NCBI GenBank assembly: GCA_026196545.1
Contig: JAPHSZ010000085.1
Location: 1 to 37,084 of the forward strand
Length of the DNA: 37,084 bases
From: Gammaproteobacteria bacterium
GTDB lineage: Bacteria; Pseudomonadota; Gammaproteobacteria; SZUA-229
Direction of reading: 5' to 3'
Shown: positions 1-37,084 of the stretch, piece after piece
How the letters are laid out: the number at the start of each line of letters is the position of its first letter
Position numbering within the stretch: position 1 is the stretch's first letter
Position numbers and translations under genes: made by a program
Notes under the pieces: model-generated
Told to the model about the DNA's origin: nothing
What the model saw: only the letters and a program-made list of their open reading frames with translations
Database searches by the model: none

Positions 1-315
1 AGCGGCAAGACCGGTTTCAGCCAGATCATCATAGATGGAAAGCCAGAACCGGTACAGGGTATCCGCGGCATTATCGAGCGTAATGTAATGCGCTACCATC
101 TTGCAGTTAATGCCTTTTTCAGCGCCCAGTCACTACCCGAAGACCATCGCCATGAAGCAACATTAACAGGCTGGTTTACAAAGAATGACAGCTACCCGCA
201 GTTGCACGAAATGGACGAAGAAGAATACTTGGAAATAAAACGTGAAGAATGGCAAAACCAGCAGCGGTTACAACAGGCACTGGATGCTAAACTCAAACTG
301 GCAGCCAACCCCTAA
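1..315 (+). CDS. Hypothetical protein, 5'-truncated
   Basis: The reading frame is open from the first base of the window, so this is the C-terminal 104 residues of a longer protein, not a gene starting at the internal ATG at 88. The visible part is soluble and mixed in character. It ends in a Glu-rich, charged helical tail (EMDEEEYLEIKREEW, then a Gln-rich stretch). No membrane segment or catalytic motif was recognised and I do not assign a family. It converges on the histidine kinase gene; the 57-bp gap holds no clear terminator. Confidence 0.6.
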   Translation, partial: SGKTGFSQIIIDGKPEPVQGIRGIIERNVMRYHLAVNAFFSAQSLPEDHRHEATLTGWFTKNDSYPQLHEMDEEEYLEIKREEWQNQQRLQQALDAKLKLAANP

Positions 316-372
316 GGCAAATATTATTAAAATACCTGAGCATAGTTTTATCACTACCTTAAACAACTTCAA

Positions 373-1722
373 TCAGGCCTTTATATTAGATTGATTTATA
401 TCAAACCAGATAGTAGAACCTTTTCCAATTTTACTTTCAACACCAATATCACCTCCCATTTCTTCAAGAACTTTACGCATAATGTTAAGTCCAATACCTG
501 CAGCTATTATTGTAGTGCTTTCCGCACCCAGGCGCTCAAATGGGATAAATAAATTAGCCTGCTGTTCTTCTGTCATACCAATACCAGTATCGATGACAAA
601 TATTCGCAGTCGCTTTGAATTGATCACTTCACAACGCAAAAGAATATTACCTTTAGCTTTATTATATTTAATCGCATTAGACAATAAATTGAGCACTATT
701 TGTTTGATTCTGGTTTGATCCGCATAAACTATATAATCTGAGTTTTCTGTTATCTCATCGGTAATAGTTATATTATTCTCAATCGCCAGTGGTCTTATTA
801 TCGACAGGCACCTGGAAATAACTCTATTTAAACTGAAGTTATCCATGTTCAGCGATAACCTCTCGATTGTGATACTTGATAAATCTAAAATCTCATTGAT
901 TAGTTCCAGCAAATGATTGCCCGCATTTGATATCTCCTGGGCATTATCTTTAATTATTTTGTCTTTGGCATCGGCCTTTAACAACTGGCTGAAGCCAAGT
1001 ATTGCATTTAGCGGCGTTCTCAGCTCATGACTCATCAGGGATAGAAATTCATCCTTGGCATGATTTGCCTGCTCCGCAATTTTCTGGTTCTTTTTGATTT
1101 CTTTTTCTTTCTCAGCGGCATCTAATCGCAGCCGAATATTGCTGGCCGTAGACTCATAATTGCGTTTTGCGCTCGACAGGAAAAAAACAACACTAAGCAC
1201 AAGCGCTGCTTCAAAAAAGAAAGCAAAACGATTGGCTTCGTACATGATACGAAAAAACAGGGGTGTTAGCGTAAAAACCAAAAATATATATGGCGGCGTT
1301 TTAAGAAATGAGTGACTGCTTACCGCACCCGTGCTCATCGCCAGCAGACAAAAAATCAGCGTCATCTGGTGCAGCTCATTGCCTGCCGGGAACATTAAAA
1401 TCCCAGCCGCCCCCCATAACAGCCCGGCCATACCAGCGCCAATATTGAAGGCAGTCCCCCAGGGGCGGTAATCACCAATCTCTGCTGTCCTGGTATACTT
1501 TATACAGAGCACACTGCGCAACAATATAAATACCACAAACACGCATAGCCAAATGACCAGGCTATCATGCGCTATTGCATTCCATTGAATATATACAATT
1601 AGTAAGCTGGCAATTAAATTCGCCGCAATACTGGCTGGCAAGGCCCGATACAGCAGTCTGACCTGCTCGGCATAGACTTTCTCTTCTATGGCTGAATATT
1701 TTGTATTGTGGTTCATGGACAT
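373..1722 (-). CDS. Membrane-bound sensor histidine kinase
   Basis: This 449-residue protein has about six hydrophobic segments in the N-terminal half (roughly residues 30-185), then a short coiled linker (about 190-222). A HisKA domain follows, with the H-box SHELRTPLNAILG and phospho-accepting His232. The HATPase_c domain shows the N-box (IVLNLLSNAIKYN), the G1 box (DTGIGM) and a G2-like GIGL. No HAMP, PAS or receiver domain is seen, so the membrane region is probably the sensor. No response regulator lies next to it, so it is an orphan kinase whose partner and signal are unknown. The start has two nearby ATGs (1722 and 1716). The kinase assignment is firm; the input is not. Confidence 0.9.
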   Translation of the reverse strand: MSMNHNTKYSAIEEKVYAEQVRLLYRALPASIAANLIASLLIVYIQWNAIAHDSLVIWLCVFVVFILLRSVLCIKYTRTAEIGDYRPWGTAFNIGAGMAGLLWGAAGILMFPAGNELHQMTLIFCLLAMSTGAVSSHSFLKTPPYIFLVFTLTPLFFRIMYEANRFAFFFEAALVLSVVFFLSSAKRNYESTASNIRLRLDAAEKEKEIKKNQKIAEQANHAKDEFLSLMSHELRTPLNAILGFSQLLKADAKDKIIKDNAQEISNAGNHLLELINEILDLSSITIERLSLNMDNFSLNRVISRCLSIIRPLAIENNITITDEITENSDYIVYADQTRIKQIVLNLLSNAIKYNKAKGNILLRCEVINSKRLRIFVIDTGIGMTEEQQANLFIPFERLGAESTTIIAAGIGLNIMRKVLEEMGGDIGVESKIGKGSTIWFDINQSNIKA

Positions 1723-1857
1723 AAAACGTTTTCACCAGCTTGCTCTGAGCAAGTATTTTACATGCATAACTCTTAGCTGATTGTAGCACTCTTTATTTTA
1801 CTGGGTGAATTTCGATTTCCGCTCGAACTTTCCTAATCATCAGGGTAAAGTAGCCCT

Positions 1858-1890
1858 GCTGACGAAGGCATTCACAATGCCTCCTACAAA
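1858..1890. repeat. REP-like palindrome upstream of mlaC-like gene
   Basis: A perfect 7-3-7 inverted repeat (AGGCATT-CAC-AATGCCT, 1866-1882) sits 29-45 bp before the MlaC-like start. Read on the minus strand, it is embedded in GTAGGAGGCATTGTGAATGC, which resembles the GTAGGAG-plus-palindrome layout of REP elements common in gammaproteobacterial intergenic DNA. Only one copy is seen in this window, so calling it a dispersed repeat is inference. It could instead be a 5'-UTR hairpin. Confidence 0.45.
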
Positions 1891-1910
1891 ACAAATACAC
1901 GAGAACCACA

Positions 1911-2489
1911 ATGAAAAACCATATTACAATTTTCCTTATTCTGTTATTCAGTCTATCTGGAGCTGCGCAGGCATTTAATGGTTACTACCCGACACCTCAG
2001 CCAGGCATAGAAAATCCTGTAACCACTATCCAGACCGCTCTGGACAAACTACAGAAATTCAGCGCCAACCGGGACAACACCCGACCCGAGCTACTACGTG
2101 GTTTTATCGAAAATGAAATTATCCCACATTTTGCTTTTGACCAGATGACCTACTGGATAGCTGGCCCCTTTGCACGGCACATGAATGCATCAAATCTGAC
2201 AGATTTAGAAACTCGCGTTAAGAAAGCTTTTCTCACCAGCCTGGATAAGCACCTGAGCAATTACAACGCCAGCTCAATTCGATTCAATTTTCGACGTGCA
2301 CAATATCGTGGCAACAATGATGCTCTTGTTACTGTGTTACTTTTCAGTCCCAACCAACGCCCTGACCGACTGGACTTTCGCATGAAGCGACTGGGCAATA
2401 GCTGGAAAATTATTGACATAACGGCTAATGGTATTAGCGCAGCGTTGTATTATCGTAAGCATTTTATTTCGACTTTGCGTCAGTACTAG
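1911..2489 (+). CDS. MlaC/Ttg2D-family periplasmic phospholipid-binding protein
   Basis: This 192-residue protein has a classical signal peptide (MKNHITIFLILLFSLSGAAQA, cleavage near residue 21) and the all-alpha/beta layout of the Tol_Tol_Ttg2 (MlaC) family. Family-like features are the early IIPHFAFDQMTYW segment and the late WKIIDITANGISAALYYR stretch. MlaC shuttles phospholipids between the outer-membrane MlaA complex and the inner-membrane MlaFEDB ABC transporter. No mlaA, mlaD, mlaE or mlaF gene is nearby, so it is an orphan copy, and its exact lipid or toluene-tolerance role is not shown. The gene is monocistronic and ends 23 bp before a strong terminator. No convincing Shine-Dalgarno is seen; CGAGAA is the best candidate. 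Confidence 0.85.
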   Translation: MKNHITIFLILLFSLSGAAQAFNGYYPTPQPGIENPVTTIQTALDKLQKFSANRDNTRPELLRGFIENEIIPHFAFDQMTYWIAGPFARHMNASNLTDLETRVKKAFLTSLDKHLSNYNASSIRFNFRRAQYRGNNDALVTVLLFSPNQRPDRLDFRMKRLGNSWKIIDITANGISAALYYRKHFISTLRQY

Positions 2490-2511
2490 CAAGATCACTA
2501 CGATCAGACAC

Positions 2512-2541
2512 AAAAAAGCCGGGGCTTGCCCCGGCTTTTTT
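2512..2541. terminator. Bidirectional rho-independent terminator
   Basis: A perfect GC-rich stem (GCCGGGGC pairing with GCCCCGGC around a TT tip) is flanked by six A on the left and six T on the right. It therefore works as an intrinsic terminator on both strands. It lies between the convergent MlaC-like gene (ends 2489) and the lipoprotein gene (ends 2563 on the minus strand). Confidence 0.95.
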
Positions 2542-2562
2542 ATTAACAGTATTATAAAAACA

Positions 2563-4221
2563 CTAGGTTGCCTGTGCCGGTGAGAAATCACCAAACTGCT
2601 TGAAGAACGGCACATATTTCTTCTTAAGGTTCATCGACAGGTTAGCAATGTCTGCACTATTGTCATTAGTGTCAGCATCATAAGCTGCTATTGCAGCGAC
2701 CAGAGCATCAATATTTGCTGACTGATCAGCAAGCAATGACGCAAGATCCACGCCTTCCATACTCCATGCAGCATAATCCAGCACATCAACCTGTCCACTC
2801 ATGCTAGAAAAGGCGGATTGCAATGCTGCCATCAAAGCACCTATATCTGCTACTTCCTGAGCTGTCAAAGAAGGTTTCGGCGCACCAGCGTCTGTAGCAA
2901 TTAATAAAATATCCTCAAAGACCGCATGATATTCATTGAGCTCAGTCATCATGGTTGTGATATTTTCATAATCAGAACACATGTAGTGCATAGCTGTACG
3001 AATCCCTTCAATAGCCTCGTGAGCCCCCGCCGCTTTTGCTTCAGCAAGGTCTGCAGATGCACCAAGAATTACCATCGCATTCTCCAGCTCCACTCCTGCT
3101 GTGTCCATACTATCCTTCCAGCCCAAAGCTTTAGGCAGGTTCATGCTATCACTCTGAGGCAAGTGCATGCCAAAACCCATCATCGCACCAGCATAAGCAT
3201 TCAAAAGATTCAATGTTCCTGCTTTGCCACCACACGTTGTGGCCGCATCAGGAGGATTACCCGTACAGTAAAGCGCTGGGATCAACGCTCTACTACCAGC
3301 AGTCACTTCTGACATAAATGCTGTAAGGAAATCACCAAAAGCAACAAATACGGGGACAAATTTTGATTTGATCATCGAAGATACATAAATCATGGTGTCA
3401 CAGGCATCAGCTGTAGCCGAGTTATAAGTGCCCTTAGTGTAGTTCGCAGCAACTGGTGTATAGCTTGTAGTATCACAAGTTTCCAATACACTAGTTAGAT
3501 TAGCAATCATCTGCGCCATGCCAGGTGCTACCGGATCAGCATTGCTGATGTTCTTCGCCAGCGCAGCAGCTTTATCCGTACCAAAATCATATAGCCCATT
3601 AGTTGAATCACCATCGCCATATGCATCAACCAGATTGCTCCAGTCTGCACTGAAATCTGGCAGAACAGCAATCAGGGCATTTTGCAATGTTAATGCATCA
3701 TCAGCTGATTGAGCACTGCTCAAAAAAACTTTATTAGCACCAGCCACAGGCTCCATAGTGTGATGAGCTGCGGTAATTTTATCGAAGAAATAATTACGAA
3801 TACCGCTGGCTTCGCGCATTGATGACCATGTATCACGCATTGATTCCAGTGCATCGTGCGCTGTAGTTAAATCAGCAGGATAGGTGGCGGAAGGATTATC
3901 TAAAATACCTGCATAATGATCCGAGGCTGTAGCAATATTGGCATCAACAGCACCAAAATAACTGCCCCAATTATAATAATTGGCGTATTTGGCCTTAAAG
4001 CTGCTCCAGACAGAATTCGTCCCATCGAGTGTATTCAATGCATCCTGAGTTAGCAGTTCATTCATCCCCACACTGCTATAAAACAGTGCCGGTACATAAG
4101 TCTTATCCAACTCTGCACTATCTTTCTGAGCTGCTGTATTCATCGGCCCATCAGTGCCAATACAGCCCAGCATAACACCGCCCAGTAACGACACGGTTAA
4201 AATTCCCAGACATCTCCTCAT
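2563..4221 (-). CDS. Putative lipoprotein with internal duplication, function unknown
   Basis: This 552-residue protein begins with a lipoprotein signal (MRRCLGILTVSLLGGVMLGC), lipobox MLGC and acylated Cys20. The rest is mostly alpha-helical and Met/Ala/Asp-rich. An internal repeat is visible. A K-[YF]-VP motif recurs at about residues 40-47, 285-298 (KSKFVPVFVAFGDF) and 533-546 (KKKYVPFFKQFGDF). AHDALESMR (121-129) matches AHEAIEGIR (400-408). I do not recognise the family. The start has an excellent GGAGGAAAG ribosome site. A Fur-box-like palindrome 116 bp upstream suggests iron-responsive expression, so an envelope role in metal handling is possible but unproven. It may be monocistronic, ending at the 2512-2541 terminator. 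Confidence 0.8.
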   Translation of the reverse strand: MRRCLGILTVSLLGGVMLGCIGTDGPMNTAAQKDSAELDKTYVPALFYSSVGMNELLTQDALNTLDGTNSVWSSFKAKYANYYNWGSYFGAVDANIATASDHYAGILDNPSATYPADLTTAHDALESMRDTWSSMREASGIRNYFFDKITAAHHTMEPVAGANKVFLSSAQSADDALTLQNALIAVLPDFSADWSNLVDAYGDGDSTNGLYDFGTDKAAALAKNISNADPVAPGMAQMIANLTSVLETCDTTSYTPVAANYTKGTYNSATADACDTMIYVSSMIKSKFVPVFVAFGDFLTAFMSEVTAGSRALIPALYCTGNPPDAATTCGGKAGTLNLLNAYAGAMMGFGMHLPQSDSMNLPKALGWKDSMDTAGVELENAMVILGASADLAEAKAAGAHEAIEGIRTAMHYMCSDYENITTMMTELNEYHAVFEDILLIATDAGAPKPSLTAQEVADIGALMAALQSAFSSMSGQVDVLDYAAWSMEGVDLASLLADQSANIDALVAAIAAYDADTNDNSADIANLSMNLKKKYVPFFKQFGDFSPAQAT

Positions 4222-4313
4222 TATCTTTCCTCCGAATGGATTATATTTTGTTATTTAAACAGCTTTTTTTGACCATTATTGTCGCTGTGAACGTTGATAC
4301 TAACAGATCATTT

Positions 4314-4349
4314 ACCATAACAAAATCAGGGCTTTTGATAATCATTATC
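4314..4349 (-). promoter_or_regulatory. Fur-box-like operator with overlapping candidate promoter
   Basis: GATAATCATTATC at 4337-4349 is a perfect 6-1-6 palindrome and matches the last 13 bases of the classical 19-bp Fur box; the other six positions match about half. On the minus strand a candidate -35 (TTATCA, 4341-4336) and -10 (TATGGT, 4319-4314) are separated by 16 bp, so a bound repressor would cover the -35. The only gene it can control is the lipoprotein at 2563-4221. Apart from this site, the 218-bp gap 4222-4439 shows nothing else I can support. Confidence 0.65.
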
Positions 4350-4439
4350 ATTTAAGTCATCACTGGCCGGCGCTGACCATGAGCAGTCATAAAGATGGGT
4401 GCTAATAAATCGAGATTTAGTCTTAACGCCTAATCACTA

Positions 4440-4838
4440 TCAGGCGATTTTATTAATTTCTTTTTGCCAGTACAGGCCACCAGCAGTGGTCGCTACGATA
4501 GAAAGAATAAATATAACTATTCCCGTCATTGTCAAATCTGCATTTTCCAGCGTGGGAATGATCATGCCACTGGCGGTAAGGACACCAACTAGAAAGCCAT
4601 GAATCGCGACTTGTTTTCTGGCAATGTCCGCGGTGAGATAGCCACCGAGAAACATAATGATGATAAACACAGGAATTCCAATCAGGTATCTAAAGGAGCC
4701 TGCAATGTCATTCAGGAAGGGGTAATCTTTTGCATAAGCGTTATAGGCGACGGCCAGGAAAAGATAGGCAAGCTGCATCAGCAGGACAACTACAATTACA
4801 ACCAGGCTGCCTACAACGATGGCTTTTATGCTTCTCAT
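4440..4838 (-). CDS. Small integral membrane protein, four predicted TM helices
   Basis: This 132-residue hydrophobic protein has TM segments at about residues 5-33, 50-67, 80-97 and 103-122. The second loop is charged (LTADIARKQ) and the C-terminus is Lys-rich and cytoplasmic-looking. It resembles the loosely defined four-TM families of unknown function; I do not assign one. It lies downstream of sqr in the same orientation, but a 147-bp gap with a weak terminator-like hairpin separates them, so co-transcription is doubtful. The ribosome site (AAGAAA) is weak. No catalytic residues are visible. Confidence 0.7.
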   Translation of the reverse strand: MRSIKAIVVGSLVVIVVVLLMQLAYLFLAVAYNAYAKDYPFLNDIAGSFRYLIGIPVFIIIMFLGGYLTADIARKQVAIHGFLVGVLTASGMIIPTLENADLTMTGIVIFILSIVATTAGGLYWQKEINKIA

Positions 4839-4907
4839 ACAAATTTCTTGATTAAAAATTAAGCGCCAATCTATTAACGCTGCATTGCTACTTTACTGGA
4901 ATCAGCT

Positions 4908-4943
4908 GAAAAATGAAATGAGGCAATGGCATCCCTGCCCTCA
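4908..4943 (-). terminator. Possible intrinsic terminator after sqr
   Basis: On the minus strand TGAGGGCA can pair with TGCCTCA, with one bulged base and a loop of about 10 nt. The tail is TTTCATTTTT. This fits a moderately weak rho-independent terminator 43-78 bp after the sqr stop codon. The bulge and the interrupted T-run keep confidence low. Confidence 0.4.
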
Positions 4944-4985
4944 CTTGAGATATTCCCACCTCAATCACCAATCAAATCGTAATTT

Positions 4986-6257
4986 CTAATCTTCCAGTTT
5001 TTTAATGCCCAGTGTTTTGAGAATAAAACGCTCGTACAATGGGTCGGTATTGCCTTTTTTCATTTTGCGTATAAAGTATTTTTCAAAGCCGATTTTCGCC
5101 TGATGCACCCATTTACCCTTCTTGAACCAGGTAACATTTCGCGGTGGTATTTGCGGCAGGGCAACAAAGGCCGCTCCGGTGTCACCCATATCAGCCAGGC
5201 AGATGGCATTCCAGGTTGCATTGGCTTCAGGCTCCTTACCATTAATTTCACTTGCGATATTTTTCACTATCGCGGTCGCCATAGACTCAATCATATAACC
5301 GGTTTTGGGTGCACCGGTTGCAACAGGTGTGGCTTCAACAGGGGGAATAGCCACACACACGCCTGCTGAATAAATATTGGTGTATTTTGGATTACGCTGA
5401 TGCTCATCAATCATGACAAAACCACGGGGATTGCACAGGCCTTCAACCTCTGCCACTGCATCGACACCCTTGAACGCAGGCAACATCATTGAATAGTTAA
5501 ATGGCAGCTCATGCTGTTTCTTCACATTGCCATCATCATCCATTTCATCAACATACATCATGCCATCTTCCACTTTGGTGGTTTTTGCATTGGTGATGAA
5601 CTTGATATTGTGATTGCGCAGATCACTTTCCAGCATGCCCCTGGAGTCACCCACACCACCAAGTCCCAGGTGCCCAATGTAAGGCTCTGAGGTCACAAAC
5701 GTCATTGGCACTTTGCTACGTAGCTTCTTTTTACGCAGCGCACAATCGAGGATAAAGGCAAACTCATAAGCTGGGCCGAAACAGCTGGCGAAAGGCATGG
5801 CACCAATAATCACCGGGCCGGGATTTTCAAGCAGCCTGTTGTAATCACCCATCGCCGTCACCGCATGCTCCGTAGTACAGATTGAAGCGGTATGACCTTC
5901 GGGGCCGGAGCCCGGTACTTCTTCAAAGGCAAGCCTGGGACCAGTGGTAATAACCAGATAATCATAATCAACCGGATCACCACTCTGTAGCTCCAGTTTG
6001 TTATTTTCAGCATCGATTCTGGTCACTCGATCCTGAATAAAGTTGATGCCTTTTTTTGCCAGCACGGGCGCCAGTGGCACAGAGATATTTTCATGCGTGC
6101 GCCAGCCAACAGCAACCCACGGATTAGACGGGGTGAACTGAAAATGATCACGCTCATTAATAATGGTGATCTGGTGCATCTTCTCCAGCTCTTCCTTCAT
6201 TTCGTAAGCACAGGGTAAACCCCCTACGCCGGCTCCAAGTATGACAATGTGCGCCAT
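4986..6257 (-). CDS. sqr: Sulfide:quinone oxidoreductase, Type I
   Basis: This 423-residue flavoprotein oxidises sulfide to sulfane sulfur and passes electrons to the quinone pool at the inner-membrane surface. It has the N-terminal dinucleotide motif GAGVGG (9-14). All three cysteines expected of Type I SQR by comparison with the Acidithiobacillus ferrooxidans enzyme are present: Cys127 (SICTTEH), Cys159 (ASCFGPAYE) and Cys353 (NAICLADMGD). Other close matches are PSNPWVAVGW, SEPYIGHLGLGG, PAFKGV and the C-terminal FEKYFIRKMKKG amphipathic segment used for membrane attachment. The start is supported by GAGGAAAA 5-12 bp upstream. The gene is divergent from a sigma-54 activator and has a matching -24/-12 promoter, so it is probably induced by that regulator. 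Flavocytochrome c is a less likely alternative. Confidence 0.95.
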   Translation of the reverse strand: MAHIVILGAGVGGLPCAYEMKEELEKMHQITIINERDHFQFTPSNPWVAVGWRTHENISVPLAPVLAKKGINFIQDRVTRIDAENNKLELQSGDPVDYDYLVITTGPRLAFEEVPGSGPEGHTASICTTEHAVTAMGDYNRLLENPGPVIIGAMPFASCFGPAYEFAFILDCALRKKKLRSKVPMTFVTSEPYIGHLGLGGVGDSRGMLESDLRNHNIKFITNAKTTKVEDGMMYVDEMDDDGNVKKQHELPFNYSMMLPAFKGVDAVAEVEGLCNPRGFVMIDEHQRNPKYTNIYSAGVCVAIPPVEATPVATGAPKTGYMIESMATAIVKNIASEINGKEPEANATWNAICLADMGDTGAAFVALPQIPPRNVTWFKKGKWVHQAKIGFEKYFIRKMKKGNTDPLYERFILKTLGIKKLED

Positions 6258-6298
6258 GGCTTTTCCTCATCTCTGTTGTTATCAATAAACACATACAC

Positions 6299-6314
6299 AG
6301 CAAGGTTCAGGCCA
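6299..6314 (-). promoter_or_regulatory. Sigma-54 (-24/-12) promoter of sqr
   Basis: Read on the minus strand the site is C-TGGCCT-GAACC-TTGCT. GG and GC have the invariant sigma-54 spacing, and the -12 element TTGCT matches consensus. Transcription would begin near 6288, giving a leader of about 30 nt before the sqr ATG at 6257. The divergent neighbour is a sigma-54-dependent activator with the GAFTGA loop, which is why I trust this site. Confidence 0.85.
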
Positions 6315-6366
6315 GTTTCTAGTATCATCAATAAAAACAACAAGATAAGAAAACTTAAGCCATATT

Positions 6367-6475
6367 TGTCAGTTTGTGTTTAAAAAATAGATAAAAAATT
6401 ATGCCATTTATGGCGATTGTGTCATGATGTGCTGTCAAAAATGACAATGCTTTGCCAAAATATTCAAGATTGACA
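6367..6475. promoter_or_regulatory. Clustered TGTCA/TGACA half-sites, candidate activator (enhancer) region
   Basis: The AT-rich divergent region holds TGTCA at 6367-6371, 6420-6424 and 6433-6437 and the inverted TGACA at 6442-6446 and 6471-6475. Two of these form the perfect inverted repeat TGTCA-AAAA-TGACA (6433-6446). A separate perfect palindrome, GCCAT-TT-ATGGC, lies at 6403-6414. They sit about 50-175 bp upstream of the sqr -24/-12 element, the usual range for enhancer sites of sigma-54 activators. Binding by the adjacent regulator is inference. Confidence 0.5.
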
Positions 6476-6479
6476 AGTT

Positions 6480-7799
6480 ATGACATCAAAAAAAATCTCA
6501 AAAATAAGCCTGGGTGATGACACCTTTCTGGACGAACTGCTCAACAGCTACACCAACCCAACCATATTGATGGATCGGAACTACGTCATCATCGCCGCCA
6601 ATGCGGCCTACCAGAAACAGTACGGCTTCAGGGTCGATGGCAAGAGTCACTGCTACGAGATTTCCCATCATTATAAAAAACCCTGTGATCTGGCTGGAGA
6701 GACCTGCCCATTAAAACTCTGCCTCGAAAGTAACTCAGCACAACGTTCCCTGCATGTACACCATACTGAACACGGCGATGAACACGTCGATGTCCAGCTC
6801 AGCCCGATCCACGACGAAGCCGGCGAAATAGCCTATTTTCTGGAAACCATGGCACCGGTCAAATGTGCCAGTACCAAACCCCAGGCCGAAGGGCTGGTCG
6901 GCCATTCCATCGCCTTTAATACCGTTATTGAAATGGTACAGCGGGTTGCCTGCAGTGATGTCAGTGTTTTGCTACAGGGTGAATCGGGTACCGGCAAGGA
7001 GCTGGTTGCCGAGGCCATACACAAATCCAGTAGCCGGGCCAAAGGCCCCTTTGTCGCCGTGGACTGCTCAGGCCTCACCGAATCACTGTTTGAAAGCGAG
7101 CTGTTCGGCCATGAAAAAGGCGCCTTCACTGGCGCCCAGTCGCGAAAAATTGGCCTGGTCGAGGCCGCCAGCGGCGGTACCTTATTCCTGGACGAAACCG
7201 GAGATATTCCACTCAATTTACAGACCAAGTTATTACGCTTAATGGAAACCGGGACATTCAGGCGCGTCGGCGGCATCGAGCCATTAAAAGCTGATTTTCG
7301 CCTGGTCTCTGCCACCCACCAGAATTTGAGGTCGATGGTCGATGCCGGCGAGTTCAGGCAGGACCTGTACTACCGCATCAGCGCCTTCCCCCTGCACCTG
7401 CCCTCGCTCAGGGAGCGTACCGAAGACATTCCACTGCTGGTTGAATCCATGCTGCAACGGTTTTATCCTGAATATGAAATCACCATGTCAAAGGCCGCTT
7501 TGGACCAATTGCAGCATTACCCCTTTCCCGGCAATATCCGCGAGCTCAGCAACATCGTACAACGGGCAACATTGATGGCCGATGGTGATGTCATCGAACC
7601 GCAGCATCTTCCTGAAGAGTGTGCCGCGGAAATTGATAAAGGTGACAAGACCTGTTTTTCAGACCTGATCAGCCTGAAAGAACTGGAGAGGCGTTATCTG
7701 CAATGGGCTATGATGCACATTGATAATAAAACTGAGCTGGCCAAAAAACTGGGGGTCAGTGAACGTACTTTGTACAGAAAACTTGAACAACTAAACTGA
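6480..7799 (+). CDS. PAS-domain sigma-54-dependent transcriptional activator (Fis-type HTH)
   Basis: This 439-residue regulator has a PAS sensor (about 22-130), an AAA+ sigma-54 interaction domain (about 145-375) and a Fis-type helix-turn-helix (about 400-439, NKTELAKKLGVSERTLYRKL). The AAA+ domain has Walker A GESGTGKE (167-174), the sigma-54-contacting GAFTGA loop (214-219) and Walker B GGTLFLDE. The PAS domain carries a Cys/His cluster (Cys58, His63, His64, Cys69, Cys76, Cys81) that could bind a metal or Fe-S centre or react with sulfur species. No receiver domain is present, so it is not a two-component protein. It is divergent from sqr, whose promoter is of the sigma-54 type, and is its likely activator. 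The signal is inferred to be sulfide or redox. Confidence 0.92.
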   Translation: MTSKKISKISLGDDTFLDELLNSYTNPTILMDRNYVIIAANAAYQKQYGFRVDGKSHCYEISHHYKKPCDLAGETCPLKLCLESNSAQRSLHVHHTEHGDEHVDVQLSPIHDEAGEIAYFLETMAPVKCASTKPQAEGLVGHSIAFNTVIEMVQRVACSDVSVLLQGESGTGKELVAEAIHKSSSRAKGPFVAVDCSGLTESLFESELFGHEKGAFTGAQSRKIGLVEAASGGTLFLDETGDIPLNLQTKLLRLMETGTFRRVGGIEPLKADFRLVSATHQNLRSMVDAGEFRQDLYYRISAFPLHLPSLRERTEDIPLLVESMLQRFYPEYEITMSKAALDQLQHYPFPGNIRELSNIVQRATLMADGDVIEPQHLPEECAAEIDKGDKTCFSDLISLKELERRYLQWAMMHIDNKTELAKKLGVSERTLYRKLEQLN

Positions 7800-7872
7800 G
7801 TATCGCTTCTCACTCGTTATTTTTTGTTCTATCATTTGTAACAACAAAAATACACCTTCAGGAAATTGAAAC

Positions 7873-8328
7873 ATGAAAACAATAGAAAACAAAAGCCGCA
7901 GAGACATATTACTGGGTGCGGCCGCCGTCGCTGCAACATTTGCCAGCGATAGCGCCTTTTCCGCATCAGAGCATAATCACGATATGCATAACCATGCCAG
8001 CGGTAATCAGGACATCATCGATGCCGCACTGGACTGCGTTAAAACCGGCATGGCCTGCAATGACCACTGCATCGAACTGCTAAAAGACGGTGATACTTCT
8101 ATTGTTAACTGCATGGATGTTTTATCAGAAACCCTGGCCATGTGTACCGCACTCTCACAAATGGCCTCCTACCAATCTTCCCACCTTGCTGCTGTGGCAA
8201 AAGTTTGCATCTCTGTCTGTGAAGACTGTGAAAAAGAATGCCGCAAGCACGAGAAAAAACACGCTGCCTGTAAAGCCTGCGCCGAATCCTGCAAAGACTG
8301 CATTGATGCCTGTAAAAAAATCGCCTGA
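7873..8328 (+). CDS. Tat-exported Cys-rich four-helix-bundle copper-binding protein (Csp1/DUF326-like)
   Basis: This 151-residue protein has a twin-arginine signal (SRRDILLGAAAVAATFA), so it is probably folded and loaded before export. The mature part has a short His/Met stretch (HNHDMHNHA) and then helices studded with 14 Cys, many as CxxxC or CxxC (VCISVCEDCEKEC; ACKACAESCKDC). This is the pattern of the copper storage proteins (Csp), which line a four-helix bundle with thiolates that bind many Cu(I) ions. The ribosome site AGGAAAT precedes the ATG. It lies 73 bp after the sigma-54 activator. Copper storage is inferred from the family; other soft metals remain possible. Confidence 0.85.
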   Translation: MKTIENKSRRDILLGAAAVAATFASDSAFSASEHNHDMHNHASGNQDIIDAALDCVKTGMACNDHCIELLKDGDTSIVNCMDVLSETLAMCTALSQMASYQSSHLAAVAKVCISVCEDCEKECRKHEKKHAACKACAESCKDCIDACKKIA

Positions 8329-8346
8329 TCCCCGATAAAATCTTTA

Positions 8347-8376
8347 GTCAGCATGGGCTAATCCAGCTGTGCTGAC
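8347..8376. repeat. Inverted repeat between csp-like gene and pyk
   Basis: GTCAGCA (8347-8353) and TGCTGAC (8370-8376) are perfect complementary arms with a 16-nt spacer. No T-run follows, so it is not a classical intrinsic terminator. It could be a leader hairpin or operator for pyk, whose ATG is 24 bp downstream. Confidence 0.4.
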
Positions 8377-8400
8377 AATACACTACACAGGGAGGCCATA

Positions 8401-9858
8401 ATGAAGCACAAGCAGGCAAAGAAAACTTCTCTGCACTGGCGACGCACCAAAATCATTGCCACGCTTGGCCCGGTATCGACCAACAGGCCGGTAGTAGAAA
8501 AACTCATCAAGGCTGGCGTCAATGTTTTCAGGTTAAATATGTCACACGGCAGCCATGAACAGCACTGCGAATCTTTTCAACTGGTTCGAGACACCGCTGC
8601 TAGCATGGGGCAACACGTTGCCATCCTGATGGATCTGTGTGGCCCCAAGATTCGAACTGGCGCTTTCAAATCAGGTTCTATTACTCTCAGAAAAAACTCC
8701 GCCGTTCAAATTAGCTGCAACCAGAAAATTGGCGATAAAGACCTTATAATTTCTCAATACAAGCAGCTTTATAAAGACGTAAAAAAAGATGAACGCATCC
8801 TGCTCGATGATGGCAACCTCGAACTACGCGTGCAAAAAATAAGCGGCCAGGACATTCACTGCAAGGTAATACACGGCGGCATACTAAAAAACAACAAGGG
8901 CATCAACCTGCCAGATTCCAATATCTCGGTATCCAGCTTTACCGCAAAAGATAAAAAGGATGTTCAACTTGCCATGCAACTCGGTGCCGATTTTGTAGCA
9001 CTCAGTTTTGTGCGCAATGAAAAGGACATCAACGTATTAAAAAATTACATGAAGCGTAACGGCTCACCCGTCCCCATAATCGCTAAAATTGAAAAACCTG
9101 AGGCCATTGCCAATATCGATGGCATCCTGAATGCTTCCTATGGCATCATGGTCGCTCGCGGAGATCTAGGCATCGAACTACCGGCAGAAAAGGTTCCACT
9201 GATACAAAAAGACTTAATCAGCAGGGCTCGTTATTTGAACTGCCCGGTTATCGTCGCCACCCAGATGCTCGAATCCATGATTGAAAGCTCCCGACCTACG
9301 CGTGCCGAAGTCGGTGATGTGGCCAATGCTGCATTACTGGGCACCGATGCGGTTATGCTTTCTGCTGAAACCGCAGTTGGTAAATTCCCGGTCGATTCAG
9401 TAAAAATAATGGACCGGGTACTTCGTGAAATAGAAAACCATCAGTGGGAGCACAATGAGTTTGGCAGTAACAACCTCAACCATACGGCTTCTACCACTCT
9501 TTCAATAAGAAAGGCCGTTTCACATGCAGTGACTTCCCTGGCCCAGGACCTGAAACTTCAGGGCATAGTCGTGCCCACGCGTAGTGGTACCACAGCAAAA
9601 ATTCTCGCCGCGAATCGGCCCACTGCGCCACTACTGGGTGTCTCACCAGACAGAAAGGTTTGTAGAATACTGGCAATACACTGGGGCGTTATCCCCATCG
9701 AAGCTCAGGAACAGGATACCCACGACTGGAAAAAACTGAGCATCTCGATTTCCAGGCAGTGCAGGCTTACCAAAACCGGCAACACGGTATTACTGGTTTC
9801 CGGCTTTAATGAGAACCCATCTCTGAATGAACCTGTAATGAAGATTTTAAAGGTATAA
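8401..9858 (+). CDS. pyk: Pyruvate kinase
   Basis: This 485-residue enzyme converts phosphoenolpyruvate and ADP to pyruvate and ATP in the cytoplasm. It shows RTKIIATLGPVS, the substrate-site FRLNMSHGSHE, MDLCGPKIRTG, the catalytic-lysine segment IIAKIEKPEAI, the signature MVARGDLGIELP and ATQMLESMI followed by RPTRAEVGDVANA. The C-terminal regulatory domain is present (RSGTTAKILAANRPTAPLLG), so the protein is full length. The start follows a strong GGGAGG ribosome site. Downstream are three small co-oriented genes of unrelated or unknown function, which may be co-transcribed. Confidence 0.97.
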   Translation: MKHKQAKKTSLHWRRTKIIATLGPVSTNRPVVEKLIKAGVNVFRLNMSHGSHEQHCESFQLVRDTAASMGQHVAILMDLCGPKIRTGAFKSGSITLRKNSAVQISCNQKIGDKDLIISQYKQLYKDVKKDERILLDDGNLELRVQKISGQDIHCKVIHGGILKNNKGINLPDSNISVSSFTAKDKKDVQLAMQLGADFVALSFVRNEKDINVLKNYMKRNGSPVPIIAKIEKPEAIANIDGILNASYGIMVARGDLGIELPAEKVPLIQKDLISRARYLNCPVIVATQMLESMIESSRPTRAEVGDVANAALLGTDAVMLSAETAVGKFPVDSVKIMDRVLREIENHQWEHNEFGSNNLNHTASTTLSIRKAVSHAVTSLAQDLKLQGIVVPTRSGTTAKILAANRPTAPLLGVSPDRKVCRILAIHWGVIPIEAQEQDTHDWKKLSISISRQCRLTKTGNTVLLVSGFNENPSLNEPVMKILKV

Positions 9859-9892
9859 TTTAAATTGCACCTGTTACCGGATTTTAGCCGTC

Positions 9893-10294
9893 ATGAAAAA
9901 CAGTATTACCATCAGCGCTGAGTTTTATTTCAAGGGCGAAAAACTGTCGCCTTCGATGGTTGTTGATCTTGACGAACACATCAAACACCAGAAAACCATC
10001 GACTCCTTCCTGCCCTTACTGGCCCAAAGCAACAACATGGACCTTTATTCTTATGAATATGAAATGTTGCAGGCCGAAGAGCTGGTTTACTCTGATGCAC
10101 AGGGGCTCGCTAAAGCATTCCTCAATAATGGTTATTTTGATTCTGAAGGTTTTGAGCAGGCCTGGCATGAACAGCACATTACTGAAGCCGTAAGCAAAAT
10201 TGCCAAAGAGCATCTCGACGTTGATGACCTTGCTTTACAACCCGAACTAGAGATGGCTTTAATTGAGGCCTTTAGACTCGGCCAACAATCATGA
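9893..10294 (+). CDS. Conserved-looking hypothetical protein, acidic and soluble
   Basis: This 133-residue protein is rich in Glu, Asp, Leu and Gln, with no signal peptide, membrane segment or cysteine. Helical stretches such as QAEELVYSDAQGLAKAF and EMALIEAFRLGQQ suggest a compact alpha/beta or helical fold. I do not recognise the family. Its reality is supported by the ATGA overlap with the next gene (DUF2288), which implies translational coupling, and by its tight position after pyk. No clear Shine-Dalgarno is seen. Confidence 0.75.
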   Translation: MKNSITISAEFYFKGEKLSPSMVVDLDEHIKHQKTIDSFLPLLAQSNNMDLYSYEYEMLQAEELVYSDAQGLAKAFLNNGYFDSEGFEQAWHEQHITEAVSKIAKEHLDVDDLALQPELEMALIEAFRLGQQS

Positions 10295-10596
10295 TCGACA
10301 TCGAAAATGACGCGGTCAAACAACAGATCGTAGCCGAGACTTCCAAAATCGCCTGGCGTGAACTGCAATACTTCTTTGCCAGCGGCATGGCGATTTACGT
10401 CTCAGAAGAGCTGGATCTAATCGACGTGGCATCCAGCCTTGTTGATGACAACAAGCCCATGTTTGAAAAGTGGATGCAGGATAAACAGATCATGCCGGTT
10501 CCCGATGAGCAGGCCAGAAACTGGTATGATAGTGATGCCATGGTTTGGGCCGTGGTCATCAAACCCTGGGTGCTCGTTCAACAGGTTAAAAATTAA
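10291..10596 (+). CDS. DUF2288 family protein
   Basis: This 101-residue soluble protein matches DUF2288 as I recall it: the conserved segments are WRELQYFFASGMAIYV, a central Leu/Val/Asp helix and WVLVQQVKN near the end. Its function is unknown. It starts inside the previous stop (ATGA) and its own stop overlaps the next start (TAATG), so the three small genes form a coupled mini-operon. No catalytic residues are evident. Confidence 0.8.
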   Translation: MIDIENDAVKQQIVAETSKIAWRELQYFFASGMAIYVSEELDLIDVASSLVDDNKPMFEKWMQDKQIMPVPDEQARNWYDSDAMVWAVVIKPWVLVQQVKN

Positions 10597-11027
10597 TGAC
10601 TGACTCAGCTACTTTTAAGCTTGACCCTAAACTGGAAAAAGACTGCTACGTCCTCGGCCGTTTTCAAACCAGCAGGCTTCTCTTGCTCAATAATTCATTA
10701 GTACCGTGGTTTATTCTGGTTCCGGAAACCAGTGCCACAGAACTGTACGAGTTACCTGTGCAGCAACAACAGCTGTTACTCGATGAGATTAATATGCTCT
10801 CAAACCACCTGAAGCATAATTTTACTGTCGACAAGCTCAACGTCGCCGCTATCGGCAATATTGTCAGCCAGCTACATATTCATGTTGTTGGCCGTCATTT
10901 CGATGACTTCTGCTGGCCGGATGTGGTTTGGGGTGCAGAAGGCTGGCTGTCTTATGATCAGAAGCAGGTTGACACAATCAAATCACAATTCATCGAACAA
11001 CTGCCTGATTCTTTTACTTCAATTTAG
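10596..11027 (+). CDS. HIT (histidine triad) family nucleotide-binding protein
   Basis: This 143-residue protein has the HIT-type active-site segment SQLHIHVVGRHFDD, where the classical triad appears as His-Ile-His-Val-Val. The ASN-side strand LNVAAIGNI and the WPDVVWG tail typical of this bacterial subgroup follow. HIT proteins hydrolyse or transfer nucleotidyl groups from dinucleoside polyphosphates or phosphoramidates; the exact substrate is not deducible here. Translation is coupled to DUF2288 through TAATG. The third histidine of a strict HxHxH triad is absent, a known subgroup variation. Confidence 0.88.
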   Translation: MTDSATFKLDPKLEKDCYVLGRFQTSRLLLLNNSLVPWFILVPETSATELYELPVQQQQLLLDEINMLSNHLKHNFTVDKLNVAAIGNIVSQLHIHVVGRHFDDFCWPDVVWGAEGWLSYDQKQVDTIKSQFIEQLPDSFTSI

Positions 11028-11080
11028 CACTGGCTCAAAAAGCCAGCGCCCTTCGACACAATTTATACTAATCTTTATCC

Positions 11081-12541
11081 ATGCCATTTCATAAAGATCA
11101 ACCTGTCAGTCATGCTACAGAACCAGATTACTCTGTGCCCCTGGCAAAACTCTTTGATCTACAGCTACAGAACACGCATTCAAAATTTCTCGCCATTCAT
11201 AAAAATGATGAGGCACTAGCCTGGCGCATTGCACTAATCGAACAGGCGCAACACAGCATCGATGCACAATACTACACCTGGCATGCAGATGTTTCCGGCC
11301 AGTTATTAGTCAGTAAACTTATCGACGCCGCTGATCGTGGCGTGCGTGTGCGCCTGCTGCTCGACGACATACATACCCTCGGTGCTGATCGCCGTATTGC
11401 TACGCTAAACGGCCACAAAAATATCGAAGTGCGTATTTTCAACGCCTTCAGGGTTCGCTGGCCAAACCAGCTGCTTCGCACTTTTGAATTACTGTGGAAC
11501 CTGAATCGACTTAATCATCGCATGCACAACAAATTACTGATCGTCGATAATGTAGCTTCTATCATTGGTGGCCGAAACATCGGTGATGAATTCTTTGGCC
11601 TGAACAAATCCTTTGTGTTTCGCGACCTGGATCTGCTCGTCTGTGGCAAGTCGGTAAAAAAATTCTCCTATAGTTTCGACCTGTTCTGGAACAATGAAAT
11701 TTCAAAGACGGCCCGACGCGTAATTGCATTTCGGCCGCGCAGACTCGACTTCAACCACATGGTCAAGCGCCTTAACACAAACATTGCCGTCTCCCGGAAA
11801 ATTATTCAACGCATTTCATCGGTTAAAAAATCTCTGGTCAATAATCCTGATTTGATACGGCAGTTAATCTCATCAAAGGCCCAGGTCTTTTATGACGTGC
11901 CCAACGTCAACTCTATTGATGAGAAGCACATGGCGCACACACTTTATCAGTGCAACATGCATACTAAAAAACAACTGATGATCATCAGTGCCTATTTTAT
12001 TCCAAGCAAGGCACTCATTGCCTCGCTACAATCGCTACTCGAAAGCGGCGTGCACATTAAAGTGCTGACCAACTCACTGGCTTCGATTGATGTTACCGCT
12101 GCGTTCACCGGCTATGAACGCTACCGTCACCAACTGCTAAATATGGGCGTTGAATTATTTGAGTTTCGTGCCGAACCAAGGTACCGCTCTACCTATTCTG
12201 CCTCAACCATTAATATCGATTACCTGAGTCTGCACGCCAAATCAATTATCTATGATGGTGATTCTGTTTATGTTGGCACACTCAACCTTGACCCGAGATC
12301 CGAAAACCTGAACACTGAAATCGGCATCTTTGTAAAAAACCCACAGCTTACGGAAAGCGTACACCAGGCTTTTCTAGAAGACCTCGCTGAAGAAAAATAC
12401 TGGCAGGTTAAATTTAATGAAAGGGGCAAACTTACCTGGCAGTGTAGCGATGAAATTATTACACAACAGCCGGCGCGCAGCTTCTGGCAACGCATCGCCA
12501 AAACATTTTTTTCATTGTTGCCCATTCAACAGCATCTGTGA
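11081..12541 (+). CDS. Phospholipase D / cardiolipin synthase-like protein
   Basis: This 486-residue protein has two HKD motifs: HNKLLIVD (His149, Lys151, Asp156), followed by GGRNIGDEFF, and HAKSIIYD (His385, Lys387, Asp392), followed by GTLNLDPRSENLNTE. This is the PLD superfamily layout of the ClsC (YmdC) type, which makes cardiolipin by phosphatidyl transfer. No N-terminal membrane segment is present, unlike ClsA. It lies 53 bp after the HIT gene and 86 bp before plsB, both on the same strand, consistent with a phospholipid-synthesis neighbourhood. Cardiolipin synthase activity is likely, but other PLD-type reactions cannot be excluded. Confidence 0.85.
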   Translation: MPFHKDQPVSHATEPDYSVPLAKLFDLQLQNTHSKFLAIHKNDEALAWRIALIEQAQHSIDAQYYTWHADVSGQLLVSKLIDAADRGVRVRLLLDDIHTLGADRRIATLNGHKNIEVRIFNAFRVRWPNQLLRTFELLWNLNRLNHRMHNKLLIVDNVASIIGGRNIGDEFFGLNKSFVFRDLDLLVCGKSVKKFSYSFDLFWNNEISKTARRVIAFRPRRLDFNHMVKRLNTNIAVSRKIIQRISSVKKSLVNNPDLIRQLISSKAQVFYDVPNVNSIDEKHMAHTLYQCNMHTKKQLMIISAYFIPSKALIASLQSLLESGVHIKVLTNSLASIDVTAAFTGYERYRHQLLNMGVELFEFRAEPRYRSTYSASTINIDYLSLHAKSIIYDGDSVYVGTLNLDPRSENLNTEIGIFVKNPQLTESVHQAFLEDLAEEKYWQVKFNERGKLTWQCSDEIITQQPARSFWQRIAKTFFSLLPIQQHL

Positions 12542-12627
12542 TACAGATTTTCAAACTTTTAACTAGACACCACTTACCATCATGTTATGGTTATTAAAGA
12601 TGTTGTTTCATAGATGGATGCTTTTTC

Positions 12628-15081
12628 ATGATGCATTTTAGACGATATTTTAATCTGCTCGCTGGCCGGGTTTTGCAATCCGTGATCAAGGTTCGCAGCA
12701 GACCTGCCATCGTCGAAGCACTCGGCATCAATCCACAATGGCCAGTCATCTATGTACTGGATGACCGTGCCTGGTCCAGTCTGCTTGTGCTCGACATGGA
12801 GTGTCAGCGGCTCGGGCTGCCCTCACCACTCGACCACATAGCCTCGCCCTACCTGGACAACTGGCATGCTGTTTATACCATTGCCTCACGTCGTCCTTTC
12901 AAAGCCTGGCTCAAAAAACAGCCTAAACGCTCACGTATGATACGCGGCATCATTGAGCTGCTGCGTGAACACCCCGATGATGAAATCCAGTTTGTTCCTG
13001 TCTCTGTTTTCTGGGGTCGGCCGGTTGCCAAACAGCAGAACTGGCTGGACATGCTGTTTGCAGATGCCTGGGCCATGGGCCGTTTACGTAAGCTGCTGAC
13101 CATCCTGTTTCACGGTCGCGATACCCTGCTCAATTTTTCCAGGGCAATTCCAATCAAGGCCGCTGATTTCAACGATATCAGCAATGATGAATTTATCGAT
13201 TCACTACAGAGCATGCTATCTGAGCACCAGAAAAACATCCGCTCTGCCACGCTTGGACCGGATATCTCGCACCGGCGCACGCTGGTTCGAAAATTACTGC
13301 TCAGGCCCACTGTCAAAGCCGCCATTGATAAGCGTTGCACCGAAGACTGCCTTAATGAGTACAAAGCCACCCTGCAGGCACAACGTTACCTCTACGAAAT
13401 TGTGGCAGACTGCACCAACATTACCATTTCTGTTTTACAACGACTGCTGACCACCTTCTGGAACAAATTTTATTCCGGCATTGAGGTCAATAATAATGAG
13501 TCACTTGCACAATTATCACATAGCCACGAGCTGGTCTACGTGCCCTGCCATCGCAGCCACATTGATTACCTGTTACTGTCCTATTTAATCCACCGTGAAG
13601 GCCTGGCGATACCCTATATTGCCGCTGGCAGGAATTTGAACATGCCGGTGATTGGTTCTATCCTGCGCGGTTGTGGTGCCTTTTTTATTCGTCGCCGTTT
13701 TCGTGGAAACGAACTTTACTCCTCCGTGTTGTTTGAATATATTTCCAGCCTGCTCGCGCTTGGCATGCCGATAGAATATTTCATCGAAGGTGGCCGTAGC
13801 CGCACCGGTCGCCTGCTTAAACCAAAGCCCGGCATGCTATCGATGACAGTGCGCGGTTACCTCAAGGAACGACAAAAACCAGTGGCTTTTATTCCTGTTT
13901 ATATCGGCTACGAAAAACTGATGGAGGGCAAGGCCTATCAGGCCGAGTTAATGGGCAACGAGAAAAAATCAGAAACCCTGTTAACCACCATCACTTCGAT
14001 ATTCAGGATTCGCGGCAACTTCGGCAAGGTCTATACCAACTTTGGCGAGCCGGTTTTCCTAGACCTGCTGATCGACAGCATCAACCCTCTATGGAAAAGT
14101 GAACACTATGATGACAATGCGCGCCCCAAGTGGCTGCGCCCCTGTGTTAGCAGACTGTCGCAGAATATCGTCCGCAACATCAACCGCGCCGCCTCGGTAA
14201 ACCCCAGCAACCTGGTCGCCACCGCTTTACTTGCCACAGCCAAGCAGCACATCGATGAACGTGCACTGATTCAAACCCTCGGTATCTATAAGGAGCTGAT
14301 CCGTTCGCTGAATTATTCTGAATACATCATCATTACCGAGCTTGATGGACGCCAGCAGATACAACGTACCGAAGAGCTGAAACTGAGCAGGCGCCGCCCG
14401 CATGAACTCGGTGACATTATCTACCTGGATGCAAAACAGTCGATCTCAATGACCTATTACAGAAACAACACTCTACACCTGATGGCCATGCCTTCACTGA
14501 TCGCCTGCTGCTTTTTAAACATGCGCACCCACACCCGCGAAGAGATCATCAGCATTATCTCGCTGGCCTATCCCTTTATTAAGGCCGAACTGTTTTTGAT
14601 CTGGGATGAACACGAGCTCGGTGACATTATCAGCCAGATGCTCGATGCCATGGCGCACCAGGACCTGATCATCAAGAATGAACAGCTGGATGTCTATACC
14701 CGCCCGGCTTCCAGTTCGCCTGCATTCATGCACCTCAACATGCTGGCACAGGTTATCTCACCAGTGCTCGAAGTTTATTATTTGACCATTTCCATGCTGC
14801 TCAACGATGACAAGAAAAAAATGCCACGTGAGCAGGTGGAAAACAGCTGTTACCAGATGGCGCAGCGTATCGCCATGATCTACGAACTCAACGCGCCCGA
14901 CTTTTCCGACCGCCAGCTAATCTCGAATTTTATTGAAACCCTGATCAGTGCCGAATACCTTAGATCCATCGACAGTGAACACCTCGAATTCAACGAGGCC
15001 TTCCTCAAGGTTGACCGGCGTGCTCGCCTGTTACTGAGCCGGGAAATGCGCAACAATATTTTGCAGGCAATCAGGTCCTGA
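12628..15081 (+). CDS. plsB: Glycerol-3-phosphate 1-O-acyltransferase
   Basis: This 817-residue inner-membrane-associated enzyme acylates sn-glycerol-3-phosphate, the first step of phospholipid synthesis. It has the acyltransferase HX4D motif HRSHID (His308 to Asp313), GAFFIRRRFRGNELY, the substrate motif EGGRSRTGR (from Glu387) and the FIPVYIGYEKLMEG block. Its length matches the E. coli PlsB family (about 800). Two adjacent ATGs (12628 and 12631) are possible starts; GGATG about 10 bp upstream is a weak ribosome site. The adjacent cardiolipin-synthase-like gene fits a lipid role. A small inverted repeat overlaps the stop codon but is not a terminator. Confidence 0.96.
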   Translation: MMHFRRYFNLLAGRVLQSVIKVRSRPAIVEALGINPQWPVIYVLDDRAWSSLLVLDMECQRLGLPSPLDHIASPYLDNWHAVYTIASRRPFKAWLKKQPKRSRMIRGIIELLREHPDDEIQFVPVSVFWGRPVAKQQNWLDMLFADAWAMGRLRKLLTILFHGRDTLLNFSRAIPIKAADFNDISNDEFIDSLQSMLSEHQKNIRSATLGPDISHRRTLVRKLLLRPTVKAAIDKRCTEDCLNEYKATLQAQRYLYEIVADCTNITISVLQRLLTTFWNKFYSGIEVNNNESLAQLSHSHELVYVPCHRSHIDYLLLSYLIHREGLAIPYIAAGRNLNMPVIGSILRGCGAFFIRRRFRGNELYSSVLFEYISSLLALGMPIEYFIEGGRSRTGRLLKPKPGMLSMTVRGYLKERQKPVAFIPVYIGYEKLMEGKAYQAELMGNEKKSETLLTTITSIFRIRGNFGKVYTNFGEPVFLDLLIDSINPLWKSEHYDDNARPKWLRPCVSRLSQNIVRNINRAASVNPSNLVATALLATAKQHIDERALIQTLGIYKELIRSLNYSEYIIITELDGRQQIQRTEELKLSRRRPHELGDIIYLDAKQSISMTYYRNNTLHLMAMPSLIACCFLNMRTHTREEIISIISLAYPFIKAELFLIWDEHELGDIISQMLDAMAHQDLIIKNEQLDVYTRPASSSPAFMHLNMLAQVISPVLEVYYLTISMLLNDDKKKMPREQVENSCYQMAQRIAMIYELNAPDFSDRQLISNFIETLISAEYLRSIDSEHLEFNEAFLKVDRRARLLLSREMRNNILQAIRS

Positions 15082-15168
15082 TTCTGTCTCAGTATTTTTT
15101 CCTCAACAGCAAGCACCCTGCATAGATCAATCGTGTACTACAAACATGCCTTTTTCTGGCGATTTTGA

Positions 15169-16619
<1,451 letters not shown>

Positions 16620-16620
<1 letters not shown>

Positions 16621-17024
16621 TGAATACTTTCAGCCTGGTCATTCTGGATGCCACCCATAGCGAAACCATCGACAACGTCAGCTCCTTTGTCGGTGAAGAC
16701 AGCAGCGGCTCTTTCGGCATTCTTGCCGGCCATGCGCGCATGATCACAACCCTGGTAATGGGGCTGGCGCGTTATCGTATTGCCGATCAGCCATGGCAAT
16801 ACCTGGCCCAGCCCGGTGCCGTGCTCTATTTCAGCGACAACCTTCTTACCATCAGTACACGCCATTATCTTCGTGATGAAAACTATATGCGCATCAGCAA
16901 CGACCTGGCGCAGAAACTACTGGTTGAAGAAGAGCAATTACATACGGTCAAACAAAACCTGCAGAAGATGGAAGAAGAGATTCTCAAACATATGTGGGAA
17001 CTGCGTCGTGAGGGGGTCCAGTGA
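16620..17024 (+). CDS. atpC: Alternate F1Fo ATPase, epsilon subunit
   Basis: This 134-residue protein has the N-terminal beta-sandwich of the epsilon family (SFGILAGHARMITTL is the family GxxGxxPxHxxxxT-like segment) and a C-terminal helical hairpin ending in an acidic/basic helix. The start is taken at ATG 16620, overlapping the atpD stop (TGATG) with GGAGG about 10 bp upstream; the open frame upstream lies inside atpD. In F-ATPases epsilon couples rotation and restrains ATP hydrolysis. Placing it second, directly after beta, fits the N-ATPase order. Confidence 0.93.
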
Positions 17025-17293
17025 TGAAATCACCAGAAGACCTTCGGAAACAGGTGGAACAGCAGGCACGGCGCATGCAACAGGCAGAAAAGGATCGCCC
17101 GACCCTGATGGGACAGACCATCTACATCGGTACATTGGGGCTGGTGCTGATTCTGCCAATCATTGGCGGTGCTTACCTGGGACTCTGGCTGGACAGCCTT
17201 GACCCTGACTATTCGGCATTCTGGACGATAAGCCTGATACTGCTGGGTGTGATCATCGGTATGTTTAACGTCTATTATTTTATTAAGGATTAA
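17024..17293 (+). CDS. atpQ: AtpQ (AtpI-like 'gene 1' protein) of the alternate ATPase
   Basis: This protein of about 89 residues has a charged helical N-terminus (about 1-28) and two TM helices (about 34-54 and 65-86). The hairpin GGAYLGLWLDSL is characteristic of the ATPase gene-1/AtpI family, thought to assist c-ring assembly or ion handling. The start is read as ATG 17024 overlapping the atpC stop; a GTG at 17021 is an alternative. Only 4 bp separate it from atpB, so there is no room for the three-TM AtpR protein that normally lies between AtpQ and AtpB in N-ATPase operons. Confidence 0.88.
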   Translation: MKSPEDLRKQVEQQARRMQQAEKDRPTLMGQTIYIGTLGLVLILPIIGGAYLGLWLDSLDPDYSAFWTISLILLGVIIGMFNVYYFIKD

Positions 17294-17297
17294 CATC

Positions 17298-18255
<958 letters not shown>

Positions 18256-18291
18256 TGATCATAAACCAAGGCAATAACAGGAGTACTGACA

Positions 18292-19041
18292 TTGGAACTT
18301 AACTGGTCCACCTTTATATTGGAGATATTCAATTTCCTGGTACTGGTCTGGATACTGAAGCGTTTTCTATACCAGCCCGTGCTCGATGTCATTGCGCGAC
18401 GACGCGCCATGATAGAGAACCAGCTGGCCGAGGCCGAGCAGCACCATGCCGAAGCCAATGCCCTAAAAGAGCAGTACGAACATCGCCTGGCCGACTGGGA
18501 ACAGGAACGCGAACAGGCCAGCGACGATTTACAGCAGGAGCTCGAACAGGTTCGTGTTGAACAGCTGTCTGTCCAGCAGACAGAGCGCGACCAGGAAGAG
18601 GAAAAAATGCGTGTCGCCCGCTCCCGCCAGGAACAGCAGGCGGTACGCGAAATCGAACAGCAGGCCCTGCAGCAGGGAGCAGTATTTGCCTCCCGGCTAC
18701 TCACCGAGGCCGCAGGCCCAGAACTCGAAAACCGCTTATTCGGCCTCCTGCTAAACGAGCTCAATAACCTGCCGGCAGAGCAAATTAGCCGCCTTAGCGT
18801 TAAATGGGGGGAGCCGCCCGAGCAGATCCAGGTCAGCAGTGCCTATCCGCTCACCGATGAACAACGCCAGCAACTGGAGCGCGCCCTGAGTAAAGTCACC
18901 GGGCTGTCTGTGCCGGTACTGTATGACCAGGACACCCGGCTGCTGGCCGGACTCAGCATCAATATTGGTGACTGGGCGCTGCAACTGAATGTACGTGATG
19001 AACTGCAGGACTTCACGGAGTTTGTCCATGTTGAGCGCTAA
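18292..19041 (+). CDS. atpF: Alternate F1Fo ATPase, b subunit with delta-like C-terminal domain
   Basis: This 249-residue protein starts at TTG 18292, preceded by AGGAG. It has one TM helix (about 6-27), a long Gln/Glu/Arg-rich coiled coil (about 32-130) and a C-terminal region (about 180-245). That region reads like the end of the delta/OSCP subunit ([19 protein letters not shown], then [20 protein letters not shown]). The operon has no separate atpH, so this fusion-like protein probably supplies both stator functions. It overlaps atpA by 14 bp. The usual b subunit is only about 156 residues. Confidence 0.92.
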
Positions 19042-20524
19042 CTTCAGCACAGCCGAGCTGGTCGGCCAGCAGGCAGCGTGGTTAAAGGCATATCGCCCGG
19101 GTATGCGGATCAGGGAACAGGGCAAGGTGGTTTCCATCGGTGACGGCATCGCCTGGATTTCCGGCCTGCCGATGGCAGCCATCGATGACATACTGGCGTT
19201 TGATGATGGCAGCCGCGCTATGGTGTTTGACCTCACCGAAAACCAGATTGGCGCGGTGCTGCTGCACCAGACCGAACAGTTAACCGCCGGCAGCCGGGCC
19301 AGCCTTACCGGCCGGCTGCTGAGTATGCCGGTAGGCGATGCCCTGCTTGGCAGGATTGTCGATCCCCAGGGCATTCCGCTGGACGACCAGGCACTGCCAG
19401 CCAACCTGCCCTGCCAGCGACTGGAAATAAAATCACCGGCAATCGTCGAACGCGATTTTGTGCACGAGCCGCTTTACACCGGTATTAAGATTATCGATAC
19501 CCTGGTCCCGATCGGCAAAGGCCAGCGCCAGCTGCTGATCGGTGATGAAGGCCTTGGCCGCAGTTCGATTGCCCTCGACACGGTCATCAACCAGCGCGGC
19601 AAGGATGTGCGCTGCGTGTACGTGTTAATTGGCCAGAAACGTAGCAAGGTGGTCAATATCATCAACACCCTGCAGGATTACAACGCCATGGACTACACCA
19701 CAGTGGTGGTGGCCGAGGCCAGCGGCCTGCCCGGGCTGCAACACCTGGCGCCTTTCGCCGGCTGCGCCATCGCCGAATTCTGGATGCACCAGGGCCATGA
19801 CACCCTGGTGGTTTATGATGACCTGTCGGCGCATGCCAGAACCTACCGTGAACTGTCCCTGCTGTTACGCCGGCCACCCGGACGCGAGGCCTTTCCCGGT
19901 GATATTTTTTCGGTACATGCCCGCCTGCTGGAACGCGCCACCTGCCTGAATGCCGCCCATGGTGGCGGCAGCATGACGGCGCTGCCAATTATCGAGACCA
20001 AGCAGGGTGAAATAGCCGCCTATATTCCGACCAACCTCATTTCCATCACCGATGGCCAGATCTACCTTGACCACAGCCTGTTTGTCGCTGGCTTTAGGCC
20101 CGCCATCGACATCGCCCGCTCGGTCTCGCGTATCGGTGGTGCTGCCCAGCACCGGCGCATCAAGGAAGAGGCCGGGCGTATGAAACTCGACTATCTACAG
20201 TATCTTGAACTGGAGGTATTTACACGTTTTGGTGCCCGGGTTGAGGCTTCGATGGAGGCAGCAATCAAACGTGGCCGGGTGCTGCGCGAATTGCTCAAGC
20301 AGGACCGGCTGGCCCCCCTGCCGGTGACCGTGCAACTGGCCTGGCTGATTGCCTTCAACGACGGTTACTTTGACGACATTGAACCCGAGGCGGCCGCCAG
20401 GCAGTTCGACACCCTGTTGCAGCACACCCGCCATTCTAAACTGGTGCTGGACAGCCCGAGGGCACAGTGGTCCGAACTTGTGGCACACAGCCTGGCCACA
20501 ACAAGACAGCAACAAACACCATGA
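19028..20524 (+). CDS. atpA: Alternate F1Fo ATPase, alpha subunit with altered P-loop
   Basis: This 498-residue protein is read from ATG 19028, which has GGAG 7 bp upstream; an in-frame ATG at 18989 would extend it by 13 residues into atpF. It has [10 protein letters not shown], the P-loop region, [17 protein letters not shown] and the arginine-finger segment [10 protein letters not shown] (Arg368). The nucleotide-binding loop reads GDEGLGRSS (172-180) where alpha subunits normally have GDRQTGKTA. The P-loop Lys is therefore Arg178, which may weaken nucleotide binding at the non-catalytic site. The rest is well conserved, so this is not a decaying gene. Confidence 0.95.
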
Positions 20525-21360
20525 GCCAGCGCCGGGATCTTGAAAAACATCGCCACAGCCTGATTGAAATTCGCGACATCATGAACGCGATGAAAAACCT
20601 GGCTTACATGGAGACGCGAAAAATCAGCGGCTTTCTTGATGCCCAGCATGCTGTGGTCAAGCACGTTGAAAAAGTGGCCAGCGATTTCCTTAATTTTTAT
20701 CCGCAGGTTCTGGCAGAAAACGCAACCTCTTCTACCGAGGTTTACCTTCTGGTTGGCACAGAACGTGGCTTCTGTGGTGACTTTAACCATGCCCTGCAGA
20801 ATTATTTTAAAAACATCGAAAAACCAGACGACACCAGTCACCGGCACATCATCGCTGTCGGCCATAAATTACAGATTTTATTAGACCATGAGGAACACAC
20901 CACCAGCTTTATCGAAGGTGCCAGCGTTGCCGAAGAAGTCAACAATGTGCTTAATCAGGTGGTGGATCAACTATCAGCCATTCAGCAGCAGTCTGGCTCA
21001 CTCAACTTATATGTCATCTACCACGACAGTGAACACCATTTAGTCAATCAGCAACTCCTGCCCTCGTTTCAGTCATTTCTGCGTTACAAATCCACAGAAA
21101 CGATTGCCCCGGAATTAAATATCAAACCGACAAAGTTATTGGTCGAGTTAAGCTTCCACTACCTGTTCGCTGCATTAAATGAAATTTTGTATACATCTCT
21201 GATGGCCGAAAGCCGCCTGCGCTTTTCCAGCCTGGAAGGCACAGTGCAGCAAATAGATAAACAATCCGAACAGCTGCAGCGTCAGGGCAACGTCCTGCGC
21301 CAGGAGGAAATCATCGAAGAAATTGAAGTCATCCTGTTGAGTGCAGTCAACCTTGACTGA
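20521..21360 (+). CDS. atpG: Alternate F1Fo ATPase, gamma subunit
   Basis: This 279-residue central-stalk protein is read from ATG 20521, overlapping the atpA stop as ATGA. The N-terminal helix ([18 protein letters not shown]) matches the gamma family start, where the usual pattern is I-x-S-x-x-x-x-x-x-I-T-x-A-M. The central Rossmann-like part contains [15 protein letters not shown], and the C-terminal helix ends [16 protein letters not shown]. It is the last gene of the operon. Its base composition is visibly more AT-rich than that of atpD to atpA. No good terminator follows; the CTGCT/AGCAG hairpin at 21365-21379 lacks a T-run. Confidence 0.92.
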
Positions 21361-21402
21361 GCATCTGCTCTACCAGCAGCCCGCACATTTATTCAGGCTG
21401 TA

Positions 21403-21430
21403 TTTAAACTGGTGCAAAATCACGTATAAT
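21403..21430 (+). promoter_or_regulatory. Candidate sigma-70 promoter for the cyclic-nucleotide-binding protein gene
   Basis: A perfect TATAAT -10 element (21425-21430) is preceded by TTTAAA (21403-21408), a 4/6 match to the -35 box, with a 16-bp spacer. Transcription would start near 21437, about 40 bp before the ATG at 21476. It separates this gene from the ATPase operon. Confidence 0.55.
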
Positions 21431-21475
21431 TTTGGCTGATGCATATTATTAGTATTATTTTAACAGGGTCTACAC

Positions 21476-22504
21476 ATGGACATGAACCAGACAGTATCCT
21501 TTTTTCGGGAACTCACCGATCCCGACATTGAAGAAATTAAGGCCATTGCCAGCCAGAGGCTTTGCAGCAAGGACGAACTGGTTTTTTCAGAAGGCGATGA
21601 AGCCAGTTCTTTTTATATTATCGACAGGGGCCAGGTCTCAGTTTTTTATAATGATAATGGCAATAACAAGCAACTTTGCGTCTTAAATGAAAACGATTAT
21701 TTTGGTGAAATGGCCATCTACAATCAGGACAGACGTTCTGCTTCTGTAAAGGCTGTTGAAGATTCAGTTTTATTGCAAATCGATAAAAACGATTTTCTTG
21801 AATTTGTTGCCAGCCATCAGGCGCTGGCAGACAAAATAAATAAAAACCTTGCCCTCAGAAATGAAGAGCTGATCCTACGGGAATGCCTGGTTGACATTAC
21901 TGGCCTCAACTGCAGGCATCTACACGTCAGCATCAAGGGTGACCCGTCATTACGTGAATCGGCTTTTGTTCGCGAGCGTTATGAAAGTATTGTCGATAAG
22001 GTCATGGACAGGCTAAAGCCTAACCTTGAAGAGCTGATATTAAATCGTTGCGTCTATCGCCTGTTTATCAACTTCAATAGCGGCGAGATAAGGACCGCCT
22101 CCATCTTTGATCCCTTTGTAGAACAAGTCCATACTTCAGATAAACTGGTCGAGCGTGCCTACATGGAGCGTCACTTCCCTAAAATCAGTTTTGATGAAAA
22201 AGCGGTCATGATTAAATCTATCTACCAGTTTATTTCTTCTACTAGCCATTTTAATCAATTGCCGGTTCACTGGAAAAACATTATCGGCAAGTCTCACGAT
22301 AACTGGCAACCTATTAGCTGCGAAGAAATTCTGAGAGTCATGAACCAGCTGCCAAAACTTCGAAGCATCGAAAGCTTTTATTTGCGCAACTTTAGCATCA
22401 GCATGATTCTAGATGCCATCAGAATGCAATTTAACTGTGATGGCACCCATATCGTCAGCACTGAAGACTATCAACAATTCCTCAAGGACAACCTTGAGGA
22501 ATAA
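21476..22504 (+). CDS. Cyclic-nucleotide-binding-domain protein with unrecognised C-terminal domain
   Basis: The N-terminal third of this 342-residue protein (about 8-120) is a cNMP-binding beta-roll: FSEGDEASSFYIIDRGQVSV and the phosphate-binding-cassette-like YFGEMAIYNQDRRSASVKA. The Crp/Fnr-type helix-turn-helix is absent. Residues about 135-342 form a helical region with FINFNSGEIRTASIFDPF and WKNIIGKSHDNWQPISCEEIL, which I do not recognise. It is likely a cAMP- or other ligand-responsive cytoplasmic protein, not a DNA-binding CRP. It has its own promoter-like sequence; the ribosome site (CAGGG) is weak. The CDF gene follows after 31 bp and may be co-transcribed. Confidence 0.82.
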   Translation: MDMNQTVSFFRELTDPDIEEIKAIASQRLCSKDELVFSEGDEASSFYIIDRGQVSVFYNDNGNNKQLCVLNENDYFGEMAIYNQDRRSASVKAVEDSVLLQIDKNDFLEFVASHQALADKINKNLALRNEELILRECLVDITGLNCRHLHVSIKGDPSLRESAFVRERYESIVDKVMDRLKPNLEELILNRCVYRLFINFNSGEIRTASIFDPFVEQVHTSDKLVERAYMERHFPKISFDEKAVMIKSIYQFISSTSHFNQLPVHWKNIIGKSHDNWQPISCEEILRVMNQLPKLRSIESFYLRNFSISMILDAIRMQFNCDGTHIVSTEDYQQFLKDNLEE

Positions 22505-22535
22505 AATCATATTTGGCAGGTATAGCTGAATAACC

Positions 22536-23411
22536 ATGAACACAAACACCGCCACCTCTACCCAACGGGAAAAAAATGTTCAACGCGTTATCCTGATCGA
22601 AGGCTCGGCCAATGTCGCCGTACTGCTGGCCAAGCTCTGGGTCGGGCTCAGCACCGGCTCGCTGGCGATACTCGGCGATGCCATCCACTCACTCACCGAT
22701 GTCACCAACAACATCATCGCCTGGGTGGTCATCCGCCTGTCGGCACAGCCGCCCGACCGCGAACATCCCTACGGCCACCGCAAGTTTGAAACCCTCGCCG
22801 TGTTCTTCCTCGCCGCCCTGCTCGTAGTGCTCGCCTTTGAACTCGCCCTGCAGGCGATCAGGAAAGAGGACGAAGTCATCGCCAGTTCAACGCTCGAGCT
22901 CGGCATCATGCTCGGCGTCCTTATCGTCAATATCTCGCTCGCCAGCTGGCAGCGCATGTGGGCCAGGCGGCTAGAATCCGACCTGATCATGGCCGACGCC
23001 AGCCACACCTTCTCTGACGTACTCATCACCCTGACTGTGATCATTGGCTGGCAGTTATCGGCGATGGGTTACCCCTGGCTGGATCGCGCCTGCGCACTCG
23101 GTGTTTCAGGCGTAATTTTCTACCTCGCCTACAGCCTGTACAAACGGGCCATGCCGATACTGGTCGATGAATTTGCGCTGGATCCTGAATTACTCACCCG
23201 CACCATTCGACAGGTCGCCGGCGTTATAAAAGTTAACCGGGTTCGATCAAGATGGATAGGAACAGACAAGGCGATTGACATTGTTATTTGTGTTGACCCT
23301 GAACTGAGCACGGAAGAGTCGCACACTATAGCGACGGAAATTGAGAAATTGATTGAACAGAAGTTTGGAGTGACAGATATTTCTATTCATGTAGAGCCGT
23401 TTGGACAATAA
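22536..23411 (+). CDS. Cation diffusion facilitator family metal transporter
   Basis: This 291-residue inner-membrane antiporter has six predicted TM helices. The TM2 metal site is in GDAIHSLTDV and the TM5 site in MADASHTFSDVL, each with the His-x3-Asp arrangement. HPYGHRKFETLA after TM2 is the classic CDF loop. The C-terminal cytoplasmic ferredoxin-like domain is present (KAIDIVICVDPELSTEES; ISIHVEP). CDF proteins export Zn, Fe, Mn, Co or Cd using the proton gradient; the metal here is not resolved. The first two-thirds of the gene is GC-rich and the last third clearly more AT-rich. Confidence 0.92.
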   Translation: MNTNTATSTQREKNVQRVILIEGSANVAVLLAKLWVGLSTGSLAILGDAIHSLTDVTNNIIAWVVIRLSAQPPDREHPYGHRKFETLAVFFLAALLVVLAFELALQAIRKEDEVIASSTLELGIMLGVLIVNISLASWQRMWARRLESDLIMADASHTFSDVLITLTVIIGWQLSAMGYPWLDRACALGVSGVIFYLAYSLYKRAMPILVDEFALDPELLTRTIRQVAGVIKVNRVRSRWIGTDKAIDIVICVDPELSTEESHTIATEIEKLIEQKFGVTDISIHVEPFGQ

Positions 23412-23480
23412 ATCTCTACGAATAACGTACCAGCATCTCATCAAACCACTTTTCCAACCTTGCTGTCGCCGCTGGAAACT

Positions 23481-23520
23481 AAAAGCTGCAATCACATCAT
23501 CTGTGATTACAGCTTTTGTT
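23481..23520. terminator. Bidirectional intrinsic terminator
   Basis: AAAAGCTG-c-AATCACA pairs with TGTGATT-a-CAGCTTTT, a 15-bp stem with one internal mismatch around a 5-nt loop. A-rich and T-rich flanks allow termination from either side. It lies between the convergent CDF gene and the cytochrome gene at 23527. Confidence 0.85.
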
Positions 23521-23526
23521 CTTTAT

Positions 23527-23997
23527 CTACTTAGCAGCAGGAATGGCATCCACTCTATAGGCTGCGTGGCAGCTTACACAGTTTTGCATTAACTCACTCA
23601 GTTGCTCCAGGCTGAAAGCAGGGTCTCCAAATTGTTTCGCCGACGCTGCCAGTTCATCAAATTTATTATGGGTGTCAAATCCCAGCCTTTTAAATTCAAG
23701 TGGTAGCTTTTTCATTAGCGAGCCAGGAACGGCTGCCTGTGCTGCACGGCCTACAATAGTTGCTGCCGCCGCAATAGCTTCAGGATCATCCTGATTCGCA
23801 GCTTGAATGATTTGCTGAACTGCACTCAAAAACATTCTCATTTCTGTTAAAACAAGGTCTCTTTCACCTTCTTCCAGCATTAATGATTGCCTGCCATCTT
23901 TTGCGGTGAGGGTTTCACCGGAAATAATAAATTTATAGGCCATGGTGCCTATAGCAACAAGGGCACACAGCAAAAACGCCCAACATAATTTACACAT
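23527..23997 (-). CDS. c-type cytochrome with C-terminal CxxCH (class II / c'-like)
   Basis: This 156-residue protein has an N-terminal hydrophobic segment (about 5-25) that could be a signal or membrane anchor. A four-helix-like body and a single heme-attachment site follow, Cys140-Val-Ser-Cys143-His144, near the C-terminus (QNCVSCHAAYRV). C-terminal heme placement is typical of class II cytochromes such as cytochrome c' and c-556. The start has a good AAGGAAA ribosome site. It is the last gene of the minus-strand set cytochrome, FadL-like, DUF2892, small ORF, cytochrome, and ends at a bidirectional terminator. The axial ligand and function (electron transfer or NO/CO binding) are not determined. 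Confidence 0.88.
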   Translation of the reverse strand: MCKLCWAFLLCALVAIGTMAYKFIISGETLTAKDGRQSLMLEEGERDLVLTEMRMFLSAVQQIIQAANQDDPEAIAAAATIVGRAAQAAVPGSLMKKLPLEFKRLGFDTHNKFDELAASAKQFGDPAFSLEQLSELMQNCVSCHAAYRVDAIPAAK

Positions 23998-24039
23998 AAT
24001 AATTTCCTTGCATCTATTTAGTTATAAATTCCAGCCTGC

Positions 24040-24129
24040 TTATTCAAACATAAGGTAAGCCAGAATAAGAGCAGTAAGCAGCCACAGTAGTATGGCTGTT
24101 ACCTTTAGTTTTTTTTTAACAGGAACCAT
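24040..24129 (-). CDS. Candidate 29-residue single-TM microprotein
   Basis: Reading the minus strand from ATG 24129 gives a 29-residue peptide with a basic N-terminus (MVPVKKKLKV) and one strongly hydrophobic helix (TAILLWLLTALILAYLMF), ending at TAA. The positive-inside pattern and the position between two co-oriented genes (22 bp after the DUF2892 stop, 42 bp before the cytochrome start) support a real small membrane protein. The ribosome site is weak (AGAG region), so chance cannot be excluded. No family is recognised. Confidence 0.45.
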   Translation of the reverse strand: MVPVKKKLKVTAILLWLLTALILAYLMFE

Positions 24130-24151
24130 ATCTGATTGCTCTGTTAATTCC

Positions 24152-24352
24152 TTAGCAGCAATTACCTTCACTAACACCGATTTTCTTCAGGATAGAGGCT
24201 AAAGGGCAAAGGTTTGTTATACCACTTTGTGCGAGATTAAAACCAACAAAGGCAGCTAACCCTATCCAGTATGGATGTACGAAGTGTGCCAAAGCGATGC
24301 TAATCATCACCATCGTGCCAGCTACCAATCGAACTATTCTATCAACTGTCAT
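24152..24352 (-). CDS. DUF2892 (YgaP-type) small membrane protein
   Basis: This 66-residue protein has two TM helices (about 8-24 and 28-45) and the DUF2892 signature near the end (GITNLCPLASILKKIGV). In this family the motif often reads GFCP-x-x-x-x-LK-x-LG. It also ends in a Cys-Cys pair (EGNCC). Some YgaP-type proteins carry a rhodanese domain; this one is the membrane part only. A strong AGGAGAA ribosome site overlaps the end of the FadL-like gene 14 bp upstream, so the two are co-transcribed. A role in sulfur or thiol trafficking is conceivable but inferred. Confidence 0.87.
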   Translation of the reverse strand: MTVDRIVRLVAGTMVMISIALAHFVHPYWIGLAAFVGFNLAQSGITNLCPLASILKKIGVSEGNCC

Positions 24353-24366
24353 ATTTTTCTCCTGAA

Positions 24367-25509
24367 TTACATTTTATAAGATATTTGGAAATTAATTATG
24401 TTCTGTTCCAGCTCGATTTTATTAGGTGAAGTACTGGATTTTAATTCATTATTGAAGGCATGCAGCAGGGAAAATGATCCTTCTACACGTTTACCCAGCT
24501 TGCGAGTTACACCAACAGACAAGTGGCTCTCAGTAATCGCCAGTGAGCCAATATTACTATCAACATCTTCTTCACCTATAGGTGATTTACCATGGTTAAA
24601 TCCGGCACGTAATGTGGTTTTGTCGCTAATCTTTTTCTGTACGCCTAGAGCAATCACTACCTGATCTTCCCATCCAAAATTCATAGCTGAGGGTCCAGCT
24701 GGCGTTTTGAAATCTACTTTGTCAAGGACATCTGAAAAAGCGATATGCTTTATATCTGCCTCAATCAACAAGCCATCACCTGGTTGGTATGCCAGTCCAA
24801 CAGTCACTGTTTGAGGCGCATCCATAGTCATTGAATAATCACCAGCCGTCGTATTCCATTCAAATGCACTCATGGATTGTTTGCTGACATAGGACGCGCC
24901 TAATTGCATTGTATCACTCAATTTATAAATCAGGCCCAGCGTAATACCAAAACCATACACCTGTTTCTGTGGTAAATGCATCTGCTCATTATCTATTGCA
25001 AGACTCTGGTAATTGATATTTAAGGCTGCGCCCAGTGCCATTTCCTTGCTCATCTGGTATGAGAACCCGGGAGCAATTCTATAAAATTGTTTTGTAGTGA
25101 CTACATTCTGATTACCCGGTAAAGGCGCAATATCTTCAAAATCCACACCCATACCTGACAGGCCCGCCATACCTACACCGAAGCTAAGCTCATCATCTAT
25201 TTTAAAAGCCACGGCACCAGACGGTATCAGGTATAAATTTGAATCGCTCTCTTCACCATTAGCTTTACGCGGCGGATTCAGAAAACCAAAGCCCATATCG
25301 AAACGAACATCTTCCATACCCAACAACGAAAGGCCCGCTGGATTGGTTATAATTGTTCCGCTATCCTGAGGTGCTGCGACAGAGGCACCAGCCATACCCC
25401 ACTGGGTCGCGGTAACACCTAGCATCTGGTCACCATTAGTTGCATATGCAGAAGTAGCACTTACAAGTGCAACAGCTACAGCTCCTTTTATCAGTTTTTT
25501 ATTCATCAT
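24367..25509 (-). CDS. OmpP1/FadL/TodX-family outer-membrane transporter
   Basis: This 380-residue protein has a signal peptide (KKLIKGAVAVALVSATSAYA, cleavage near residue 24). The FadL family N-terminal hatch region follows, with QWGMAGASVAAPQDSGTI and the conserved NPAGLSLL, then alternating amphipathic beta strands. The last residues (IINFQISYKM) suit an outer-membrane beta-barrel end. FadL channels carry long-chain fatty acids or hydrophobic aromatics across the outer membrane; the substrate here is unknown. The ribosome site GGAGAG supports the start, with a second ATG 3 bp in. It lies between c-type cytochrome genes in the same operon-like set. The 95-bp upstream gap shows nothing certain. 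Confidence 0.9.
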   Translation of the reverse strand: MMNKKLIKGAVAVALVSATSAYATNGDQMLGVTATQWGMAGASVAAPQDSGTIITNPAGLSLLGMEDVRFDMGFGFLNPPRKANGEESDSNLYLIPSGAVAFKIDDELSFGVGMAGLSGMGVDFEDIAPLPGNQNVVTTKQFYRIAPGFSYQMSKEMALGAALNINYQSLAIDNEQMHLPQKQVYGFGITLGLIYKLSDTMQLGASYVSKQSMSAFEWNTTAGDYSMTMDAPQTVTVGLAYQPGDGLLIEADIKHIAFSDVLDKVDFKTPAGPSAMNFGWEDQVVIALGVQKKISDKTTLRAGFNHGKSPIGEEDVDSNIGSLAITESHLSVGVTRKLGKRVEGSFSLLHAFNNELKSSTSPNKIELEQNIINFQISYKM

Positions 25510-25604
25510 TGCTCTCCTCGTTTTGATATTGGCTTTGCTTTTCTAAAATTATTGTTTTAAATAACTGCTTGTACTTAATATTACCTTATTAAAATTTGAA
25601 GGTT

Positions 25605-26243
25605 TTATCGTAAACGATTTGAAAGTCCGGGCTGCCCCCTGAATGTCTGGTGACAGGCAACACATCCCTCCATAATTTTTCCGAGATAATTTGTGGCTTC
25701 ATTAACATTGCCCTTGTCTGCGGCCTCTGCAAGGCGCTTCGCATTGCCCTCAACGAGATCGTTAAATCCGACAAGACTGGACAGCTTGTTGTCATTGACA
25801 TCTTCTTTCGCCATATATGGAATAAGTCCACCAACGGGCAAGCGATGGTTTGCCAGACGGCGTGCAGAGTCAGCTGCCTGCTCTGTATTATCTGTCGCCA
25901 GACCGGAAACTATGCTTTGATAATCTGATAGCACTTCATGCATAACCTGACGTAGTGTCAGCTGTTTGCTGCGACGACTATGCTGTGAAAGAATTTTCAT
26001 CATGTCCATTTTGGTTTTTTTAGACAAGCTCTTAACCTGTTTCTGTAAATCAGGCTTCATTAATGCCATATCAGACTTCATTACTTTCTGCATTTCCATC
26101 ATTGTTGATTTGTCCATTGCTGGCACATTATCATTAGCATAACTGGCACCAGCAGTTAAAATCAGGGTCATCCCAATAGTTGCGTTGCGCATGATGTTAC
26201 TTAGTAACTTAATTTCGAAATTCTTTGTTGAACATGTAAACAT
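25605..26243 (-). CDS. Exported c-type cytochrome, Met-rich N-terminus, C-terminal CxxCH
   Basis: This protein has 212 residues from ATG 26243, which has GGAAG upstream. An internal start at 26192 would give a cleaner signal peptide (MRNATIGMTLILTAGASYA), so the start is uncertain. The mature N-terminal half is rich in Met and Lys (MMEMQKVMKSDMALMK). The C-terminal half looks like a four-helix cytochrome with one heme site, Cys194-Val-Ala-Cys197-His198 (MEGCVACHQTFR). It is the first gene of the minus-strand set with the FadL-like protein and the second cytochrome, and is divergent from a two-component system. A periplasmic electron-transfer or sensing role is inferred. Confidence 0.85.
   Translation of the reverse strand: MFTCSTKNFEIKLLSNIMRNATIGMTLILTAGASYANDNVPAMDKSTMMEMQKVMKSDMALMKPDLQKQVKSLSKKTKMDMMKILSQHSRRSKQLTLRQVMHEVLSDYQSIVSGLATDNTEQAADSARRLANHRLPVGGLIPYMAKEDVNDNKLSSLVGFNDLVEGNAKRLAEAADKGNVNEATNYLGKIMEGCVACHQTFRGQPGLSNRLR
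26196..26208. repeat. Perfect inverted repeat near the cytochrome start
   Basis: GTTACT-T-AGTAAC is a perfect 6-1-6 palindrome. It lies just upstream of the internal start candidate (26192) of the cytochrome and inside the longer reading frame. It shares GTTAC/GTAAC half-sites, in opposite arrangement, with the palindrome at 26356-26372. If the shorter start is right, it is a leader or operator element. Confidence 0.35.
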
Positions 26244-26355
26244 TTTTTTTCTTCCAGTTTAGTATCAGGTGGTTATATGCTACCTTTGCTTACAGATAGC
26301 CTGACTAAATAATGGAACAAACATGTTTCGCTTTTATTTCAGAATTAATGACAAA

Positions 26356-26372
26356 TGTAACAAATTGTTACA
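26356..26372. promoter_or_regulatory. Perfect 17-bp palindrome, candidate operator before the response regulator
   Basis: TGTAACAA-A-TTGTTACA is a perfect 8-1-8 inverted repeat ending 12 bp before the response-regulator ATG, in the 141-bp divergent region 26244-26384. Its right half, with GTTACA, resembles half-sites used by OmpR/RstA-type regulators. It could serve autoregulation and also control of the divergent cytochrome gene. No confident -35/-10 pair was found in this gap. Confidence 0.6.
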
Positions 26373-26384
26373 AGAGCCGGATTA

Positions 26385-27110
26385 ATGAGTGAACCAGACC
26401 TTAAGCCAGAAAAAATACTGATAGTCGATGATGACAAAAACTTATGCGCACTTATTAAGCGCTATTTGTCTGAGAATGGCTATACGGCACTGTCGGCAAA
26501 AAATGGCGCTGAAATGTACAGCCTACTGGAGCAGACCACACCTGATCTAATTATTATGGATCTTATGCTGCCAGGCGATGATGGCCTGACACTAGCCAAG
26601 TCAATCAGAAGCAAGGGTAATATACCGATCATCATATTATCTGCACGTGGCGATGAAGTTGATCGCATAGTAGGGCTGGAAGTTGGTGCGGATGATTACC
26701 TCCCCAAGCCTTTTAATCCCAGAGAGCTACTAGCACGTATTCGCTCTGTGTTAAGGCGCACTCATTCAAATACTGATCATGCAACAGCTGGCAGCCAGGA
26801 CCTGGTTTTTGATAACTATCGTCTACTCTCCCAAAGCAGGCAATTATTTTACAATGATAAAGAAGTGACGCTAACCAGTGGTGAATTTACCTTATTAGAG
26901 GTATTTGCTAACCACCCTAACCGAATACTGAACCGGGATTCACTATTACAATTACTAAAGGGCTACGAGCATCAGCCCTATGACCGCAGTATTGACGTAC
27001 GCATTACACGTCTACGACGAAAAATTGAACCGGATCCATCAAAACCCATCTATATTCGTACCATCTGGGGAGAAGGCTATATGTTCACCCCTAAGCCTGA
27101 TGAACACTAG
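26385..27110 (+). CDS. OmpR-family response regulator
   Basis: This 241-residue protein has an N-terminal receiver domain (about 10-125) with the acidic pocket VDDD (15-17), phospho-acceptor Asp59 (IIMDLMLP), switch residue Ser87 and Lys108 (LPKPF). A winged-helix DNA-binding domain (about 140-238) follows, ending RSIDVRITRLRRKIE and IRTIWGEGYMF. The sequence is closest in feel to OmpR/RstA. It is followed after 9 bp by its cognate kinase gene. A perfect palindrome before its start suggests autoregulation, and the divergent cytochrome/FadL set is an obvious candidate target. Confidence 0.95.
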   Translation: MSEPDLKPEKILIVDDDKNLCALIKRYLSENGYTALSAKNGAEMYSLLEQTTPDLIIMDLMLPGDDGLTLAKSIRSKGNIPIIILSARGDEVDRIVGLEVGADDYLPKPFNPRELLARIRSVLRRTHSNTDHATAGSQDLVFDNYRLLSQSRQLFYNDKEVTLTSGEFTLLEVFANHPNRILNRDSLLQLLKGYEHQPYDRSIDVRITRLRRKIEPDPSKPIYIRTIWGEGYMFTPKPDEH

Positions 27111-27119
27111 TTTTTTATA

Positions 27120-28445
27120 ATGCTGCCAAAAACACTATTTGCCCAAACTCTAACAACAATTGCAACTGTCTCAGCAGCATACTTGATATTTTCCTTCAGT
27201 GTTATTGGCTATTTTATGCTGGTTCCTGTAGGCAAGCAGTCAGCAAATGATCTGGCATCACTCATGATCTTTAGTGCACACAAATGGACAGAAACCAGTG
27301 TTGAGGAACGCTCTAAATTTGAACAGGATTTACTCAAAGACTATCAACTAAGTATCGCCGTAGACCAGCCAATAGAATCGGTTAATTTCAAGCCCTTGCC
27401 TTATTATTATTTCCTGGAATCATCGCTCAAGTCGCGCACTGGCAAAAATGTTTCTCTCAAAATCTCACAGGACATTAATGGCGTGGATTGGTACTGGGCT
27501 GATTTATTTATTAATAACAGAAACGTACGGATAGGGTTCTCCAGTTCACATGTAGACGCTCAGCCACCGCTGGTTTTAATCTTACTGCTGGTGGTTGGTG
27601 GCCTGGCAACATTGGCTACAGCAGCCGCGCTGGTTCGATACCTGACAACACCGCTGGAAAGACTTTCAGAAAATGCATTACGGGTAGGCAGTGGCGAAGA
27701 GCCTGAGCTAATTCCTGAAACAGGCCCTGAGGAAATGATTACCCTGGCAAAAAGTTTTAACAAAATGGCGGTACAGGTAAAAGAATTACTAAGCAACCGC
27801 ACAACATTACTAGCGGGAATATCTCATGACCTGAGAACACCACTTACACGCATTCAACTAGCCATTGAAATGCTGCCAGATGATGCCGACCCGGTTCTTG
27901 TCGATGGTGTACAAAATGATGTTAACCAAATGAACTGCCTGATTGGACAATTTCTTGAGTTAAGCAAAACACTGGAAAAGGGTGAACAACAGACTATCGA
28001 TATTAATAAAGCACTTGATGACCTGGTTAATTGTGCAAAACGAAGTGGTGCAAATATCCAATGGCATCCTGGTGGTCAATGCAGGGTGGTTAATAACCCG
28101 ATGGCTTTACAGCGTATTATTGTAAATTTATTAGAAAATGCCATTCGTTATGGTAGCGGTCATCCCGTTGAAATAACTTACTCATGCAATGATGATTTTG
28201 CAGAAATAAAAATTATGGATAGAGGGCCTGGCATACCAGACAACGAAATTGAATCCGTCTTCAGGCCTTTTTACCGATTAGAGCAGTCACGTAACAAAGA
28301 GAATGGCGGCACAGGCCTTGGCTTGAGTATTGCGTTACAGCTTGCTGAAATTAATGAAATTAAAATTCAGCTCTATGCCCGGGATGGAGGCGGCACCGTA
28401 GCTAAAGTAACCGTTCCCGTTAAACAATCAGTTTTACAAATATAG
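27120..28445 (+). CDS. EnvZ-like sensor histidine kinase
   Basis: This 441-residue inner-membrane protein has TM1 (about 12-35), a periplasmic sensor loop of about 110 residues (40-148), TM2 (about 150-172), HAMP (about 173-226) and HisKA with His236 (GISHDLRTPLTRIQLA). HATPase_c follows, with N-box IVNLLENAIRYG, G1 DRGPGIP and G2 GGTGLGLSIA. The layout is that of EnvZ/RstB and pairs with the OmpR-type regulator just upstream. No good ribosome site is seen before the ATG, consistent with coupling to the upstream gene. The periplasmic loop has several Trp and Tyr; its ligand is unknown. Confidence 0.94.
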   Translation: MLPKTLFAQTLTTIATVSAAYLIFSFSVIGYFMLVPVGKQSANDLASLMIFSAHKWTETSVEERSKFEQDLLKDYQLSIAVDQPIESVNFKPLPYYYFLESSLKSRTGKNVSLKISQDINGVDWYWADLFINNRNVRIGFSSSHVDAQPPLVLILLLVVGGLATLATAAALVRYLTTPLERLSENALRVGSGEEPELIPETGPEEMITLAKSFNKMAVQVKELLSNRTTLLAGISHDLRTPLTRIQLAIEMLPDDADPVLVDGVQNDVNQMNCLIGQFLELSKTLEKGEQQTIDINKALDDLVNCAKRSGANIQWHPGGQCRVVNNPMALQRIIVNLLENAIRYGSGHPVEITYSCNDDFAEIKIMDRGPGIPDNEIESVFRPFYRLEQSRNKENGGTGLGLSIALQLAEINEIKIQLYARDGGGTVAKVTVPVKQSVLQI

Positions 28446-28503
28446 CCTTAAAGATCCTGGCTGAACCACGCCCCACGCGAGTGCTTTTATACACAACTAC
28501 CCG

Positions 28504-29115
28504 TTATTCTAGAAAGTTCACATAGCCTGTTTCCAGAGAATATTCTGCACCAACAATTTTGAGCTTACCTTGTTGCACCATGTTCTCGAGCATTTGAGAG
28601 CCGTGCATCAAATGGTTTGTGGAGGCAAGAATATTGGCGTGGATAGAGGATTCTAATAATTTATCAGGATCATTTCTAAGTTCAGTTTCGAATAATGGCT
28701 CTACAGTAGGTCGAATACGATCAACGATTGAAAGAACGTTAGACGACTTTTCTTCCGATGGTCTTTCTAGCTCATCAATAGTCGCCTTAACAGCCCCACA
28801 CATTGAATGACCAAGAACAACTACTAATTGCGTACCAAATAATTCCGCCGCAAACTCAACACTACCAACCTGGGAAGGTGCGACAATATTACCAGCAACC
28901 CTAATTACAAACAGGTCTCCTAAGCCCTGATCAAATATTATTTCTGCAGGTACTCGAGAATCAGAGCAACCAAGGATAATCGCAAATGGCGCCTGACCTT
29001 CGATAAAATCTGCTCTTTGTATTTGTTTTACAATAGTATCAATGCTGCGTACCCCAGATACAAAGCGCTGATTACCTTCTTTTAATTTTTTTATTGCTTC
29101 ACTTGCTGTAATCAT
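28504..29115 (-). CDS. Beta-class carbonic anhydrase
   Basis: This protein of about 203 residues interconverts CO2 and bicarbonate. Zinc-site residues are visible: Cys50, Asp52 and Arg54 (GCSDSRVPAE) and His103 with Cys106 (GHSMCGAVKA). The start is set at ATG 29115 (MITASEAIKKLKEGNQRF), which matches the family N-terminus; a longer open frame begins with TTG at 29160 but adds a non-homologous extension. No signal peptide is present, so it is cytoplasmic. It is convergent with the kinase gene; the 58-bp gap has no clear terminator. In an autotrophic sulfur oxidiser it could supply bicarbonate or CO2, which is inference. Confidence 0.95.
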   Translation of the reverse strand: MITASEAIKKLKEGNQRFVSGVRSIDTIVKQIQRADFIEGQAPFAIILGCSDSRVPAEIIFDQGLGDLFVIRVAGNIVAPSQVGSVEFAAELFGTQLVVVLGHSMCGAVKATIDELERPSEEKSSNVLSIVDRIRPTVEPLFETELRNDPDKLLESSIHANILASTNHLMHGSQMLENMVQQGKLKIVGAEYSLETGYVNFLE

Positions 29116-29210
29116 GTTTACCACTATCTTAATATCGACAATAGTCCAGATAAAGCGCAATACTTTTTCGTGTCTATGAAATCCCGGCTTCTGTTTATTA
29201 GCATAAAAAG

Positions 29211-30284
29211 TTACCGAATATTCAAATACTCCCGCTCCGAAATATTATCCCAGGCAATCACCTGCTTCCTGAACCTGTCATAAGATTCAAAAATTCGTTT
29301 CGCCGCCTTGTTCTTGCCGGCCAGTTCCTGCACGACTTCATCGGACAGGGCTTTGAGTTTTTCAAGCACGTCATCGGGCAGGCGACGGACATCCACTTTG
29401 TGTTTGTTGACCAGGGTATTTAGCGCGGCATTGTTCTTCGCGGTGAACTCGGTGGACATATCCTGATTCACTACCTTGCAGGCATTCATCACGATGCTCT
29501 GTAAATCTTTGGGCAGTGACTCCAGCGCCTCTTTGTTGACGATGGCTTCTAAAGTGGTGCCTGGCTCGTGCCAGCCGGGGTAGTAATAATATTTCGCAGC
29601 CTTGTGGAAACCGAAAGCGAGGTCGTTGTACGGGCCGACCCACTCGGTGGCGTCGATAGCACCGGACTTTAACGAGGTGAACAGTTCGGCACCGGGCAGG
29701 TTGACCGGTGTGCCGCCAGCACGCCTCAATACCTCACCGCCGAGACCGGGGATGCGCATTTTCAGGCCTTTCAGGTCTTCTACGCTGTTGATCTGTTTGT
29801 TGAACCAGCCGGCCATCTGCACCATGGTATTACCGGCCGCGGCGGGCACCACGCCAAACGGCTCGTAGGTCTCTTTCCATAATTCCATGCCACCGCCATG
29901 ATACAGCCAGGCGTTCATTTCCTGCGCATTCAAACCAAACGGTACGGTCGAGAAAAACTGCGCTTCTTCGACTTTGCCTTTCCAGTAGTAGGCGGAGCCG
30001 TGGCCCATCTGTGCCTGGCCGCCGGAGACGGCATCAAAGGTTTCCAGTGCGGGTACCAGTTCACCGCCGCCGTAGACCTTGACCTTAATGCGGCCATCGC
30101 TCATTTCGCCGATTAACTGACCGAGCTTGTTGGCGCTGGTGCCGAGTACCGGAAAGTTCTTTGGCCAGGTGGTGACCATTTTCCATTTGATTTTAGTTTT
30201 CGCGCTAACGATGGTGGGTGCGGCTACCGAGGCAGTGGCGATACTGCCAACAGCAGCAGTTTTGATAAAGTCACGACGTTTCAT
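29211..30284 (-). CDS. TRAP transporter substrate-binding protein (DctP family, TakP-like), Tat signal
   Basis: This 357-residue periplasmic receptor has a twin-arginine signal (MKRRDFIKTAAVGSIATA, cleavage near residue 28). The DctP core follows, with LKGLKMRIPGLGGEVLR containing the carboxylate-binding Arg, SGAIDATEWVGPYND and YYYPGWHEPGT. The last two are typical of TakP-like receptors for 2-oxo acids or related organic acids. No dctQ or dctM membrane genes are adjacent, so it is an orphan whose partner lies elsewhere or is missing. The gene is GC-rich relative to its left neighbours. The exact ligand is not deducible. Confidence 0.93.
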   Translation of the reverse strand: MKRRDFIKTAAVGSIATASVAAPTIVSAKTKIKWKMVTTWPKNFPVLGTSANKLGQLIGEMSDGRIKVKVYGGGELVPALETFDAVSGGQAQMGHGSAYYWKGKVEEAQFFSTVPFGLNAQEMNAWLYHGGGMELWKETYEPFGVVPAAAGNTMVQMAGWFNKQINSVEDLKGLKMRIPGLGGEVLRRAGGTPVNLPGAELFTSLKSGAIDATEWVGPYNDLAFGFHKAAKYYYYPGWHEPGTTLEAIVNKEALESLPKDLQSIVMNACKVVNQDMSTEFTAKNNAALNTLVNKHKVDVRRLPDDVLEKLKALSDEVVQELAGKNKAAKRIFESYDRFRKQVIAWDNISEREYLNIR

Positions 30285-30313
30285 AATAATTGCCTTTATT
30301 ATTAATTTATTTT

Positions 30314-32527
30314 TTATGCCGGCTGAAGGTTAGCATAACTAATTACCAGCCATTTACTGCCCTGATATTCGAAATTCACTTCCACTCGTGCATGTGCGCC
30401 ACTGCCTTCCAGGTTAGTGACGATGCCTTCGCCAAACTTGCCATGGGTGACTCTCTGGCCGACATGCAGGCCGCCAATGCTTTCACTTTCCATTGAGGCC
30501 TTTGACGACGGCGAATACAAAGGCTGGCTAACCATTGGTTTGGCACGCACTTCGTGCACCAGATGGTCGGGGATTTCGCTAATGAACCTTGACGGTGACG
30601 GGTATAAATCCTGTCCGTATAATCGGCGGTGTTCGGTACAGGTCATCACCAGCTTTTGCCTTGCGCGGGTAATACCAACGTAACACAGGCGGCGCTCTTC
30701 TTCGAGCTTGCCTTCTTCATCGAGTGAACGCTGGCTGGGAAACAGGCCTTCTTCGAGGCCGACCAGGAATACCAGCGGGAACTCGAGGCCCTTGGCACTG
30801 TGCAGTGTCATCATCTGCACGCAGTCTTCCCAGGCATCGGCCTGGCCCTCGCCGGCTTCTAATGCCGCGTGAGTCAAGAACGCGGTGAGTTCGTCCATGC
30901 CTTCGAGCTCTTCGGCACTGGCATCAAATTCATAACCACGGCCAGCGCTGACCAGTTCCTCGAGGTTTTCTACCTTGGCCTCGGCCTTCTCGGTTTTTTC
31001 CTTGCCGTAGTGGTCGATCAGCCCACTTTCGTGAATCACGTGTTCGATACGCTCAAACAGTTCCAGCTCTGCGGTATCGGTGGCCATGGTGTCGATCAAT
31101 TTGATAAATCCGCCCAAAGCATTCGCAGCGCGTGCAGTCAGCGCCTTTTCTTCGATTAATTCTTGCGCAGCAGGCCAGAGTGCAAGCTCTTTATCTCTGG
31201 CCAGTTCTCGAATCTTTTCAACCGTGCGCTCACCGATGCCGCGCGTCGGTGTATTGACCACGCGTTCGAACGAGGCCATGTCGTTGCGGTTGTTGATCAG
31301 GCGCAGATAGGCGAGCGCGTCCTTGATCTCGGCGCGGTCAAAATAACGCAGGCCGCCATAGACGCGATAGGGAATGGCCTCGCTGATAAATTTTTCCTCG
31401 AACACGCGTGACTGCGCATTGCTGCGATACAGGATGGCAATTTCCGATCTTGCGCCACCATCATCTACCCACTGCTTGATGTGGTCGAGCACATATCGGG
31501 CTTCATCGTATTCGTGGAAGGCGTTGTAAAACTGGATCGGCTCGCCATCGTCACCGCTGGTCCAGAGCTTCTTGCCCATGCGGCCGCTGTTATTGTCGAT
31601 GATGGCATTTGCCGCCGACAGGATGGTGGTGGTCGAACGGTAGTTCTGTTCCAGTCGCACGATATCTGCCGGTTTAAAATGTTTCTGGAATAACTGGATA
31701 TTTTCCACACGTGCACCGCGCCAGCCATAAATTGCCTGGTCGTCATCACCAACGATAAAGACGTGGTTTTTATCACCGGCGAATGTACGTATCAGTGCAT
31801 ACTGTATGGTGTTGGTATCCTGAAACTCATCGACCAGGATGTGGCGAAAGCGATCCTGATAATGTTTTTGCAGGGAGTCATTGTCACGCACCAGCTCCAG
31901 CGTGCGCAACAGCAGTTCGGCAAAATCGACCGCGCCGGCCTTTTCACAGGCGGCTTCGTAGGCACTGTAAATTCGCACCAGCTGCACGTATAAAGGATTG
32001 TGTGACGTGTCGATATGCTTCGGGCGCTGGCCTTCATCCTTGCGCGCATTGATAAAAGCCTGCGCCTGTTTCGGCGGCCATTTGGCCTCATCCAGACCCA
32101 GGCCTTTGAGGATGCGGCGCACCATGCGGTACTGGTCATCGGAATCTAAAATCTGGAAGGACTGTGGCAGACCGGCCTCTTTCCAGTGCGTTCTCAATAA
32201 GCGATGCGCCAGCCCATGGAAGGTGCCAACCCACATGCCAGCCGCAGGCGTGCCCTGTAGTTTTTCCACACGCGAACGCATTTCGGCGGCGGCCTTGTTG
32301 GTAAAGGTGACGGCAAAAATATTATACGGTGAAATGTTTTCAACCTGATTCAGCCAGGCGATACGGTGCACCAGTACCCGGGTCTTGCCGCTACCGGCAC
32401 CGGCGAGCACCAGCATGTGTCCCGGCGCGGCGGTCACCGCTTCACGCTGGGCCTCGTTCAGGCCATCAAGTATATGCGAGACATCAGCGCTGTCGGTTTG
32501 TATAAACGCCGTATCAAAATCAGACAT
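30314..32527 (-). CDS. uvrD: DNA helicase II
   Basis: This 737-residue SF1A 3'-5' helicase acts in nucleotide-excision and mismatch repair. It has motif I AGAGSGKTRVLVHRI, motif Ia AVTFTNKAAAEMRSRV, motif II VDEFQD, motif III GDDDQAIYGWRGA, motif IV YRS and motif VI YVGITRARQKL. The C-terminal RNA-polymerase-binding Tudor-like domain is intact (HVGQRVTHGKFGEGIV to the end). The N-terminus (ILDGLNEAQREAV) is UvrD, not Rep. Only 6 bp separate it from ubiB, so they are co-transcribed. Confidence 0.96.
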   Translation of the reverse strand: MSDFDTAFIQTDSADVSHILDGLNEAQREAVTAAPGHMLVLAGAGSGKTRVLVHRIAWLNQVENISPYNIFAVTFTNKAAAEMRSRVEKLQGTPAAGMWVGTFHGLAHRLLRTHWKEAGLPQSFQILDSDDQYRMVRRILKGLGLDEAKWPPKQAQAFINARKDEGQRPKHIDTSHNPLYVQLVRIYSAYEAACEKAGAVDFAELLLRTLELVRDNDSLQKHYQDRFRHILVDEFQDTNTIQYALIRTFAGDKNHVFIVGDDDQAIYGWRGARVENIQLFQKHFKPADIVRLEQNYRSTTTILSAANAIIDNNSGRMGKKLWTSGDDGEPIQFYNAFHEYDEARYVLDHIKQWVDDGGARSEIAILYRSNAQSRVFEEKFISEAIPYRVYGGLRYFDRAEIKDALAYLRLINNRNDMASFERVVNTPTRGIGERTVEKIRELARDKELALWPAAQELIEEKALTARAANALGGFIKLIDTMATDTAELELFERIEHVIHESGLIDHYGKEKTEKAEAKVENLEELVSAGRGYEFDASAEELEGMDELTAFLTHAALEAGEGQADAWEDCVQMMTLHSAKGLEFPLVFLVGLEEGLFPSQRSLDEEGKLEEERRLCYVGITRARQKLVMTCTEHRRLYGQDLYPSPSRFISEIPDHLVHEVRAKPMVSQPLYSPSSKASMESESIGGLHVGQRVTHGKFGEGIVTNLEGSGAHARVEVNFEYQGSKWLVISYANLQPA

Positions 32528-32533
32528 CAGACC

Positions 32534-34198
32534 CTAATCCTGAAATGAATACAACAAAAAGAAAGCGCCCAGGCTGCCAAGAATCCAGGACATCAGCGGT
32601 GCCCCCAGAAACATAGCAGGGCTATCACTGACCAGGCTAAACATGAGAAAGGCACTGATCAGCAAACTACCACCACCGATGGCGATCACGCTACGCTTAT
32701 TGCCACGTTTTATTTCATGGCGAATATTTCTCATTTCCTTCAGCTGCTCTTTCGGGTCGGGGGCATCCGCGGATCTTTTTAGCACGTCATAAATCAGCGC
32801 TGGTAGCTCAGGCAGTTTTTCAACCATGTACGGCAGGTTTTGTTTAATACTGCCTAACATCGCTTTGGTGCCAACCTGCTCATCCATCCAGCGTTCCAGG
32901 AAGGGTTTGGCAGTAGTCCATAAATCCAGATCGGGATAAAGCTGGCGACCCAGGCCTTCAATATTCAATAAAGTTTTTTGCAGTAAAACTAACTGTGGCT
33001 GCACTTCCATATTGAAGCGGCGCGCGGTCTGGAATAGACGCAGCAACAACTGGCCAAATGATATTTCTTTCAACGGCCGTTCAAAAATCGGTTCACACAC
33101 GCTGCGTATCGCCGATTCAAATTCATCAACGCGGGTATTTGCCGGAACCCAGCCGGACTCAACGTGCAGCTTGGCCACCTTGTTATAATCACGCTGGAAA
33201 AAAGCCAGGAAGTTTTCTGCCAGATAACGTTTATCAACCGGGCTCAGCGTGCCGACAATACCAAAATCAACAGCGATGTATTTTGGATTTTGCGGATCTT
33301 CGGTATCAACGAAAATATTGCCGGGGTGCATGTCGGCATGGAAAAAATTATGGTTAAAAACCTGGGTAAAAAATATTTCCACGCCCATTTCCGCCAGCCT
33401 TTCCATGTTGGTGTTTCTTCTTTTTAACTCTTCCGTATTACGAATAGAAACCCCATAAATACGCTCCAGCACCAACACGTTTTTATGCGTGTAATCCCAG
33501 TGCACTTCGGGCACATACAGGTCACCTGAATTTTCAAAGTTTCTGCGCAGCTGACTGGCATTAGCCGCTTCACGCATCAGGTCCAGCTCATCAACGATGG
33601 TCTTCTCGTATTCTTCAACCACCTCTACCGGGCGCAAGCGGCGTATTTGTGAAGAATAACGCGCCGCCCATTCAGCAATAATATATAGCAGTGAAATATC
33701 GCGGCTTATAACCGGCAAAATATCGGGGCGCAACACCTTGACCACGACTTCTTCACCGCTTTTTAGGCGTGCGCCATGTACCTGTGCCACCGAAGCCGAA
33801 GCTAATGGTGCTTCTTCAAAAACCTCAAACAAGTCTTCGGTCGAGCGACCAAATGATTTTTCAATAATCTGTCTGGCCAGTTCATTTGGAAAAGGTGGCA
33901 CTGCATCCTGTAGCAGCTCCAGCTCATCAGCAATATCATCGGCCAGCAGGTCGCGACGCGTCGACAGCATCTGCCCAAACTTGATAAATATCGGCCCCAG
34001 GTCTTCCAGTGCCCGGCGGATGCGCTCACCTCTGGGTGCACGGCCTGTCCTGAACCAGTTCCAGGGCAAAAAATAAATCAGAAAACGAAACGGGCGCAGT
34101 AAATGGGTTGCAAAAATAATGTCATCGAGACCATGACGCGCGAGCACGTAATTGATTCGCAACAAACGTAGGAACTGTTTTGGTCCGATTAGTCTCAT
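32534..34198 (-). CDS. ubiB: UbiB, ubiquinone biosynthesis atypical kinase/ATPase
   Basis: This 554-residue ADCK/UbiB-family protein has the KxGQ motif ([13 protein letters not shown]), the Ala-rich nucleotide loop ([14 protein letters not shown]), catalytic-loop [11 protein letters not shown] and VDFGIVG. Two C-terminal TM helices (about 500-520 and 528-550) anchor it in the inner membrane. It is needed for aerobic ubiquinone synthesis, probably extracting lipid intermediates through ATPase activity. It follows ubiJ by 21 bp and ubiE just before that, the conserved ubiE-ubiJ-ubiB order, and precedes uvrD. Confidence 0.96.
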
Positions 34199-34219
34199 TA
34201 TTATTTTAAGCTTTAATTA

Positions 34220-34834
34220 TTATTTACTTTTTAGTGCATTGAATCGTGCCTGCACACGATCAAGCTGGTTTCGCAGCTCATCCACATCCTGGTAAAACTT
34301 TTCCAGCTCGGGCTTGCTGACCAGGTCGCGGCTTTCTTCCTGAAGGTATTCAGACACATCCAGGGCCAGATCATTGCTGGCCTGTTGTCCCCAGCTTATT
34401 ATTTTTTTTGTCAGACCGGCAAGATGATGGGCCGGTGCATCGCCGATGATTCGCGCCATATATTCTTCCCAGTCTACTTCCATTTCCGACAGTATCTTTT
34501 TAAAGCTGCGGCCAAGCCGGACATCGCCAGCAATCTCAACTTCACCCTTTAACATCAGCGGCGCGACATCTTTGCTCAGGCTCATTTTCAGTAATGCGAC
34601 GGGTGAACCCTTGAGCGTGGTATTTACTTCACCTTCGTACTGCTCAAGCACATCCATGCCCGCCTGGTGCGGAAAAAAATACAGGCTTTTATCAACGCCT
34701 GTTATTTCCACCGCAATAACCCGGCCTTCAAGTTCTGCCAGTTTTTCTGTCACTTCCGGATCCAGCGACAGGTATTTATTAATCGCCGTTTCCAGCCAGA
34801 CTGTTGAAGTCTCACTCACTGAATTCAGTGACAT
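34220..34834 (-). CDS. ubiJ: UbiJ, SCP2-domain ubiquinone biosynthesis accessory factor
   Basis: This 204-residue protein is read from ATG 34834, one base after the ubiE stop; the longer open frame (to 34873) runs into ubiE. The N-terminal SCP2 lipid-binding domain (about 8-110) contains AVEITGVDKSLYFFPHQAG and the VALLKMSLSKD segment. The C-terminal part is a coiled coil (KPELEKFYQDVDELRNQLDR). UbiJ binds ubiquinone intermediates and, with UbiK, scaffolds the Ubi metabolon. Its place between ubiE and ubiB confirms the call. Confidence 0.94.
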   Translation of the reverse strand: MSLNSVSETSTVWLETAINKYLSLDPEVTEKLAELEGRVIAVEITGVDKSLYFFPHQAGMDVLEQYEGEVNTTLKGSPVALLKMSLSKDVAPLMLKGEVEIAGDVRLGRSFKKILSEMEVDWEEYMARIIGDAPAHHLAGLTKKIISWGQQASNDLALDVSEYLQEESRDLVSKPELEKFYQDVDELRNQLDRVQARFNALKSK

Positions 34835-34835
34835 A

Positions 34836-35582
34836 CTAAAGCTTGAAGCCTCTGTGCAGGGCCACAATACCACCCGTCATGTTGTGATACGTACAGCGCT
34901 CAAAACCGGCGTTTTCCATCATAGCTTTAAGTGTAGACTGATCAGGGTGCATACGAATTGATTCAGCAAGGTAGCGATAACTGTCTTCATCATTGGCGAT
35001 AATCTTGCCCATTACCGGTAGCACCTTAAATGAATAGACATCATAAATTTTGTCCAGCCCCGGCACCACCGGTTTGGAGAATTCGAGCACCAGCAGGCGA
35101 CCTCCGGGTTTCAGCACGCGGTACATTTCTTCCAGTGCTTTATCTTTATTCGTTACGTTGCGTAATCCAAAAGCGATGGTGACGCAGTCAAACGCATTAT
35201 CATCAAACGGCAGTTCTTCTGCATTGGCCACCTTGAACTTTACGTTACCGGCGATGCCCTTATCTATCAGGCGACGGCGGCCCTGCTCGAGCATGTCCGG
35301 ATTGATATCGGAAATAATCACTTCCCCGGTTGCGCCCACCTGTTTTGACATTTGGATGGTAAGATCACCGGTGCCGCCGGCAATATCCAGCGCGCGCATG
35401 CCTTTTTTCAGGCCGGTGTGCGCCATCGCTATTTTTTTCCAGATGCGGTGAATACCAAATGACATAACGTCATTCATGATGTCGTATTTACCGGCAACCG
35501 AACTAAACACTTCTGCGACCAGACTTTCTTTTTTATCGGCATCAACCTGCTTGAAACCAAAATGTGTTTTATTGCCCGACAT
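34836..35582 (-). CDS. ubiE: Ubiquinone/menaquinone biosynthesis C-methyltransferase UbiE
   Basis: This 248-residue SAM-dependent methyltransferase has the N-terminal [19 protein letters not shown] and [19 protein letters not shown] signatures. Motif I is [14 protein letters not shown], the acidic strand is [10 protein letters not shown], and [14 protein letters not shown] and [13 protein letters not shown] follow. It C-methylates the benzoquinol ring in ubiquinone synthesis (and demethylmenaquinol where present). It is the first of the ubiE-ubiJ-ubiB series and lies 22 bp after the DUF971 gene. The length is close to the family norm of about 250. Confidence 0.97.
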
Positions 35583-35604
35583 TATTTTCTCTTCTATTTT
35601 TTAC

Positions 35605-35958
35605 TTAAGCTTTGCGTTCATGACCAGCCTGTTTCAGGCGGTCTAAATAATCCTGCCATTTGGCCTCATAATTAGAACCCAGCTCGTACAAATATTCCCA
35701 TGTATAAAGACCGGTATCGTGTTCATCATCAAAGACCAGCTTCACCGCATAGTTGCCCTGTGGCTCAATGCCGGTAATATTCACCTCTTCCTTATTTAGC
35801 TGCAGGATTTCCTGACCCGGCCCGTGACCGGTCACTTCCGCGGAAGGTGAGTACACCCTTAAATATTCACAGGGTAATTCAAATTTTTTACCATCATCAT
35901 AAGTCAGCTCAAGAATCCGGCTTTTTTGATGCAGGCTAATATCGGTTGGTTTTGCCAT
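35605..35958 (-). CDS. DUF971 (gamma-butyrobetaine-hydroxylase-like N-terminal domain) protein
   Basis: This 117-residue protein is read from ATG 35958 (MAKPTDISLHQKSRILEL), the usual family start. The open frame extends to 36009, but that would overlap the end of hslU. DUF971 features are FELPCEYLRVYSPSAEV, the GHGPGQE segment and the DEHDTGLYTWEYLYEL motif containing HDTG and YTW. The standalone domain is common between hslU and ubiE in Gammaproteobacteria. It has been linked to Fe-S protein handling in some systems, but its role here is not shown. Confidence 0.9.
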   Translation of the reverse strand: MAKPTDISLHQKSRILELTYDDGKKFELPCEYLRVYSPSAEVTGHGPGQEILQLNKEEVNITGIEPQGNYAVKLVFDDEHDTGLYTWEYLYELGSNYEAKWQDYLDRLKQAGHERKA

Positions 35959-35980
35959 AGTAACTACTCGCTCGTGATCT

Positions 35981-37084
35981 TTAAAGAATATAACGGCTGA
36001 GATCTTCATCTTCAGCCAGTTCGCCCAGACTGTTATTTACATAGGCTTCATCGATGCTGACTTTTGTACCCGACTTGTCCGGTGCGTCGTAGGAAATTTC
36101 ATCCAGCAATCTTTCCATTACCGTGTGCAATCGACGTGCGCCGATATTTTCTGACTTTTCATTCACGCTGGAGGCGATTTCAGCAATGCGCTTTATGCCA
36201 TCATCGGTGAATTCCAGCTCCACGCCTTCGGTATCCATCAGCGCCTTGTATTGTACGGTCAATGCCGCGTCCGGTTCGGTCAGTATTCGCTGAAAATCTT
36301 CCGCATTCAGGGCGTCCAGTTCAACACGGATTGGCAAACGGCCCTGCAATTCAGGAATAAGATCAGACGGCTTGGACAGGTGGAAAGCACCCGAGGCAAT
36401 AAACAGGATGTGGTCGGTTTTGACCATGCCGTATTTGGTGCTCACGGTGCAGCCTTCAACCAGTGGCAGCAGGTCGCGCTGCACCCCCTCACGTGAAACA
36501 TCACCGCCGCTGCCCGAATCAGCACGTTTTGCCACCTTGTCTAACTCATCGAGAAAAACAATACCATTCTGCTCGGCATTTTCTACCGCATTCGCCTTGA
36601 TCTCTTCTTCCTTCAGCAGCTTGCCCGCTTCTTCATCCAGCAGGACTTTTCGGGCCTGCTCTATGCGCATTTTCTGGGTTTTCTTGCGCTCACTGGTCAT
36701 GTTCTGAAACACGCCCTGTAGCTGATTGGTCATTTCCTCCATGCCCGGCGGCGCCACGATTTCCACACCCACGGGCGAGGCCGAAACTTCAACTTCAATT
36801 TCCTTGTCGTCCAGCTCGCCGGCACGCAGTTTTTCCCGGAATTTCTGCCGAGTGCCCGATTCCTGTGCTTCCGGTTCGCCAAACTCATTGCGGGCGGGCG
36901 GCAACAGGGCATCAAGAATGCGCTCTTCGGCCGCCTCTTCTGCCAGGTGCTTTACATTTTTCACTTCGCGCTCACGCGCCATTTTAACAGACATATCGAC
37001 CAGATCGCGCACAATCGAGTCAACTTCGCGGCCTACATACCCCACTTCGGTGAACTTGGTCGCCTCAACCTTGATAAAGGGGGC
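35981..37084 (-). CDS. hslU: HslU, ATPase subunit of HslUV protease (5'-truncated by window end)
   Basis: The frame is open to the window edge and begins mid-protein ([20 protein letters not shown]), so the Walker A region and about 75 N-terminal residues lie outside. Visible features are the pore loop GYVG, the inserted I-domain (about 25-150 of the fragment), Walker [13 protein letters not shown], the sensor region [30 protein letters not shown] and the C-terminal docking tail ending LSRYIL, which activates HslV. HslU unfolds substrates for the HslV peptidase in the cytoplasm. hslV is expected just upstream, outside the window. Confidence 0.96.

Follow-up and report, generated by a model that had tools for sequence, protein, structure and literature searches.

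The window analysed here, the whole 37,084-nt stretch of contig JAPHSZ010000085.1, carries five tightly spaced genes on its minus strand and a divergent OmpR/EnvZ-type pair on its plus strand, all of them present at the coordinates that the initial annotation gave. The minus-strand set begins with cytA (25605-26243), for an exported monoheme c-type cytochrome with a four-helix c556/b562-like domain, a CVACH motif at the C-terminal end and an N-terminal helical extension. It continues with genes for a FadL/TodX-type outer-membrane channel of a conserved subfamily (24367-25509), a small DUF2892 membrane protein of the YgaP-like TM family with an invariant CPL motif (24152-24352), and a 29-residue microprotein, MVPVKKKLKVTAILLWLLTALILAYLMFE, with a single predicted transmembrane segment (24040-24129), which is recognisable in six same-family relatives by the pattern M..KKLK..A..LW..TALI..YL.S. 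The last gene, cytB (23527-23997), encodes a second c556-like monoheme cytochrome (CVSCH). Neighbouring genes of the set lie 95, 14, 22 and 42 bp apart, a Shine-Dalgarno-like GGAAGA precedes the start of cytA at 26243, and cytB is followed by a terminator-like bidirectional hairpin at 23481-23517 (minus-strand RNA fold z = -5.6) that closes the set. Scans for sigma-70 promoters and terminators gave no improvement over shuffled sequences. On the plus strand lie the response regulator (26385-27110) and the sensor histidine kinase (27120-28445), the latter with HAMP, HisKA and HATPase domains; OmpR and EnvZ are their nearest families, with both proteins scoring below the NCBIfam equivalog cut-offs (282 against 331 for OmpR and 273 against 415 for EnvZ).

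Between the two sets lies a candidate operator, TGTAACAAATTGTTACA (26356-26372), made up of tandem TGTWACA half-sites in 10-bp phase and placed 12 bp ahead of the regulator start codon and ~110 bp upstream of cytA. All eight family genomes compared retain it, while its flanks diverge. The site had been described as palindromic, and in this genome it is, but one close relative carries TGTAACAAATTGTAACA, in which a single substitution makes a direct repeat of the palindrome, and two or three TGTWACA units in 10-bp phase occur in several distant carriers, including direct repeats such as TAACAGGCTGTAACAGGTTGTAACAGG. Given these direct repeats the palindromic reading was dropped, and the candidate operator is better read as a putative OmpR-type tandem site; the tandem direct-repeat arrangement typical of the OmpR subfamily is found as conserved, 10-bp-phased TGTWACA across carriers. 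A search of the source genome with up to one mismatch returned TGTAACAAATTGTTACA as the sole match, and a regulon reaching beyond the locus was rejected on this ground; no matches were expected by chance in the window search. The candidate operator may exert local control in both directions. A second conserved block ahead of cytA (26244-26290; GTTTAGTATCAGGTGGTTGTATGCTACC in plus orientation) is perhaps the cytA promoter or leader.

Channel, DUF2892 protein and cytochromes

The channel belongs to PF03349 (FadL/Toluene_X; 87.9 bits, cut-off 29.7), and its nearest solved structures by sequence are TodX, TbuX and CymD. The predicted model (pLDDT 73) has the FadL fold, a barrel of ~14 strands with an N-terminal hatch, of which the first 36 residues are of low confidence, and its best PDB matches by fold are all FadL/TodX proteins (TM ~0.7). 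Sequence and fold thus agree on the FadL-type assignment made earlier. An NPA motif at residues 56-58 is invariant. The protein scores only 24.6 bits against the NCBIfam equivalog for E. coli FadL, the long-chain fatty acid transporter (cut-off 585). The DUF2892 protein (PF11127; 47.2 bits, cut-off 25.3) shares its TM family with the sulfane-sulfur-linked E. coli YgaP, a membrane sulfurtransferase (PMC4730233), but stands alone, unlike YgaP, with no rhodanese domain.

Both cytochromes resemble the cytochrome c'/c556/b562 family (PF01322, Cytochrom_C_2) in having a four-helix bundle, a C-terminal CxxCH and a b562/c'-like fold. CytB scores above the family cut-off of 26.5 bits (27.9), while cytA falls just below it (23.6), and the best fold matches of cytA are cytochromes b562 and c', at a weak E of 0.1. 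CytA further differs from PF01322 in a conserved N-terminal extension of ~45 residues, formed in the model (mean pLDDT 75) by helices at residues 45-88; P64, S74, H88 and S92 are invariant. The cytA group looks like a new, c556-like cytochrome subfamily. The N-terminal hydrophobic segment of cytB is probably a membrane anchor. Profile comparison relates cytA to cytB over the heme domain and aligns the invariant Met of both, and in the cytB profile this helix-1 Met aligns with Met7 of cytochrome b562, the axial ligand of that protein. We infer that both proteins are c556-like electron carriers with a low-spin heme ligated by Met and His; the invariant Met would be consistent with electron transfer. 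Cytochrome c', in contrast, has no sixth ligand at this position, and identification as a high-spin, NO-binding cytochrome c' is disfavoured by this alignment.

Conservation and variation among carriers

A survey of co-occurrence, which had been proposed as a check on the cluster, found it kept beyond the source genome, which overturns one of the refuting conditions set for it; the gene order recurs in more than 20 genomes, and this places the cluster beyond chance. The core consists of cytA, a barrel and the DUF2892 gene, usually with the two-component pair, and spans at least 10 families of the class Gammaproteobacteria, beta lineages counted in. Close relatives of the FadL-type protein occur in 12 other genomes among the 96 nearest, in 9 of the 369 genomes of an even class sample (own genome counted; 50-68% identity outside the own family), and in three beta-lineage MAGs, from Burkholderiales, Rhodocyclaceae and one labelled Propionivibrio. 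Nearly every FadL relative is flanked by cytA and the DUF2892 gene in the same order, and most have the divergent pair beside them.

Automatic gene calls and all-against-all comparison of the neighbourhoods found no other gene common to distant carriers, which ruled out a larger conserved neighbourhood. Neither the carbonic anhydrase gene of the window nor its TRAP, CDF or F-ATPase genes are common to these neighbourhoods, and the shared neighbours include no recognisable dsr, sox or sqr gene. A plasmid search returned, among its best matches, distant FadL relatives only (<30% identity). Elsewhere in the window, a second-type, N-ATPase-like F-ATPase operon (beta, epsilon, small subunit, a, c, b, alpha, gamma) lies at 15223-21360, an apparent exported copper-storage (Csp-like) protein with a Tat-like signal, a His-rich N-terminus and a DUF326 match at 7873-8328, and an SQR-like flavoprotein (Pyr_redox_2) adjoining a sigma-54 activator, which fits sulfide oxidation, at 4986-6257.

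Correlations between the distance matrices of five genes (cytA, FadL, DUF2892, regulator and kinase) give r of 0.64-0.93, a level reached in 0 of 999 permutations. In all five gene trees the window clusters with other genera of its family, and two species of its own genus fall far away. Because the five trees agree with one another but conflict with genus membership, the unit is judged to move horizontally as a block. Its distribution is patchy.

The claim that the genes form one conserved unit is supported, with corrections to its membership. CytB and the microprotein are additions of particular lineages, namely the own family and a few more, the two-component pair is absent from three carriers (G360, G362 and G385), and the FadL slot is exchangeable. 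In G087, G206 and G341 this slot is filled by an unrelated predicted barrel of ~385 residues that bears no resemblance to FadL and scores 21.4 bits against Phenol_MetA_deg (cut-off 22), and in G067, which has the pair, cytA and DUF2892, it is empty; FadL is therefore ruled out as an indispensable part. The acceptance of an unrelated predicted barrel suggests that a class of channel is kept rather than one protein, and what stays constant across carriers is cytA with DUF2892, usually joined by a barrel of the hydrophobic type. The alternative barrel gene of G087 is broken across several frames (L079, 9173-10605), through either pseudogene formation or sequencing indels. In G010, cytA is cleanly missing while FadL, DUF2892, microprotein, cytB, pair and operator are present (L027, 8141-12399), a natural deletion. 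G024 has a solitary cytA, as has G043, where it lies directly behind a DUF1207 gene (L095, 122-1894) whose product may be a partner barrel of yet another kind, the third. G001 carries a second cytB-like gene ~8 kb away from the unit (L034, 306-773).

Association with dsrA and cytochrome d1

In the 369-genome sample, drawn evenly across the class, 13 carriers were counted by the FadL subfamily or a strong cytA. With one carrier (G260) scored on a partial dsrA, all 13 have dsrA, against 117 of 369 genomes overall (Fisher p = 2e-7, in counts whose genomes are not independent); the association persists without the own family (p = 2e-6) and by family (p ~2e-5, assuming roughly 167 families). Cytochrome-d1 genes are present in 12 of the 13 carriers and in 73 of the 369 genomes (p = 2e-8), and the three beta MAGs, which lie outside this sample, have both dsrA and cytochrome d1. 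The unit so marks sulfur-oxidising denitrifiers, dsrA alone being no proof of the oxidative direction. Among dsrA genomes the unit occurs in 12 of 54 with cytochrome d1 and in 1 of 63 without, and among cytochrome-d1 genomes in 12 of 54 with dsrA and in none of 19 without. A further 42 genomes of the sample have both traits and no unit, showing that it is not essential. This association with dsr and cytochrome cd1 directs attention to sulfur oxidation, denitrification or both, and away from fatty acids or aromatics generally; it may also reflect shared habitat and gene exchange. The genome profile leaves sulfur and nitrogen functions unseparated, as the unit tracks cytochrome d1 among dsrA carriers.

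Comparison with known systems and possible function

All parts belong to known families and, in keeping with the novelty claimed initially, no described system with this combination was found in the literature searched. TodX/TodST-type toluene loci are the closest solved relatives by sequence and likewise place a FadL-superfamily channel near a two-component system; the unit differs from them in its OmpR/EnvZ-type regulator in place of TodST, its lack of catabolic genes and its cytochrome and DUF2892 partners. Porin-cytochrome conduits (MtrCAB/MtoAB, Cyc2) also combine a barrel with a c-type cytochrome, whereas the unit has separate monoheme four-helix cytochromes and a FadL-type hatch barrel. 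The OprD-like porins of Campylobacterota, proposed for S0 uptake, are outer-membrane barrels too, in a proposal that is equally unproven, but they are of another barrel family and phylum, and the part of the source that deals with them names no cytochrome operon or dedicated pair (PMC10045233). No S0 channel family has yet been proven that could serve as a reference (PMC10045233). The locus is best described as a regulated FadL-type envelope locus with a putative new cytochrome subfamily.

A role as an extracellular electron-transfer conduit akin to the porin-cytochrome systems is highly improbable. Cytochrome genes do adjoin an outer-membrane barrel, but what was found is monoheme four-helix CxxCH proteins only, with no multiheme or surface cytochrome and no cytochrome-porin fusion, and the FadL fold, with its N-terminal hatch and lateral exit, is not an open pore. 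We also think it improbable that the unit is a module for envelope stress or redox homeostasis in redoxcline bacteria, linked to dsr and cytochrome d1 by shared habitat and gene exchange only; the OmpR/EnvZ-like pair, the patchy presence and the horizontal movement would fit such a module, but the operator occurs once in the source genome, which indicates local rather than global control, and a conserved core of heme protein and channel would be unusual in a general stress system. That the unit simply takes up or senses a hydrophobic organic compound (an aromatic, a fatty acid or a quinone) at the outer membrane, with the cytochromes serving a periplasmic oxidation step, is unlikely, if less so. 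FadL, TodX and CymD carry such compounds and the alternative barrel scores near Phenol_MetA_deg; against this, the neighbours common to carriers include no catabolic gene, the conserved partners are a cytochrome and DUF2892, and so strict a link to dsrA is unexpected under general hydrocarbon uptake.

Somewhat better placed, though still rather unlikely, is a role in denitrification, in which the unit would sense or handle NO, nitrite or sulfide reaction products (e.g. nitrosopersulfide), with the cytochromes as donors or NO-binders and the channel as an accessory. CytB falls in the Pfam family of cytochrome c', some members of which bind NO, and the cytochrome-d1 counts in the carriers, in the beta MAGs and within the dsrA genomes all favour such a role. 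In Bradyrhizobium, moreover, a DUF2892 gene lies within the NnrR regulon of denitrification (PMC6710368). It sits poorly with the absence of the unit from the 19 cytochrome-d1 genomes that lack dsrA and with G087, a complete carrier that has no cytochrome d1; the alignment of the invariant Met with b562 Met7 suggests a six-coordinate heme with no open NO site, and a hydrophobic-substrate channel has no obvious NO role. The Met and the channel modestly favour sulfur over nitrogen, although statistically the nitrogen alternative is nearly as good.

The explanation we tentatively prefer, while rating it below an even chance, is that the seven genes form a self-contained, horizontally moving envelope unit that handles hydrophobic zero-valent sulfur and is coupled to periplasmic cytochromes. 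Retention of the unit in sulfur-oxidising denitrifiers, with a channel, a low-spin cytochrome and a YgaP-like protein as its constant parts, fits such a substrate. The OmpR/EnvZ-type pair would sense an envelope signal and act on the single, dedicated tandem site that separates it from the divergent putative operon. This operon would produce an outer-membrane channel of a class through which hydrophobic molecules pass laterally, FadL/TodX in this genome and an unrelated predicted barrel in others, together with a periplasmic cytochrome of the low-spin c556-like type and a thiol-containing YgaP-like inner-membrane protein, to which the own family would add a membrane-anchored second cytochrome and the microprotein. 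S8 or polysulfanes may then be handled at the outer membrane, with sulfur activation or oxidation coupled to the periplasmic cytochrome pool and feeding the Dsr pathway. Regulation, substrate, transport direction and electron flow are all inferred. In Azospira suillum a DUF2892 gene is up ~10-fold during sulfide oxidation, while its deletion barely alters that oxidation (PMC5358917). A. vinosum is reported to favour chain sulfur over S8 rings, which counts against this explanation. More doubtful is the further proposition that Dsr-type oxidisers possess here a dedicated, two-component-regulated outer-membrane S0 system that joins an exchangeable hydrophobic channel to a new c556-like cytochrome subfamily.

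Two sources treat the passage of zero-valent sulfur, with its poor solubility, through the outer membrane of sulfur oxidisers as an open question and state that no experiment has confirmed a transport protein (PMC10045233, PMC11267869). A conserved channel and heme proteins with their own switch, in this survey found only in dsrA-bearing genomes, supply a small set of deletion targets. If true, the S0 reading would answer how Dsr-type oxidisers take up solid or colloidal sulfur; if the nitrogen alternative is right, the unit would be an unrecognised part of sulfur-driven denitrification.
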